Of a stretch of DNA of 64,000 bases, positions 1 through 64,000 are shown in pieces. Both the position numbers and the translations under genes were made by a program. Location: positions 806,001 through 870,000 of the forward strand of contig NZ_CP044065.1 of NCBI RefSeq assembly GCF_008693385.1. The letters run 5' to 3'. A model generated the notes under the pieces. The model saw only the letters and a list, made by a program, of their open reading frames with translations. It searched no databases and had not been told where the DNA came from. This DNA comes from Cupriavidus pauculus. GTDB lineage: Bacteria; Pseudomonadota; Gammaproteobacteria; Burkholderiales; Burkholderiaceae. The first letter of the stretch is position 1. Each line of letters begins with the position of its first letter.

Positions 1-399
1 CGCATCGACGCGGGCGCCGACGGCAGCCGCGCGGTGCTCGACTACAAGACGCAGAGCGCGTTGCGCCTGCGCAAGAAGGCCGGCGATGTCGAGGAGGATT
101 GCCAGCTGCCGTTCTATGGCCTGCTGCGCGCCGATGCGCACGCGGGCAGCTGGGTGGCGCTCGAGGGCGTGAAGGAAGGCGGCAGGGAGCCCGCGGGGCA
201 GCAGCGCGAAGTCGATCTGCCGGACTTCGACGCCGCGGTGGATCATCTCGCGCGGCAGCTGCGGCAGGACGTCATCCGCCTGCGCCGCGGCGCGAAGCTC
301 GCCGCGTTCGGCGACGCCTCGGCCTGTACCTATTGCGAAGCGCGCGGCCTGTGCCGGAAGGGCTTCTGGGAATCCACCGCGCTGCCAGATCTGACATGA
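1..399 (+). CDS. AddB-like PD-(D/E)XK nuclease, C-terminal end (partial)
   Basis: Only the last 132 codons are present and the gene enters from outside the window. The frame opens with RIDAG and then LDYKT (about nt 1-51), the RxD...(D/E)xK core of a PD-(D/E)XK nuclease. It ends with a cysteine cluster CTYCEARGLC (nt 325-355), as in AddB and RecB-family nucleases that hold an iron-sulfur cluster beside the nuclease domain. The stop overlaps the ATG of the following helicase-nuclease gene in an ATGA, so the two are probably translationally coupled subunits of one dsDNA-end processing enzyme. Beta-proteobacteria commonly use this AddAB-like pair where E. coli uses RecBCD. The rest of the protein cannot be judged. 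Confidence 0.85.
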   Translation, partial: RIDAGADGSRAVLDYKTQSALRLRKKAGDVEEDCQLPFYGLLRADAHAGSWVALEGVKEGGREPAGQQREVDLPDFDAAVDHLARQLRQDVIRLRRGAKLAAFGDASACTYCEARGLCRKGFWESTALPDLT

Positions 400-3300
400 G
401 TGCAAACGCCTATCTGCGCGACGGCCTGCCCGTCGCCGAATCCGAATTCACGCGCGCCGCGTGCGATCCGTCGCGCTCCGTCGTGGTGGAGGCCTGCGCG
501 GGCAGCGGCAAGACGTGGCTGCTCGTGGCGCGCCTCGTGCGGCTGCTGCTGGCGGGCGCGCAGCCGCACGAAATTCTCGCCATCACGTTCACGCGCAAGG
601 CCGCCGAGGAAATGCGCGAGCGTCTGCTCGAAGTGCTGTCGGAACTCGCGAGCGCCGGCGACGACGCGGTCATCGAGGCGCTTACCATGCGCGGCCTGAC
701 GCCCGACGCGGCGCGCGACGCATTGCCGCGCGCGCGGCAGCTGCACGCGCAGGTGCTGGCGTCGCCGGGACGCATGGCCATCGACACGTTCCACGGCTGG
801 TTCGGCACGCTGCTGCGCGGCGCGCCGCTCTCGTCGGGCATCGTGCCGGGCGCGATGTTGCGCGAAGACGCCCTGCGCATGAAGCGCGAAGCCTGGGCGC
901 CGTTCTGGCGCGCGCTGGCCTCGCCGCAATACGAAGACCTGCGCGCGGCCTACGCCGAGCTCGTCGATGCGATCGGCGAATTCCAGACGCGCGCGCTGCT
1001 CGACCGCATGTTCCATGCGCGCAGCGAGTGGTGGGCCCTGCGCGAAGACGGTGGCGATCCGGCGGCGAAGCTCGCGGCGGATCTCGGCGACGATGCCGTG
1101 ACCGACGTGCTGGTCGAGGCGTTGTGCGACGAGGACTGGCTCGACGATTGCCAGCAACTGGCGTCGCTGCTCGGCACCGGCGGCAAGACCGAGCAGGGCC
1201 ATGCCAGCGCCCTCGGCGCCGGCCTGGAAGCCATTCGCGCGTGGCAGGCCGCGGGCCGGCTGCCCGGCGCGAGCGCCGCCGACGCGTTTGGCCATCTGCG
1301 CGCGGCGTTCTTCACGCAGGCCGGCAAGCCGCGCTCGCTGCGCCGCACGGCCGCGCTCGTCAAGGCCGCGGGTGGCGAGGGCGCGGTGGAAGATCTGCTC
1401 GCGCGGCATGCGGACCACTGCGCGCGGCTCGACAGGATTGCGGCGCGCCGTTGCGAGGCCGCGGTGCTCGCGGTGAACCTCGCGCTCTACAAGCTCGGCG
1501 ATGCGCTGCTCGATCGCTATCAGCAATACAAGAGCGAAGCGCGCGCGATGGACTTCGCCGACCTCGAATGGCTGGCCGCGCGGCTGATGTCCGACGAGGA
1601 AACGGCCACCTATCTGCAGGTGCGGCTCGACGCGCGTTACCGACATCTGCTGCTCGACGAGTTTCAGGACACGAACCCGCTGCAGTGGCGCATTCTGCAG
1701 GGCTGGCTGGCCGGATATCAGGGGCTGGCGGAGCGGCCCACGGTGTTTCTGGTGGGCGATCCCAAGCAGTCGATCTATCGCTTCCGGCGCGCGGATGCGC
1801 GGTTGTTCGGCACCGCGAGCGCGATGCTCGAGGCGGAGTTCGGCGCGACGGTACTGCGCACGAATCGGACGCGCCGGAACCGGCCGGAGGTGCTCGACTG
1901 GGTCAATGCGGTCTTCGATGCGGGCCGCGCCGAAGGGCGCTATCCGCTCTACGAGACGCAGACCACGGCGCTGGACACACCGGGCGGGCCCGTGTGGCAG
2001 TTGCCGCTGGTGGAAGCCGAGGAGGTCGCGGGGAACGCGGGGAACGCGGAGGACGCGGGCGAGGTGTCCGATGCCACTGGGCATCGCGACACGCTGCGCG
2101 AGCCCCGCACCGCGCTCGGCGACTCGCTGCGCTTCGAGGAAGGCCGCCGCGTGGCCGCGTGGCTCCATCACATCCGCGACAACATCCCCGTGCAGGACGG
2201 CAAGACCCAGCGCCGCGCGTGCTGGCGCGACATGCAGTTGCTGGTCCGCCGCAAGTCGCATCTGGCCGACTATGAACGCGCGTTCCGCGAAGCCGGCATC
2301 CCCTGCCTGAGCCCGCGCCGCGGCGGCCTGCTCGCCACGCTGGAAGCGCTCGATATCTCGGCGCTGCTCGCGTTCCTGATGACGCCCGAGTCGGACCTCG
2401 ATCTCGCGCATGTGCTCAAGAGCCCGATCGTCGGCGCGTCCGACGACGACCTGCTGTTGCTGGCCGGCGCAGAGGCCACGCGCGGCTGGTGGGCGCGCAT
2501 CGAGGCGACGGGCCTGCCGCCCGAGGTCTCCGACGCGGTGCGCGGGGGCGTGGCACGCCTGCGCGCATGGCTCGCGCTCGCGCCGCACAAGCCTGTGCAC
2601 GATCTGATCGACCGCATCTATCACGAAGGCGAGATCCGCCGGCGTTATGCGGAGTCCGCGCCGGCCGCGATTCGCGAGCAGGTGCTGGCCAACCTCGACG
2701 CGTTTCTCAAGCTGTCGCTCGACCTCGACGGCGGCCGCTATCCGAGTCTGCCGAAATTTATCGACGAGCTGCAGGAGATTCGCCGCGGGGACGAAGACGA
2801 GAGCCCCGACGAGGGCGGCATGGGGGAATCGGTGGACGAAGGCGAAGCCGAGCCCGAGACCGATGGCGACAGCCAGCTGGATGCCGTGCATATCCTGACC
2901 GTGCATGCGGCCAAGGGTCTCGAGGCGCCGTTCGTGGTGCTGCTCGACGCCAACCATAGCGACCCCGCGCCCGATCGCGCCGGCATTCTCGTCGATTGGC
3001 CGCCATCGGCGCGCGTGCCGACGCATTTCTCCGCTTACGGCAAGCAGGCCGAGCGTGGCCTTGCGCGCCAGCCCATGTTCGATGCGGAGGCCGCGCTGGC
3101 CGAGCGCGAGAACTGGAACCTGCTGTATGTGGCGATGACGCGCGCGCGGCAGGGGCTGATCGTCAGCGGCGTGAAGGGCCGCGCGAGCAAGGAGAAAGAG
3201 CAGAACGCGAGCGAGATCGCGGGCAGCTGGTATGTGCGATTGGCGGCGGCGGGCGTCGGCGAGGCCGTTGACGCGTACCCCGACGCCGCGACGCATGCCG

Positions 3301-3992
3301 AGGCCGACATGCGCGCGGTGACGGGCGCGCCTGGCGAACGCATCCGCTACACGGACTTCCGCGAACGCTTCCGCGATGCGGTGACGCCCATTTCGGCGGA
3401 AGAGGCGGCAATGGCCGGCCTGGGTGACGAGGATGGTGAGGAAGAGGGCATCGTGTTCGACGCGGCCGCCGCACGCCACGGCGAACTCGTGCACGCGCTG
3501 CTCGAACGCATCACGCGCTATCCGCAGGCCTTCGGCAGCGTGCCCGACGCGGACACGGTCCTGCGCTGGTTCCCGGCAACGGGTGCGGGCGCACCGGGCG
3601 CGCGCGAACAGTGGCACGAACAGATCGTGCTGGCCGTCTCGGAAGCCGCCGCGATGCTGAAGGCGCCGGCGCTACGGCCGCTGCTGTTCCCTGACGCGGC
3701 GGTGTCCGCGCGCAACGAGGTCGAACTCTACGACGCGCGCGGCCGCCTGCTGCGTATCGACCGCCTGGTCGAATTCGAAGATCGCGTGGTGATCGTGGAC
3801 TACAAGCTGCGACTGCTGCCGCAGGAGCATGCGGCATACGGCGCGCAGCTCGCGCGTTATGTGGCGGCGATTACGCCGATGTTTCCGGGCAAGCGCATCG
3901 AAGCGGGTGTGGCGACGGCGGAAGGGGAATGGATCGACGCGTCCGCGCTGCGGCCCATGACGGCGCAAGGCGAGCAGGGGTCGTTGTTCTGA
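396..3992 (+). CDS. addA: AddA-like UvrD-family helicase/exonuclease
   Basis: A protein of 1198 aa. The ATG at 396 overlaps the upstream stop (ATGA) and the Walker A motif (AGSGKT) falls at residues 35-40, so this start fits. Superfamily 1A helicase motifs follow: ITFTRKAAEEM (motif Ia), LLLDEFQDTNP (Walker B, about residue 420), VGDPKQSIYRFR (motif III, about 453), LTVHAAKGLEAP and VAMTRARQGL (motifs V and VI). The C-terminus has a RecB-type nuclease core, LRIDRLVEF and VIVDYKL, near residues 1120-1135. It should unwind and degrade DNA from double-strand ends with the upstream AddB-like subunit, preparing ends for RecA. Residues around 545-560 contain short GNAG/NAED repeats that look like a linker. 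The symbol is by family; the pair could also be named as generic UvrD-like and PD-(D/E)XK proteins. Confidence 0.9.
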   Translation: MSANAYLRDGLPVAESEFTRAACDPSRSVVVEACAGSGKTWLLVARLVRLLLAGAQPHEILAITFTRKAAEEMRERLLEVLSELASAGDDAVIEALTMRGLTPDAARDALPRARQLHAQVLASPGRMAIDTFHGWFGTLLRGAPLSSGIVPGAMLREDALRMKREAWAPFWRALASPQYEDLRAAYAELVDAIGEFQTRALLDRMFHARSEWWALREDGGDPAAKLAADLGDDAVTDVLVEALCDEDWLDDCQQLASLLGTGGKTEQGHASALGAGLEAIRAWQAAGRLPGASAADAFGHLRAAFFTQAGKPRSLRRTAALVKAAGGEGAVEDLLARHADHCARLDRIAARRCEAAVLAVNLALYKLGDALLDRYQQYKSEARAMDFADLEWLAARLMSDEETATYLQVRLDARYRHLLLDEFQDTNPLQWRILQGWLAGYQGLAERPTVFLVGDPKQSIYRFRRADARLFGTASAMLEAEFGATVLRTNRTRRNRPEVLDWVNAVFDAGRAEGRYPLYETQTTALDTPGGPVWQLPLVEAEEVAGNAGNAEDAGEVSDATGHRDTLREPRTALGDSLRFEEGRRVAAWLHHIRDNIPVQDGKTQRRACWRDMQLLVRRKSHLADYERAFREAGIPCLSPRRGGLLATLEALDISALLAFLMTPESDLDLAHVLKSPIVGASDDDLLLLAGAEATRGWWARIEATGLPPEVSDAVRGGVARLRAWLALAPHKPVHDLIDRIYHEGEIRRRYAESAPAAIREQVLANLDAFLKLSLDLDGGRYPSLPKFIDELQEIRRGDEDESPDEGGMGESVDEGEAEPETDGDSQLDAVHILTVHAAKGLEAPFVVLLDANHSDPAPDRAGILVDWPPSARVPTHFSAYGKQAERGLARQPMFDAEAALAERENWNLLYVAMTRARQGLIVSGVKGRASKEKEQNASEIAGSWYVRLAAAGVGEAVDAYPDAATHAEADMRAVTGAPGERIRYTDFRERFRDAVTPISAEEAAMAGLGDEDGEEEGIVFDAAAARHGELVHALLERITRYPQAFGSVPDADTVLRWFPATGAGAPGAREQWHEQIVLAVSEAAAMLKAPALRPLLFPDAAVSARNEVELYDARGRLLRIDRLVEFEDRVVIVDYKLRLLPQEHAAYGAQLARYVAAITPMFPGKRIEAGVATAEGEWIDASALRPMTAQGEQGSLF

Positions 3993-4010
3993 AGCGTGTA
4001 AGCTTGGAGG

Positions 4011-4035
4011 CAGATCTTAGATAAAAGCAGATCTG
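4011..4035. repeat. Inverted repeat downstream of addA and of the SRP RNA
   Basis: CAGATCT at 4011-4017 is the inverted partner of AGATCTG at 4029-4035, with an A-rich loop between. It lies between two convergent transcription units (addA on plus, SRP RNA on minus). Read on the minus strand the loop gives a short T-run, so it may contribute to 3' ends, but the stem is short and AT-rich and is not a convincing intrinsic terminator. Confidence 0.35.
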
Positions 4036-4066
4036 GAAAGCGGAAGCTGTTGAAAATACTGGGAAG

Positions 4067-4168
4067 GGGGACGAGCCTGACCCTCGGCACTGGCGGAAAA
4101 CGGTTGTGGCTGCTTCGTTCCCGACCTGACCAGGTTGACCGCGCCACCATGCGAGGAGGCCCGTCCGA
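4067..4168 (-). ncRNA. ffs: Signal recognition particle RNA, small bacterial type (4.5S)
   Basis: Read on the minus strand this stretch carries the hallmark apical domain GGTCAGGTCGGGAACGAAGC, which matches the symmetric loop and tetraloop region of E. coli 4.5S RNA (GGTCAGGTCCGGAAGGAAGCAGCC). The ends form a helix: plus-strand 4157-4166 (aggcccgtcc) pairs with 4069-4078 (ggacgagcct) over ten base pairs with one G-U. The RNA binds Ffh and directs co-translational targeting to SecYEG. Exact ends are estimated from the closing helix. Its 5' end faces the start of the ribonucleotide reductase gene about 60 bp away, so the two promoters share a short divergent region. Confidence 0.93.
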
Positions 4169-4228
4169 CCGGCATTGTATCTCAAGCCGCGAATCGAGGT
4201 TGTGTTTTCTCCGGAACAGGATCGACAC

Positions 4229-6804
4229 ATGAACGCCAACGACCAGATTCTCCATGGCGGGCTGGCCCCGCAGGACATCTCCACCGAGGTGTTGCTGGAA
4301 AAGTATGCGAAGGGCGAAGAGACGACCATCGCCGATGTGCGTGACCGTGTCGCGCGCGCGCTGGCCGAGGCGGAAGCGCCGGGGCAACGCGAGGCATGGG
4401 CCGCGCGATTCCGGTGGGCGCTCGACAGCGGTTTCGTTCCGGCGGGCCGTATCAACTCGGCCGCGGGCACCGGTATTCAGGCGACGCTGATCAACTGCTT
4501 CGTGCAGCCCGTGGGCGATGCCGTATCGGAGCCCCACGCGGGCAAGCCGAGTATCTACACGGCGGTGGCGCAGGCCGCGGAGACGATGCGCCGCGGCGGC
4601 GGGGTCGGCTACGACTTCTCGGCGATCCGGCCTTCGGGTGCGTTCGTGCGCGCCACGCATTCGCGCGCCTCGGGGCCGGTGTCGTTCATGAAGGTGTTCG
4701 ATGCCTCGTGCGCGACCGTGGAGTCCGCCGGCGCGCGGCGCGGCGCGCAGATGGGCGTCCTGCGCTGCGACCATCCCGATATCGAGCAGTTTATCCATGC
4801 GAAGGATCGCGGTGACCTGACGAACTTCAATCTCTCGATCGGCGTCACCGATGCCTTTATGCAGGCGGTGGAGGCGGGCGAGGACGTGGAACTCGTGCAC
4901 GACGCCGAGCCCGCGAGGGAACTGATCGACGCGGGCGCCTACCGCCGCGACGACGGCAAGTGGGTCTACCGGCGCGTGCCGGCGCGGCAACTGTGGGACC
5001 AGGTCATGCACGCGACCTACGATCACGCGGAGCCCGGCATCCTGTTCCTGTCGCATATCAACGCCGACAACAACCTGTATTACTGCGAGACGATCGAGGC
5101 GACCAATCCGTGCGCGGAGCAGCCGCTGCCGTCGTATGGCTGCTGCTGCCTCGGTTCGATCGACCTGACGCAGTTCGTGCGCGAGCCGTTCACGCCGCGC
5201 AGCGGGTTCGACTTCGCCGCGTTTGCCGAAGTGGTGCGCGTGTCCACGCGCATGCTCGACAACGTGCTCGACATCACGTACTGGCCGCTGGCCGAGCAGG
5301 AAGCGGAGGCGCGCGCCAAGCGCCGCATCGGGCTCGGTTTCCTGGGGCTCGGCAGCGCGCTCGTGATGCTCGGCCTCCGTTACGACTCGGAGGCCGCGCG
5401 CGACGTGGCGGCGCGTATCGCGGAGACGCTGCGCGATCAGGCCTATCTGGCTTCGACGGAGCTGGCGGCGGAGAAGGGCGCGTTTCCGCTGTTCGATGCG
5501 CAGAAATATCTGGCCGGCGGGTTCGTGAGCCGGTTGTCCGCGCCCGTCCGCGAGGCCATCGACACATACGGCATGCGTAACTCGCATCTGCTGTCGATCG
5601 CGCCGACGGGCACGATCACGCTCGCGTTCGCCGACAACGCGTCGAACGGTATCGAGCCCGCGTTCTCGTGGACGTACAACCGGCGCAAGCGCCGGCCCGA
5701 CGATACCTACGAGGTGTTCGAGGTGGCCGATCACGCGTGGCGGCTGTACCGGCACCTCGGGCACGACATGGACAAGCTGCCGGAGAGCTTCGTCACGGCG
5801 TTGCAGATGTCCGCGCTCGACCATATGCGCATGCTCGAGGCCGTGCAGCCGTTTATCGATACGAGCATCAGCAAGACCGTGAACGTGCCGGAGGACTACC
5901 CGTACGAGGCATTCCGCAATCTGTATCTGGAGGCGTGGCGCGCGGGGCTCAAGGGGTTGGCGACGTACCGGCCCAACAGCGTGCTGGGTGCAGTGCTGTC
6001 GGTGGCTGCCCCATCCGCGACGTCCACACCGGCGACGTCCACACCGGCGGCCGTGTCCGCCGCGCCGGCCGACGACGATCCGCTGCTGCGCCATTTCAAC
6101 AGCCGGCCGCTCGGCGACCTCGAGGGCGTGACGTCCAAGGTCGAGTACATGACCTATGAAGGGCACAAGACCGTTTACCTCACGGTCAACTTCCTGCGGG
6201 TGTCGGGTGTCGTGGGCGGCGAGGTGGTGACCATCGAGCGGCCGATCGAGTTTTTCATGCCTGCGGGGCAGCGGACCGAAGGGCAGCAGTGGATCACCTC
6301 GACCATGCGGCTGCTGTCGATGGTCGCGCGGTCGGGCGGGCCGGTGGGCAAGGCGCTGGCCGATATGCGCAATGTCGTCTGGGACAAGGGCACCGTGCGG
6401 TATGGCACGCTGACGCGGCCCGACGGCAGCGAGATTCCGCGATTCCACGACTCGGAAGTCGCCGCGATCGGCTATGCGCTGCAGCGGATCCTGATCAAGC
6501 GCGGGTTCCTCGACCAGGAGGGCGGCGCGATGTCGGCGCCGCAGCTTGCCGCGCGGCTGGCGGAGCGCGAGGGCGGGGGGCAAGGCGGGGCGCAGACCGG
6601 TGCGCCGGGGCTGGCCACGAACGCCGGCGGCACGGCTGGCGCGGCGGGCCGGGGGGTGGGACGCCGGGCGGCGCGGTATTGCCGGCGGGCGCGCCGGGCG
6701 TGGGTTCCGGCAAGCCGTGCCCGGAGTGCGGCGCCCATGCGCTGCACCGGATCGACGGCTGTGCCAAATGCGCGAACTGCGGCTATGTGGGCGAGTGTGG
6801 GTAG
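4229..6804 (+). CDS. nrdJ: Adenosylcobalamin-dependent (class II) ribonucleotide reductase, frameshifted near 3' end
   Basis: Converts ribonucleotides to deoxyribonucleotides with a B12-generated thiyl radical, independent of oxygen. The ATG at 4229 begins [11 protein letters not shown]. The redox cysteine is in LINCFVQP, the radical-site loop NPCAEQPL is near residue 293, and [10 protein letters not shown] is the phosphate-binding loop. After a Ser/Thr/Pro/Ala linker (about residues 590-615) comes a second conserved domain ([16 protein letters not shown]). The expected C-terminal zinc ribbon (CPECG...[11 protein letters not shown]), which re-reduces the active site, is present but lies in the -1 frame. 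The frames diverge at a run of six G at 6651-6656. With one extra G the protein runs uninterrupted to the stop at 6804. As written, translation continues in the wrong frame to a stop at 6835 that overlaps the dnaX ATG, and lacks the zinc ribbon. A homopolymer sequencing error is the simplest explanation. Confidence 0.88.
6651..6660 (+). other. Frameshift site in nrdJ (G homopolymer)
   Basis: The sequence ccggggggtggg marks the point where the reductase frame and the zinc-ribbon frame meet. Adding one G joins [20 protein letters not shown] in one frame to the CPECG ribbon. The missing base is inferred from family architecture, not from a second read of the same locus. Confidence 0.75.
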
Positions 6805-6818
6805 GCGTTGCCTTTTGC

Positions 6819-6824
6819 TACAAT
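6819..6824 (+). promoter_or_regulatory. Predicted -10 element for dnaX, leaderless spacing
   Basis: TACAAT lies 7 nt before the dnaX ATG at 6832. A start point 7 nt downstream of the hexamer would fall on the A of the ATG, predicting a leaderless mRNA. No good -35 match is visible at 17 nt upstream and no Shine-Dalgarno sequence precedes the ATG. Confidence 0.5.
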
Positions 6825-6831
6825 CGCCGCC

Positions 6832-9450
6832 ATGAGTTACCAAGTTCTAGCGCGCAAATGGCGCCCCAGGGATTTCACCACGCTGGTCGGACAGGAGCAC
6901 GTGGTCCGCGCGCTCACGCACGCGCTGGAACAGCAACGGCTGCACCACGCCTATCTGTTCACCGGCACGCGCGGCGTCGGCAAGACCACGCTCTCGCGGA
7001 TTCTGGCCAAGGCGCTCAACTGCACCGGCGTTGACGGCAGCGGCGGCATCACGGCCGAGCCGTGCGGCCAGTGCAAGGCCTGCCAGGAAATCGACAGCGG
7101 GCGGTTCGTCGACTACATCGAGATGGACGCGGCCTCCAACCGCGGCGTCGATGAAATGGCGCAGCTGCTCGACAAGGCGGTGTATGCGCCGACGGTCGGC
7201 CGCTTCAAGGTCTACATGATCGACGAAGTGCACATGCTGACCAACCACGCCTTCAACGCGATGCTGAAGACGCTGGAAGAGCCGCCCGGGCACGTCAAGT
7301 TCATTCTCGCCACGACCGATCCGCAGAAGATTCCGGTCACGGTGCTGTCGCGCTGCCTGCAGTTCAACCTCAAGCAGATGCCGCCGGGACATATCGTCTC
7401 GCACCTCGACCATATCCTCGGGCAGGAAGGCATCACGCACGATGGCAATGCGCTGCGCCTGCTTGCGCAGGCCGCCCATGGGTCCATGCGCGATGCGCTG
7501 TCGCTGACCGACCAGGCCATTGCGTATAGCGCGGGGCAGGTGTCGGAGGAAGCGGTGCGCGGCATGCTTGGGGCGATCGACCAGAGCTACCTCGTGCAGT
7601 TGCTCGACGCGCTGGCGGCCGAGGATGGTGCCACGATGATCGGCATCGCGGATTCGATGGCGGACCGCAGCCTGTCGTTCGCGGGCGCGCTGCAGGATCT
7701 TGGGTCGCTGCTGCACAAGGTGGCGCTCGCGCAGGCGGTGCCGGCATCCGTGCAGGACGAATGGCCCGAGGCGGGCGATGTGCGCCGCCTGGCGGGGCTG
7801 TTCGATGCGCAGGAAGTGCAGCTGTTCTACCAGATCGCGAATATCGGCCGCAACGAACTGGCGCTCGCGCCGGACGAGTACGCGGGCTTTACGATGACGC
7901 TGCTGCGGATGCTTGCGTTCCGGCCGTCGGCGGCGACGCCGGCACCGGTGACGGGGCAGGGCGGCGGCCAGACCGCGCGCCCGCGCGCACCGGGCGTTGC
8001 CGCGCCGGCCGCGGCGCCGGCGATGCGAGTGGCTGCGGCGGTGGAGGCGGCAGTGGAAGCGGACCCGCCCGCGGTGGTTGCCGTAACGGAGCCGAAACCG
8101 GGCCCGGCGGCCGGCGTCGCGGAGATCGCCCCGCAGCCCGAAGCCTCTGTTGGGAGCGAGGGGGTCGAAAAGGTCGAAATGGCCGCTGAAGCATTCGAGT
8201 CCACTCCCGTGGCCGCTGTGCCGGACGCCGCGATGTCGCCGGCACGCGCGGCGCTGCTGGCTGCGCGTCAGGCGACGGCCGGACGCGGTGGACGGAGCGG
8301 GGCGCCGGCGGGCGCACCGCTGCCTGCGGCGGCTGCGAAGCCTGCCGCACCGCCTGCTCGTCCCGCTGCGCAGCCGCTGCGCCCGCCGGCCGCCAACCGG
8401 CCCGCCGCCGCGGTGGTGCCTGCGCCGGCGACGCTTGCGCCGAATGTTGCGCCGAGTGCCGCGCCGAGTGTTGCGCCAAGTGCCGCGCCGAGTGTTGCGC
8501 CGAGAGCGTCCGAGCGGCCGCAGCGTGCCGCGCAGGCTAGCGACTCGGTACCGCCGTGGGAAATGGCCGGTGGCAGCGATGTGCCGCCTTGGGAGGAGAT
8601 GCCGCCCGATCTGCCGCTGATCGGCCCGTATGGCAGCGATCCCGGCTATGACGCCAGCATGATGTTCGATGCGCAGGACATGGCACCGGAAGATACCGGC
8701 CGCCGCGCGTCATTCGACCGGGGCCAGCAAGACCGCGCCCCGCATGATCGGTCCCACCAAGATCGGTCCCACCAAGATCGGGCACAGCAGGATCGGGCAC
8801 AGCAGAGCTGGGCGTCCCAGAACGGCGGGTCCCAGAACGGCGGGTCGCAGAACGGCAGGTTCCAGAACGGTGGATCCCAGAGCGGCGGGTCCCAGAACGG
8901 CAGGTTCCAGAACGGCGGATCCCAGAACGGCGGATCCCAGAACGATCGATCCACGAACGGTACGCCGCGCCCGGCCGCTGCATCGCAGCCGCAGGCCCCC
9001 GCCGCGCCCGCCGTCCGCGCGGCCCCGGTCGCCCCGGCGGCCGATGCCGACGGCACGCCGCCCGTATTCACCGGCACCGCCGCCGACTGGCCCGCGCTGG
9101 CCGCCAGCCTGCCGTTGCGCGGCCTGGCCCAGCAGCTGGCCTATCAGAGCGAACTCGCGCGCGTGGTGGGCCGCACCGTCTTCCTGCGCGTGCCCGTGGC
9201 CGCCATCGCCGAAAACGGCGTGGCGGACCGCATGCAGCAGGTATTGAGCGAACATTTCGGCGTTGACGTGCGCGTGCAATGCGAGATCGGCGCCGTATTC
9301 GAGACCGCCGCCGCCGCCGATGCGCAGGCACGCGCCGAGCGCCAGCGCGAGGCCGAAGCCAATATCGAAGGCGACCCGTTCGTCCAGGGCCTGCTGCGCG
9401 AGTTCGGCGGGCAGATCGTGCCGGGCTCGATCCAGCCGCGCGCCGCCTGA
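6832..9450 (+). CDS. dnaX: DNA polymerase III tau (gamma/tau) subunit
   Basis: The clamp-loader ATPase subunit of the replicase, 872 aa, much longer than E. coli tau (643 aa). It starts [15 protein letters not shown]. Walker A ([10 protein letters not shown]) is near residue 45, zinc-module cysteines are around residues 64-84, MIDEVHML (Walker B) is near 129, and the SRC arginine-finger motif is near 172. A conserved lid and collar domain follow to about residue 365. The remainder is a long Ala/Pro linker, then a Q/N/G/S/D/R repeat tract (residues 629-708), then a conserved tail ([20 protein letters not shown]) typical of the DnaE-binding C-terminus. I see no A-AAA-AAG slippery heptamer, so a gamma form by E. 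coli-style frameshifting is not supported. It heads dnaX-ybaB-recR. Confidence 0.97.
8437..8508 (+). repeat. 12-bp tandem repeat in dnaX (AP[NS][AV] units)
   Basis: Six consecutive 12-bp units of the form gcgccgagtg+tt/cc, each encoding A-P-S-V or A-P-S-A (first unit APNV, last APRA). The array stays in frame and extends the Ala/Pro linker of tau. Confidence 0.85.
8716..8955 (+). repeat. 15-bp tandem repeat array in dnaX (16 units)
   Basis: Sixteen contiguous 15-bp units with no gap. The first six encode D-R-x-x-Q/H ([10 protein letters not shown]), one is SWASQ, then eight or nine encode N-G-G-S-Q or N-G-R-F-Q. The NGRFQ units (8851-8865 and 8896-8910) are identical and 45 bp apart, so the second half has a higher-order period of three units. 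All units are multiples of three, so copy-number change keeps the frame. Confidence 0.93.
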
Positions 9451-9542
9451 CCTCCACACAACAGGGCGGCCGCAAGGGACAGGGACCAACGCACCGGGAC
9501 GGCCGCTCCCCTCGACACTGACACGACTACAGGAGCAACACC

Positions 9543-9872
9543 ATGATGAAAGGTCAACTGGCCGGGCTGATGAAGCAAGCCCAGCAGATGCAGGAAAACA
9601 TGAAGAAGATGCAGGATCAGCTCGCGCTGATCGAGGTCGAGGGCCAGTCCGGCGCCGGTCTCGTGAAGGTGCTGATGACCTGCAAGAACGACGTCAAGCG
9701 CGTCACGATCGATCCGAGCCTGCTGGCCGACGACAAGGACCTGCTCGAGGATCTGGTCGCCGCCGCGTTCAACGATGCCGTGCGCAAGGCCGAAGCCACC
9801 ACGCAGGAAAAGATGGGTTCGATGACGGCAGGCATGCCGGGGCTGCCCCCGGGCTTCAAGCTCCCGTTCTGA
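9543..9872 (+). CDS. YbaB/EbfC-family nucleoid-associated protein
   Basis: A 109-aa protein, [17 protein letters not shown]..., with the Met-rich amphipathic N-terminal helix, a central beta-sheet ([20 protein letters not shown]; here [10 protein letters not shown]) and the [11 protein letters not shown] tail typical of YbaB. The family forms dimers that bind DNA and is nearly always found between dnaX and recR, as here. An AGGAG at 9531-9535 sits 7-10 nt before two adjacent ATGs (9543 and 9546), so either can serve. The recR ATG follows 2 nt after the stop, consistent with co-transcription. Confidence 0.95.
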
Positions 9873-9874
9873 GC

Positions 9875-10489
9875 ATGAGGGCTGCGCCCCCGACCTCGCT
9901 GCAGGCACTGATCGAGGCGCTCAAGGTATTGCCCGGCGTGGGGCCGAAATCGGCCCAGCGCATGGCATACCACCTGCTCCAGCACGACCGCGACGGCGCG
10001 CGCAAGCTCGGCGACGCGCTGCGTGGCGCCGCCGATGGCATTCGCCATTGCCAGCGCTGCAATACGTTCACGGAGCAGGATCTTTGCGAGACCTGCCGCG
10101 ACGAGGACCGCGACGCCTCGCTGCTGTGCGTCGTGGAGACGCCTGCCGACCAGATCATGATCGAGCAGACGCTGACCTTCCGCGGCCAGTACTTCGTGCT
10201 GATGGGGCGCCTCTCGCCGCTCGACGGCGTGGGCCCGCGCGAGATCCATCTGGACCGTCTGCTCGCGCGCGCCACCGAGCCCGAGCTCGGCGGCCCGGTC
10301 TCCGAGGTGATCGTCGCCACGAACTTCACGACCGAGGGCGAGGCCACCGCGCACTACATCGGCGAGATGCTCAAGTCCCGCGGCCTCAAGGTGTCGCGCC
10401 TCGCGCGCGGCGTACCGGTCGGTGGCGAACTCGAATACGTCGATGCTGGCACCATCGCGCGCGCCGTGATGGATCGCCGCAGCCTGTAG
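9875..10489 (+). CDS. recR: Recombination mediator RecR
   Basis: A protein of 204 aa, the usual RecR length. It has a helix-hairpin-helix ([11 protein letters not shown], residues 19-29), a four-cysteine zinc finger (C59, C62, C71, C74) and a Toprim domain beginning [10 protein letters not shown]. Acts with RecO/RecF to load RecA on SSB-coated single-stranded DNA at gaps. The ATG at 9875 is 2 nt beyond the ybaB stop, so the two are translated from one message; the start leaves seven residues before the first conserved helix, which fits the family. Confidence 0.96.
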
Positions 10490-10535
10490 ACACGGACTGC
10501 CAGCCTCCCTCCCTCCGCCGATCGCTCCCCGCGCC

Positions 10536-11441
10536 ATGAATCTCGCCCGCTTCGACCTCGTCACACTCGGCCTGTTCGTGGCCGTCGTGCGCCATGGCAG
10601 CATTTCCGCGGGCGCGCGCCAGTCGCATCTGGCCGTGGCCGCGGCCAGCAAGCGGATCTCGGACCTCGAGACCGCGGTGGGCGCGCCGCTGTTCTTCCGC
10701 CATGCCGCGGGCGTGCAGCTGACCGAAGCGGGGCAGGCGTGCTACCACCACGCGCTGACCATCCTCCAGGACGTGGAGCGCATGGCCGGCGTCATGTCCG
10801 ACTATGCGTCGGGCGTACGCGGCCAGGTGCGCGTGTGCGCCAATACGTCGGCCATCACGCAGTTTCTTCCGGACGATCTGGCCGAGTTCATGCGCCAGCA
10901 TCCGACCATCCGTATCGAGCTCGAGGAGCAGAACAGCGCCGATATCGTCGCCGCGCTCGTCGAGAACCGCGCCGACGTCGGCATCTTCGCGGACCGCACG
11001 CCTTGCGCGGGGCTCGTGACGGTGGAATACCGGCAGGACGAGCTCGTCATCATCACGCCGCACGGCCATCCGCTCGCGCAGCGCGGGCCGGTGCATTACG
11101 CCGACACGCTCGACTACGACTTCGTGAGCCTGCCGCAGGTGACGTCGCTCGCGGCGCGACTGCTCGAGGAAAGCAGCCGGCTGGAGCGGCCGTTCCGGCT
11201 GCGTATCCAGGTGCGCAGCTTCGACGCGATGTGCCGCATGGTCATGGCCGGCCTCGGCGTGGGCGTGCTCCCGCGCATCGCGGCGGAGCCGCACGTGAAG
11301 TCGATGGGCCTGTCGCTGGTCTCGCTGCAGGACCCGTGGGCGCGGCGTTCGCTGTTGATCGGCATGCGCGATCCGGCCGCGCTGACCGTGTCGGCCCGGC
11401 TGCTGATCACCCATCTCTGCGGCGACCGCGCGCCGTTCTGA
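10536..11441 (+). CDS. LysR-family transcriptional regulator
   Basis: 301 aa with an N-terminal winged helix-turn-helix (LVTLGLFVAVVRHGSISAGA, then SKRISDLETAVGAPLFFR within the first 55 residues) and a type-2 periplasmic-binding-protein-like effector domain from about residue 90. It is co-directional with, and 133 bp upstream of, a CoA-transferase/lyase pair that it probably controls; LysR regulators are more often divergent from their targets. The effector is not readable from sequence, though the neighbours suggest a carboxylate or acyl-CoA intermediate. Confidence 0.9.
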   Translation: MNLARFDLVTLGLFVAVVRHGSISAGARQSHLAVAAASKRISDLETAVGAPLFFRHAAGVQLTEAGQACYHHALTILQDVERMAGVMSDYASGVRGQVRVCANTSAITQFLPDDLAEFMRQHPTIRIELEEQNSADIVAALVENRADVGIFADRTPCAGLVTVEYRQDELVIITPHGHPLAQRGPVHYADTLDYDFVSLPQVTSLAARLLEESSRLERPFRLRIQVRSFDAMCRMVMAGLGVGVLPRIAAEPHVKSMGLSLVSLQDPWARRSLLIGMRDPAALTVSARLLITHLCGDRAPF

Positions 11442-11574
11442 CGGCGCCTCCCGCGCCGCCTCCGCGTTTTCCCTAACCTTCGCGTTCCGAGAAAGCCCGC
11501 TTTCCGGATTGCCGATTCCGTCGCCCGCCCCGGCTGGGGCACACTCGCCTCCGACATAACAGGAGACAACCGAC

Positions 11575-12771
11575 ATGGCGCGACAGATTCTCGAAGGCAT
11601 TCGGGTCCTCGAACTGGGCCAACTGATTGCCGGCCCGTTCGCGGCCAAGACCCTCGCCGATTTCGGCGCGCAGATCGTCAAGGTGGAGCCCCCGGGCCAG
11701 GGTGACCCGCTGCGCAAATGGCGCATGCTCCACGAAGACACCTCGGTGTGGTGGGAAGCACAATCGCGCAACAAGCAATCGATCTGTATCGATCTGCGCC
11801 AGCCCGAAGGCCAGGCGCTCGTGCGCAAGCTCGCCGCCGAGGCGGACATCCTGATCGAGAATTTCCGCCCGGGCACCATGGAGAAGTGGGGCCTCGGCTG
11901 GGACGTGCTGCATGCCGACAATCCCAAACTCATCATGGTGCGGGTGTCGGGCTACGGCCAGACCGGCCCGCGCAAGGACGAGCCCGGCTTCGCGGCCGTG
12001 GCCGAGGCCATGGGCGGCCTGCGTTATCTGACGGGTGAGCCGGGCCGTGCGCCGGTGCGCGCGGGCCTGTCGCTCGGCGACACGATCGCCGGCCTGCACG
12101 GCGCGCTGGGCGTGCTGCTCGCCCTGTACGAGCGCGATGCGCGTGGCGGAGAAGGGCAGGTCATCGACGTGGCCCTCTATGAATCGCTGTTCAACCTCAG
12201 CGAAAGCCTGTTGCCCGAGTATTCGGCGTTCGGCGCCGTGCGGCAGCCCGCGGGGGGCGCGTTGCCCGGCATCGCGCCGTCCAATGCCTATCCCTGCGGC
12301 TGCGGCGAGTATGTGCTCATCGCCGCCAACGGCGATGCGATCTTCCGCCGCCTGATGCAGGCGATGGGCCGTCCGGACCTCGGCGAAGATCCGTCGCTCG
12401 CGCAGAACGACGGCCGCGTGAAGCGCGTGGAAGAAATCGACGCGGCCATCGCCGCCTGGACGCGCACGCAGACCGTGGCCTCCGCGCTGGAGGTCCTGCG
12501 CGAGGCGCAGGTGCCGTCGGGCCGCATCTATACCGTCAAGGACATTGCCGAAGATCCGCACTACCGCGCCCGCGGCGTCATCGAATCGGTGACGTCCGCC
12601 AGGGGACTCACGGTGGAAGTGCCGGGCGTCATGCCGAAGCTGTCGGGCAATCCCGGCGCGATCCACGACCGCGCGCCGACGCTCGGCGAACATACCGACA
12701 CCGTGCTGTCGCAGGCCGGCTTCGATGCCGATGCGATCGCCGATCTGCGTGCACGAGGAGTGATTGCATGA
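11575..12771 (+). CDS. CaiB/BaiF-family (class III) CoA-transferase
   Basis: 398 aa, the normal length for formyl-CoA-transferase-like proteins. Family signatures are LELGQLIAGPFAAKTLADFG near the N-terminus, the KVEPPGQGDPLRKW segment, DLRQPEGQ, and VRVSGYGQTGP. It moves CoA between carboxylic acids through an enzyme-bound anhydride. A strong AGGAG at 11562-11566 precedes the ATG by 8 nt. The last codons overlap the ATG of the lyase gene (ATGA), so the two are translationally coupled and probably act in sequence: activation of a dicarboxylic or branched acid, then carbon-carbon cleavage. The substrate is not identifiable by eye. Confidence 0.92.
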   Translation: MARQILEGIRVLELGQLIAGPFAAKTLADFGAQIVKVEPPGQGDPLRKWRMLHEDTSVWWEAQSRNKQSICIDLRQPEGQALVRKLAAEADILIENFRPGTMEKWGLGWDVLHADNPKLIMVRVSGYGQTGPRKDEPGFAAVAEAMGGLRYLTGEPGRAPVRAGLSLGDTIAGLHGALGVLLALYERDARGGEGQVIDVALYESLFNLSESLLPEYSAFGAVRQPAGGALPGIAPSNAYPCGCGEYVLIAANGDAIFRRLMQAMGRPDLGEDPSLAQNDGRVKRVEEIDAAIAAWTRTQTVASALEVLREAQVPSGRIYTVKDIAEDPHYRARGVIESVTSARGLTVEVPGVMPKLSGNPGAIHDRAPTLGEHTDTVLSQAGFDADAIADLRARGVIA

Positions 12772-13739
12772 GCGCCGGCAACGCGTACCCATTGGCGGGC
12801 CCGGCCCGCGTCGAGATCAACGACGTGGCGCCGCGCGACGGCCTGCAGATCGAGCCCGTGGTGGTGCCCACCCATGGCAAGGTCGCCTTCGTGAATGCGC
12901 TGTCGCACTGCGGGTTTGCGCGCATCGAGGCCACGTCGTTCACCTCGGCCAAGGCGATTCCCGCGCTGGCCGATGCGGAAGCGGTCATGCATCAGATCGA
13001 GCGCGTGCCCGGCGTGCGCTACACGGTGCTGGTGCCGAACCTGCGCGGCCTGGAGCGCGCGCTGTCGTGCCACCCCGATGAAGTCAACCTCGTGATGTCG
13101 ACGAGCGAGACGCACAACCGCGCGAACCTGCGCATGACGCGCGAGCAGTCGCGCGCCCAGCTGCTGGCGATGATCGCCGAAGCAGGCCGCGCCGGCGTGC
13201 CCGTCAACGTGTCGCTGTCCACCGTGTTCGGCTGTCCGTTCGAGGGCGAGGTCGGCGTGGACGACGTCATGGGCTTTGCGCAGGCGTTCGCGGAGGCGGG
13301 CGCGGCCGGCATCACGCTGTGCGACACCACGGGCATGGCGTTTCCGACGCAGGTGGCCGCGCTCTGCGAGGACTTCCAGAAGCGCCTGCCCGATACGGCG
13401 CTGACCATTCATCTGCACAACACGCGCGGCATGGGCCTGGCCAATGCGATGGCGGCCTGGCAGACCGGCGTGACGCGCTTCGACGCGGCGGCCGGCGGCC
13501 TCGGCGGTTGCCCCTACGCACCCGGCGCCAGCGGCAACGTCAGTACCGAAGAGCTCGTGCATATGTTCGCCGCGATGGGCGTGGACACGGGCGTGGACCT
13601 CGACGCGCTGCTCGACGTGGTGGCGAGCCTGCCGGCACTGGTCGAGCGCGAGATCTCGAGCCAGCTCCTGCGCGCGGGACCGCGCCTGCGCACGCATCAG
13701 CCACCGGCCTGGATGGCCGCGCATTTTCAGGGTCAGTAG
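12768..13739 (+). CDS. Hydroxymethylglutaryl-CoA lyase-type enzyme
   Basis: A 323-aa TIM-barrel lyase of the HMGL-like family. INDVAPRDGLQIEP near residue 17 contains the catalytic Arg-Asp pair, HLHNTRGMGLAN holds metal-binding histidines, and GGLGGCPYAPGASGN carries the signature catalytic cysteine. Family members split 3-hydroxy-3-methylglutaryl-CoA to acetyl-CoA and acetoacetate, and paralogues in Burkholderiales cleave related acyl-CoAs such as citramalyl-CoA. The pairing with a CaiB-type CoA-transferase and a Bug receptor argues for a dedicated uptake and degradation route rather than leucine catabolism alone; this is inference. The ATG overlaps the previous stop. Confidence 0.9.
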   Translation: MSAGNAYPLAGPARVEINDVAPRDGLQIEPVVVPTHGKVAFVNALSHCGFARIEATSFTSAKAIPALADAEAVMHQIERVPGVRYTVLVPNLRGLERALSCHPDEVNLVMSTSETHNRANLRMTREQSRAQLLAMIAEAGRAGVPVNVSLSTVFGCPFEGEVGVDDVMGFAQAFAEAGAAGITLCDTTGMAFPTQVAALCEDFQKRLPDTALTIHLHNTRGMGLANAMAAWQTGVTRFDAAAGGLGGCPYAPGASGNVSTEELVHMFAAMGVDTGVDLDALLDVVASLPALVEREISSQLLRAGPRLRTHQPPAWMAAHFQGQ

Positions 13740-13787
13740 ATTTTCCCCATCCTCACAAACCTCGAACAAGACATACGGAGACAACTC

Positions 13788-14756
13788 ATGCAACGCAACC
13801 TCTCTCTCGTGGCGGCCTCGCTGCTGCTCGCGGCGGGCGCCGCCCACGCGCAGGACGGCACGTACCCGAGCCGTCCGATCACGCTGGTCGTGTCGGCCGC
13901 GGCCGGTGGCACCACCGATATCGCCGCGCGCATGATTTCCGAGCCGCTGTCGAAGGCGCTCGGCCAGCCCGTGGTCGTGGACAACCGTCCCGGCGGCAAC
14001 GGTGGCATCGCCGCCTCGGTGGTGCAGCGCTCGAAGGCAGACGGCTATACGCTGCTGCTGCAGTACTCGGGCTTTCACGTGATCACGCCGCTGCTGACCA
14101 AGGCCTCGTGGGATCCGGTCAAGGACTTCATGCCCGTGGCCAACGTGCTGTCCGCCCCGCAGGTGCTCGTCGTGCGCCCGTCGCTGCCGGTCAAGTCGCT
14201 GAAGGAACTGGTGGCCTATGCCAAGGCCAATCCGAACAAGCTCAACTACGCGTCGTCGGGTAACGGTTCGCTGCAGCACGTGTCCACCGAACTGCTGAAC
14301 CAGATGGCCGGCATCCAGATCACGCACGTGCCGTACAAGGGCACGGGCCCGGCGATGACGGACCTGCTCGGCGGTTCGGTCGATCTGACGATCACCACGC
14401 CGCCGCCGCTGATGGGCCATATCGCCGCGGGCAAGCTGCGTCCGCTCGTGGTCACGAGCAAGGAGCGCTTGCCGAGCCTGAAGGACGTGCCGTCGGCACC
14501 GGAAGCGGGCTATCCCGACCTCGACGTGTCGTCGTGGTTCGCGATGTACGCGCCGGCCGGCACGCCCAAGCCCGTCATCGACAAGCTGACCGGCGAGATC
14601 GACAAGATCATGAAGACCGAGGCATTCCGCAAGAAGGCCGAGGAACTGGGCGCCGAGGCCAAGTACATGAACCCGCAGCAGCTGGATCAGTACCAGCGCG
14701 CGGAGCTTGCGCGCTGGGGCAAGGTCATCAAGTCGGCCGATATCCACGCGGAATGA
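13788..14756 (+). CDS. Bug-family (TctC) extracytoplasmic solute-binding protein
   Basis: 322 aa with a clear signal peptide (residues 1-22, cleavage after AHA) followed by YPSRPITLVV, the characteristic mature start of Bordetella uptake gene products. DNRPGGNGGIAA and HVPYKGTGPA are further family motifs. Such receptors capture carboxylates in the periplasm for tripartite TctAB transporters, but no tctA/tctB is nearby, so it probably serves a transporter encoded elsewhere or acts as a sensor. ACGGAG at 13775-13780 is a good ribosome site. The position directly after the lyase gene suggests the ligand is the substrate of the CoA-transferase/lyase pair. Confidence 0.93.
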   Translation: MQRNLSLVAASLLLAAGAAHAQDGTYPSRPITLVVSAAAGGTTDIAARMISEPLSKALGQPVVVDNRPGGNGGIAASVVQRSKADGYTLLLQYSGFHVITPLLTKASWDPVKDFMPVANVLSAPQVLVVRPSLPVKSLKELVAYAKANPNKLNYASSGNGSLQHVSTELLNQMAGIQITHVPYKGTGPAMTDLLGGSVDLTITTPPPLMGHIAAGKLRPLVVTSKERLPSLKDVPSAPEAGYPDLDVSSWFAMYAPAGTPKPVIDKLTGEIDKIMKTEAFRKKAEELGAEAKYMNPQQLDQYQRAELARWGKVIKSADIHAE

Positions 14757-14800
14757 TATTTGCGTAAGCAAACGCTTAAGTAGTGATCCCGATGCGGAGA

Positions 14801-14838
14801 GGGCGCCACTCGCGTAGCATGCGAGGGCGCCCCTTTGC
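14801..14838 (+). terminator. Probable intrinsic terminator after the Bug gene
   Basis: GGGCGCC (14801-14807) and CTCGC (14809-14813) pair with GCGAG (14821-14825) and GGCGCCC (14826-14832), leaving a single bulged A and a 7-nt loop, followed by ctttgcatt. The stem is strong but the U-tract is poor. It separates the lyase/Bug transcript from the ABC importer genes. Confidence 0.5.
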
Positions 14839-14880
14839 ATTGTGGCGACGGCTCGAAGCACGACAGTTGGAGACAATGCC

Positions 14881-15924
14881 ATGTACAACAAGAAATTCTG
14901 GAAGCAGCTGCTGATCGCCCTCACGCTGTTCCTCGCCGGCTGGTTCACGTTCGGCTACGCGCTGGCCCAGGGCAAGCCCGAAAAGCCCAAGGTCACCGTG
15001 GCGGTGGGCGGCAAGAACCTGTTCTATTACCTGCCGCTGACGATCGCCGAGCGGCTGGGCTACTTCAAGGAAGAGGGCCTGGACGTCGAGATCGTCGATT
15101 TCGCCGGCGGTGCCAAGGCGCTGCAGGCCGTGGTCGGCGGCAGCGCGGACGTGGTGTCCGGCGCGTACGAGCATACGATCAACCTGCAGGCCAAGGGGCA
15201 GCAGTATCAGGAGTTCGTGCTCCAGGGCCGCGCGCCGCAGATCGTGCTCGTGGTCTCCAGCAAGACCATGCCGAACTACAAGTCGATCGCCGACCTCAAG
15301 GGCAAGAAGATCGGCGTGACCGCGCCGGGTTCGTCCACGAACATGATGGCCAACTTCGTGCTGGCCAAATCCGGGCTCAAGCCGTCGGACGTGTCGTTCA
15401 TCGGCGTGGGCGCGAGCGCCGGCGCCGTGGCCGCGATGCGTTCGGGCCAGATCGACGCGATGGCGAACCTCGACCCCGTGATCTCGATGCTGACGCAGAA
15501 GAACGAGGTGAAGATCGCCTCCGACACGCGCACGCTGAAGGAAACCGAGGCCGTGTTCGGCGGCAATATGCCGTCGGGCTGCCTCTACGCGTCCACCGCA
15601 TTCATCCAGCAGAACCCGAACACCGTGCAGGCCATGACCAACGCGATGGTGCGCGCGCTCAAGTGGCTGCAGAAGGCGGGTCCGTCCGATATCGTCAAGA
15701 CGGTGCCCGAGAGCTATCTGCTCGGCGACCGCGCGCTCTATCTGGCCGCTTGGGAGAAGGTGCGCGAAGCGATCTCGCCCGACGGCGTGATGCCGGCCGA
15801 TGGCCCGCGTACCGCGCTGAACACGCTGCAGCAGTTCGACCCCGAGATCAAGGGCAAGCCGATCAAGCTGGAGAACACGTTCACGAACGCGTTCGTGCAG
15901 AAGGCCAACGCCAAGTACAAGTAA
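14881..15924 (+). CDS. ABC transporter substrate-binding protein, NMT1/TauA/SsuA type
   Basis: 347 aa with an N-terminal hydrophobic export signal (KFWKQLLIALTLFLAGWF, ending ALAQG). The mature protein begins with VTVAVGGKNLFYYLPLTIAE and GYFKEEGLDVEIVDFAGGAK, the typical opening of NMT1/SsuA-like receptors for nitrate, sulfonates, taurine or pyrimidine precursors. GGAG at 14869-14872 supports the ATG at 14881 over in-frame starts upstream. It is followed by ATPase and permease genes in one run. The substrate cannot be assigned; no sulfonatase, nitrate reductase or thiamin gene is adjacent. Confidence 0.9.
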   Translation: MYNKKFWKQLLIALTLFLAGWFTFGYALAQGKPEKPKVTVAVGGKNLFYYLPLTIAERLGYFKEEGLDVEIVDFAGGAKALQAVVGGSADVVSGAYEHTINLQAKGQQYQEFVLQGRAPQIVLVVSSKTMPNYKSIADLKGKKIGVTAPGSSTNMMANFVLAKSGLKPSDVSFIGVGASAGAVAAMRSGQIDAMANLDPVISMLTQKNEVKIASDTRTLKETEAVFGGNMPSGCLYASTAFIQQNPNTVQAMTNAMVRALKWLQKAGPSDIVKTVPESYLLGDRALYLAAWEKVREAISPDGVMPADGPRTALNTLQQFDPEIKGKPIKLENTFTNAFVQKANAKYK

Positions 15925-15954
15925 GCCACAAGTCAGCCGCATCCGCGTCGCCCC

Positions 15955-16767
15955 ATGACCACGCCAGCCCTGTCCCTCGAGAACGTGACCTGCACGTTCG
16001 TATCGCGCGAAGACCGCAGCCAGCGCTACACCGCGGTGCGCGATACCACGCTGACCATCCAGCCCGGCGAGTTCGTCTCGGTCGTCGGCCCCACGGGCTG
16101 CGGCAAGTCCACGCTGCTCAACGTCGGCGCGGGCCTGCTCGAACCCTCGAGCGGCACCGTGCGCGTATTCGGCGAGCCGTTACATGGGATCAATGCCCGG
16201 GCCGGTTACATGTTCCAGGCCGAGGCGCTGATGCCGTGGCGCAACGCGCTCGACAACGTCATCGCCGGACTCGAGTTTCGCGGCGTGCCGCGCGCGGACG
16301 CCGCGGCGCAGGGCGAGGAGTGGCTGCGCCGCGTGGGCCTGGGCGGGTTTGGCGACCGCTATCCGCACCAGCTCTCGGGCGGCATGCGCAAGCGCGTGAG
16401 CCTCGCGCAGACGCTGGTCCTGGACCCCGACATCATCCTGATGGACGAACCGTTCTCGGCGCTCGATATCCAGACGCGCCAGCTCATGGAGAACGAGGTG
16501 CTCGACCTGTGGGCCGCGAAACGCAAGGCGGTGCTGTTCATCACGCACGACCTCGACGAAGCCATCGCGATGAGCGACCGCGTGGTGGTGCTGTCGGCGG
16601 GGCCGGGCACGCATCCGATCGGCGAATTCGAGATCGATCTGCCCCGTCCGCGCGACGTGGCCGAGGTGCGCAACCATCCGCGCTTCGTGGAATTGCATGC
16701 GGCCATCTGGGACGTGCTGCGCGAAGAAGTCCTGAAAGGCTATGCTCAACAACGCAAGGTAGCCTGA
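15955..16767 (+). CDS. ABC transporter ATP-binding protein, nitrate/sulfonate/taurine class
   Basis: 270 aa. Walker A is GPTGCGKST (about residues 45-53), the ABC signature QLSGGMRKRVSLAQ is near residue 141, Walker B IILMDEPFSAL near 162, and the switch histidine is in LFITHDLDEA. MRKR in the signature is common in the SsuB/TauB/NrtD branch. It energises import through the permease encoded 2 nt downstream, with the receptor encoded 30 nt upstream. The substrate is unknown. Confidence 0.94.
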   Translation: MTTPALSLENVTCTFVSREDRSQRYTAVRDTTLTIQPGEFVSVVGPTGCGKSTLLNVGAGLLEPSSGTVRVFGEPLHGINARAGYMFQAEALMPWRNALDNVIAGLEFRGVPRADAAAQGEEWLRRVGLGGFGDRYPHQLSGGMRKRVSLAQTLVLDPDIILMDEPFSALDIQTRQLMENEVLDLWAAKRKAVLFITHDLDEAIAMSDRVVVLSAGPGTHPIGEFEIDLPRPRDVAEVRNHPRFVELHAAIWDVLREEVLKGYAQQRKVA

Positions 16768-16769
16768 TC

Positions 16770-17561
16770 ATGGCGATGCGACCCAACTCTCCCGCCATGC
16801 TGCGGGTCTGGCAACTGCTGGTCCTCGTGGTGATCCTGCTGGCATGGCACCTCGCCACGCGCTCGCAGCAGGTGGCCTTCTTCTTCGGCGAACCGCTGAT
16901 GGTGGCCCAGCGCATCCGGAGCTGGTTCATCACCGAGGGCGATATCTACAAGCACCTCGGCGTGACGCTGATCGAGACCGTGCTGGCATTCGGCATCGGC
17001 ACCGTGGCCGGCCTCGGCGTGGGGCTGTGGCTCGCGCTGAGCCCGATGACGGCCGCGGTCCTCGACCCCTACGTCAAGGCGATGAACTCGATGCCGCGCG
17101 TGATCCTGGCCCCGATCTTCGCGGTCTGGTTCGGCCTCGGCATCTGGTCGAAGGTGGCGCTGGCCGTCACGCTCGTCTTCTTCATCGTGTTCTTCAACGT
17201 CTATCAGGGCGTCAAGGAAGTGAGCCCCGTGGTGCTGGCCAACGCGCGGATGCTCGGCGCGAACCGCCAGCAGCTGCTGCGCCACGTGTATCTGCCGAGC
17301 GCGACGAGCTGGGTGTTCTCGTCGCTGCATACGTCGGTGGGGCTCGCGTTTGTCGGCGCCGTGGTGGGGGAATATCTGGGCTCCGCGAGCGGGGTCGGTT
17401 ATCTGATCCTGCAGGCGGAGGGGACGTTCGACATCAACACGGTGTTCGCGGGCATCGTGGTGCTGACCGCATTCGCGCTGATTCTGGACTGGATCGTCAG
17501 TCTCTTCGAAAAGCGGCTGATGAAGTGGCAGCCGCAGAGCGGAGAGACCGAGAAGCTCTGA
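16770..17561 (+). CDS. ABC transporter permease, nitrate/sulfonate/taurine class
   Basis: 263 aa with about six hydrophobic segments, starting MAMRPNSPAMLRVWQLLVLV. The cytoplasmic coupling loop LGANRQQLLRHVYLPSA matches the EAA motif of binding-protein-dependent permeases, and AFVGAVVGEYLGSASGVGYL is typical of the SsuC/TauC branch. The ATG at 16770 is 2 nt after the ATPase stop. It forms the membrane channel of the three-gene importer. The gene ends 13 bp from a convergent oxidoreductase gene with no terminator hairpin visible between them. Confidence 0.93.
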   Translation: MAMRPNSPAMLRVWQLLVLVVILLAWHLATRSQQVAFFFGEPLMVAQRIRSWFITEGDIYKHLGVTLIETVLAFGIGTVAGLGVGLWLALSPMTAAVLDPYVKAMNSMPRVILAPIFAVWFGLGIWSKVALAVTLVFFIVFFNVYQGVKEVSPVVLANARMLGANRQQLLRHVYLPSATSWVFSSLHTSVGLAFVGAVVGEYLGSASGVGYLILQAEGTFDINTVFAGIVVLTAFALILDWIVSLFEKRLMKWQPQSGETEKL

Positions 17562-17574
17562 TCCGCGGGGTTTG

Positions 17575-18549
17575 TTACGGCACGATGACGATCTTGCCCG
17601 TCACCTTGCGCGCTTCCATGTCCTTGAGCGCCTGCGGCGCCTGCTCGAGCGGGTAGCGCGCCGAGATATGCGGGCGGATCTTGCCTTCCTTCATCCAGCC
17701 CAGCATCTGCGCCATATTGGCCTGGTTGTGCTTGGGCTCGCGGCGCGCGAAATCGCCCCAGAACACGCCCACCAGCGACGCACCCTTGAGCAGCGCGAGA
17801 TTCAGCGGCATCTTCGGGATTTCGCCATTGGCGAAGCCCACCACGAGATAGCGGCCGCGCCAGGCGATGGAGCGGAACGCGGGCTCGGCATAGACGCCGC
17901 CCACCGGATCGTAGATGACGTCCGGGCCCTTGCCATCGGTCAGCGCCTTGATGCGCTCGCGCAGGTCTTCGGTCGTGTAGTTGATGACCGCATCGGCGCC
18001 GTGCTCCTTGCAGACCGCGAGTTTCTCGTCGGTGGACGCCGCGGCGATCACGCGCGCGCCGATCGCCTTGCCGATCTCGATCGCGGCCAGTCCCACGCCG
18101 CCCGCGGCACCCAGCACGAGCATCGTCTCGCCGGCCTTGAGTTCGCCGCGATCGACCACCGCGTGGTGCGAGGTGCCGTACGTCAGCGTGAACGCGGCGG
18201 CGGTCTCGAAGTCGATGCCCGGGGGCATCGGCACCACAGACGCCGCCTTCGCGCGCGCCTGCGAGGCGAACGCGCCATTGCCGAGGTAGGCGATCACCGC
18301 ATCGCCAGGTTTCACGTGCGTGACACCGGCACCGACCGCATTGACCACGCCCGCGAGCTCGGAGCCCGGAGAGAAGGGCAGTTCGGGCTTGGCCTGGTAT
18401 TTGTTCTGGATGATCAGCACGTCGGGGAAGTTCACGCCGGCCGCTTTCACGTCGATGATCACCTCGCCATCGCCGGGCACGAAGTCCGGCAGCGTTTCGA
18501 GGACGAGCGAATCGGGCGGGCCCCAGGCCTTGCACAGTACGGCTTTCAT
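17575..18549 (-). CDS. NADPH:quinone oxidoreductase family protein (zinc-independent MDR)
   Basis: 324 aa, starting MKAVLCKAWGPPDSLVLE, the usual first strand of the quinone reductase branch of medium-chain dehydrogenases. The nucleotide-binding fold is marked by VLGAAGGVGLAAIEIGKAIG around residue 145 followed by AAASTDEK. The structural-zinc cysteines of alcohol dehydrogenases are absent, as expected. It reduces quinones or enoyl carbonyls with NADPH. It is divergent from surE, and convergent with the importer permease. The electron acceptor is not identifiable. Confidence 0.9.
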   Translation of the reverse strand: MKAVLCKAWGPPDSLVLETLPDFVPGDGEVIIDVKAAGVNFPDVLIIQNKYQAKPELPFSPGSELAGVVNAVGAGVTHVKPGDAVIAYLGNGAFASQARAKAASVVPMPPGIDFETAAAFTLTYGTSHHAVVDRGELKAGETMLVLGAAGGVGLAAIEIGKAIGARVIAAASTDEKLAVCKEHGADAVINYTTEDLRERIKALTDGKGPDVIYDPVGGVYAEPAFRSIAWRGRYLVVGFANGEIPKMPLNLALLKGASLVGVFWGDFARREPKHNQANMAQMLGWMKEGKIRPHISARYPLEQAPQALKDMEARKVTGKIVIVP

Positions 18550-18687
18550 GATGTCTCCGGAGTGGTGGTGAGTGTGTTGCCGGTGCAGCGTGCGGGCAAG
18601 TGTAACGCAAAAAAGCACGATCGTTCTGTTTGCCGCCGTGCCGTATTTTTGGGCCTGTTCGACGCATGCCGCACCGCGTCGCTCGGG

Positions 18688-18693
18688 TACAAT
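18688..18693 (+). promoter_or_regulatory. Predicted -10 element for surE, leaderless spacing
   Basis: TACAAT ends 7 nt before the surE ATG at 18701, the same spacing and nearly the same flank (TACAATCGCGGCC) as before dnaX (TACAATCGCCGCC). A leaderless surE message is predicted. A -35 hexamer is not convincing. Confidence 0.5.
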
Positions 18694-18700
18694 CGCGGCC

Positions 18701-19471
18701 ATGCATATCCTTCTCGCCAACGACGACGGTTACCTCGCGCCCGGCCTGGCGGCGCTGCACGCCGCATTGACGCCGCTCGCACGCGTTACGGTCATCGCAC
18801 CGGAACAGAACCACAGCGGCGCCTCGAATTCGCTGACGCTGCAGCGTCCGCTCTCGGTATTCGAGGCGCGCGAGGGGGTGCAGAAGGGCTTCACGTTCAT
18901 CAATGGCACACCGACCGACTGCGTGCACGTCGCGCTCACCGGCCTGCTCGAGGACCGGCCGGACCTCGTGGTCTCGGGGATCAACCAGGGCCAGAACATG
19001 GGCGAGGACGTGCTGTACTCGGGCACGGTCGCCGCGGCCATCGAAGGGTATCTGTTCGGCATTCCGTCGATCGCGTTCTCGCAGGTCGACAAGGGCTGGG
19101 AGCACCTCGACGCGGCCGCGCGCATCGCGCGCGAGGTGGTCGAGCACGTCATCTCGTCGCCGCCTTCGTTTTCATCCTCGTCGCCGTTCCTGCTGAACGT
19201 GAATATTCCGAATCTGCCTTACGAACATCTGCGCGGACTGCGCGCGACGCGTCTTGGCAAGCGGCACCCGTCGCAGCCCGTGATCACGCAGGTCAATCCG
19301 CGCGGCGACACGAACTACTGGATCGGGCCTTCGGGCGACGCGCTCGATGCGAGCGAAGGCACGGACTTCCACGCGGCCGCGGAGGGCTTCGTCTCCATCA
19401 CGCCGCTGCAGCTCGATCTCACGCATCGCGCCCAGCTCGCACAGCTGGGGCAATGGCTGGAGCGCAATTGA
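18701..19471 (+). CDS. surE: 5'/3'-nucleotidase SurE
   Basis: 256 aa, standard SurE length. The metal site is built from [12 protein letters not shown] (two adjacent aspartates) near residue 9, [20 protein letters not shown] near residue 93, and the conserved NVNIPNLP segment. SurE dephosphorylates nucleoside monophosphates and short polyphosphates under stress. It is the first gene of surE-pcm-nlpD-rpoS, a conserved stationary-phase cluster. A TACAAT element immediately upstream suggests its own promoter. Confidence 0.96.
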
Positions 19472-19529
19472 GCCGCCGGCCGGCCCGCGCAGCGGCACGC
19501 TGCGTATCGATGATGCGGAGCGCGTTCGC

Positions 19530-20495
19530 ATGACGGCACCGCCGCGATCCCGCTTTCCGCTCACGCTCGACGCGGTGGTCGAGCGCAAGCCCGCGCCCGA
19601 ACGCACCGCGGGCATGCCCGCGATCGATGCCGCGCGCAAATCGGCGGTGCCCGTCGTGCCCGCCGCGCAGACTCCCCCGAATGCGCTCAAGCCGCTCAGT
19701 TCCGCACTGAGTTCGGCCGTGCAGCGCGGACGCAAGCCGGCATTGTCGGCCACCACGCCGCAACCGGTGACGCCGGGCAGCGCCGTCGAGGCCCGCACCT
19801 CGGCCGCGACGGCCGGCGGCGGCGGCATGGCCTCCGATCGCGCGCGCGGCGCGCTGACCGCGCGGCTGCGCGCATCGGGCATTCGCGACGAACGCGTGCT
19901 GCGCGCGATCGGTACCGTCCCGCGCCATCTGTTCATGGAGCCGGGCCTCGCGTCGCAGGCCTATGAAGATGCGGCGCTGCCGATCGGGCATCAGCAGACC
20001 ATTTCCAAGCCGTCCGTGGTGGCCCGCATGATCGAGCTGCTGCGCGACGGCCTTCCGCCGGAACAGCCGCTCGCGCGCGTGCTCGAGATCGGTACCGGCT
20101 GCGGCTATCAGGCGGCCGTGCTGAGCCTCGCCGCCGAAGAAGTTTTCTCGATCGAACGAATTCGCCCGCTCCACGAGCAGGCCAAGGCGAACCTGCGGCC
20201 GTTGCGCCTGCCTAACGTGCGGCTGCATTACGGCGACGGCATGCTGGGGCTGCCTCAGGCGGCGCCGTTTTCGTCGATCATTCTCGCGGCCGCGGGCATG
20301 GAGGTGCCCGAAGCCCTGCTGGAGCAGCTCGCGATCGGCGGCAGGCTCATCGCGCCCGTGGCGGTGCCCGCGGGGGCGGGCGGCCAGGGCGGCGCGCAGC
20401 AGTTGCTGCTTATCGAGCGCCTCAACCGGCATCGCTTTCATCGGACCGCGCTTGAAGCTGTTTTCTTTGTGCCCTTAAAATCGGGCACCATCTGA
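19530..20495 (+). CDS. pcm: Protein-L-isoaspartate O-methyltransferase with long N-terminal extension
   Basis: 321 aa, while the usual enzyme is about 210. The catalytic part begins near residue 108 with [20 protein letters not shown] and RHLFMEPG, followed by [17 protein letters not shown] and the SAM-binding [16 protein letters not shown] near residue 185. The enzyme methylates isoaspartyl residues so that damaged proteins can be repaired. The first hundred or so residues are Ala/Pro/Arg-rich, with no recognisable fold. The ATG at 19530 is the first plausible start; a shorter product from an internal start (for example the Met near residue 100) is possible. Confidence 0.9.
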
Positions 20496-20503
20496 GTCGA
20501 ACT

Positions 20504-21409
20504 ATGCACAACAACGTGAAATCGGATCATTTCGCTCGCGCAGGACAGGTTCTCGTCGTCACCGCCATGGCCGCGCTGCTCGGCGCATGCGCCAATTCGC
20601 CCATGCCGGCCCCCGCGCCTGTGGTCGACCGCACATCCACCGCCGGCACGCCTGGCGCTTCAACGACCGAACCGGCGCCGCCGGGGTACTATCGCGTCAA
20701 GCGTGGCGATACGCTGTATCGCATCGCGCTGGAGAACGGTCAGTCGTATCGCGATGTCGCGGGCTGGAACAATCTCGGCAACGTTAACCAGATCGAGGTC
20801 GGCCAGCTGTTGCGCGTGGTGCCGCCGAGCGCGGATCCGAACGCGGCGGCGGGCGTGGCGACGGTGCCGATCAATGCCGGCAACGTGCAGGCGCAGCCGA
20901 TCGACGCATCGCGTCCGGTGGGCACGCCGATGTCGGCCGCATCGGCCGCCAGCGCGCCCGCGACGACTGCCGCGGCACCGGTGGCGACGCCGCCCGCGGC
21001 GGCGGCTTCCGCGCCTTCGGCAGCCTCGGCCGCAGTGGCCGAAGGGTCGATGCGGATGGCATGGCCGGCGACCGGTCAGCTGATCGGGAAGTTCGATGAA
21101 AAGGGCAACAAGGGCATCGATATTGCTGGCAAGAAGGGGGATCCCGTACTCGCCGCGGAGGAAGGTAAGGTGATTCACGTAGGCCCCTTGCGCGGCTACG
21201 GGAATCTTGTCATCATCAAACACAATGAAACGTATCTCACCGCATACGGGCATAACGACAAGGTGCTGGTGGCAGAGCAATCAACGGTTCGGAAGGGCCA
21301 GAAGATTGCCGAAATGGGTAACAGTGATACTGACAGGGTCAAGCTGCACTTCGAGGTTCGAAAGAACGGAAAACCGGTCGATCCAATGCGGTATCTGCCG
21401 CCACAGTGA
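20504..21409 (+). CDS. nlpD: LysM/LytM lipoprotein, NlpD-type amidase activator
   Basis: 301 aa. A lipobox (LLGAC, cysteine near residue 28) ends the signal peptide. A LysM domain follows (YYRVKRGDTLYRIALENGQS, about residues 64-108), then an Ala/Pro linker and a C-terminal LytM domain (GIDIAGKKGDPVLAAEEGKV... LHFEVRKNGKPVDP). The zinc-site first histidine (HxGxD in active enzymes) reads NKGID and the HxH motif reads KLH, so the domain is degenerate, as in E. coli NlpD, which activates AmiC instead of cutting peptidoglycan itself. In E. coli the main rpoS promoter lies inside nlpD; I could not pick one out here. Confidence 0.93.
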   Translation: MHNNVKSDHFARAGQVLVVTAMAALLGACANSPMPAPAPVVDRTSTAGTPGASTTEPAPPGYYRVKRGDTLYRIALENGQSYRDVAGWNNLGNVNQIEVGQLLRVVPPSADPNAAAGVATVPINAGNVQAQPIDASRPVGTPMSAASAASAPATTAAAPVATPPAAAASAPSAASAAVAEGSMRMAWPATGQLIGKFDEKGNKGIDIAGKKGDPVLAAEEGKVIHVGPLRGYGNLVIIKHNETYLTAYGHNDKVLVAEQSTVRKGQKIAEMGNSDTDRVKLHFEVRKNGKPVDPMRYLPPQ

Positions 21410-21415
21410 GGTTTC

Positions 21416-22585
21416 ATGCCACGCCAGAAAACTGTTTCATCCGGAGTTGTCAGCAGGACCCGTCGTCCCAAGCAGCCGGAAGGAAAGGCTGGCGTGGTGG
21501 CGCAGGCTGACGACGCAGTCGACGACGGCGTAGTGGCCGCGGTCGACCCCGAGATGTTCGACGGCGACCCCGCCGCCGAGATGGTGCCTGCGACCGACGA
21601 GCCGATTACCGCGGTATCGCGTGCGGGTTTGCGCGAAGAGCCCGTCGCCGAAGATGACGACGACGAGGACGAAGAAGACGAGGAAGAAGAGGGCGGAGCC
21701 GAACCCGCCGCCGAACCCGACGACTTCAAGACGGTCCTGCATACCGAACTCGCCGCCGATACGGTCCAGCACTATCTCAATCGCATCAGTATCAAGCCGC
21801 TGCTGTCCGCGCCGGAGGAGCTGCATTTCTCGACGCTCGCGAAGGAAGGCGATTTCTCCGCGCGGCAGGTGATGATCGAGCGTAACCTGCGCCTCGTGGT
21901 CAGCATCGCGAAGGGCTATCTCAATCGGGGCGTGCCGCTGCTCGACCTGATCGAGGAAGGCAACCTCGGCCTCATGCATGCGATCGAGAAATTCGACCCG
22001 TCGCGCGGGTTCCGTTTTTCCACGTACGCCACATGGTGGATCCGCCAGAGCATCGAGCGCGCCATCATGAACCAGGCGCGCACGGTTCGCCTGCCGGTGC
22101 ACGTGATTCGCGAACTGAACCAGGTCCTGCGCGCCAAGCGCCACCTCGAAAAGGGTGGCACGGATGGCCGCGACGCCAGCCTCGAGGACATCGCACATCT
22201 CCTCGGAAAGACGCCTGACGAGGTGCAGGACGTTCTGGCACTCAATGAACACACCACCTCGCTCGATACGCCGTTCGATCTCGACCCGGGCTCGAGCCTG
22301 CTGGACTTCCTTTCCGACGAGCACAATGCCGCGCCGGATCAGGAGGTCGCTCACCGCGAGCTGGAAAACCTGATGAAGCTCTGGCTCGCACGCCTGTCGG
22401 AGAAGCATCGCTATGTGGTGGAACGCCGCTTCGGCCTCAACCACATCGAGCCGGCCACGCTCGAGGAGCTGGCCGAGGAAATGGGCCTGACGCGCGAGCG
22501 CGTGCGCCAGATCCAGCAGGAAGCGCTGGTCAAGCTCAAGCGGCATTTCGCTTCGCAAGGTGTAAGGAAGGACGCTGTTTTATGA
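21416..22585 (+). CDS. rpoS: RNA polymerase sigma factor RpoS
   Basis: 389 aa, longer than E. coli RpoS (330). Region 1.2 is [17 protein letters not shown]. Region 2 includes [20 protein letters not shown] and [16 protein letters not shown]. Region 4 holds [20 protein letters not shown]. About 100 residues precede region 1.2 and include a run of Asp/Glu ([16 protein letters not shown], around residues 79-94) encoded by GAN-rich DNA. It is the general stress and stationary-phase sigma factor. The gene starts 6 nt after nlpD and its stop overlaps the ATG of the next gene. Confidence 0.96.
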
Positions 22586-23424
22586 CACCTGTGCTGGTAT
22601 TCGACATCGAGACGATTCCCGATGTCGCCGGCCTGCGCCGTTTGCATGACCATCCCGCATCGATGAGCGACGCCGAAGTCGCCGAGCATGCGTTTGCCGC
22701 CCGCCGGGAGAAGACCGGCTCCGATTTCCTGCCGCACCATCTGCAGCGCGTGGCCGCGATTTCATGCGTGCTGCGCCGGACGCAGCGCGACGGTTCGGCC
22801 AGCTTCCATGTGGGCTCGCTCGGCACCGTCGAGGACACCGAGGCCACGCTGATCCAGAAGTTCTACGAACTGATTGCGCGCTACAGCCCGCAGCTCGTGT
22901 CGTGGAACGGCGGCGGTTTCGATCTGCCCGTGCTGCACTATCGCGGACTCGTCAACGGCGTGTCCGCGCCGCGCTACTGGGAGATGGGCGAAGGCCGCGA
23001 CGACGACAGCCGCGACTTCAAGTGGAACAACTACATCAGCCGCTATCACATGCGGCATCTGGACCTGATGGACCTGCTGGCGATGTACCAGCCGCGCGCG
23101 AGCGCGCCGCTCGACGACCTCGCCAAGCTGTGCGGATTCCCGGGCAAGCTCGGCATGGACGGCAGCAAGGTATGGGAGGCCTATCAGGGCGGCCAGCTCG
23201 ACGCGATTCGCGCGTATTGCGAGACCGACGTCGTCAACACGTACCTCGTGTACTGCCGCTTCCAGCTGATGCGCGGCGGCCTGTCCGCGCGCGAATTCGA
23301 TCATGAGGTCGCGTTCGTGCAGGAATCGCTGGCCGAACTGCCGGGCGAGCAGTGGATGGAATACCTGCGCGCGTTCCAGCTGCGCCCCGTCAGCGAAGAG
23401 GCCGAGGACGACGAGTCGTTCTAG
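22582..23424 (+). CDS. Predicted 3'-5' exonuclease (DEDD family, PolB-like)
   Basis: 280 aa. Three DEDD exonuclease motifs are visible: VFDIETIPD (Exo I, residues 4-12), [13 protein letters not shown] (Exo II, near 110) and [18 protein letters not shown] (Exo III, near 210). The set matches the predicted PolB-like 3'-5' exonuclease family, a stand-alone proofreading-type nuclease without a polymerase domain. The ATG overlaps the rpoS stop (ATGA), so it is probably translated with rpoS and rises in stationary phase; that expression link is inferred. Natural substrate is unknown. Confidence 0.88.
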
Positions 23425-23434
23425 GGGCGTCCGC

Positions 23435-24301
23435 CTAGATATCGAGGCTCAGGTGAATGGGCTGATGGTCCGAGTGCGGCGTCTCGCCATTCACCTCGCA
23501 GCGCTTTACGCGATCCCGCAAATCCTCAGTCACGAACACGAAGTCGCACGCGAAGGGCGGCTCGTTCCATTGCTCGCGGTCGTATAGCGCGCACGTGGGC
23601 GCATGCGGCTGGCCGGGGTGCGTATGCACCCACGCATCGCGCCAGTTCGGCGTGCCGTCGCCATACGGCACGAGCATGTGCCGGTAGGCCACGTCATCGA
23701 CCTTGCTGTTGAAGTCGCCGCAGAGAATCGCCTGCGTCGGGCGCGGCTCGGGTTCGAACGGCCCCGGACCTTTCTCGTCGCGCCCCGGATGCCGCGCATG
23801 GGCGCAGGCTTCCGCATGCCACACGCGCAGCGCTTCCGCCTGTGCCGCGCGCTGCGAGGCCGAGTAGTACTCGAGGTGGGTCGTGATCACGCGTACGCGC
23901 TGCGGCGCGGCGGCGGTCCCCGTTTCCACGGTCACCTCCAGCGCGACGCGCGGCATCGACGGCACGCTCGGGTCCGCGGGCCACGGCAGCGCATGCCGGA
24001 AGACCTCGCGCACGGGCAGCCGCGTGGCGATCGCATTGCCGAACTGGCGCGGCGCGCCATCGTTGCCGTACCGGTCCACGCCGGGCGCGAACAGGATGCG
24101 GTAGCCGGGAAGCAGGGCCGTGAGTTCGGCTACCTGGTCGCGCTGTGGCCCGCCCGCGATATCGCCGAACCCGCGCGTGATTTCCTGCAGGCAGATCACG
24201 TCGGCATCGGCCATTTCTCGCAGCGTGCCCACGGTGCGCGCAAGGTCCACCTTGCCATCCGCGCCGCGGCCCCACTGCACGTTCCAGTTCAGCAACTCCA
24301 T
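23435..24301 (-). CDS. Endonuclease/exonuclease/phosphatase (EEP) family hydrolase
   Basis: 288 aa on the minus strand, starting [13 protein letters not shown], the usual first strand (LxxxxWNVxxG) of the EEP fold. Catalytic signatures are ICLQEITRG (metal-binding Glu), [10 protein letters not shown] (His), [16 protein letters not shown] (Asp-x-Asn) and the final [14 protein letters not shown] (Ser-Asp-His). The fold covers AP endonucleases, inositol-phosphate phosphatases and nucleases, so the substrate is open. No signal peptide is visible, which suggests a cytoplasmic enzyme. It is convergent with the exonuclease gene (10 bp apart) and divergent from rlmD. Confidence 0.88.
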
Positions 24302-24319
24302 CGTCGTGTCTCCATGGAA

Positions 24320-24325
24320 TACAAT
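24320..24325 (+). promoter_or_regulatory. Predicted -10 element for rlmD
   Basis: TACAAT with the flank TACAATCGCGC, resembling the elements before surE and dnaX. It would start transcription near 24332, downstream of the in-frame ATG at 24314, which argues that translation of rlmD begins further on. Confidence 0.45.
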
Positions 24326-24361
24326 CGCGCATTCGCAAAACAATACGCCAGGTCCCCGCAG

Positions 24362-25798
24362 GTGTCTCAATCCGTGTCCGTCCAGCCAGAGCAGGTGGAG
24401 ACCGCGCCGTCAGGTGCCGCGTCCGCCGCATCCCCATCCGCACCCCCCGCCAAACCGAAGATCGAGCCAGTCGTGGTCATCGATGCCCTCGATATGGAAG
24501 CGCGCGGCGTGGGCCGCCTCGTCAACGAGGATGGCACCCCGGGCAAGGTGATCTTCGTCGAAGGCGCGCTGCCCGGCGAAACCGTGAGCTACCGCAGCTT
24601 CAAGCGCAAGCCCAGCTACGAGCAGGCCTCGCTGGTCGAGATCAAGCAGCCGTCCGTGATGCGTGTCACGCCGGGCTGCCAGTATTTCGGCGTTTGCGGC
24701 GGCTGCTCGATGCAGCATCTGGACTCGCGCGCGCAGCTCGCCATCAAGCAGCGCATTCTCGAAGACAACCTCTGGCATCTGTCGAAGGTGCGTCCCGACG
24801 TCGTGTTCCGTCCCATCGCCGGCCCGGACTGGGGCTATCGCTTCCGCGCGCGCCTGACCGTGCGTTACGTGGCCAAGAAGGGCGGGGTGCTGGTGGGCTT
24901 TCACGAGCGCAAGAGCAGCTATGTGGCGGACATGACGTCATGCGAAGTATTGCCGCCGCATGTGTCAGCATTGTTGATGCCGCTGCGCGAACTGGTGACA
25001 GGCCTGTCCATTCGCGACCGCATGCCACAGATCGAACTTGCGGTGGGGCAGGACGTGACGGCGCTCGTGTTGCGTATCCTCGAGCCGCTGACCGATGCCG
25101 ACAAGGACCTGCTGCGCGCGTTCGCGGACCAGCACAACGTGCAGTTCTGGCTGCAGCCGAAGGGGCCGGACACGGTGCACGTGTTCCACCCGACGGACCG
25201 CGAGCTCGCCTACACGCTGCCCGAGTTCGGCATCCGCATGCCGTTCAAGCCCACGGATTTCACGCAGGTCAATCACCAGATCAACCGCGTGCTGATCGGC
25301 CGCGCACTGCGTCTGCTCGACGCGCAGCCGTCGGACCGGCTGCTCGACCTGTTCTGCGGTATCGGCAATTTCACGCTGCCACTGGCCACGCAGGGGACCT
25401 CGGTCATGGGCATCGAGGGCAGCGAGGCGCTGACCACGCGCGCGTTGGCCAATGCCGAATACAACGGGCTGGCGCACAAGACGTCGTTTGCGTGCCGTAA
25501 CCTGTTCGAGGTGACCGCGGAGGATATCGCCCAGCTGGGCCGCTTCGACCGCTGGCTCGTGGACCCGCCGCGCGAGGGCGCGCTGGCCGTGAGCAAGGCG
25601 CTCGCCGAACTCCACCAGCAGGGCAGCGATGTGCTGCCGAAGCGCATTGTCTACGTGTCGTGCAACCCGGCCACGCTGGCGCGCGATGCCGGTCTGCTCG
25701 TGCACGAGGCGGGCTACCGGCTCAGCGGCGCGGGTGTGGTCAATATGTTCCCGCACACGTCGCACGTGGAGTCGATCGCGGTATTCGATCGCGCATAA
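24362..25798 (+). CDS. rlmD: 23S rRNA (uracil-1939-C5)-methyltransferase RlmD
   Basis: Methylates U1939 of 23S rRNA. Contains a TRAM domain (residues about 45-105), a four-cysteine iron-sulfur motif [10 protein letters not shown], the SAM site [16 protein letters not shown], and the catalytic cysteine in [14 protein letters not shown] prefer the GTG at 24362 ([11 protein letters not shown]..., 478 aa) because a -10-like TACAAT at 24320 would start transcription near 24332. An in-frame ATG at 24314 gives a 494-aa version that begins 12 bp from the divergent gene with no room for a promoter. The body of the protein is unaffected by the choice. Confidence 0.93.
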
Positions 25799-25826
25799 AA
25801 AAACCGGCCCGAAGGCCGGTTTTTTT
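25797..25826. terminator. Bidirectional intrinsic terminator
   Basis: ACCGGCC (25803-25809), loop cgaa, GGCCGGT (25814-25820), flanked by seven A on the left and seven T on the right. The symmetric layout terminates both rlmD (plus) and the convergent Bax-inhibitor gene (minus). Confidence 0.93.
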
Positions 25827-25854
25827 CAACGACCGAAGTCGTTGGCAGTCGCCG

Positions 25855-26562
25855 TCAGTCTCGGTTGCCGCCGAAGATGCCCAGCAGCGCCAGCAGGTTC
25901 ACGAATACGTTGTACACGTCGAGGTAGATCGCGAGCGTGGCCGTCACGTAGTTCGTTTCGCCGCCGTTCACGACGCGCTGCACGTCGATCAGGATGAACG
26001 CCGAGAAGATCGCGATCGCAATCAGCGACACGGTGATCATCAGCGCCGGCAGATGCAGCCAGAGGTTCGCGATGGAGGCGAGGATCAGCATGATCACGCC
26101 GACCATCAGGAACTTGGTCATGCCCGAGAAATCGCGCTTGCTCGTCGTGGCGATGGTCGCCATCGTCGCGAACACCGCCGCGGTGCCGCCGAACGCGTAC
26201 ATGATCAGCGCGGGCCCGTTCGAGAAACGCAGCGTCACCCCGATCAGGTTCGACAGCCACAGGCCCATCACGAATGTGAAGGCCAGTAGCAGCACGACGC
26301 CCAGTCCGCTGTTCTTCGTCTTCTCGATGGCGAAGAAGAAGCCGAACATGATGGCGATGAACAGGATGGCGGAGATGCCCGGGCTTCCCGCGATCAGTGT
26401 GAAGCCGCCCATCGCGACGCCCAGCCAGGCGCCGAGCACCGTGGGGACCATCGACAATGCGAGCAGCCAGTATGTGTTGCGCAGGACCCGGTTGCGCGCG
26501 ATCGCGGCATTGGCGCCCGAGGCGCTGTTGCCGAAGCTATAGGTATCGAGCCTTTCGTTCAT
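25855..26562 (-). CDS. Bax inhibitor-1/YccA family membrane protein
   Basis: 235 aa, about seven hydrophobic segments starting near residue 27 (YWLLALSMVPTVLGAWLGVA) and ending with the charged BI-1 tail (VNLLALLGIFGGNRD). The conserved acidic residue of the transmembrane pore is plausible in FILIDVQRVVNGGE, where family members keep an Asp. E. coli YccA of this family binds and restrains FtsH, and hflK/hflC, the FtsH partners, lie further along this window. The 356-bp region upstream separates it from the divergent ndk. Confidence 0.93.
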   Translation of the reverse strand: MNERLDTYSFGNSASGANAAIARNRVLRNTYWLLALSMVPTVLGAWLGVAMGGFTLIAGSPGISAILFIAIMFGFFFAIEKTKNSGLGVVLLLAFTFVMGLWLSNLIGVTLRFSNGPALIMYAFGGTAAVFATMATIATTSKRDFSGMTKFLMVGVIMLILASIANLWLHLPALMITVSLIAIAIFSAFILIDVQRVVNGGETNYVTATLAIYLDVYNVFVNLLALLGIFGGNRD

Positions 26563-26918
26563 GGTGACTCCTGTCTCAAAATGGTGTGGCCGGGTGGCCC
26601 CGGCGCGGCACAGTCTGAATGTCGCACCGCGTCAGTTGAATTGCAAGGGGCGGCCACCAAGTATTACGGCAATGTAATCTCATTGATTGTCTTAACAACC
26701 ACCCATATAAACGCTTGTCTTGCAGATTCGAACACATTTGACGTGGCGCAAGGCAAACTGTTCCGCAAGTGTGATGTAAATACCACACGACGGGACCGGG
26801 AAAAGATTACACGCGATCACAGTGCAACCCCGGTTGCCCCCGCTCGAATCCGTCATTGTCTCGTGCTAGAATTGCACGTTTATTCCTTTAGTAACCCCTT
26901 CATTTTTCGGAGTTTTTC
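26563..26918. other. 356-bp divergent intergenic region between the BI-1 gene and ndk
   Basis: It has no credible gene. Positions about 26660-26800 are unusually AT-rich for the window and lie between both starts, so promoters probably sit there. A short GC stem (GCCGGG-TGGC-CCCGGC) near 26590 falls in the 5' leader of the minus-strand gene. The ndk side ends in a TAGAAT -10 candidate at 26867-26872 and a GGAG at 26909-26912. Confidence 0.6.
26867..26872 (+). promoter_or_regulatory. Predicted -10 element for ndk
   Basis: TAGAAT within gctagaattgc, giving a leader of about 40 nt with a GGAG ribosome site 6 nt before the ATG. No strong -35 match is visible. Confidence 0.45.
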
Positions 26919-27344
26919 ATGGCGATCGAACGCACCCTGTCGATTATCAAGCCGGATGCCGTGGCCAAGAACGTTATCGGCCAGATCTACGCCCGTTTCG
27001 AGGCCGCCGGCCTCAAGATCGTTGCCGCCAAGCTGGTCCAGCTGTCGCGCGCCGAAGCCGAGCAGTTCTACGGCGTGCACAAGGAGCGTCCGTTCTTCAA
27101 GGACCTCGTGGACTTCATGGTGTCGGGCCCGGTGATGATCCAGGTCCTGGAAGGCGAGAACGCCATCGCCAAGAACCGTGACCTGATGGGCGCCACGGAC
27201 CCGAAGAAGGCCGACAAGGGCACGATCCGCGCCGACTTCGCCGACAGCATCGACGCGAACGCCGTGCACGGTTCGGACGGTGCGGAAACCGCTGCCGCTG
27301 AAGTCGCATTCTTCTTCGCGGGTCTGAACGTTTACAGCCGCTGA
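26919..27344 (+). CDS. ndk: Nucleoside diphosphate kinase
   Basis: 141 aa, canonical Ndk length. It starts [18 protein letters not shown], and the phosphorylated active-site histidine is in NAVHGSDG near residue 117. It transfers phosphate from ATP to other nucleoside diphosphates through a phosphohistidine. GGAG at 26909-26912 fixes the start. The rlmN gene follows 46 nt downstream, as in many beta-proteobacteria. Confidence 0.98.
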
Positions 27345-27390
27345 TTGTCCCTGCTGACATCACGCTGAAATCCACGCTGGAACTGTAGTC

Positions 27391-28545
27391 ATGAACGATC
27401 TCGTCAATCTGCTCGATCTGGATGCGGACGCGCTCACCGCCTATTGCGGCGAGCTCGGCGAGAAGCCGTTCCGCGCGCGCCAGTTGCAGCGCTGGATCCA
27501 CCAGTTCGGTGCCAGCCGTTTCGACGCCATGTCGGATCTCGCCAAGTCGCTGCGCGAAAAGCTCGCGACCCGCGCCGAGATCCGCGCGCCGTCCGTCATC
27601 GCCGACAACGTGTCGTCCGACGGCACGCGCAAGTGGCTCGTCGATGTCGGTGCCGGCAATGCGGTGGAGACCGTGTATATCCCCGAGGAAACGCGTGGCA
27701 CGCTGTGCGTGTCCTCGCAGGCGGGCTGCGCGGTCAACTGCCGTTTCTGCTCGACGGGCAAGCAGGGGTTCTCGCGGAACCTCAGCACCGGCGAGATCAT
27801 CGGCCAGCTCTGGATGGCCGAATTCGCGATGCGCGAGCACCTGGGCCGTGGTCCCAAGGACGAACGCGTGATTTCGAACGTCGTGATGATGGGCATGGGC
27901 GAACCGCTGCTCAATTACGACCAGGTCGTGCCGGCCCTGCGGCTGATGCTCGACGACAACGCGTACGGCCTGTCGCGCCGCCGCGTGACGGTGTCCACGT
28001 CCGGCGTCGTGCCGATGATGGACCGGCTGTCGAAGGATCTTCCGGTGGCGCTCGCGGTCTCGCTGCACGCCTCGAACGATCCGCTGCGCGACATGCTCGT
28101 GCCGCTGAACAAGAAGTACCCGCTGGCCGAACTGATGGCGGCATGCCGCCGTTACCTCGAGTTCGCGCCGCGCGATTTCATTACTTTCGAATACTGCATG
28201 CTCGATGGCGTCAACGACGGCGTCGAGCACGCGCGGGAACTGCTGAAGCTTGTGGCCGACGTGCCCTGCAAGTTCAACCTGATCCCGTTCAACCCGTTCC
28301 CGGAATCGGGGCTGAAGCGCTCGAACAACGAGCAGATCCGACGCTTCGCCCAGGTGCTGATGGACGCGGGCATCGTTACCACGATCCGCAAGACGCGCGG
28401 CGACGACATCGACGCCGCATGCGGCCAGCTGGCCGGCGAAGTCATAGATCGTACCCGTCTGGCCGAGCGCGGCAAGTTCGGCAAGATCGTGCCAGTGGTG
28501 CCGGTCAACGCGGCCGGCAAAGCTCGGGAGGCTCGCCCCGCATGA
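27391..28545 (+). CDS. rlmN: Dual-specificity rRNA/tRNA adenine-C2 methyltransferase RlmN
   Basis: 384 aa radical-SAM enzyme. The cluster motif is [13 protein letters not shown] (CxxxCxxC) near residues 110-125, [12 protein letters not shown] is a conserved SAM-binding stretch, and the second catalytic cysteine is in [10 protein letters not shown] near residue 350. It methylates A2503 of 23S rRNA and A37 of some tRNAs. Its stop overlaps the ATG of the pilW gene (ATGA), so expression is coupled. Confidence 0.96.
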
Positions 28546-29321
28546 TGCGTCTGATTGTCGCGGCCCTGTTCGGGCTGGTGATGTTGTCTGCCTGCACGCT
28601 GCCGAATCCGCAGCCGCAGGGTATCCCGACCGCCTCCGACCAGACCGACGTCAGTCGCCGGGCGATGATTCGCCTGCAGCTGGCGATGGGTTATCTCGAG
28701 GCCGGGCAATATTCCGTGGCGCTCGACGAAAGCAAGCAGGCGATCGCGATCGATCCGGCGATGGTCGATGCGTACCATATGCGCGCGCTGGCCTATCAGG
28801 GCATGAACGAACGCGCGCTCGCGGAAGACAGCTTCCGCACCGCGCTGTCGATGCGGCCCAACGATGCCGACGTGCTGAACAACTACGGCTGGTTCCTGTG
28901 CCAGAACAACCGTGCGGGCGAAGGTCTGCCGATCCTGCGCCGCGCGGTCGACGCGCCGTCGGCGAGCGGCCCCGTCAAGCCGCTGATCAGCCTGGGCGTG
29001 TGCGAGATGCGCACCGGCAACAGCGAGGGCGCGGAGAAGACGCTGCTGCGCGCGCTCGGCTACGACCGCAACAACCAGGCGGCAATCACCAATCTTGCGC
29101 TGGTCTACTACCGCCGTGGCGACCTCGTGCAGGCACAACAATATATCGGGCGCGTCAACAACAGCCGCACGCCGAGCGCGCAATCGCTCTGGCTCGGGCT
29201 GCGCATCGCGCACCGGCGCGGCGACGCCACGACGCAGAACGCGCTCGTGTCGCAATTGCGCAGCCGGTTTCCGGAATCGCGCGAGCTGAGCGCCTTTGAA
29301 CAGGGAGCATGGGATGAGTGA
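28542..29321 (+). CDS. pilW: Type IV pilus biogenesis/stability lipoprotein PilW (PilF)
   Basis: 259 aa. A lipoprotein signal ends in LSAC (cysteine near residue 19), followed by tandem tetratricopeptide repeats ([53 protein letters not shown]). The protein helps assemble the PilQ secretin in the outer membrane. Two ATGs are adjacent (28542 and 28545); the first overlaps the rlmN stop. Its 3' end overlaps the rodZ start by 8 nt. Gene order rlmN-pilW-rodZ-ispG is the standard arrangement and supports the call. Confidence 0.93.
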
Positions 29322-30399
29322 ACAGGAGCGTGCCGAAAGCCAGACTGCTTCGGGCGTGGTGGAGACCGATCGTGACGCCGTGGCGCGCGAGATCGGCGCA
29401 CAGCTCAAGGCGGGGCGCGAGGCGCAGCGCTTGTCGCTCGAGGACGTGAGCGCGCGGCTCAAGGTGGCGGCGACGAAGCTCGCGGCGATCGAGTCCGGCA
29501 ACGTGTCGAGCCTGCCGGACGTGACGTTCGCCAAGGGCGTGATGCGTGCTTATGCCCGCACGCTCCATATCGATATCGATCCGCTGCTGGGCCGTTATCA
29601 CGCGCAGGCGCAGACCACGCCCGTGGCGGAGATCACGCGCCGGCACGAGGGTTCGCTGAACCAGACGTTCGACGACCGCAATCGCTTCGGCTCGAGCAAC
29701 CGCTTCGGTTCGGGCGGCTCGGCAAGCAGCGGTGGCCGCTGGGTCTGGCTGTTCTTCGTCGTGGCCGTGCTCGGCGCGGGCGGCTGGTTCGGCTATGACC
29801 ATGCCAAGGCGTGGCTCGAGGCGCGCCATCAGCAGAACGAACACGCGGCCGAAACGGCGGCGACGGACGAGGCCACGCCGCAGTCCAGCGGCGATGGCAC
29901 CGTGACCGCGGCGCTGCCGCCCGTGATGACGGGCAACGATTCGCCGGCTCCCTCGGAGGCGCCCGCGATCACGGCCCCGGCGCCGGCCACGGCGGGTACC
30001 GCCACGACGGCGACCGCCACGACCGCGAGCGGCATGCCGCTGGCCACCGGTGGCGCCCTGACGGCGCCGACGGCGCCGGGTGCGACGGAAACCCCCGCGG
30101 CGAGCGCGCCGGCGGCAGCGGTAGCGGCAACGGCAGCGGCAGCGGCTGCCGCGGCGGCCGGTGGCGACGTGGAACTGCGTTTCTCGGCCGATACCTGGTA
30201 CGAGGTCCGCGATCGCAACGGCAAGGTGGTGCTCGGTGGCACCGCAAAGGCCGGCGACGTCGTGACCGGCGGCGGTGCCGCACCGTACAAGCTCGTGATC
30301 GGCAACGTGAAGGGTGTCGAATCGGTGCGCCGGAACGGCGCGCCCGTGGATTTCAAGAGCGCGGACCGCAACAACGTGGCGCGGCTGACGTTACCGTAA
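29314..30399 (+). CDS. rodZ: RodZ-like cell-shape protein
   Basis: 361 aa. An N-terminal helix-turn-helix ([20 protein letters not shown], residues 27-46, continuing to about 95) resembles a Cro/CI domain that binds MreB. A transmembrane segment ([19 protein letters not shown]) lies near residues 144-162, then a periplasmic Ala/Thr/Pro linker including a run of alanines (near residue 270-283), then a DUF4115 domain ([18 protein letters not shown]). The GGGAG at 29303-29307 supports the ATG at 29314 inside the end of pilW. It anchors MreB to the membrane for rod shape. Confidence 0.9.
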
Positions 30400-30458
30400 T
30401 CGGTCGGTCAGACAAGCGCGGTCCCCGCAAACCGTCAAGCATGCAAGGTGGTGATGCA

Positions 30459-31760
30459 ATGAATGAAGAGGCTTTCCAGCCCGTCGAGCCAGTTCCTCCG
30501 GGCCCGTTGCCGCGTCGGCAGTCGCGCCAGGCGCGCGTCGTGTGGGGCGACAACGTCGTTCTGATCGGCGGCGGTGCGCCCGTGCGCATCCAGTCGATGA
30601 CCAATACGGACACCGTCGATGCGATCGGCACGGCGATCCAGATCAAGGAACTCGCGCGCGCGGGCTCCGAGATCGTCCGTATCACCGTGAACACGCCCGA
30701 GGCCGCGGCCGCGGTGCCGGCGATTCGCGAGCAGCTCGACCGCATGGGCGTCGATGTGCCGCTGGTCGGCGACTTCCACTACAACGGCCATACGCTGCTG
30801 CACGACTATCCCGAGTGCGCGCAGGCGTTGTCGAAGTACCGGATCAACCCGGGCAACGTGGGCAAGGGTGCCAAGCGCGACACGCAGTTCGCGCAGATGA
30901 TCGAGATGGCGTGCCGCTACGACAAGCCGGTGCGTATCGGTGTGAACTGGGGCAGCCTGGACCAGGACCTGCTCGCGCGCATCATGGACGAGAACGCGCA
31001 ACGCGCGAAGCCGTGGGCCGCGCAGAACGTGATGGTGGAAGCGCTGATCACGTCGGCGATCGAGTCCGCGCGCAAGGCCGAGGAGATCGGCCTCGCGGGC
31101 AATCAGATCATCCTCTCGTGCAAGGTCTCGCAGGTGCAGGAGCTGATCGCGGTGTACCGTGAACTGGCGCGCCGCTGCGAATACGCGCTGCACCTGGGCC
31201 TGACCGAAGCGGGCATGGGCAGCAAGGGCATCGTGGCCTCGACGGCCGCGCTGTCGGTGCTGCTGCAGGAAGGCATCGGCGACACGATCCGCATTTCGCT
31301 GACGCCGGAACCGGGCGCGCCGCGCGAGAAGGAAGTCTACGTGGGGCAGGAGATCCTGCAGACCATGGGCCTGCGCAACTTCACGCCGATGGTGATCGCA
31401 TGCCCCGGCTGCGGCCGCACCACGAGCACGACGTTCCAGGAGCTGGCCGCAAGCATCCAGTCGTATCTGCGCGAGCAGATGCCGGTGTGGAAGACGGCCT
31501 ATCCGGGCGTGGAAGAAATGGACGTGGCCGTGATGGGCTGCATCGTCAACGGCCCCGGCGAGAGCAAGCACGCCAATATCGGCATCTCGCTGCCGGGCTC
31601 GGGCGAGTCGCCGGCGGCGCCGGTGTTCGTGGACGGCGTCAAGGTGAAGACGCTGCGCGGCGAGCGCATCGCCGAGGAATTCCAGGCGATCGTGGACGAA
31701 TACGTGCGCACGCACTACGGCCCGAATGCCGTGCGTGCCGAACAAGGTGCGGTGGCCTGA
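30459..31760 (+). CDS. ispG: 4-hydroxy-3-methylbut-2-enyl-diphosphate synthase
   Basis: 433 aa, the longer beta-proteobacterial form. [20 protein letters not shown] leads into the barrel ([13 protein letters not shown]), and the iron-sulfur ligands are CPGCGRTT near residue 310 and [10 protein letters not shown] near 360. It is the penultimate enzyme of the MEP isoprenoid route and converts methylerythritol cyclodiphosphate to HMBPP. AAGGTGG at 30444-30450 favours the ATG at 30459; an earlier in-frame ATG at 30441 is possible. It sits between rodZ and hisS. Confidence 0.96.
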
Positions 31761-31788
31761 GCGGCCGCCGCCATGCAGACAAGAAGAA

Positions 31789-33144
31789 ATGACTGAGAAG
31801 ACAGAGAAGGTGCGGGCGCTGCAAGGCGTCAAGGGCATGAACGACATGTTGCCCGCCGACGCGCCGCTGTGGGAGCTGTTCGAGAACACCGCGCGGTCGA
31901 TGCTGCGCGCCTACGGTTACGAGCAGATCCGCACGCCGATCGTCGAGCACACGCAGCTGTTCGTGCGCGGCATCGGCGAGGTCACGGACATCGTCGAGAA
32001 GGAAATGTACTCGTTCACCGATTCGCTGAACGGTGAGCAACTGACGCTGCGTCCGGAAGGCACGGCGGCGGCGGTGCGCGCGACGATCGAGCACAACCTG
32101 CTGTACGACGGCCCCAAGCGCCTGTGGTACACGGGTCCGATGTTCCGCCACGAGCGTCCGCAGCGTGGCCGCTATCGCCAGTTCCACCAGCTTGGCGCGG
32201 AAGCGCTCGGCTTTGCCGGTCCGGACGTCGATGCCGAGATCATCCTGATGTGCCAGCGCCTGTGGGACGACCTCGGTCTGACCAATGTGCGCCTCGAGCT
32301 CAATTCGCTCGGCCAGGCACACGAGCGTGCCGCGCATCGCGAGGAACTGATCAAGTATCTGGAAGGCTTCCAGGACATCCTCGACGAGGATGGCAAGCGC
32401 CGCCTGTACACGAACCCGCTGCGCGTGCTCGACACGAAGAACCCCGCGCTGCAGGAGATGGCTGCGAACGCGCCGAAGCTGATCGACTTCCTCGGCGAGG
32501 AATCGCTTGCGCACTTCGACGGCGTGCAACGCCTGCTGAAGGCGAACAACATTCCGTTCAAGATCAATCCGCGTCTCGTGCGCGGGCTCGATTACTACAA
32601 TCTGACGGTATTCGAGTGGATTACGGATAAGCTTGGCGCGCAGGGCACGATCGCCGGCGGTGGCCGCTACGATCCGCTGATCGCGCAGATGGGCGGCAAG
32701 TCCGCGCCCGCGTGCGGCTGGGCCATGGGCATCGAGCGCATCATCGAACTGATGCGCGAAGAGAAGCTCGTGCCGGACGTCGAAGGGTGCGATGTGTACG
32801 TCGTGCACCAGGGCACGCCGGCCGCCGAGCAGGCGATGATCGCCGCGGAGCGCCTGCGCGATGCGGGCCTCAACGTGGTGCTGCATGCCACGACCGACGG
32901 CAAGAGCGGCAGCTTCAAGTCGCAGATGAAGCGTGCCGACGGCAGCGGTGCGTCGTTCGCGATCATCATCGGCGACGACGAGGTGGCCAACGGCGTGGTG
33001 CAGGTGAAGGAATTGCGTGGCGCGGGTGCCGAAGGCACGGGCGGCGCGCAGGAGTCGGTGCCGGCAGAGGGCCTCGTGGAATTCGTGATCGATCGGATGG
33101 TCAATGCCATCGAGAGCGATGACGACGATAGCGACGAACAATAA
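31789..33144 (+). CDS. hisS: Histidine--tRNA ligase
   Basis: 451 aa class II synthetase. Motif 1 region is [13 protein letters not shown], motif 2 is [18 protein letters not shown] near residue 122, and the histidine-specific loops are [15 protein letters not shown] near 263 and [13 protein letters not shown] near 289. A C-terminal anticodon-binding domain starts [14 protein letters not shown]. The ATG at 31789 begins [17 protein letters not shown] second HisS-like protein, hisZ, occurs about 9 kb downstream but lacks the anticodon domain. Confidence 0.97.
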
Positions 33145-33155
33145 TTGATCTCGAC

Positions 33156-33788
33156 ATGGCTTACGATCTAGAAGAACAGGAACAGCTTGAGAGCCTCAAG
33201 GCCTGGTGGAACCAGTACGGCAACTTTGTCACCTGGATCCTGATTGCGGGCCTGCTCGCGTTCGCGGCATGGGGCGGCTGGAACTACTGGCAGCGCTCGC
33301 AGGCGCGCGACGCGGCGCTGCTGTACGAGCAGGTGACCAAGGCCGCCGAAGCGCGCGACGCCGATCGCGTGAAGCGTGCCGCCACCGACCTCGAGTCGAA
33401 GTTCGGCCGTACCGCGTACGGCCAGATGAGCGCGCTGGTCGCGGCCAAGACGCTGTATGACGCGGGCGATCTGGCCGGCGCGAAGGCGCAGCTGCAATGG
33501 GCGATCGATCATGGCGACGGCGATTACGTGCACCTCGCGCGGGTGCGCCTGGCGGGCGTGCTGCTCGACGAGAAGGCCTACGACCAGGGTCTGGCGCTGC
33601 TGAAGACGGACCCGCCGGGCCCGTTCGAGGCGTTGTACGCCGACCGCCGTGGCGATCTGCTGGCCGCGCAGGACAAGCGTGACGATGCGCGTGCCGCGTA
33701 TCGCCGCGCGCTGGACAAGCTGGGCACCGGCGATGCCGGCATGCGCCAGGTCATCCAGTTCAAGCTCGATGCGCTGGGCACGGCCTGA
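33156..33788 (+). CDS. YfgM-like tetratricopeptide repeat membrane protein
   Basis: 210 aa. A cytoplasmic N-terminus (YDLEEQEQLESLKAWWNQYG), one transmembrane segment (VTWILIAGLLAFAAWGGW, residues 23-40) and a periplasmic TPR-like domain match YfgM, an ancillary partner of the SecYEG translocon that works with PpiD. It lies between hisS and bamB, as in E. coli. The start is 11 nt after hisS. Confidence 0.9.
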   Translation: MAYDLEEQEQLESLKAWWNQYGNFVTWILIAGLLAFAAWGGWNYWQRSQARDAALLYEQVTKAAEARDADRVKRAATDLESKFGRTAYGQMSALVAAKTLYDAGDLAGAKAQLQWAIDHGDGDYVHLARVRLAGVLLDEKAYDQGLALLKTDPPGPFEALYADRRGDLLAAQDKRDDARAAYRRALDKLGTGDAGMRQVIQFKLDALGTA

Positions 33789-33808
33789 AGCCGTCCCGCA
33801 GCGCTGAA

Positions 33809-33847
33809 CGAGCCAACGAGCTAACCGAGCCAACGAGCTAACGAGCC
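33809..33847 (+). repeat. 17-bp perfect tandem repeat before bamB
   Basis: CGAGCCAACGAGCTAAC occurs at 33809-33825 and again at 33826-33842, with a further partial copy (gagcc). It lies in the 80-bp gap between the yfgM-like gene and bamB. No protein is encoded by it. Confidence 0.9.
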
Positions 33848-33868
33848 ATACAAGGGGAACGCATTCTC

Positions 33869-35053
33869 ATGATGTCATTGCAACAAGCCGCCGCGAAACG
33901 TTCGACCCACCGTGTGTCCCGCCATGTCGCGCGTGCGCTGACCGCCGGGGCCTGCCTGGGCGTGCTCGCCGGCTGCTCGCTGTTCGGCAAGGAGAACAAG
34001 CATCCGCCTACCGAGCTGAAGCCGGTGGCCGCCACGCTGTCGGTCAAGCAGGCCTGGACCGTCGATGTGGGCAAGAGCGGCGAGTACGTGATGGCGCCCG
34101 TGGCATCGGGCAACAACGTCTACGTGTCCTCGCGCAGCGGCAACGTGATGGCGATCGACGGCAATTCCGGCCGCACGCTGTGGAAGGCCAAGACCGATGT
34201 CGACCTGACCTCGGGTCCGGGCTCCGATGGCAGCGTTACGGCCGTGGCGGGCGAGAAAGGCGTGGTCTACGCGTTCGACGCGAGCGGCAAGCAGGTATGG
34301 AAGAAACAGGTCAACGGCGAGGTCCTGTCCGCGCCGCTGGTCGGTAACGGGCTCGTGATCGTGCGTACCACGGACACGCGCGTGCTAGGCCTCGATGCGC
34401 AGACGGGCGAGCGTCGCTGGATCTACCAGCGTTCGCAGACCCCGCTGAACCTCCGCGCGGCCATGGGCATGACGTTCGCCGGCGACGGCGTGGTGATGGG
34501 CTTCCCGGGCGGCAAGCTCGGCGTGCTCGCCCCGGGCAATGGCGTGCTGCGCTGGGAGTCCGCGGTGTCGTATCCGAAGGGCGTGTCCGAAATCGAGCGC
34601 CTGAACGACGTCACGGGCCAGCCCGCCGTCAACGGGCGCCAGGTGTGCGCGACCACGTTCCAGGGGCGTATCGCCTGCCTGGAGCTGACCAACGGCCAGC
34701 CGCAGTGGGGCAAGGATTTCTCGTCGCCGACCGGTGTCGCGCAGGATGACACGTCGCTGTTCGCCAGCGACGAATCGTCGACGGTCTACGCGTTCGACCG
34801 CCAGAACGGCAACGAACGCTGGAAGAACGACCAGCTTCGCTATCGCACGCTCGGCGCGCCGACCGCGCTGGGCCGCTCGGTGGTGGTGGGCGACTACGAT
34901 GGTTTTGTCCACTTCCTCTCGCGCGAGGACGGCCAGATCGTGGCCCGCATGAAGACCGACGGCAGCGCGATCAGCGCCGCCCCGGTGGTTGCGGGTCAGA
35001 CGCTGGTGGTGCAGACGCGCGATGGCGATGTGTACGGTTTCGTACCGAACTAA
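33869..35053 (+). CDS. bamB: Outer membrane assembly lipoprotein BamB
   Basis: 394 aa. The signal peptide ends in a lipobox (LAGC, cysteine near residue 35). The body is an eight-bladed PQQ-type beta-propeller, shown by repeated units such as [31 protein letters not shown] and [16 protein letters not shown]. BamB is the BamA-binding accessory lipoprotein of the beta-barrel assembly machine. Two ATGs are adjacent (33869, 33872). Position between the yfgM-like gene and der matches E. coli. Confidence 0.95.
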
Positions 35054-35058
35054 GATAT

Positions 35059-35085
35059 AAAAAAAGCTAGCGCCTCGGTGGCGCT
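35059..35085 (-). terminator. Terminator-like hairpin oriented antisense, after bamB
   Basis: Read on the minus strand: AGCGCC, loop, GGCGCT, then AGC and seven T (plus-strand A-run 35059-35065). The orientation would stop transcripts entering bamB from the 3' side, although no minus-strand gene is present. The stem is only six base pairs. Confidence 0.4.
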
Positions 35086-35088
35086 GAT

Positions 35089-35113
35089 CGTCCGTACTCC
35101 TGTCGTACGGACG
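35089..35113. repeat. Perfect 9-bp inverted repeat between bamB and der
   Basis: CGTCCGTAC (35089-35097), 7-nt loop, GTACGGACG (35105-35113). It lacks a T-run on either side, so it is not an ordinary intrinsic terminator. It could end the bamB mRNA as a stabilising stem or bind a regulator. Confidence 0.6.
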
Positions 35114-35308
35114 GAACCAATCCGGTAGCATGATTCCGGTCGTGCCCGCTTTCGCGGTCTGGACCGTGGCGCCCCGCATCGTCTGGCCGGGCGCGCCCGA
35201 CAGGAAAACCTGCCTGCCGTGCCCCGATACCCGGTGCGCGGCAGGATGTCGGATCAACATGACTCCGGAGTCGGGGCGGCGTGTGCCGGCCCATTTTCCG
35301 TTTATTGC

Positions 35309-36652
35309 ATGAAACCAGTGATCGCACTCGTCGGCCGCCCGAACGTGGGCAAGTCGACGCTATTCAATCGGATGACGCGCTCGCGCGACGCGCTCGTCGC
35401 CGACCTGCCGGGCCTGACACGGGACCGCCACTACGGCGAGGGCCGTGTCGGCGACCGTCCATTCATCGTGATCGACACAGGCGGCTTCGAGCCTGTGGCC
35501 AAGGAAGGCATCGTCGCCGAAATGGCCAAGCAGACGCGCCAGGCCGTGGTCGAGGCGGACGTCGTGATCTTCCTCGTCGATGGCCGGCTCGGCCTCGCGC
35601 CGCAGGATCGCGTGATTGCCGACTACCTGCGCAAGACCGGCCGCCGCATCATGCTGGCCGTGAACAAGGCCGAAGGCATGAAGTACACGTCGGTCGCGGC
35701 GGACTTCTACGAGCTCGGCATGGGCGACCCGTACGCGATCTCGTCGACACACGGCGATGGCGTGCGCGAGCTCGTCGATGAGGCGCTCGATATCGCGGTG
35801 CAGGAGCGTCCGGAGCTCGCCGAGCTCGAGGACGCCGGCCAGCGCGGCGTGAAGATCGCGATCGTGGGGCGGCCGAACGTGGGCAAGTCCACGCTCGTCA
35901 ATACGCTGATCGGCGAGGAACGCGTGATCGCGTTCGATATGCCCGGTACCACGCGCGACGCCATCTACGTGGAGTTCGAGCGGGGCGGCAAGCCCTATAC
36001 GCTGATCGATACGGCGGGCCTGCGCAAGCGCGGCAAGGTGTTCGAGGCCATCGAGAAGTTCTCGGTGGTCAAGACGCTGCAGTCGATTGCCGATGCCAAC
36101 GTGGTGGTGCTGCTGCTCGACGCGCAGCAGGACATCTCGGAGCAGGATGCGCATATCGCCGGCTTTATCGTCGAGTCGGGCCGCGCGCTCGTGGTGGGCG
36201 TCAACAAGTGGGACGGCCTGGACGGGCATACGCGCGACCGCATCAAGCACGACCTCGAGCGCAAGCTGCAATTCCTCAGTTTTGCCAATTTCCATTTCGT
36301 TTCCGCGCGCGAGCGCACCGGGATCGGCGCGCTGCTGCGCTCGGTCGATGACGCCTATGCGGCAGCCATGGTCAAGCTGCCGACGCCGCAACTGACGCGC
36401 GTGCTGGAAGAAGCGGTAGAGTTCCAGCAGCCGAAGCGAGTGGGCACATCACGCCCGAAACTCCGTTACGCGCACCAGGGCGGGTCCAACCCCCCGATCA
36501 TCGTGGTGCATGGCAATGCGCTGTCGGGCGTCGCCGAAACCTATCGCCGATACCTTGAAAACCGGTTCCGCGCCGCATTCAAGCTCAAAGGCACCCCCCT
36601 TCGAATCGAATTTCGCACGAACAAAAACCCGTACGTCGACTCGAAGGAATGA
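35309..36652 (+). CDS. der: Ribosome-associated GTPase Der (EngA)
   Basis: 447 aa with two consecutive GTPase domains, the defining feature of the family: [13 protein letters not shown] near residue 8 and [14 protein letters not shown] near residue 188. G3 motifs are DTGGF and DTAGL, and NKAEG and NKWDG serve as G4. A KH-like C-terminal domain ends in [15 protein letters not shown]. It acts in 50S subunit maturation. The ATG at 35309 begins [12 protein letters not shown], leaving no room for an earlier start. Confidence 0.97.
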
Positions 36653-36738
36653 GCCTCGATGGTGCCTGGGGCTCGGCTTTTTCGGCGCGGGCAAGATTCG
36701 TTTGCGTTCGTTTGGAACTGCGGCTAAATTCACGGATA

Positions 36739-36758
36739 GCAGGGGGTTCGCCCCCTGC
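36739..36758 (+). other. Strong TTCG-capped hairpin between der and hfq
   Basis: GCAGGGGG, loop TTCG, CCCCCTGC: a perfect 8-bp stem. It is not followed by a T-run. A promoter-like TTGCGT - 17 nt - TAAATT lies just upstream (about 36700-36730) and a run of seven T lies near 36806, so it may be part of a small transcript or of a long hfq leader. Confidence 0.55.
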
Positions 36759-36892
36759 GTGTGTTGAGGCCAAGCTGGTACCGCTTTCATCTTTGCTTTG
36801 ATCTTTTTTTGGCGCGATCTTGTGCCGATGACTTGAACCGGGGGCTTCCGTCCCCATGATCCATCACTAAATCTATAAATTTGGAGTGTGCC

Positions 36893-37132
36893 ATGAGCAA
36901 CAAAGGGCAATTGCTACAAGACCCGTTCCTGAACGCGCTGCGCAAAGAGCACGTGCCGGTTTCCATCTACCTCGTCAATGGCATCAAGCTGCAAGGCAAT
37001 ATCGAGTCGTTTGACCAGTACGTCGTCCTGCTGCGCAATACGGTGACGCAGATGGTGTACAAGCATGCGATTTCCACCGTCGTGCCGGCCCGCGCGGTCA
37101 ATTTCCGCGTGGATGACGCTTCCGAGGGTTAA
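36893..37132 (+). CDS. hfq: RNA chaperone Hfq
   Basis: 79 aa. [20 protein letters not shown] is the N-terminal helix; [20 protein letters not shown] forms Sm1, and the rim and Sm2 motif is [14 protein letters not shown], closely matching E. coli [12 protein letters not shown]. It forms hexamers that pair small RNAs with mRNAs. GGAG at 36883-36886 supports this ATG over one 12 nt earlier. It starts the hfq-hflX-hflK-hflC run. Confidence 0.98.
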
Positions 37133-37151
37133 TCCCGACGATTCCGTCATG

Positions 37152-37177
37152 TGCGGCCGCATTCCGGTGCGGTCGCA
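37152..37177. repeat. 10-bp inverted repeat between hfq and hflX
   Basis: TGCGGCCGCA (37152-37161), loop ttccgg, TGCGGTCGCA (37168-37177), pairing throughout with one G-U. No T-run follows. It may be a partial terminator or 3'-protecting stem for hfq mRNA, and it covers the GTG at 37151 that would otherwise be the earliest hflX start. Confidence 0.55.
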
Positions 37178-37261
37178 TGGTTGTGCCTGCTTTCAGATCT
37201 TCCGCCGTCCACGGTCATCCCGACCGTCGCCTCTCCTCTAGACGCTTCGCGTCCACCCCGT

Positions 37262-38485
37262 TTGCAACCCAAAGCTACCTCCAATACCGAGCCGTCGCGC
37301 GCCATCCTGGTTGGCGTGGATTTCGGCAAGCATGATTTCCAGGAAAGCCTGTCCGAACTCGCGCTGCTGGTGACGACCGCCGGCTCCGTGCCCGTTCATA
37401 CGCTGACAGGCAAGCGGCCGCGTCCCGATCCGTCGCTGTTCATCGGATCCGGCAAGGCCGAAGAGCTGCGGCAGGCCGCGGACGCGCTCGATGCCGACGT
37501 GATCGTGTTCAACCACGCGCTGAGCCCCGCGCAGCAGCGGAACCTCGAGCGCTTTCTGAACCGGCATGTGATCGACCGCACCGGGCTGATCCTGGACATC
37601 TTCGCGCAGCGCGCGCAGAGCCATGTGGGCAAGGTGCAGGTGGAGCTCGCGCAGGTCCAGTACCAGGCGTCGCGGCTGGTCCGCGCGTGGAGCCATCTGG
37701 AGCGGCAGAAGGGCGGTATCGGGATGCGGGGCGGTCCGGGCGAGCGTCAGCTCGAGCTCGACCGCCGGATGCTGGACGACCGCGCCAAGCGGCTCAAGAC
37801 GGATCTCGCGCGGCTGCGCCGCCAGCACAGCACGCAGCGTCGCGCGCGCGCCCGTAACGAAACGCTCAGTATTTCGCTGGTCGGCTATACGAACGCGGGC
37901 AAGTCGACGCTGTTCAACGCGCTGACCAAGGCCCGGGCCTACGCGGCCGACCAGCTGTTCGCGACGCTGGACACGACATCGCGCCGGCTGTTCCTCGAGG
38001 GGCTGGGCAACGTGGTGTTGTCCGATACCGTCGGATTTATTCGCGATTTGCCGACACAGCTCGTCGAAGCGTTCCGCGCCACGCTCGACGAGACCGTGCA
38101 TGCGGACCTGCTGCTCCATGTCGTCGATGCCTCGAGCGGCGTGCGGCACGAGCAGATCGAACAGGTGAACCGCGTGCTCGCCGAAATCGATGCCTCGGAT
38201 ATCCCGCAGATCATCGTCATGAACAAGATCGACGCGGCGCCGGAACTGCTCGAGGCCGGGCCGCGCATCGAGCGCGACGAGGACGGCGTGCCCACGCGCG
38301 TGTTTCTGTCGGCGCGTGAAGGGCTGGGCCTCGATGGCCTGCGCGAGGCCGTGGTGGAGGTGGCCCAGTGGCTGGCCTCGCGGCCCCCGATGCCCCCGGA
38401 GCACGACCCGCGCCTCGACGAGGTTCAGGCGGAAATTTCGCCCGACGCGCGCGCCGATGGCGAAGATCATGGCGATATTGCGTAA
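37262..38485 (+). CDS. hflX: GTPase HflX
   Basis: Ribosome-binding GTPase that splits stalled ribosomes. The HflX-specific domain (RAILVGVDFG, SLFIGSGKAEELRQ, IVFNHALSPAQQRNLER) precedes a G domain with GYTNAGKSTLFNAL (P-loop), SDTVGFIRDLP (G3) and VMNKID (G4). The start is uncertain: no in-frame ATG precedes the conserved region. I take the TTG at 37262 (407 aa; LQPKATSNTEPSRAILVG) because the only earlier option, GTG at 37151, sits in a hairpin and encodes an unconserved-looking segment. Confidence 0.9.
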   Translation: MQPKATSNTEPSRAILVGVDFGKHDFQESLSELALLVTTAGSVPVHTLTGKRPRPDPSLFIGSGKAEELRQAADALDADVIVFNHALSPAQQRNLERFLNRHVIDRTGLILDIFAQRAQSHVGKVQVELAQVQYQASRLVRAWSHLERQKGGIGMRGGPGERQLELDRRMLDDRAKRLKTDLARLRRQHSTQRRARARNETLSISLVGYTNAGKSTLFNALTKARAYAADQLFATLDTTSRRLFLEGLGNVVLSDTVGFIRDLPTQLVEAFRATLDETVHADLLLHVVDASSGVRHEQIEQVNRVLAEIDASDIPQIIVMNKIDAAPELLEAGPRIERDEDGVPTRVFLSAREGLGLDGLREAVVEVAQWLASRPPMPPEHDPRLDEVQAEISPDARADGEDHGDIA

Positions 38486-38504
38486 ATGTGATCAGGATGG
38501 CTGC

Positions 38505-38510
38505 TAGAAT
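38505..38510 (+). promoter_or_regulatory. Predicted -10 element for hflK
   Basis: TAGAAT in gctagaatcc, overlapping the end of hflX coverage by 20 bp downstream of its stop and giving a leader of roughly 30 nt to the hflK ATG. It would let hflKC be transcribed separately from hfq-hflX. No clear -35. Confidence 0.4.
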
Positions 38511-38545
38511 CCACCTGTTCACAACTTCCCGGACCCGTGCACTTC

Positions 38546-39904
38546 ATGCCCCAGTTCTCCCGGAATCCTGACTCGCGCTACGCGCCAGGCGCCAGGCACT
38601 CCCACGCGCCGCTGCGCGCGGGCTGGCAACGCCTGCGTGCCATCTTCTCGCTGAACGACCCCCGCTGGGGCCGCAACGGTCAGGACGACGAAGACAAGGA
38701 CAAGGACAACAACCGCCAGCAGAACCAGCGGCCACAGGACGGTCCGCCCGATCTCGACGAGCTCTGGCGCGATTTCAACCGCCGCCTGAGCGGCCTGCTG
38801 GGCCGCAAGGACAACGGCGGTGGCGGCAACCAGAACTTTGGCGGTCCCCGCACGCCGGGCAAGGGCTCGGGCATCGGCGTCGGCGTGCTGATCGCCGCGA
38901 TTGCCGGTATCTGGCTGGCCAGCGGCTTCTTCATGGTCCAGGAAGGCCAGACCGCGGTCATCCTGCAGTTCGGCAAGTACAAGTACAGCGCCGGGCCCGG
39001 TATCAACTGGCGCTGGCCGTGGCCGATCCAGTCGGCCGAAGTGGTCAACCTGTCGGCCGTGCGTTCGGTCGAGGTGGGCCGCGCGACGTCGATCAAGGAC
39101 ACGAACCTCAAGGACTCGTCGATGCTCACGCAGGACGAGAACATCATCGACGTCCGGTTCACGGTCCAGTACGACATTCAGGACGCGAGCGAATATCTGT
39201 TCTTCAACAAGACCGACCGCGGTGGCGACGAAGAACTGGTGACGCAGGCCGCCGAGACCTCGGTGCGCGAGATCGTGGGCCGCAACCGGATGGACTCGGT
39301 GCTGTACGAGAACCGCGAACAGATCGCGCAGGGGCTGGCGAAGTCGATCCAGGCCATCCTGACCGCGTACAAGACCGGTATCCGCGTGATCTCCGTCAAC
39401 GTGCAGAGCGTGCAGCCGCCCGAGCAGGTGCAGGCCGCGTTCGACGACGTGAACAAGGCCAGCCAGGATCGCGAACGCGCGATCAGCGAAGGGCAGGCCT
39501 ATGCCAACGACGTCATTCCGCGCGCCAAGGGTACCGCCGCGCGCCTGAAGGAAGAGGCCGAGGGCTACCGTTCCCGCGTGGTGGCGCAGGCCGAGGGCGA
39601 TGCCTCGCGCTTCCGCTCCGTGCAGGCCGAATACGCAAAGGCACCGCAGGTGACGCGCGACCGTATCTATCTGGAGACCATGCAGCAGATCTACTCCAAC
39701 ACGAGCAAGGTGCTCGTGGATGTGCGCCAGGGCAGCAACCTGCTGTACCTCCCGCTCGACAAGCTCGTCTCGCAGACGCAGGGCGGGGTTGCCCCGTCGT
39801 CGCCCGCGGCGGCGCCGGGCGCGGCCGTGCCTTCGGTGCCCGATGCATCGTCGGATATCCGTTCGCGTGAAGCGATGCGTAATCGCGACCGCGATTCGCG
39901 CTAA
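38546..39904 (+). CDS. hflK: FtsH protease modulator HflK
   Basis: 452 aa. A charged N-terminus (DDEDKDKDNNRQQNQRPQ) and a Gly/Asn-rich stretch (GGGGNQNFGGPRTPGKGSG) precede a transmembrane segment (GVGVLIAAIAGIWLASGFFM, about residues 112-131) and a Band-7/SPFH domain (VQEGQTAVILQFGKYKYSAG). HflK and HflC form a large periplasmic cage around FtsH and modulate its proteolysis. A GTG at 38537 is in frame; the ATG at 38546 is preferred. Confidence 0.95.
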   Translation: MPQFSRNPDSRYAPGARHSHAPLRAGWQRLRAIFSLNDPRWGRNGQDDEDKDKDNNRQQNQRPQDGPPDLDELWRDFNRRLSGLLGRKDNGGGGNQNFGGPRTPGKGSGIGVGVLIAAIAGIWLASGFFMVQEGQTAVILQFGKYKYSAGPGINWRWPWPIQSAEVVNLSAVRSVEVGRATSIKDTNLKDSSMLTQDENIIDVRFTVQYDIQDASEYLFFNKTDRGGDEELVTQAAETSVREIVGRNRMDSVLYENREQIAQGLAKSIQAILTAYKTGIRVISVNVQSVQPPEQVQAAFDDVNKASQDRERAISEGQAYANDVIPRAKGTAARLKEEAEGYRSRVVAQAEGDASRFRSVQAEYAKAPQVTRDRIYLETMQQIYSNTSKVLVDVRQGSNLLYLPLDKLVSQTQGGVAPSSPAAAPGAAVPSVPDASSDIRSREAMRNRDRDSR

Positions 39905-39918
39905 GGGAGGAGACCGTC

Positions 39919-40821
39919 ATGAACCGACTGATTTCCTTCGCGATTGGTATCTTCATCGTCCTGGCCGTGGCGTCGTCGATGCTGTTCGTCGTCGATCAGC
40001 GCCAGTACGCCGTGGTGTTCGCCTTCGGCGAGATCAAGCAGGTCGTGCGCGAGCCGGGCCTGCACTTCAAGCTGCCGCCGCCGCTGCAGAACGTGGTCTT
40101 CATGGACCGCCGCCTGCAGACCATCGACGTGGCCGCCAACGAGCGCTTCCTGACCGCCGAGAAGAAGAGCATGGTGGTGGACTGGTTCGTCAAATGGCGC
40201 ATCGTCGATCCGCGCAAGTTCTTCGTCGCCTTCGGCGGCAACGTGCGCGGCGCACAGGACCGCATGACGCAGCGTATCGATTCCGTGGCGCGCGAGGAGT
40301 TCGGCAAGCGCACGGTGGCGGACGTCGTCGCCGGCGAGCGCGACAAGGTCATGCAGAACATCCGCACCGGCATGAGCGAGTACGCGCAGTCCGTGGGCGT
40401 GGAGATTCTGGACGTGCGCCTGAAGCGCGTGGACCTGCTGCCCGCCATCAGCGAATCGGTGTATCGCCGCATGGAGGCCGAGCGCAAGCGCGTGGCCAAC
40501 GAACTGCGTTCGACCGGTGCCGCCGAGGGTGAGAAAATCCGCGCCGATGCCGATCGTCAGCGCGAGGTCGTGCTCGCCGAGGCGTATCGCGATGCGCAGG
40601 TCATCAAGGGCGATGGCGATGCGAAGGCCTCGATGCTCTACGCCGACGCGTTTGGCCGCGATCCGAATTTCGCGCAGTTCTGGCGCAGCATGGAAGCCTA
40701 CCGCAACACGTTCCGCGACAAGCGGGACCTGATCGTGCTGGAACCGAGTTCCGATTTCTTCCGCTATATGCGGTCGTCGGGCGGCAGCAGCGCCCCGGCA
40801 CCCGCGCCGAGCAAGAAGTAG
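39919..40821 (+). CDS. hflC: FtsH protease modulator HflC
   Basis: 300 aa. N-terminal membrane anchor (LISFAIGIFIVLAVASSMLF, residues 4-23) then an SPFH domain (VVDQRQYAVVFAFGEIKQVV) and a coiled-coil rich in Arg/Glu (RRMEAERKRVANELR). Partner of HflK. A strong GGAGG (39906-39910) precedes the ATG by 8 nt in the 14-bp gap after hflK. The hairpin just downstream ends the operon. Confidence 0.96.
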   Translation: MNRLISFAIGIFIVLAVASSMLFVVDQRQYAVVFAFGEIKQVVREPGLHFKLPPPLQNVVFMDRRLQTIDVAANERFLTAEKKSMVVDWFVKWRIVDPRKFFVAFGGNVRGAQDRMTQRIDSVAREEFGKRTVADVVAGERDKVMQNIRTGMSEYAQSVGVEILDVRLKRVDLLPAISESVYRRMEAERKRVANELRSTGAAEGEKIRADADRQREVVLAEAYRDAQVIKGDGDAKASMLYADAFGRDPNFAQFWRSMEAYRNTFRDKRDLIVLEPSSDFFRYMRSSGGSSAPAPAPSKK

Positions 40822-40852
40822 GGTAGCCGGCAGTTCCCGGCCATCGACTACG

Positions 40853-40875
40853 AAACCCCGGCTTGCCGGGGTTTT
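40853..40875 (+). terminator. Intrinsic terminator after hflC
   Basis: AACCCCGG, short loop, CCGGGGTT followed by TTT. It separates the hflKC transcript from hisZ. Confidence 0.88.
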
Positions 40876-40931
40876 GTACGCTACCGGTGTACCATTCGCC
40901 CGGCAAACGTATGACAGTTATGAGAAGCACC

Positions 40932-42083
40932 ATGTCCAACCACTGGCTCCTGCCTGAAAACATCGCCGACGTCCTGCCGTCGGAAGCGCGCAAGATCGAA
41001 GAACTGCGCCGCCGCATGCTCGATCTGTTCCGCACCTACGGCTACGAGCTGGTCATGCCCCCGATGCTCGAGTACCTCGAGTCGCTGCTGACGGGCACGG
41101 GTCACGATCTGGACCTGCGCACGCTGAAGCTCGTCGACCAGCTGTCCGGCCGCACGCTGGGCCTGCGCGCCGACATCACGCCGCAGGTCGCGCGGATCGA
41201 CGCGCACCTGCTGAACCGCCCGGGCGTGACGCGCCTGTGCTATGCCGGCAACGTGCTGCACGCGCGTCCGGCGGGCTTCCATGCGACGCGCGAGCCGATT
41301 CAGCTCGGCGCCGAAATCTACGGCCATGCGGGCCTCGAGGCCGACGTCGAGATCCAGGAACTGATGCTGGCCGCGCTGCAGGTGGCGGGGCTGACCGACG
41401 TGCGGCTGGATCTGTGCCACGCGGGCATTCTCGGCGCGGTGCTGGAAGGGCTGCCGTCCATTCGCAAGATCGAGGATGCGCTGTTCGCGGCGCTGGAAAC
41501 CAAGGACGTGTCCGCGCTGCGCGAGCTGACGGCGGGGATGCCCGAGACCGAGCGCGACGCGCTGCTGGCGCTGCCGACGCTGTATGGCGGGGTGGACGTG
41601 ATCGATCGCGCGCGCGCGACGCTGCCCTCGAGCCCGACCATCGGCCGCGCGCTGGACGAGCTGGCCGCGCTGGCCGCGCGCGTGAGCGGCGCGAGCGTCA
41701 ATATCGACCTTGCGGACCTGCGTGGCTATCACTACCACAGCGGTGTGATGTTCACGGCCTATGTGGCCGGCCTGCCGAACTACGTGGCCCGTGGCGGCCG
41801 CTACGACAAGGTCGGCGAAGCGTTCGGCCGCGCCCGTCCCGCGACGGGTTTCTCGCTCGACCTGCGCGAAGTGGCGGCCCTGTCGCCCGTGGAAGTGCGC
41901 GCGCTGGCCGTTTTCGCCCCGTGGGATGCCGATCCCGCGCTGCGTGCGGCCATCGCGGCCCTGCGCGGCAATGGCGAGATCGTGATCCAGTCGCTGCCGG
42001 GCCACACGCACGAGCTCGACGAATTCAATTGCGACCGCCAGCTGGTCCGCCAGGGCAACGCCTGGGTCGTCGTGCCGCGCTGA
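40932..42083 (+). CDS. hisZ: ATP phosphoribosyltransferase regulatory subunit HisZ
   Basis: 383 aa, a class II HisS-like catalytic core ([72 protein letters not shown]) without the anticodon-binding domain found in hisS of this window. HisZ binds short-form HisG to form the active, histidine-inhibited first enzyme of histidine synthesis. ATG at 40932 ([20 protein letters not shown]) fits the family start. It lies between hflC and purA, where E. coli has no hisZ. Confidence 0.95.
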
Positions 42084-42099
42084 ATATCTGCTGATTCCG

Positions 42100-42133
42100 A
42101 TGCCGGGACCGGCTTCGCGGCCGGTGCCGGCAT
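42100..42133. repeat. Long imperfect inverted repeat after hisZ
   Basis: ATGCCGGGACCGGC (42100-42113), loop ttcgcg, GCCGGTGCCGGCAT (42120-42133): a 14-bp stem with one mismatch. No T-run follows. Probably a 3' stem for hisZ mRNA. Confidence 0.55.
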
Positions 42134-42221
42134 GCGTTCGCGGTCTGCTTCCGCATGCCGCGATTTGTCTCGAACGGACCAGTTTGGCGCCCAAAAAACG
42201 GGCACTGTTCCGCAACGAGAG

Positions 42222-42227
42222 TAGAAT
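42222..42227 (+). promoter_or_regulatory. Predicted -10 element for purA
   Basis: TAGAAT in gagtagaatacg, followed by a T-rich leader to the ATG at 42256. A 13-bp palindrome, TTTGG-CGC-CCAAA (42183-42195), lies 27 bp upstream and could be an operator. Confidence 0.45.
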
Positions 42228-42237
42228 ACGTTTTTAA

Positions 42238-43599
<1,362 letters not shown>

Positions 43600-43680
43600 C
43601 GGCATGACGGCCGCGAACGGGGACATACCCGGGCGGCCGCACATAATGACCGCGGCGACACGAGCGTCGCGGCAATTCCC

Positions 43681-43702
43681 TCGGCCCGCTATCGCGGGCC
43701 GA
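43681..43702. terminator. Hairpin between purA and the phosphoribosyltransferase gene
   Basis: TCGGCCCGC (43681-43689), loop tatc, GCGGGCCGA (43694-43702), a perfect 9-bp stem followed by aaagcttta instead of a T-run. It could partly terminate purA transcription or only stabilise its 3' end. Confidence 0.4.
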
Positions 43703-43750
43703 AAGCTTTATCGGTCAGACCACGACTGAATAAAAAGAGCACAGCACAAC

Positions 43751-44320
43751 ATGAACCTCCCTACCAACGACGACGAGAACCTCTGGGTCTCGTGGGACGA
43801 ATACCACCGGCTGATCGCGCGCCTGTCGCTGAACGTGCACGAGTCGGGCTGGAAATTCGACAAGATCCTCTGCCTGGCCCGTGGCGGCCTGCGCGTGGGC
43901 GACCAGATGTCGCGCATCTTCGATGTGCCGCTGGCCATCCTCGCGACCAGCAGCTATCGCGAAGCCGCGGGCACGCAGCAGGGCGAGCTCGATATCGCGC
44001 AATACATCACGATGACGCGCGGCGAGCTGTCGGGCAAGATCCTGCTCGTCGATGACCTCGTCGACTCGGGCATCACGCTCGAGCGCGTGGGCAAGCATCT
44101 GAAGGAGCGCTACCCGGCCGTGACCGAGGTGCGCTCGGCAGTCATCTGGTACAAGGCGTGCTCGAAGGTCGAGCCCGACTATCACGTGACGTTCCTCCCC
44201 TCGAACCCCTGGATTCACCAGCCGTTCGAGGAGTACGACACGCTGCGTCCGCACAACCTCGCGGCCTGGCTCAAGCGAGGCAGGCGCGCGAGTCTGCTGG
44301 ACGACGATAGCGCGACCTGA
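43751..44320 (+). CDS. Purine-type phosphoribosyltransferase
   Basis: 189 aa. The PRPP-binding loop is LLVDDLVDSGITLERV near residue 99, and KILCLARGGLRVGDQMSR near residue 37 is the PPi loop. The C-terminal FLPSNPWIHQPFEEYDTLRP resembles the xanthine/guanine phosphoribosyltransferase hood. It probably salvages guanine, xanthine or hypoxanthine; the exact base preference cannot be read. It follows purA and ends 5 bp from a convergent gene. Confidence 0.88.
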   Translation: MNLPTNDDENLWVSWDEYHRLIARLSLNVHESGWKFDKILCLARGGLRVGDQMSRIFDVPLAILATSSYREAAGTQQGELDIAQYITMTRGELSGKILLVDDLVDSGITLERVGKHLKERYPAVTEVRSAVIWYKACSKVEPDYHVTFLPSNPWIHQPFEEYDTLRPHNLAAWLKRGRRASLLDDDSAT

Positions 44321-44325
44321 GCCAC

Positions 44326-44955
44326 TCAATAGCCGACCGTGAAACGCCGCCGCGTATGCCGCGGCGTTTCCACTTCGTCGATCATCGCGATCGCGTAGTC
44401 CTCGATCGAGATCGAACTGTTGCCTGCGGCATCGACCAGCAGGTCGTCCTCGCCGAGGCGAAACTTGCCCGTGCGTTCGCCGGGCGCCAGCAGCGCGGAC
44501 GGCGACAGGAACGTCCAGTCCAGCGTCGTCTCGCCCTTTAGTGTGTTCAGGAACTCGCGGCCCGCAAGCGCTTCGGCCTTGTACGCGGCCGGGAATTCCG
44601 GCGTATCGACGATCTGCACGCCGGGCGCGCCGAACAGGCTGCCCGCGCCGCCGACGACCAGCAGCCGCGGCGTCTCGCCTCCGCTCGCCTGGCCCGCGGC
44701 CTTGACCGCCTCGATGATGCGGCGGGGGTCGTTGCCGTGGAACTTCAGCGAACTGATCACGGCGTCGTGTCCCGCGAGGGCCCGCGCGAGCGCGTCGGCC
44801 TGTGCGACGTCGATATTCTTCGTGGTCAGGCCCGCGCGCGCGGGCAGACTTTCGGCACTGCGGGCGACGGCGGTCACGCGGTGGCCGCGTTGCAGCGCTT
44901 CATCGGTGAGGCGGGTGCCGACGTTGCCGGTGGCACCGAGAATGGCGATATTCAT
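44326..44955 (-). CDS. NAD(P)-binding SDR-like protein (YwnB-like)
   Basis: 209 aa atypical short-chain dehydrogenase fold. The nucleotide site is MNIAILGATGNVGTRLTDEA at the N-terminus. VISSLKFHG and LLVVGGAGSLFGAPGV follow, and there is no classic Tyr-x-x-x-Lys pair, as in NmrA/YwnB-type proteins. It sits directly downstream of an Rrf2-family gene, and the 62-bp gap contains an inverted repeat that also occurs upstream of that regulator. The arrangement recalls ywnA-ywnB of Bacillus subtilis. Substrate unknown. Confidence 0.85.
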   Translation of the reverse strand: MNIAILGATGNVGTRLTDEALQRGHRVTAVARSAESLPARAGLTTKNIDVAQADALARALAGHDAVISSLKFHGNDPRRIIEAVKAAGQASGGETPRLLVVGGAGSLFGAPGVQIVDTPEFPAAYKAEALAGREFLNTLKGETTLDWTFLSPSALLAPGERTGKFRLGEDDLLVDAAGNSSISIEDYAIAMIDEVETPRHTRRRFTVGY

Positions 44956-44980
44956 GGTCTTCCTTGTCGCGTCAAAAAAA

Positions 44981-45003
44981 TGTGAAACTAAAGTAGTTAC
45001 ACA
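44981..45003 (-). promoter_or_regulatory. Putative Rrf2 operator upstream of the NAD(P)-binding gene
   Basis: TGTGAAACTA-AAG-TAGTTACACA: the arms are inverted copies with one mismatch. The same sequence, differing in the 3-nt centre and one arm base, lies upstream of the Rrf2 gene at 45468-45490. It is 26 bp upstream of the gene start. Confidence 0.75.
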
Positions 45004-45017
45004 TCAGGGTAAAAAAA

Positions 45018-45452
45018 TCAGCGCTTGCGGCGCTGGCCGGCGCGCTCGACATCGGCGAGCATGCCTGCGATCGTGACTTCCGCGAGCGCCGCGTCCATGG
45101 CCGCCTGCGCACGGTCGGCGACATTGCGCAGCGCGCCCGTGATCTCGCGCCCGACCAGGCACGCGGGATTCGGCGCGCTCTGGTGCAGCGTGATCAGCGC
45201 GCTGGTCTCCACGGCCCGGAATACCTCGAGCAGCGTGATCGACGCGGCGGGGCGCGCCAGCATCGCGCCGCCCGTGCTGCCCATCGTGGTCGAGACGAAG
45301 CCGGCGTCGGTCAGCGCGCCGATCATGCGCCGGATCAACGCGGGGTTCGTGCCGACACTGCCCGCGATCAGCGACGAGGGCAGCGGTTCCTCGGCCTGCG
45401 CGAGCAGAGTGAGGATATGGACCGCGACGGCGAAACGGCTGCTGGTGCTCAT
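45018..45452 (-). CDS. Rrf2-family transcriptional regulator
   Basis: 144 aa. MSTSSRFAVAVHILTLLAQ and SLIAGSVGTNPALIRRMIGA form the winged helix of Rrf2 proteins. Only one cysteine is present (about residue 98, NPACLVGRE), so the three-cysteine iron-sulfur site of IscR/NsrR is missing; this resembles YwnA/HypR-like members that sense thiol stress. The ATG at 45452 is favoured because the conserved N-terminus starts there. It is upstream of the NAD(P)-binding gene, and both are preceded by the same inverted repeat, implying autoregulation. Confidence 0.9.
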   Translation of the reverse strand: MSTSSRFAVAVHILTLLAQAEEPLPSSLIAGSVGTNPALIRRMIGALTDAGFVSTTMGSTGGAMLARPAASITLLEVFRAVETSALITLHQSAPNPACLVGREITGALRNVADRAQAAMDAALAEVTIAGMLADVERAGQRRKR

Positions 45453-45467
45453 GCTGAAATGTCTTGA

Positions 45468-45490
45468 TGTGAAACTATGGTAGTTACAGA
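45468..45490 (-). promoter_or_regulatory. Putative Rrf2 autoregulatory operator
   Basis: TGTGAAACTA-TGG-TAGTTACAGA, nearly identical to the element at 44981-45003. It begins 16 bp upstream of the Rrf2 start codon, a position that would block transcription. Confidence 0.75.
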
Positions 45491-45674
45491 TGGCGGGGTA
45501 TGTCAAGCCGGTACAAGATAATGCCGGAATCGCCACTGTTTGCTGATACACTCATTCACGATGCATTCAGGTGTTGGATTCAGGTGTCCCGAGTGCAGAC
45601 CGATATAAGAGAGAAGAAGGGAGTTTCGATTGATCAGGGATTGCTGGCGTCGCAGAGATAACCGCGCGGACAAC

Positions 45675-45708
45675 AAAAAACCCGCAAGCTCGAAAGCGTT
45701 GCGGGTTC
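45675..45708 (-). terminator. Intrinsic terminator of tRNA-Leu
   Basis: On the minus strand, AACCCGCAA pairs with TTGCGGGTT around an inner GCT/AGC stem, followed by a T-run (plus A-run 45675-45680). It lies 17 bp past the tRNA 3' end. Confidence 0.88.
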
Positions 45709-45724
45709 TTTGCAGGAATATCCT

Positions 45725-45811
45725 TGGTGCCCAGGAGAGGACTCGAACCTCCACAGTGTTGCCACCGCTAGGACCTGAACCTAGTGCGTCTACCAATTCC
45801 GCCACCTGGGC
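45725..45811 (-). tRNA. tRNA-Leu, anticodon CAG
   Basis: Read on the minus strand, GCCCAGG pairs with CCTGGGC (acceptor stem), the D-arm is GGCGGAATTGGTAGACGC, the anticodon arm is CTAGG-TTCAGGT-CCTAG with CAG at 34-36, a long variable arm (GGTGGCAACACTG region) marks a class II tRNA, and GGTTCGAGTCC is the T-arm. CCA is encoded (45725-45727). Long variable arm and anticodon identify leucine. Confidence 0.97.
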
Positions 45812-45857
45812 AGGTGTCGAAACAACCGAAGCGGCCATTATAGCGACCGTATAACGT

Positions 45858-48497
45858 TTGTCAAATAGTTTCCAAAAATTGAATCAGAACAACTATCCGA
45901 TCCCAAGCCGGGAAGAAATCCTCGGCGTGCTCAGAACTTCGGGGTCGCCGCAGTCGGCCGGCGATATCGCCAAGGCCCTCTCCGTCACGCGCAAGGAGCA
46001 TGACGGCTTTCAGAAGCGCCTCGCGGCCATGGAGCGCGACGGTCAGATCGAACTGAACCGAAAAGGCCGCTACGAACTCGCGCACCAGCCGAATTTCGTG
46101 CTCGGCCGTGTGCAGGGCCATCGCGATGGCTTCGGCTTCCTGATCCGCGACGATGGCGAGGACGATGTCTTCCTGCCCGAGCGCGAACTGCAGAAGGCCA
46201 TGCACAACGATCGCGCGCAGGTGCGCGTGATCGGCTACGACCGCCGCGGACGTCCGGAAGGGCAGATCGTCGAAATCGTCGAACGCGCGAACCGTTACGT
46301 GATCGGCCGCCTGTTATCGGAGAACGGCGTGCTCGTCGTGGCGCCCGAGGACAAGCGCATCGGCCAGGACATCCTCATTCCGCCGAAGTCGCAGGGCAAG
46401 GCGCGTGTGGGCCAGGTGGTGAGCGTGGAGCTCGTCGAATGGCCGGACCGCTACGTGCAGCCCGTGGGCCGCGTGGTGGAAGTGCTCGGCGATATCGACG
46501 ATCCGGGCATGGAGATCGAGATCGCGGTGCGCAAGTACGGCGTGCCGCATCAATTCTCCGATGCCGCCGCCAAGGAAGCGCAGGCGCTGCCCGACGTGGT
46601 GCGCCAGTCGGACCTCGATCACCGCATCGACTTGCGCGATGTGCCGCTGGTCACGATCGACGGCGAGGACGCGCGCGACTTCGACGATGCCGTGTACTGC
46701 GAGCCCGTGAAGATCGGTCGCACGAAGGGCTGGCGCCTGATCGTGGCCATCGCGGACGTGTCGCATTACGTGCGTCCGGGCTCGCCGCTCGATGCCGACG
46801 CGCTCGATCGCGCGACGTCGGTCTACTTCCCGCGCCGCGTGATTCCGATGCTGCCGGAGAAGCTCTCGAACGGACTGTGCTCGCTCAACCCGCAGGTGGA
46901 CCGTCTGTGCATGGTCTGCGATGCGGTGATCACGAGCAAGGGCGAGGTCAAGGGCTACCAGTTCTATCCCGCCGTGATGCATTCGGCCGCGCGCCTGACC
47001 TATAACGAGGTCTGGGCCGTGCTGTCGAACACTAAGGGCCCCGAGGCCCACAAGCGTGGCGAACTCGTGCCGCATCTGCAGAACCTGTACGAACTGTTCC
47101 AGGTCCTGCTGAAGGCGCGCCGCGAGCGCGGCGCGATCGACTTCGACACGACCGAGACCTATATCGTCTGCAACGCGCAGGGCAAGATCGAGCAGATCCT
47201 GCCGCGCACGCGCAACGATGCGCACCGCCTGATCGAGGAGTGCATGCTCACGGCCAACGTGTGCGCGGCCGACTTCCTCGAGCGGTTCAAGCATCCGACG
47301 CTCTATCGCGTGCATGCGGGGCCGGGCGAGGAGAAGCTCAAGAACCTGCGCGAGTTCCTGAAGACCGCGGGCCTGTCGCTCGGCGGCGGCGACAAGCCGC
47401 AGGCGTCCGACTACGCCGAGGTCATGGACAAGATCAAGTCGCGTCCCGATGCGCCGATGCTGCAGACGATGCTGCTGCGCTCGATGCAGCAGGCCGTCTA
47501 CAGTCCCGACAATATCGGCCACTTCGGCCTCGCGTACGAAGCCTACGCGCACTTCACGAGCCCGATCCGGCGCTATCCGGATCTGCTCGTGCATCGCGCG
47601 ATCAAGGCGGTGCTCGCGCATACGAAGTACCAGCCGGCCTTTGCGCCGGGCACCGAGTTCAATACCTCGATCTCCCCGAAGGCCCGCCGCATGCAGGCCA
47701 AGGATGCCGAGCAGCGTGCCGAGGCCACGGCCGCGCGCGCGCGCCGCAACGAGGCCATCTGGGACGAACTGGGCTTGCACTGCTCGGCCAACGAGCGCCG
47801 TGCCGACGAGGCATCGCGCGACGTCGAGGCGTGGCTCAAGTGTTACTTCATGCGCGACAAGCTCGGCAGCGATTTCGCAGGCACGGTCAGCGCCGTCACG
47901 TCGTTCGGCATCTTCGTGCAGCTCGACGAGCTGTATGTCGAGGGCCTCGTGCACGTGACCGAACTCGGCAGCGATTACTTCCAGTTCGACGAGGCACGCA
48001 ACGAGTTGCGCGGCGAACGCACGGGCATCCGTTACCGGCTGACCGATCGCGTGCGCGTGCAGGTGTCGCGCGTGGACCTCGATGCGCGCAAGATCGACTT
48101 CCGTCTGGTGCAAGAGCCGTCGGCCAAGTCGCTGCGCGCGCGCGTGCCGGGTCCCGAGGCGCAACCGCGCGTGCCGGCGGCGCATGCGGTGCCGGCGCGC
48201 AAGAAGGGGCGCCAGCTTGCGGCACTGCTCGGCGGCACGTCGAAGCCCGAGGAATCGTTCGACGAGACGCTCGATCGCGTGATCGAGGAGCAGCCGGTGT
48301 TCGAGGCCGTGATCACGCCGATGAAGCCGAACGTCGCGCATGGCGGCCATGCCACGCACAAGACGCCGGGCGGCAAGCCCGCCAAGCGCGCGGCCAAGCC
48401 CAAGCCCGCGCATCTGGAGAAGCCGCGCAAGCCGGCGACCAAGGCCCGCGGCGCCAAGACGGCGACCAAGGGCCCGCGCGCGGCACGCAAGCGCTAG
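45858..48497 (+). CDS. rnr: Ribonuclease R
   Basis: 879 aa. Two N-terminal cold-shock/helical domains (RVQGHRDGFGFLIRDDGEDD) precede the RNB catalytic domain with DGEDARDFDDAVYCE (catalytic aspartates, about residue 270-285) and HFTSPIRRYPDLLVHR near 570, then an S1 domain (FAGTVSAVTSFGIFVQLDEL). The C-terminal 120 residues are rich in Lys/Ala/Pro/Arg. It degrades structured RNA 3'-5'. The start appears to be TTG at 45858 (LSNSFQKLNQNNYPIPSREE), since no ATG or GTG is available before the conserved segment. The divergent tRNA-Leu ends 46 bp upstream. Confidence 0.95.
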   Translation: MSNSFQKLNQNNYPIPSREEILGVLRTSGSPQSAGDIAKALSVTRKEHDGFQKRLAAMERDGQIELNRKGRYELAHQPNFVLGRVQGHRDGFGFLIRDDGEDDVFLPERELQKAMHNDRAQVRVIGYDRRGRPEGQIVEIVERANRYVIGRLLSENGVLVVAPEDKRIGQDILIPPKSQGKARVGQVVSVELVEWPDRYVQPVGRVVEVLGDIDDPGMEIEIAVRKYGVPHQFSDAAAKEAQALPDVVRQSDLDHRIDLRDVPLVTIDGEDARDFDDAVYCEPVKIGRTKGWRLIVAIADVSHYVRPGSPLDADALDRATSVYFPRRVIPMLPEKLSNGLCSLNPQVDRLCMVCDAVITSKGEVKGYQFYPAVMHSAARLTYNEVWAVLSNTKGPEAHKRGELVPHLQNLYELFQVLLKARRERGAIDFDTTETYIVCNAQGKIEQILPRTRNDAHRLIEECMLTANVCAADFLERFKHPTLYRVHAGPGEEKLKNLREFLKTAGLSLGGGDKPQASDYAEVMDKIKSRPDAPMLQTMLLRSMQQAVYSPDNIGHFGLAYEAYAHFTSPIRRYPDLLVHRAIKAVLAHTKYQPAFAPGTEFNTSISPKARRMQAKDAEQRAEATAARARRNEAIWDELGLHCSANERRADEASRDVEAWLKCYFMRDKLGSDFAGTVSAVTSFGIFVQLDELYVEGLVHVTELGSDYFQFDEARNELRGERTGIRYRLTDRVRVQVSRVDLDARKIDFRLVQEPSAKSLRARVPGPEAQPRVPAAHAVPARKKGRQLAALLGGTSKPEESFDETLDRVIEEQPVFEAVITPMKPNVAHGGHATHKTPGGKPAKRAAKPKPAHLEKPRKPATKARGAKTATKGPRAARKR

Positions 48498-48611
48498 CGT
48501 GAGCCCGCTGCCGCGCGGCGCCTTCCTCGAGAGGGCGCCGGCGGCAGCGCGAGTCTCCTGTTGCGGGTGGTCGTTTGCCCGCGGTTTTTTCTTGCGCCCC
48601 GGGATATCCCC

Positions 48612-48617
48612 TACAAT
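48612..48617 (+). promoter_or_regulatory. Predicted -10 element for rlmB, leaderless spacing
   Basis: TACAAT lies 6 nt before the rlmB ATG at 48624 (TACAATCCCGCC). No ribosome-binding site intervenes. Confidence 0.5.
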
Positions 48618-48623
48618 CCCGCC

Positions 48624-49367
48624 ATGGCCAAGCAAAAACTCCTGATCGGCTTTCATGCCGTCACTGCACGCCTTCGCCAGGACGCGAAGGGTGTTTCCGA
48701 TGTCTATATCGAAGCCTCGCGCCGTGACCGGCGCATGCAGGACTTCGTCAAACTCGCCGAAAGCCTCGGCGTGCGGCTCCATCCCGTCGATGCCGACCGC
48801 CTGCGTGGCATGGCGGGCACCGACCGTCACCAGGGCGTGGTCGCCCGCGCGGAAGAGGTATCCCTCGCGCTGAACCTCGACGAGCTGCTCGACGGTATCG
48901 AGGGCACGCCGCTGCTGCTGATTCTCGATGGCGTGACGGACCCGCATAACCTCGGCGCCTGCCTGCGCGTGGCCGATGGCGCGGGCGCGCACGCCGTGAT
49001 CGCGCCGAAGGACCGCAGCGTCGGTCTCAACGCGACCGTGGCCAAGGTGGCCAGTGGCGCTGCCGAAACCGTGCCCTATATCACCGTGACCAATCTCGCG
49101 CGCACGCTGCGCGAACTGCAGGAACGCGGCATCTGGGTGGTCGGCACCGCCGACGGCACCGACAAGTCGCTGTACGACATCGACTTCAAGGGACCGATGG
49201 CGATCGTGATGGGCGCGGAAGGCGAGGGCATGCGCCGCCTGACGCGCGAGACCTGCGACGAGCTGGTCGGCATTCCGATGGCCGGCGGTGTGGAAAGCCT
49301 CAACGTGTCCGTCGCCAGCGGCGTGTGCCTGTACGAGGCGGTGCGCCAGCGGCGCTTGCCGAAGTAA
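48624..49367 (+). CDS. rlmB: 23S rRNA (guanosine-2'-O-)-methyltransferase RlmB
   Basis: 247 aa SpoU-family enzyme. The N-terminal L30e-like substrate domain begins [20 protein letters not shown]; the SPOUT knot has [17 protein letters not shown] (motif 1, near residue 103), [12 protein letters not shown] (motif 2) and [20 protein letters not shown] (motif 3, near residue 218). It methylates G2251 in the P-loop of 23S rRNA. It follows rnr as in E. coli, but with its own TACAAT element. Confidence 0.95.
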
Positions 49368-49381
49368 GCGTCGAGCACGCG

Positions 49382-50110
49382 ATGGATGCCAACGCGCTGG
49401 CCGAGGCGCGCGCGCGGATCGCGCAGGCGCGCAACGTCTTCGTGCTGACCGGGGCGGGGATTTCCGCCGAGTCCGGCGTGCCGACGTTTCGCGATGCGCT
49501 GACCGGGCTCTGGGCCCGGTTCGATCCCGAGGAACTCGCTACCGAAGCCGCATACCGGCGCCAGCCGGCGCTCGTATGGCAATGGTACGAGCACCGGCGC
49601 GCGCTGGTTGCGGCGACGCATCCCAATCCGGCACACGACGCGCTGGTGTGGCTGGCCGCGCGCAAGCCGGTGACGCTGGTCACGCAGAACGTTGACGGGC
49701 TGCACCAGCGGGCCGGCAGCGAGCATGTGGTCGAGCTGCACGGCAACCTCTTCGCCAACAAGTGGCTCGACGGCTGCGGCCGGTGCGATACGGTCGAGCC
49801 CACGCCCGGCGAGCCGCCGCGCTGCGCCCTGTGCGGGGCGCTGATGCGGCCCGGCGTGGTGTGGTTCGGCGAAGATCTGCCGCGCGTGGCGCGCTATCGC
49901 GCCGAATACGCGGCCGAACACAGCGACCTGTGCCTCGTGGTGGGAACGTCGGGGATGGTTTATCCGGCGGCGGCGCTGCCGGGCGTGGCGAAGGACAACG
50001 GTGCCACGGTGATCGTCGTCAATCCGCAGCCATCGGTGCTCGATCAGACCGCGGATATCGTGCTGGCGGGCGCGGCAGGGGAGACCCTGCCGCTGCTGTG
50101 GGCGGAATAA
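49382..50110 (+). CDS. NAD-dependent protein deacylase (sirtuin)
   Basis: 242 aa. NAD-binding GAGISAESGVPTFRD (about residues 24-38), TQNVDGLHQRAGSEHVVELHG with the catalytic histidine, and a zinc ribbon formed by CGRCD and CALCG. A Tyr-x-x-Arg (YEHR, near residue 69-72) stands where the acyl-pocket pair of class III sirtuins such as CobB (Tyr-x-x-Arg) occurs, suggesting activity on succinyl or malonyl lysine as well as acetyl. The gene ends 4 bp from the convergent tal. Confidence 0.9.
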   Translation: MDANALAEARARIAQARNVFVLTGAGISAESGVPTFRDALTGLWARFDPEELATEAAYRRQPALVWQWYEHRRALVAATHPNPAHDALVWLAARKPVTLVTQNVDGLHQRAGSEHVVELHGNLFANKWLDGCGRCDTVEPTPGEPPRCALCGALMRPGVVWFGEDLPRVARYRAEYAAEHSDLCLVVGTSGMVYPAAALPGVAKDNGATVIVVNPQPSVLDQTADIVLAGAAGETLPLLWAE

Positions 50111-50114
50111 CGCG

Positions 50115-51071
50115 TTACTGGCGCGCCATTTCGCCGATCAATGCTTCGAGCTTGACCGCATCGGCCGCGAACAGGCGGATGCCCTCGGCGAGCTTTTCGG
50201 TGGCCATCGCATCTTCATTGAGTTGCCAGCGGAACGCGGCCTCGTCGGCGGCGATGCGCGCGATATTTGCCGCATGCGCGTGGCCGACCGAGAGCTTGCG
50301 CTCGACCGCCGGGCCTTCCACATTGAGCTGTTCGAGCAGGTCGGGGCTGATGGTCAGCAGGTCGCAGCCCGCGAGCGACAGGATCTGCGCGGTGCTGCGG
50401 AAGCTCGCGCCCATCACCTCGGTCTCGTGGCCGAACTTCTTGTAGTACTCGTAGATCTGGCGCACCGATCGCACGCCCGGGTCGTTGTCGCCGCCATTCG
50501 CCACGGCATCCCACTTGTCGCCGGCCTGCTTCTTGTACCAGTCGAGAATACGGCCGACGAACGGCGAGATCAGCTGGGCGCCGGCCTCCGCGCATGCCAC
50601 CGCCTGCGCGAGCGAGAACAGCAGCGTCATGTTGCAGCGGATGCCGTCGCGCTGGAGCACCTCCGCCGCGCGGATGCCTTCCCACGTCGAGGCGATCTTG
50701 ATCAGCACGCGTTCGCGCGCAATGCCGCGCTGCTCGTACAGCGTGATCAGATGGCGCGCCTTTTCCACGGTGGCGGCGGTGTCGAACGACAGCCGCGCAT
50801 CGACCTCGGTGGACACGCGGCCCGGCACGATCGCGAGGATCTCGAGCCCGAACGCGATCAGCAACTGGTCCATGACGGCGTCCTTGCCCGAGCCGCCGTG
50901 ATCGCGCACCGCGGCTTCGAGCAGCGGGCGGTACTCGGGCTTCTGCACGGCCTTCAGGATCAGCGACGGATTCGTCGTCGCGTCCTGCGGCTTGTACTGC
51001 TTCATCAGCTGGAAGTCGCCGGTGTCGGCCACCACCGTCGTGAACTGCCTCAGTTGTTCGAGCTGGGTCAT
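50115..51071 (-). CDS. tal: Transaldolase
   Basis: 318 aa, class I aldolase barrel of the E. coli TalB type. [12 protein letters not shown] near residue 31 is the substrate loop and [17 protein letters not shown] near residue 132 carries the Schiff-base lysine. Transfers dihydroxyacetone between sedoheptulose-7-phosphate and glyceraldehyde-3-phosphate in the non-oxidative pentose phosphate path. It is divergent from rpiA, another enzyme of the same pathway; the 175-bp gap between them holds both promoters. Confidence 0.96.
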
Positions 51072-51208
51072 GATCGTGCGGGATGAACTGCGGGGTAACG
51101 GGCAGGAGCGCATGCGAACCGGCTCCCGGGGAACGGCTCATTGTACCGTCGCGTGACCTCCGTCCAACAGAGGGTGCCGTCCGACACGGGCAGGACTTCG
51201 CGATCCGC

Positions 51209-51214
51209 TACACT
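51209..51214 (+). promoter_or_regulatory. Predicted -10 element for rpiA
   Basis: TACACT in gctacactacgcg, giving a leader of about 25 nt before the ATG at 51247. No clear -35. Confidence 0.35.
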
Positions 51215-51246
51215 ACGCGTTTTCCCTCAAGCAACCGGCAGTTGTC

Positions 51247-51933
51247 ATGACTCAGGACGAACTCAAGGCGCTGGTGGCCCAGGCCGCCGCGGATTATGTG
51301 AAGCAGGAAGTGCCCGTCGGCGCGGTACTCGGCGTCGGCACCGGTTCCACCGCGAATCTCTTCATCGACGCCGTGGCCGGGTTCAAGGAGCGTTTCTCGG
51401 GTGCCGTCTCGAGCTCCGAGGCGTCCACGCGCCGCCTGCAACAGCATGGCTTCGAGGTGCTGGACCTCAACGAGGTCGACGAGATTCCCGTCTACGTCGA
51501 CGGCGCCGACGAGATCGACGCGTCGGGCGCGATGATCAAGGGCGGTGGCGGCGCGCTCACGCGCGAGAAGATCGTGGCCTCGGTGGCCGCGCGATTCGTG
51601 TGCATCGCCGATGGCAGCAAGCTCGTCGAGACGATGGGCACGTTCCCGCTGCCCGTCGAAGTGGTGCCGATGGCACGCGCGGCCGTGGCCCGCAAGCTGG
51701 CGGCGCTGGGCGGCCAGCCGCGTCTGCGCATGACCAAGGAAGGCGGCATCTACAAGACCGACAACGGCAACGTGATTCTCGACGTGTCGGGCCTGAAGAT
51801 CACGCAGCCCAAGGCGCTGGAAGAGCAGATCAACCAGTTGCCCGGCGTGGTCACGGTCGGCCTGTTCGCGCTCCGCGGCGCCGATGTGCTGCTGCTCGGC
51901 ACCGCGGACGGCGTGCGCCGCACCGATTACTGA
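51247..51933 (+). CDS. rpiA: Ribose-5-phosphate isomerase A
   Basis: 228 aa. Phosphate-binding [15 protein letters not shown] near residue 30, [20 protein letters not shown] near residue 82 with the catalytic acid, and IADGSKLV further on define RpiA. Interconverts ribose-5-phosphate and ribulose-5-phosphate. It is divergent from transaldolase. The gene ends 37 bp from the convergent unknown exported-protein gene, without a visible terminator. Confidence 0.97.
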
Positions 51934-51970
51934 TCGCAACGTCCGGGTCGGCGCCGCAATCAGCGCGGGT

Positions 51971-53263
51971 TCAGCGCTGAATCTGCGTTCTCGCGGCGGC
52001 CCGGCCTGAAGATCCTTTCGTTTTCCGATCGGCCGAGCGTTTCGTGGCGCGCGACGCCCCGGCGCGCTGGCGATGGCATACGCCCATCTGGTCGGCGAAC
52101 GACGCCGGCGCCGTCGAGCGTAGCTGATACGCCATCGTGTCGGCCGCCAGCGGCAGGAACACCTGGTCCCGCTGCGGCGTCCACCGCACCCATTGCAGTC
52201 CGTTCGCCTCGGCTGGCGCAGCGCCGCCCGGGAGACCCTGCGCGCTATCGGGCAACGTCCGCACGGGCCGGTTGAGATGCCGGTTGCGGACCGATGGTCC
52301 CGTCATATCCAGCGTCTCCGTATGCAGCGTGCCGCGATGGACCTGGCCACCGGTTTGCGGATCGAGCCGCATGTTCGGATGCTGGCACCGCCACCGGCCG
52401 TCCGGCAGCGCGGCGGGCACATGCTCCGCCGATCGCATGACGACGATGCCCGAGGCGCCATCCGTTGCCGGGAGCGTTGCGCCGTCAGGGCGACCGACAT
52501 CCCCCATATAGAGCGCGAGGTCGCCGGGTTTGCCCGACACATGGAGCCGGCCCGCGGGCCTGCCGTCGGCGATGACCGTGAAGACGCCCGGCCAGCGGGT
52601 CTGGTCCGCGGGCTCCAGCTTTCGCGCGGGTTGGCTCGCCCCTGCCGCAGCCGCGAGGCAGTCCTTGCCCTGGCATTCCCAGATGGCGCCCGACCGCTCG
52701 ATGCGGAGCTGGCCCGCGTCGAGGCCGCCCGGCGATGTCCGGACCGGCGCCGCCCCTTCGCGATGCCGCACGTAGTAGTAGACCCCGGCAATGGAAGCCA
52801 CGGCGGGCAGTTCGGTGGCGGCCGATGCGTGCAGCACGCCCGCCAGTCGCGTCCCGCGCGATGTCGCCGTGCCGGCAGCGTCGGCATTGGGCAGGCCGGA
52901 GAGTCCGCCGCTGAGCTTGTCCGCGTCACGCGTAAAGCGGAAGGTGACGCCGCGCAGGCGCGCGGTCATGGTCTCTGGCGGCGGCGCGTCGTTGTCGGCC
53001 ACGAACTGCCGGGCCGTGTATTCGCCGTGCCGGACCGTATAGCTGCCGACGATCGCGCCCCGCAGCCCGGAAGGGGCGTCTTCGAAGCGCACATGGACCT
53101 TGCCGGCGCTCGGGGCGTCCACGGTGACCACGGCGGTGCCGCCGAACGACAGCGGACCGCGATAGGTGACGGGCTTTGTTTCGGCGGCGCCCTGCGCCAG
53201 GGCAGTGCCTGCGGTGGCCACGGCCGACAGCATTCCCGCAGCGAGTTTCGAGGCTAGCGTCAC
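51971..53263 (-). CDS. Exported protein of unknown function
   Basis: I do not recognise a family. 430 aa with a signal peptide (residues 1-24, cleaved after ALA or ALAQ). Residues 30-110 are beta-rich. There are four cysteines (197, 202, 293, 396), and two stretches share a Trp-x-Cys-Gln pattern (IWECQGKDCL near 195 and RWRCQHPNM near 291), suggesting a repeated module, perhaps disulfide-linked. The last 35 residues are basic (Arg/Lys/Ser/Ala) with no structure apparent. No membrane segment beyond the signal, so a soluble periplasmic or secreted protein is likely. It is flanked by rpiA (convergent) and a YggX-type gene, with which it shares no obvious operon. Confidence 0.75.
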   Translation of the reverse strand: MTLASKLAAGMLSAVATAGTALAQGAAETKPVTYRGPLSFGGTAVVTVDAPSAGKVHVRFEDAPSGLRGAIVGSYTVRHGEYTARQFVADNDAPPPETMTARLRGVTFRFTRDADKLSGGLSGLPNADAAGTATSRGTRLAGVLHASAATELPAVASIAGVYYYVRHREGAAPVRTSPGGLDAGQLRIERSGAIWECQGKDCLAAAAGASQPARKLEPADQTRWPGVFTVIADGRPAGRLHVSGKPGDLALYMGDVGRPDGATLPATDGASGIVVMRSAEHVPAALPDGRWRCQHPNMRLDPQTGGQVHRGTLHTETLDMTGPSVRNRHLNRPVRTLPDSAQGLPGGAAPAEANGLQWVRWTPQRDQVFLPLAADTMAYQLRSTAPASFADQMGVCHRQRAGASRATKRSADRKTKGSSGRAAARTQIQR

Positions 53264-53431
53264 GTTCGCACTCCTTCATGTGTGGAAAGGAGCGCCAGCG
53301 TAGCGAGCGTCAGAGGTTTCTGACCTTGATGTTTCTCAAGAAGCGTAAAGGTCCGGCGTGCCGTCGGAGCGCTTTCGGAAAAGGATGACTTCCGCGTAGG
53401 CGGGACATCGCGTTGCGGCCAGAAAATGGCC

Positions 53432-53458
53432 AAAAAAAGAGGTGTCCGAAGACACCTC
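53432..53458 (-). terminator. Intrinsic terminator after the YggX-type gene
   Basis: Minus strand: GAGGTGTC, loop TTCG, GACACCTC, then seven T (plus 53432-53438). A strong canonical terminator 24 bp past the stop of the gene at 53482. Confidence 0.93.
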
Positions 53459-53481
53459 TCGTCAGGCGGTGCGCCAGCGGC

Positions 53482-53757
53482 TTATGCCGACGGCGGCGGC
53501 ACGTAGCCGACGGCCTGATCGGCGCCGTCGCCGAAGAAATACTTTTCGGTCTGCTTGAGCAGGTATTGGCGCGCGCGCACGTCCGCCATGTTCAGGCGGT
53601 TTTCGTTGATCAGCATCGTTTGATGCTTGAGCCAGCCGGCCCAGGCTTCCTTCGAGACACCTTGCCAGATCTTCTTGCCGAGTTCGCCCGGCAGCGGCGG
53701 GAAGTCGAGGCCTTCGGCTTCCTTGTTCAGCTTGATGCAATGGACCATGCGGGCCAT
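53482..53757 (-). CDS. YggX-type Fe(II)-trafficking/oxidative damage protection protein
   Basis: 91 aa, identical in length to E. coli YggX and matching it in pattern: [50 protein letters not shown]. The single conserved cysteine (residue 6) is retained. The family protects iron-sulfur clusters and may handle labile iron. A TACAAT element (53788-53793) and a GGAG site lie upstream. It follows argA on the same strand, 74 bp downstream. Confidence 0.95.
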
Positions 53758-53787
53758 AAGGGACTCCAGTTTTTTTCGTGTGGCGGT

Positions 53788-53793
53788 ATTGTA
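53788..53793 (-). promoter_or_regulatory. Predicted -10 element for the YggX-type gene
   Basis: On the minus strand GGCTACAATACCGCC contains TACAAT, giving a short leader of about 25 nt with a GGAG site before the ATG at 53757. Confidence 0.45.
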
Positions 53794-53831
53794 GCCAAGG
53801 CGGGCGAAGACCGGTCTTGCCCCTGCGCGCC

Positions 53832-55283
53832 TTACAGTTTCTTCATCAGCACCATCGACTTGCGCTGCCAGTTGTACAGCTTGCGCTTGTCCTCGGGCAG
53901 GTCGTCCACGGTGGCATGGACGAAGCCACGCTTGAGGAACCAGTGTTCGGTACGCGTGGTGAGCACGAACAGGCGCTCGAGACCCAGCGCGCGGGCGCGG
54001 CGCTCGATGCGCTTGAGCAGGCGCTCGCCGTCGCCGGTGCCCTGGGCTTCGGAGGACACGGTCAGGCATGCCATCTCGCCCATGTTCTCGCGCGGGAATT
54101 CGTACAGCGCCGCGCAGCCGAACAGCACGCCATCGTGCTCGATGACCGAGAAGTTGCCGATATCGCGTTCGATCAGGTGGCGGCCGCGCGGTACCAGCGT
54201 GCCGTCCGCTTCCAGCGGCGCGATCAGTTGCAGGATGCCGCCGACGTCGTCGAGCGTCGCTTCGCGCAGGCTCTCGAGGTCGGAGTCGGAGATCATCGTG
54301 CCCACGCCGTCGTGCAGGAACAGTTCCAGCAGCACCGAGCCGTCCTGCGCGAACGGGATCAGGTGCGCGCGGGGCACGCCGCCCTTGAGCGCCTTGACCA
54401 GATGCTGGAGGTAATAGGCGACGTCGGGCGGCAGATGGTTGTTCTGGAGCCGTTCGACGGCCGTGCGCAGCGACATCTCGGGCATCAGCTTGCCGACGGG
54501 GTCGGGCACGCCGGGCACCTCGGTGATGAAGATCAGCTTGTCGGCGCGGAGCGCGCTTGCGGTGGCGCTGGCCACGTCTTCCATCGAGAGGTTGAACGCC
54601 TGGCCGGTGGGGGAGAAGCCCAGCGGGGAGAGCAGGACGACCTTGCCGTGGGACAGCGACATGCGCATCGATTCGCCGTCTACCTTGCGGACGAGGCCCG
54701 TGTGCTGGTAGTCGACGCCGTTGACGATGCCGACGGGGCGCGCGGTGATGAAGTTGCCGGAGATCACCGAGAGTTGGGCACCGGCCATCGGCGTGTTCGG
54801 CAGGCCCTGGCTGAAGGCGGCTTCGATGTCGAGCCGCAGTTCGCCGGCGGCTTCCTTCGCGCATTCGAGCGCGGCGTTGTCGGTAATGCGCACGCCATCG
54901 GCGTAGCGCGACTCTACGTGGCGCAGCGCGAGTTGCTCCTCGACCTGGGGGCGAGAGCCGAACACGAGCACGATCTGCATGCCCATGGCGTGGAGCAGGG
55001 CTACATCGTTGACGAGCGCGGTCAGCACGCCGGCCTTGACCAGTTCGCCGCTGAAGGCGATGACGAAGGTCTTGCCGCGGAACGAGTGGATGTAGGGCGC
55101 TACGGCGCGGAGCCAGTCGACGAATTGCTGGCGGTCGGGGCCGGAGGCGTCGGTATCGGCGCTGGCGGCCGATGACGGGATCGGCGTCGCGGGCGCGCTC
55201 ACGGGCAATACGGGGGACAGCGCGGCGGGGGGCTCTGCGGGGGGCTCCGCTGCGTCGGGGGATGTGTCGGTTCGTGCGTTCAT
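53832..55283 (-). CDS. argA: Amino-acid N-acetyltransferase (N-acetylglutamate synthase)
   Basis: 483 aa, longer than E. coli ArgA (443) because of a Pro/Ala/Ser/Asp N-terminal segment of about 45 residues before [20 protein letters not shown]. The amino-acid kinase-like domain contains [15 protein letters not shown] and [16 protein letters not shown] (arginine regulation); the GNAT domain at the C-terminus has [20 protein letters not shown] and WFLKRGF. It starts arginine synthesis by acetylating glutamate. The ATG at 55283 is 23 bp from the divergent hrpA ATG, and a symmetric ATTATAAT element lies in that gap. Confidence 0.95.
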
Positions 55284-55290
55284 GCGGCGG

Positions 55291-55298
55291 ATTATAAT
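55291..55298. promoter_or_regulatory. Symmetric -10 element shared by argA and hrpA
   Basis: GATTATAATC is palindromic. On plus, TATAAT (55293-55298) is 8 nt before the hrpA ATG at 55307; on minus, TATAAT (55296-55291) is 7 nt before the argA ATG at 55283. Both starts would be leaderless or nearly so. The 23-bp gap has room for nothing else. Confidence 0.6.
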
Positions 55299-55306
55299 CC
55301 CCGCCA

Positions 55307-58300
55307 ATGTCAGCACAACGTCCTGCCCAGCCTCCCGGCAAGCCATCGCAGCCCGGCGGCAAGCCTACTCCTCGAACGACCCGCGAATCGGTGCCCGCGC
55401 CGGGGCAAGGGAACGCGCCTCGCAATGCGCCCGAACGGCCGCCGGGGCCGTCCCGCCCGGCACAATCGCCGCCCGCCGCAGGCGCACCGCGCCCGTCCCA
55501 CGACGGCGAACCCACGCGCGATGGGCAATCCGCCCGCGACGCCCGCCCGCCACGCGAAGGCCAGTCCGCGCGCGATGGGCAGTCCGCCCGCGACGCTCGC
55601 CCGCCACGCGAAGGCCAGCCCACACCCGATGGGCAGTCCGCCCACGACGGTCGTCCGCCACGAGAAGGCCAGCCTGCGCGCGATGGGCAGTCCGCCCGCG
55701 ACGGTCGTCCGGCCCGAGAGGGGCAGCCCGCACGTCAGGCGCAGTCGGCTCGCGAGGGGCAGTCGGCCGATGGCGGCCGTTCGGCACGAGAGGGGCAGGC
55801 CGCGCGTGAGGCCCAGTCGGCCCGCGACGGTCGTCCGGCGCGAGACGGGCAGCCCGTGCGCGAGGGGCAGTCCGCCGATGGCGGTCGTCCGGCGCGAGAC
55901 GGGCAGCCCGTGCGCGAGGGGCAGTCGGCCGATGGCGGCCGTCCGGCGCGAGAGGGGCAGGCCGCGCTAGAGGCGCAGTCCACCGACGGCGGTCGTCCGG
56001 CGCGGGACGGGCAGCCCGTGCGCGATGGGCGGTCGGCCGACGGCGGTCGTCCGGCGCGAGGCGGGCAGTTGGGGCGTGAGGCGCAGCCGGGGCGCGAGGC
56101 GCAGTCGGGGCGTGAGCCGTCGGCCGGGCGCGACGGTCGGCCCCCGCGGCCGCCGCGGATGGCGAACCCATTGCCGCCCATCACATTCCCGGAAGCGCTA
56201 CCGGTTTCGGCGCGCCGCGACGAGATCGCCGCCGCGCTGCTGGCCAACCAGGTCGTGATCGTCGCCGGCGAGACCGGCTCGGGCAAGACCACACAGTTGC
56301 CCAAGATCTGCCTGTCGATCGGCCGCGGCCCCGTGCGCGCCGGCGACCCCCCGGGCAAGACCGGCGGCCTCATCGGCCACACCCAGCCCCGCCGGATCGC
56401 GGCCACCTCCACCGCCAAGCGCATCGCGCAGGAACTCGGCTCGCCAGTCGGCGAGCACGTCGGCTACCAGGTGCGCTTCAACGACACGATGTCCCCCGGC
56501 GCGTCCATCAAGCTGATGACCGACGGCATCCTGCTGGCGGAGACGCAGAACGACCCGCTGCTGCGCGCATACGACACGATCATCATCGACGAGGCCCACG
56601 AACGCAGCCTCAACATCGACTTCCTGATCGGCTACCTGCGCCAGATCCTGCCGAAGCGTCCCGACCTCAAGATCATCATCACCTCGGCGACGATCGACGC
56701 GAAACGCTTCGCCGAGCATTTCGCGCACAACGGCAAGCCCGCGCCGGTCATCGAGGTCAGCGGCCGCCTGTATCCGGTGGAGGTGCGTTACCGCCCGATC
56801 CGGGAGGACGCCGCGCCCAACGGGAGCACGCCCCCGACGCCGAAATCCGCACAGGCGAAGGAGCGCGACCTCTACGACGGCATCGTCGATGCCGTCGACG
56901 AACTGTGCCGCCTGGGCCCGGGCGACGTGCTCGTATTCCTGCCCGGCGAGCGCGAGATCCGCGAAACCGCCGAGGCGCTGCGCAAGCACCACCCGCCCCA
57001 CACCGAGATCCTGCCGCTGTTTGCAAGACTGTCCGTGCAGGAGCAGGAGCGCGTGTTCAAGCCCTCGGGCGCGCGCCGCATCGTGCTGGCCACGAACGTC
57101 GCCGAGACCTCGCTCACGGTGCCCGGCATCCGCTACGTGGTGGACACGGGCCTCGCGCGCGTCAAGCGCTATTCGTACCGCAACAAGGTCGAGCAACTGC
57201 AGATCGAAGCCATCTCGCAGGCCGCGGCCAACCAGCGCGCGGGCCGCTGCGGCCGCGTGGCGGACGGCGTCTGCATCCGCCTGTACGAAGAGAGCGACTT
57301 CGCGGGCCGCCCGCGCTTCACCGATCCGGAAATCCTGCGCTCGTCGCTCGCGGCCGTCATCCTGCGCATGAAGGCGCTGCGGCTCACGGACATCGAGTCG
57401 TTCCCGTTCATCGAGCCGCCGCTGGGCCGCGCGGTGGCCGACGGCTACCAGCTGCTCCAGGAACTCGGCGCCGTCGATGACGCGAACCAGCTGACCGCCA
57501 CGGGCCGCCAGCTGGCCAAGCTGCCGCTCGACCCGCGCGTGGCGCGCATGATCCTGGCCGCGCGCGAGCAGCATTGCCTGCGCGAAGTGCTGATCATCGC
57601 GAGCGCGCTGTCCGTGCAGGACCCGCGCGACCGTCCGCAGGAGGCGCAGGAAGCCGCCGATCAGGCCCACCGCAAGTTCTTCGACGACCGGTCCGACCTC
57701 CCTTCGGAATTCCTCGGCTGGGTCAAGCTGTGGAAGTGGTTCGAGGACGCCGTCGCGCACAAGAAGAGCAACAAGCAGTTGCAGGACCAGTGCCGCGCCA
57801 ACTTCCTTTCGCATCTGCGGCTGCGCGAATGGCGCGACGTCCATTCGCAGCTGATGACGACGGTGACGGAGCAGGGCTGGCGCCTCAACGAGAGCGAGCC
57901 CACGTACGAGCAGGTGCACAAGGCGCTGCTGACGGGCCTGCTCGGCAATATCGGCTGCAAGCTGGACGAAGGCGATTCGCGCGGGCGCGAGTATCTTGGC
58001 GCGCGCGGCATCAAGTTCCACCTGTGGCCGGGCTCGCTGATCGCGAAGAAGGTCGGCCGCTGGATCATCGCGGCCGAGCTCGTCGAGACGAGCCGCCTGT
58101 TCGCGCGCACGCTCGCGCGCATCGAGCCCGAATGGCTGGAACAGGTGGGCAAGCATCTGCTGAAGGTCAGCTGGAGCGATCCGCACTGGGAGAAGAAGGC
58201 CGGCCAGGTGCTCGCGCTCGAGCGCGCCACGCTGTACGGACTCGTCGTCTACCAGCACCGGCGCATCCACTACGGGCCGATGAACCCGGCGGAAGCGCGC

Positions 58301-59980
58301 GAGCTATTTATCCGGCGCGCCCTCGTGGAAGGGGAGTTCGACACGCGGCTGCCGTTCTACGCGCATAACCAGCGGCTCGTGCGAGAGATCGAGAACCTCG
58401 AGCACAAGTCGCGCCGGCAGGACGTGCTGGTCGATGACGAACTGATCTACGCGTTCTACGACCGCGCGGTGCCGGCCGACATCTACAACCAGGTGTCGTT
58501 CGAAAAGTGGTACGAAGCCGAGTCCGGGAAGGATCGCAAGCTGCTGTACCTGAACCGCGACGAGCTGATGCGGCACGAGGCCGCCGGCATCACCACGGAC
58601 CTCTTCCCGAAGACGATGGCGGTCGCGGGCGTGGACATGGGGCTCACCTACCATTTCGAGCCCGGCAGCCATCGCGACGGCGTGACGCTGACCGTGCCGC
58701 TGTACGCATTGAACCAGGTACGTCCCGAGCGCGCGGAATGGCTCGTGCCCGGCATGATCAAGGAGAAGGTGCATCTGCTGCTGAAGTCGCTGCCGCAGAA
58801 GCTGCGCCGCCATTGCGTGCCACTGCCCGACTATGCGGCGGGCTTCGTCGCGCGCCAGCCCTTCGGCGAGGGCGATCTGCTCGACGTGCTCATTGCCGAT
58901 ATCCGCGAACAGACGGGCACGATGATCAAGCGCGCGGACTTCAAGCTGGAAACGCTGCCCGCGCACCATGCGATGAACTTCAAGGTCATCGACGAACACG
59001 GCCGCCAGCTCGACATGGGCCGCAACCTCGCGCAATTGCGCGCGGAGTTCGGCGGGCAGGCGCAGCAGTCGTTCCAGACCATCGCGGCGCGGGATGTGCC
59101 GGCGGCCGAAGCCGGCCAGTACGAGAACCTCACGTCATGGTCGTTCGGGGAACTGCCGGAACTGCTCGAGATCCGCAAGGGCAGCCAGACGCTGTTCGGC
59201 TACCCCGCGCTCGTCGATCACGGCGATCATTGCGACGTCGAGGTTTTCGACGATCCGCAGGAGGCCGCGCGCGTTCACCATGCGGGCCTGCGCCGGCTGT
59301 TCGCGCTGCAGCTGCGCGAGCAGGTCAAGTTCATCGAGAAGAACGTCCCGAACCTGCAGCAGATGGCCATGCAGTACATGACGCTGGGCACGCAGGAACA
59401 GTTGCGCGAGCAGATCGTGCAGGTGGCGCTGGACCGCGCGTGCCTGCAGGCGCCGCTGCCGCGCAACGAGGCCGAGTTCAACACGCGCAAGGACGAGGGG
59501 CGCGCGCGGCTGTCGCTGCTCGCGCAGGAAATCGCGCGGCTCGTCGGCAGCATCCTGGCCGAGTACGCGGGCCTGCCGCGCAAGCTGCTGCAGGCCAAGC
59601 CGTATGGCGCTACCTATCAGGACATGGAGGCGCAGCTCGGGCGATTGATGCACAAATCGTTCGTCATCGATACGCCGTACACGCAGCTCGTGCACTATCC
59701 GCGCTACCTGAAAGGCATGGCGATGCGCGTTGACAAGCTCAAGGGCGATGCCGCGCGCGATGCGCAGCGGCTGCAGGAGATGACGCCGCTGATCCAGCAG
59801 TGGCAGCGCGCCGAAAAGCAGCTGCGCACGCAGGGCCGCGGCGCCGCCGACGCGCGGCTCGACGAATTCCGGTGGATGCTGGAGGAGTTGCGCATCGCAC
59901 TTTTTGCGCAGGAATTGCGAACCCCTGTGCCCATGTCGGTCAAACGACTCCAGAAGGTCTGGGAGTCCATGCAGCGCTGA
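55307..59980 (+). CDS. hrpA: HrpA-type DEAH-box RNA helicase with a long repetitive N-terminus
   Basis: 1557 aa; E. coli HrpA is about 1300, and the difference is an N-terminal segment of roughly 290 residues. Residues 65-280 are 36 hexapeptide repeats ([18 protein letters not shown] types), highly charged and disordered. The helicase core then follows: [13 protein letters not shown] (motif I, near 320), DEAHERS (motif II, near 428), [12 protein letters not shown] (motif III), [12 protein letters not shown] (motif VI), then HA2, OB and the HrpA-specific C-terminal regions. HrpA acts on mRNA and on stalled or collided ribosomes. The ATG at 55307 begins [14 protein letters not shown]; a start just before the helicase core is not visible. 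Confidence 0.95.
55499..56146 (+). repeat. 18-bp tandem repeat array in hrpA (36 units)
   Basis: 648 bp divide exactly into 36 in-frame 18-bp units encoding six residues each, such as [24 protein letters not shown] and RDGQPV. Later units show three-unit periodicity ([18 protein letters not shown] repeated), while the last few ([18 protein letters not shown]) are diverged. Confidence 0.93.
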
Positions 59981-60046
59981 AGCGGCGACAGGGACACGCG
60001 ATGGTAAGAAATTATGTGGCGTCATCGAAAAGTGGCGCCCAAACGT

Positions 60047-60052
60047 TAGAAT
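60047..60052 (+). promoter_or_regulatory. Predicted -10 element for the beta-propeller gene
   Basis: TAGAAT in cgttagaatgcg, followed by a leader of about 20-25 nt before the ATG at 60081. No clear -35. Confidence 0.4.
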
Positions 60053-60080
60053 GCGCGATTCGTCATCAGTGAACGGTCTT

Positions 60081-61097
60081 ATGCTCGTCGGAATGCGTCG
60101 TGTGACTCGTTGGAGTCGTGGAGTGGCTGGCGCGATTGGCGCCGCGGCCCTCGGTCTGGGTTTGGGACTGGCCCTCGCCGCGCCCGCGCGGGCCGAGGTC
60201 GTCGTAGTGCTCAATTCGGGTGACGCTACCGTCACGCTGATCGACAAGGATACGCAAAAGGTCCTCGAGACCTTTCCGGTCGGCAAGGAGCCGCACCACC
60301 TGATTGCCACGCCCGACGACAAGTCGCTGATCGTGGCCAACGCGGTCGGCAACGACCTCGTGTTCGTCGATCCGGTCACGGGCAAGGTGCAGCAGCGTGT
60401 GCCCAATATCGACGACCCGTATCAGATCGGCTTCTCGCCGGACCAGAAGTGGTTCGTGGCCACGGGCAACCGGCTCGACCGCGTCGATGTCTACCGCTGG
60501 GATGGCCACGCGCTCAAGATCGCCAAGCAGTTCCCGCTCGGCCGCACGCCGAGCCATATCGCGTTCACGGCGGACAGCAAGATCGCGTTCATCACGCTGC
60601 AGGACTCGAACCAGATTGCCGCGATCGACCTGACCACGCTCAACGTGATGTGGGTCATGGAAGCGGGCTCCGCGCCCGCCGGAGTCTGGGTCACGCCGGA
60701 CCAGAAATACCTGCTCGTGGGCATGACCGGGGCGGACTATGTCGCCGTCATCGACTGGCATACGCGTACCGTGGTCAAGCAGATCCAGACCGGGAAGGGC
60801 GCGCATAACTTCCGCGCGGTGGGCGACCGCCGCCATCTGTTCCTGACCAATCGCGTGTCCGGCACCATCAGCATCATCGACCAGCAGACGCTGTCGAAGG
60901 TAGGGGACATCACGGGCCTGCCGCCTGGTCCCGACGACATGGAACTGACCGCCGACGGCAAGACGCTCTGGGTATCGTGCCGCTGGGCGCGTTCGGTGGC
61001 CCTCGTCGATGTCGCCACGCGCAAGGTCGTGAAGACGATTCGCGTCGGCAAGTCTCCGCACGGTATCTATTTCCGCACGCGCGCGCCGCTCTACTGA
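60081..61097 (+). CDS. Exported YVTN/YncE-like beta-propeller protein
   Basis: 338 aa. A signal peptide (VAGAIGAAALGLGLGLALAA, cleaved after ARA near residue 40) precedes seven beta-propeller units of the YVTN type, seen as VVVLNSGDATVTLID, SLIVANAVGNDLVFVDPVTG, FITLQDSNQIAAIDLTTLNV and HLFLTNRVSGTISIIDQQTL. Such proteins bind surfaces, DNA or ligands in the periplasm. It starts a run of four co-directional envelope genes. In-frame starts at 60069 (GTG) and 60093 (ATG) are alternatives. Confidence 0.88.
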   Translation: MLVGMRRVTRWSRGVAGAIGAAALGLGLGLALAAPARAEVVVVLNSGDATVTLIDKDTQKVLETFPVGKEPHHLIATPDDKSLIVANAVGNDLVFVDPVTGKVQQRVPNIDDPYQIGFSPDQKWFVATGNRLDRVDVYRWDGHALKIAKQFPLGRTPSHIAFTADSKIAFITLQDSNQIAAIDLTTLNVMWVMEAGSAPAGVWVTPDQKYLLVGMTGADYVAVIDWHTRTVVKQIQTGKGAHNFRAVGDRRHLFLTNRVSGTISIIDQQTLSKVGDITGLPPGPDDMELTADGKTLWVSCRWARSVALVDVATRKVVKTIRVGKSPHGIYFRTRAPLY

Positions 61098-61107
61098 ACG
61101 AACCATC

Positions 61108-61944
61108 ATGCGCAAGATCCTGACGGTGCTGGCTTCGGCCGTGGCGGTTGCCGCGGGTGCGGCCGCATGGATGGCGGCCGCGCCGGCCATCGCGGCCCCG
61201 GCGACAGATAACGCCGCCTGCCGCGCGGGCACGCTGTACCTGACGTTCGACACGGGCAGCATGAGCCAGGCCGAACTCATCGCGCGCACGCTGCGCAAGC
61301 ACCATATCCGCGCGACGTTCTTCCTGGCCAACGAGCCCACGATCCATCGCGACAGTTCCCTCGACCCGAGCTGGGCGCCATACTGGAAGTCACTGGCGGC
61401 CGATGGGCATGTGTTCGGCACGCACACGTTCGATCACGTCTACTTTCGCGCGGTGCGCGACGGCAAGGTGATCATGCGTCCGCAGTTCGGCGCCGAAGGC
61501 GGCAGGGACGTGGCGATGACGGCCGAGACGTTCTGCGGGGAACTGCGCCGCAGCGCGCAGGCGTTGCAATCGATGACCGGTCAGCCGATGGCGCCGCTGT
61601 GGCGCGCGCCCGGCGGCCATACGTCGCAGCAGACGCTGCAGTGGGCGGAGCAGTGCGGTTTCAAACACGTGGCCTGGGCGCCGGCCGGCTTTCTCGGTGA
61701 CGAGCTGTCGTCGGAACGCTTCCCGAACGACAAGCTGCTGGCCCGCGCGCTGCGCGACCTGCGCGATGGCGACATCACGATGGCGCACCTCGGTATCTGG
61801 TCGCGCAAGGACCCGTGGGCGCCGGCGGTGCTGGAGCCGCTGATCACGGGGCTCGAACAGAAGGGCTTCTGCTTTGCGACGCTGCGCGAGCATCCCGCGT
61901 ACAAGGCGTGGTTCGCGCAGCAGAAGAAGGAGGGCGCACGCTGA
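61108..61944 (+). CDS. NodB-fold polysaccharide deacetylase-like protein with non-canonical metal site
   Basis: 278 aa with a signal peptide (to about residue 30). NodB motif 1 reads LTFDTG (residues 45-50): the first Asp of TFDD is kept but the second, a metal ligand, is Thr. Motif 2 is HTFDH (106-110), matching HxxxH, and LWRAPGG is motif 3. Related enzymes remove N-acetyl groups from cell-wall or exopolysaccharide sugars; with one ligand missing, metal binding or activity may differ. The stop overlaps the next ATG (TGATG), so translation is coupled. Confidence 0.82.
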   Translation: MRKILTVLASAVAVAAGAAAWMAAAPAIAAPATDNAACRAGTLYLTFDTGSMSQAELIARTLRKHHIRATFFLANEPTIHRDSSLDPSWAPYWKSLAADGHVFGTHTFDHVYFRAVRDGKVIMRPQFGAEGGRDVAMTAETFCGELRRSAQALQSMTGQPMAPLWRAPGGHTSQQTLQWAEQCGFKHVAWAPAGFLGDELSSERFPNDKLLARALRDLRDGDITMAHLGIWSRKDPWAPAVLEPLITGLEQKGFCFATLREHPAYKAWFAQQKKEGAR

Positions 61945-62939
61945 TGTGGGACGCGTTCACCAACTGGATGTCGGGCTGGATCGGCCAGATCGAGGGCTCG
62001 GTGTTCCAGAACGTCGTGCTGCCCGTGGTCTACGATCTCGGCTTCGGCGGCTACGCGGAAGAGGCGTTCACGGGCACCGAATGGCTGCTCGCGGGCATCG
62101 TGCAGATCGCGGTGATGATCCTGATCCTCGGCCCGCTCGAGAAGCTGCGGCCGGTGGAGCCGGTGACGGACCGCCCCGCGGTCCGCGTGGACATCCTGTA
62201 CACGATGATCCATCGGCTCGGGCTGTTCCGGCTCGCGATGTTCTTCGTGCTCGACCCGCTCAGCGACCTGATCGAAGGGCATCTGCGGCTGCTCGGCTGG
62301 CAGCGCATCAACGTCGAGGACTGGTGGCCCGCGGTCACGTCGTCGCCCATCGTCAGCTTCCTGATCTACCTGATGCTGTTCGACCTCGTCGACTACTGGT
62401 ATCACCGTTTCTCGCACACTTACCGCTGGTGGTGGAGCCTGCATGCGCTGCACCATAGCCAGCGGCAGATGACGCTCTGGAGCGACAACCGCAATCACCT
62501 GCTCGACGATATCCTGCGCGACACCGTATTCGCGGTCATCGCGCTGGCGGTCGGCGTGGAACCGTCGCAGTACATCCTGCTGGTGGCGCTGTCGCAGCTG
62601 TTGCAGAGCCTCCAGCACGCGAACCTGCGCCTGCACTTTGGCTGGCTCGGCGAGCGGCTGCTGGTGTCGCCGCGCTTCCATCGCACGCATCATGCGGTGG
62701 GGCTCGGTCACGAGACGCCGGGCAAGGGCGGCAAGCCCATGCGCCTCGGCGGCTGCAATTTCGGCGTGCTGTTTCCGTGGTGGGACATGATGTTCGGCAC
62801 GGCCGTGTTCACGGACCGGTACTACCCGACCGGCGTGCGCGACCAGATGCCGCCGCCGGCGGGGAAGAACCGCGACTATGGCCGCGGTTTCCTCGCGCAG
62901 CAGTGGTATGGCGTCAAGCGGCTGCTGCGTATCAATTGA
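61944..62939 (+). CDS. Sterol desaturase/fatty acid hydroxylase family protein
   Basis: 331 aa integral membrane protein. The diiron histidine boxes are complete: YHRFSH (HxxxH, near residue 152), HALHH (near 168) and FHRTHH (near 245). Members hydroxylate or desaturate lipids, including hopanoid, sterol, or fatty acyl chains; the substrate here is unknown. The ATG at 61944 sits on the last base of the upstream stop, tying it to the deacetylase-like gene and suggesting both modify the envelope. Confidence 0.88.
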   Translation: MWDAFTNWMSGWIGQIEGSVFQNVVLPVVYDLGFGGYAEEAFTGTEWLLAGIVQIAVMILILGPLEKLRPVEPVTDRPAVRVDILYTMIHRLGLFRLAMFFVLDPLSDLIEGHLRLLGWQRINVEDWWPAVTSSPIVSFLIYLMLFDLVDYWYHRFSHTYRWWWSLHALHHSQRQMTLWSDNRNHLLDDILRDTVFAVIALAVGVEPSQYILLVALSQLLQSLQHANLRLHFGWLGERLLVSPRFHRTHHAVGLGHETPGKGGKPMRLGGCNFGVLFPWWDMMFGTAVFTDRYYPTGVRDQMPPPAGKNRDYGRGFLAQQWYGVKRLLRIN

Positions 62940-62966
62940 GCAGCGGCCTGTGCTAGGCTCCTTGCC

Positions 62967-63842
62967 ATGAACGATATCCTCCGCGCTTTCGGACGCGCCC
63001 TCGTCAGTCAGTTCCACCCCCGCATGCTCGCGCTCACCGTGCTGCCGTTCGTGCTGGCCACGGTGCTCTGGGGCGGGCTGCTGTGGTGGGGGTGGGAGCC
63101 GATCATGAACACCACGCGCCTGCTGCTGGAAGGCTCGGTGTTCACGAGCTGGATCTACGCGGCGCTCGATTGGCTGAACCTGCAGTCGCTGCGTTCCGTG
63201 GTGGCGCCGCTGTTCGTGCTGATGATCGCCGTGCCGCTCGTCATCGCGTCGATGCTGGTCTTTATCAGCCTGTGCTCGGTGCCGGCCGTGGTGCGGCACC
63301 TCGAACGCAGCTATCCCGATCTTGCCAAGTCGCACGGCGGCAGTGTGTTCGGCAGCGTCGTCGCGTCGTTCGGCAATACGTTCGTGTTCCTGCTGCTCGT
63401 GATCGTCACGCTGCCGCTGTGGCTGGTACCGCCGTTTTTCGCGCTGATTCCGCCGGTGCTATGGGGCTGGCTGACCTACCGCGTGATGACCTACGACGCG
63501 CTGGCCGAGCATGCGACGGCCGAGGAGCGCAAGACGCTGATGAAGCGCCATCGCGGCGCGCTGCTGATGATCGGCATCGCCGTCGGCCTGCTGGGCTCCG
63601 CGCCCACGCTGCTGTGGGTCTGGTCGGCGATGATCATCTTCCTGTTTCCGGTCGTGCTCGTGGGGACGTTATGGCTCTACGTGCTGATCTTTATCTTCTC
63701 GGCATTGTGGTTCGGGCACTTCTGCCTGCGCGCGCTCGCACAGCTGCGCGCGGAGCGGGTGGGCGCGGCCCCGCCGGCGCCGCCGGGCGGCGACATCATC
63801 GATCTTGCGCCGTCCGATATCCGGCGCATTGAACCATCCTGA
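62967..63842 (+). CDS. EI24-domain (CysZ-like) membrane protein
   Basis: 291 aa with several hydrophobic segments (MLALTVLPFVLATVLWGGLL, VVAPLFVLMIAVPLVIASML, FVFLLLVIVTLPLWLVPPFF, LLMIGIAVGLLGSAP, and others) and the EI24 pattern of a hydrophobic half followed by a cytoplasmic tail. CysZ of this superfamily imports sulfate in E. coli, but there are no sulfur genes here and the family is broad. It begins 27 nt after the desaturase gene and ends 13 nt before the CinA-like gene. Confidence 0.82.
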   Translation: MNDILRAFGRALVSQFHPRMLALTVLPFVLATVLWGGLLWWGWEPIMNTTRLLLEGSVFTSWIYAALDWLNLQSLRSVVAPLFVLMIAVPLVIASMLVFISLCSVPAVVRHLERSYPDLAKSHGGSVFGSVVASFGNTFVFLLLVIVTLPLWLVPPFFALIPPVLWGWLTYRVMTYDALAEHATAEERKTLMKRHRGALLMIGIAVGLLGSAPTLLWVWSAMIIFLFPVVLVGTLWLYVLIFIFSALWFGHFCLRALAQLRAERVGAAPPAPPGGDIIDLAPSDIRRIEPS

Positions 63843-63855
63843 AGCGGGGGCAAAC

Positions 63856-64000
63856 ATGGGTTTCGGCCTGATCGTCATCGGTGACGAGATTCTGTCGGGG
63901 CGGCGCGAGGACAAGCACATGCGCCGTGCCATCGAGTTCCTGGGCGCGCGGGGCCTGGCGCTGGAGTGGGCCGAGTATATCGGCGACGATCGCGAGCGCA
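63856..64000 (+). CDS. CinA-type molybdopterin-binding (MoCF-like) protein, N-terminal fragment
   Basis: 48 codons are present before the window ends. MGFGLIVIGDEILSGRREDK is the signature N-terminus of competence/damage-inducible CinA-like proteins (MoCF_biosynth domain), and GLALEWAEYIGDDR fits the next strand and loop. The downstream part, including any nicotinamide-nucleotide amidohydrolase domain, is not visible, so it could be a short molybdopterin-binding form. Confidence 0.88.
   Translation, partial: MGFGLIVIGDEILSGRREDKHMRRAIEFLGARGLALEWAEYIGDDRER

Follow-up and report, generated by a model that had tools for sequence, protein, structure and literature searches.

Bidirectional promoters of bacteria reportedly had an earlier description by Warman et al. 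in 2021, as papers citing that work have it. Promoters of this kind with a symmetric, shared -10 element figure in the accessible parts of a later study (Warman et al., 2026; PMC12825309) and of a Salmonella survey from 2023 (PMC10268837), so that the statement in a first-pass annotation of the DNA considered here, that shared symmetric -10 elements are known in bacteria, agrees with published work. In PMC12825309 the commonest distance between divergent starts was 18 bp, and distances of 10 and 23 bp were frequent as well. Leaderless genes constitute a second relevant group: 4.67% of the primary transcripts of C. metallidurans were found to be leaderless (PMC7563307), and a TA-rich motif was reported directly upstream of leaderless genes in B. 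cenocepacia (PMC4603805), both according to the available sections of these papers.

The gap between argA and hrpA in Cupriavidus pauculus has features of both groups. Like the promoters of Warman et al., it carries between divergent genes a perfect -10 element on each strand, the two sharing bases, and its starts, predicted from geometry to lie 23-24 bp apart, come close to the 23-bp class given in the accessible part of PMC12825309. Unlike those promoters, both of its starts are predicted, from sequence alone, to fall on start codons, and it has been followed over two families in which its halves were naturally lost or separated. It resembles the leaderless genes of C. metallidurans (PMC7563307) and B. 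cenocepacia (PMC4603805), as far as the consulted parts describe them, in having TATAAT 7-8 nt before the ATG and no room for a ribosome-binding site, but differs from them in that two such genes, argA and hrpA, diverge from a single overlapping -10 element. A search of the open-access literature brought up no paper on the promoter between argA and hrpA, and none on a bidirectional promoter that is leaderless on both sides.

The locus appears, from its sequence, to be an unusually well-kept case of this recently described two-way kind of promoter. In the studies cited above, bidirectional promoters came to light by mapping starts in one species at a time, an approach in which the usefulness of the second direction is not visible. 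The argA-hrpA promoter can be traced over 191 genomes and offers natural controls, with the partner gene present, gone, or moved away together with its own half; such evolutionary evidence suggests that both directions are under selection. Closely related fused and separated promoters also provide material for testing the regulatory consequence of a shared -10 element.

The argA-hrpA gap in Cupriavidus pauculus

The window, which is the whole 64,000-nucleotide stretch of DNA analysed, contains argA on the minus strand (53832..55283; N-acetylglutamate synthase, 483 aa) and hrpA on the plus strand (55307..59980; ATP-dependent RNA helicase, 1557 aa). Both gene names given in the first-pass annotation were borne out by NCBIfam models, argA scoring 662 bits with TIGR01890 (cut-off 203) and hrpA 1620 bits with TIGR01967 (cut-off 723); argA is 96% identical to argA of C. 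plantarum, the nearest named relative. As regards their description as essential-pathway genes in the first-pass annotation, hrpA is not known to be generally essential. The start codon of argA (CAT at 55281-55283) and that of hrpA (ATG at 55307-55309) enclose a gap of 23 bp (55284..55306) with a palindrome at its centre, as had been noticed at first sight.

The frame from the argA ATG to the conserved QFVDW was kept in 38/38 same-genus genomes, where this segment has 46-78 residues and 15 different lengths, and that from the hrpA ATG to the helicase domain in 35/38, the other three ending at a contig edge; the N-terminal stretch of hrpA, from the ATG to the helicase motif, has 64-297 residues among congeners. 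Since the frames are kept up to conserved domains despite such variable N-terminal lengths, the two start codons are, by this comparison, correct or very nearly so. HrpA of C. pauculus starts with an extension (55307-56170) of about 285 residues that is rich in repeats and of low complexity.

An upstream start for argA was also considered and set aside. The open frame reaches an ATG at 55346 inside hrpA, which would give a protein of 504 aa. In one congener (L011) with a gap 1 bp longer, the TAA of the palindrome ends this frame three codons upstream of the conserved ATG, and argA is otherwise intact, which speaks against the upstream start. As the frame is open across the palindrome (55284-55346), automatic annotation may pick the wrong, upstream start.

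The palindrome named in the first-pass annotation is the 10-bp GATTATAATC (55290..55299). Within it lies ATTATAAT (55291..55298), in which two -10 hexamers have TATA in common: TATAAT on the plus strand (55293..55298), the proposed -10 element of hrpA, is followed by a spacer of 8 nt up to the hrpA ATG, and TATAAT on the minus strand (55291..55296), the proposed -10 element of argA, by one of 7 nt up to the argA ATG. The perfect hexamers first read on both strands are thus present at the distances then given, and they overlap through their symmetry, the property by which a bidirectional promoter is recognised. On the observed sequence and spacing, as well as on the conservation described below, positions 55291-55298 are very probably the core of a bidirectional sigma-70-type promoter with two perfect -10 elements on opposite strands sharing TATA. 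RNA polymerase docking one way would transcribe argA and, docking the other way, hrpA; given the spacers of 7 and 8 nt, initiation at the usual distance from the hexamers would put the first nucleotide on each start codon or no more than 1-2 nt from it.

It might instead be supposed that one strand alone has a working promoter, the symmetry having arisen by accident or being a form that -10 elements habitually take in these genomes; TATAAT is itself nearly symmetric, so ATTATAAT needs just two matching bases beside it. The 7.06-Mb genome contains 189 copies of TATAAT on both strands, as against 120 for the reversed control, but AT precedes the hexamer in only 4/189, and these correspond to the two places where ATTATAAT occurs; the 10-mer GATTATAATC is present once. 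Together with the separated loci described below, this makes a one-strand promoter very unlikely. The pattern TATAATN{5,9}ATG occurs at 23 places and its reverse at 12, a weak genome-wide signal. The second genomic ATTATAAT (L166; G000 C1:2500476-2500483) does not, by eye, lie between close divergent starts.

Conservation of the core within the family and the order

The own-family sample comprised 107 genomes, 39 from the genus and 68 from other genera, the latter hand-picked to cover genera from 116 matching genomes. Conservation of the gap in relatives had been suggested in the first-pass annotation as a check on its proposal, and it was indeed found: among the 39 congeners scored, 38 have sequence across the gap, L014 being cut short by a contig edge, and all 38 have ATTATAAT, the gap measuring 23 bp in 37/38 and 24 bp in 1/38. 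The argA spacer is 7 nt in 37/38 and 8 nt in 1/38, and the hrpA spacer 8 nt in 38/38.

When hrpA lies beside argA (87 genomes of the family), a palindrome is present in 82, being ATTATAAT in 80 and the longer ATTATATAAT in two (L213 and L214, genus code g34), where both hexamers are intact. In these two genomes the ATG found 6 nt from the argA-side -10 element is out of frame with argA. The five genomes without a palindrome all belong to genus code g36 (L227-L231, 5/5), in which hrpA adjoins argA, yet the argA half (ATTATA) alone remains. A further 20 genomes of the family, without a detected hrpA, have the palindrome in 9 cases and not in 11, the latter consisting of 9 genomes of g45/g46, with 0.5-1 kb searched, and 2 contig ends. 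In L226, which has the palindrome without a detected hrpA, it does not adjoin an argA start. The hrpA spacer is 8 nt in 78/87 genomes, and the argA spacer 6 or 7 nt in 75/82 of the same-family genomes with an argA start placed 4-10 nt from TATAAT; the intervening bases vary on both sides.

The 10-mer GATTATAATC, tried as the conserved unit, was dropped, as its outer bases vary between families: across 89 same-family sequences the left one is G in 86 and the right one C in 50, and the left one is mostly C in the second family. As the flank alignment was anchored on ATTATAAT, only the flanks are informative in it. The unit conserved across families is, by this comparison, ATTATAAT, and its conservation indicates that the symmetry between argA and hrpA is more than chance. 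In an order-level sample, in which 24 other families were represented by a single genome each and 0.3-1.1 kb upstream of argA was covered, ATTATAAT was found in L039 only, and hrpA beside argA in L039, L040, and L041.

Fate of the two halves in a second family

A second family (code f8), with 84 argA-matching genomes among 89 searched, was taken for Oxalobacteraceae-like, its sequence contexts agreeing with named records (L283 resembles Massilia psychrophila, L146). A perfect TATAAT precedes the in-frame argA ATG by 6-9 nt in 77/84 of these genomes, with or without hrpA nearby. The seven without this argA -10 element were left out of the comparison of the 77; four of the seven have the palindrome elsewhere in the region, three of the four (g55) close to hrpA. 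In L292, L317, L320, and L321 the palindrome is present with no argA start close by.

Among the 77, the palindrome is intact in 54/55 genomes in which hrpA adjoins without a separate -10 element, in 0/11 in which an adjoining hrpA has its own separate perfect TATAAT, and in 1/9 with no hrpA within 1 kb; two genomes with sequence too short to class hrpA have it (2/2) and were left out of the test. The hrpA-side TATAAT likewise occurs in 54/55 genomes of the first class and otherwise in 1/20. The exceptions are L273, in which hrpA adjoins without its own -10 element, yet the palindrome is lost, and L244, which keeps the palindrome with no hrpA within 1 kb. The 0/11 contrast arises partly by construction, the class with a separate TATAAT being defined by non-overlap. 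The informative fact about these 11 genomes is that both genes keep exact hexamers at their customary spacings, 6-7 nt for argA and 9-10 nt for hrpA.

The association between palindrome and hrpA state in this family has a Fisher p of 1.4e-15, a value that ignores kinship. On a tree covering 86 of 93 rows, the state of the palindrome changes 10 times, at least 5 of these changes being required by branches with good support. The supported independent pairs number 5; the palindrome follows the hrpA state in 3-5 of them (mean 4.5) and opposes it in none, and tree-based independent pairs give a median p of about 0.06. The comparison supports the view that each half is kept, lost, or separated according to its neighbouring gene, and in this comparative sense each direction matters to its own gene. 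The earlier proposal of one symmetric -10 region for both genes gains support from the way the halves track their neighbours.

These data also bear on the supposition of a single working strand. AT precedes the hrpA TATAAT in 0/10 of the separated loci examined, at odds with a general -10 habit, and each half survives next to its own gene. A third possibility is that the palindrome, a perfect inverted repeat located between divergent genes, serves as the operator of some dimeric regulator, perhaps one of arginine synthesis, instead of or besides two -10 elements. An operator would be expected to belong to a regulon, whereas the 10-mer is unique in the genome, and the dyad is broken in 11 genomes of the second family, where the half sites still stand at distances specific to their start codons. 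Since the 10-mer is unique and the dyad breaks while its halves survive, the operator reading is given very little credence, and the bidirectional promoter is preferred.

How fused promoters came apart can be seen in two sister pairs on the tree (L260/L265 and L284/L271) that differ by an insertion inside the palindrome. In L265 (G214, about 1203-1474) 266 bp lie between the hexamers, its sister L260 being fused; the insert has outer inverted repeats with 31-nt arms, 84% complementary, and has the appearance of a small mobile element by which the shared TATA was duplicated. In L271 (G235, 299-791) the halves are 641 bp apart, the close relative L284 being fused, and the insert encodes a ParE-family protein together with a ribbon-helix-helix protein, two products resembling a toxin-antitoxin pair. 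In both cases the argA side reads ATTATA and the hrpA side TATAAT, the outcome expected of an insertion that duplicated the shared TATA.

Promoter strength, regulation and leaderless starts

The -10 element of RpoD in C. metallidurans is TATAAT, according to the accessible part of PMC9045368. In the hrpA direction no TTGACA-like -35 element was found 15-19 bp upstream, with no excess over control offsets in three groups: the best TTGACA match (control in brackets) was 2.05 (2.33) in the genus, 2.54 (2.57) in other same-family genomes, and 2.30 (2.84) in the second family. The argA direction showed a small excess, with 2.92 (2.71), 2.87 (2.54), and 2.88 (2.81), respectively; within the genus a TTGT.C found 16 bp upstream is conserved, but it overlaps hrpA codons. 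A -35 element on this side is doubtful. No two-hexamer promoter passed in a promoter scan, and the palindrome lacks the TG of an extended -10 element; either direction of the promoter could therefore be weak.

The first-pass annotation had also predicted mutually exclusive transcription of arginine synthesis and an RNA helicase. The two -10 elements overlap by 4 bp, and by the steric argument made in the consulted part of PMC12825309 two polymerases cannot bind together. Exclusive use follows from sterics; its relevance to regulation is a prediction that found no support. Five E. coli bidirectional promoters tested in the same paper had, in the portion seen, basal activities too low to compete. 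The promoters are already separated in 11 of the 77 genomes of the second family with an argA -10 element, and no conserved regulator site was seen by eye in group consensus sequences. That the bidirectional promoter acts as a regulatory switch, with argA and hrpA used alternately, is accordingly quite improbable. A broader proposal, that a doubly leaderless shared -10 element has been selected since before the two families diverged and acts as a switch open to one polymerase at a time, tying arginine synthesis to the supply of RNA helicase, a coupling from which the separated lineages would have escaped, is unlikely.

Leaderless starts on both sides had been predicted as well, a state in which the -10 element puts +1 at the start codon. 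The spacers of 7 and 8 nt in C. pauculus, and of 7-8 nt in 38/38 genomes of the genus, lead us to infer 5' ends on or next to both ATGs; in Cupriavidus both mRNAs, judged by this geometry, are probably leaderless and would be translated as such. This part of the prediction is likely to hold for Cupriavidus, but the leaderless state is not universal. In the second family (71 hrpA genes), the hrpA ATG is 9-10 nt from TATAAT in 39 and a TTG is at 12 nt in 3, and in 29/71 no in-frame hrpA start occurs 4-12 nt from a TATAAT. The 12 genomes of g48 were called Ralstonia-type because of their identity to named records. Eleven of them have an intact palindrome, and the remaining one stops at a contig edge; an in-frame argA ATG near the palindrome was found in 0/11, with a TTG at 10 nt in one. 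With argA of g48 and 29/71 hrpA genes of the second family departing from it, the leaderless state is, as these sequences indicate, less constant than the shared core. In three g48 genomes inspected, argA probably begins at a GTG about 50-70 nt downstream. The position of the Cupriavidus-like argA ATG reads ATC in 10/11 of the g48 genomes (L069-L078 and L080).
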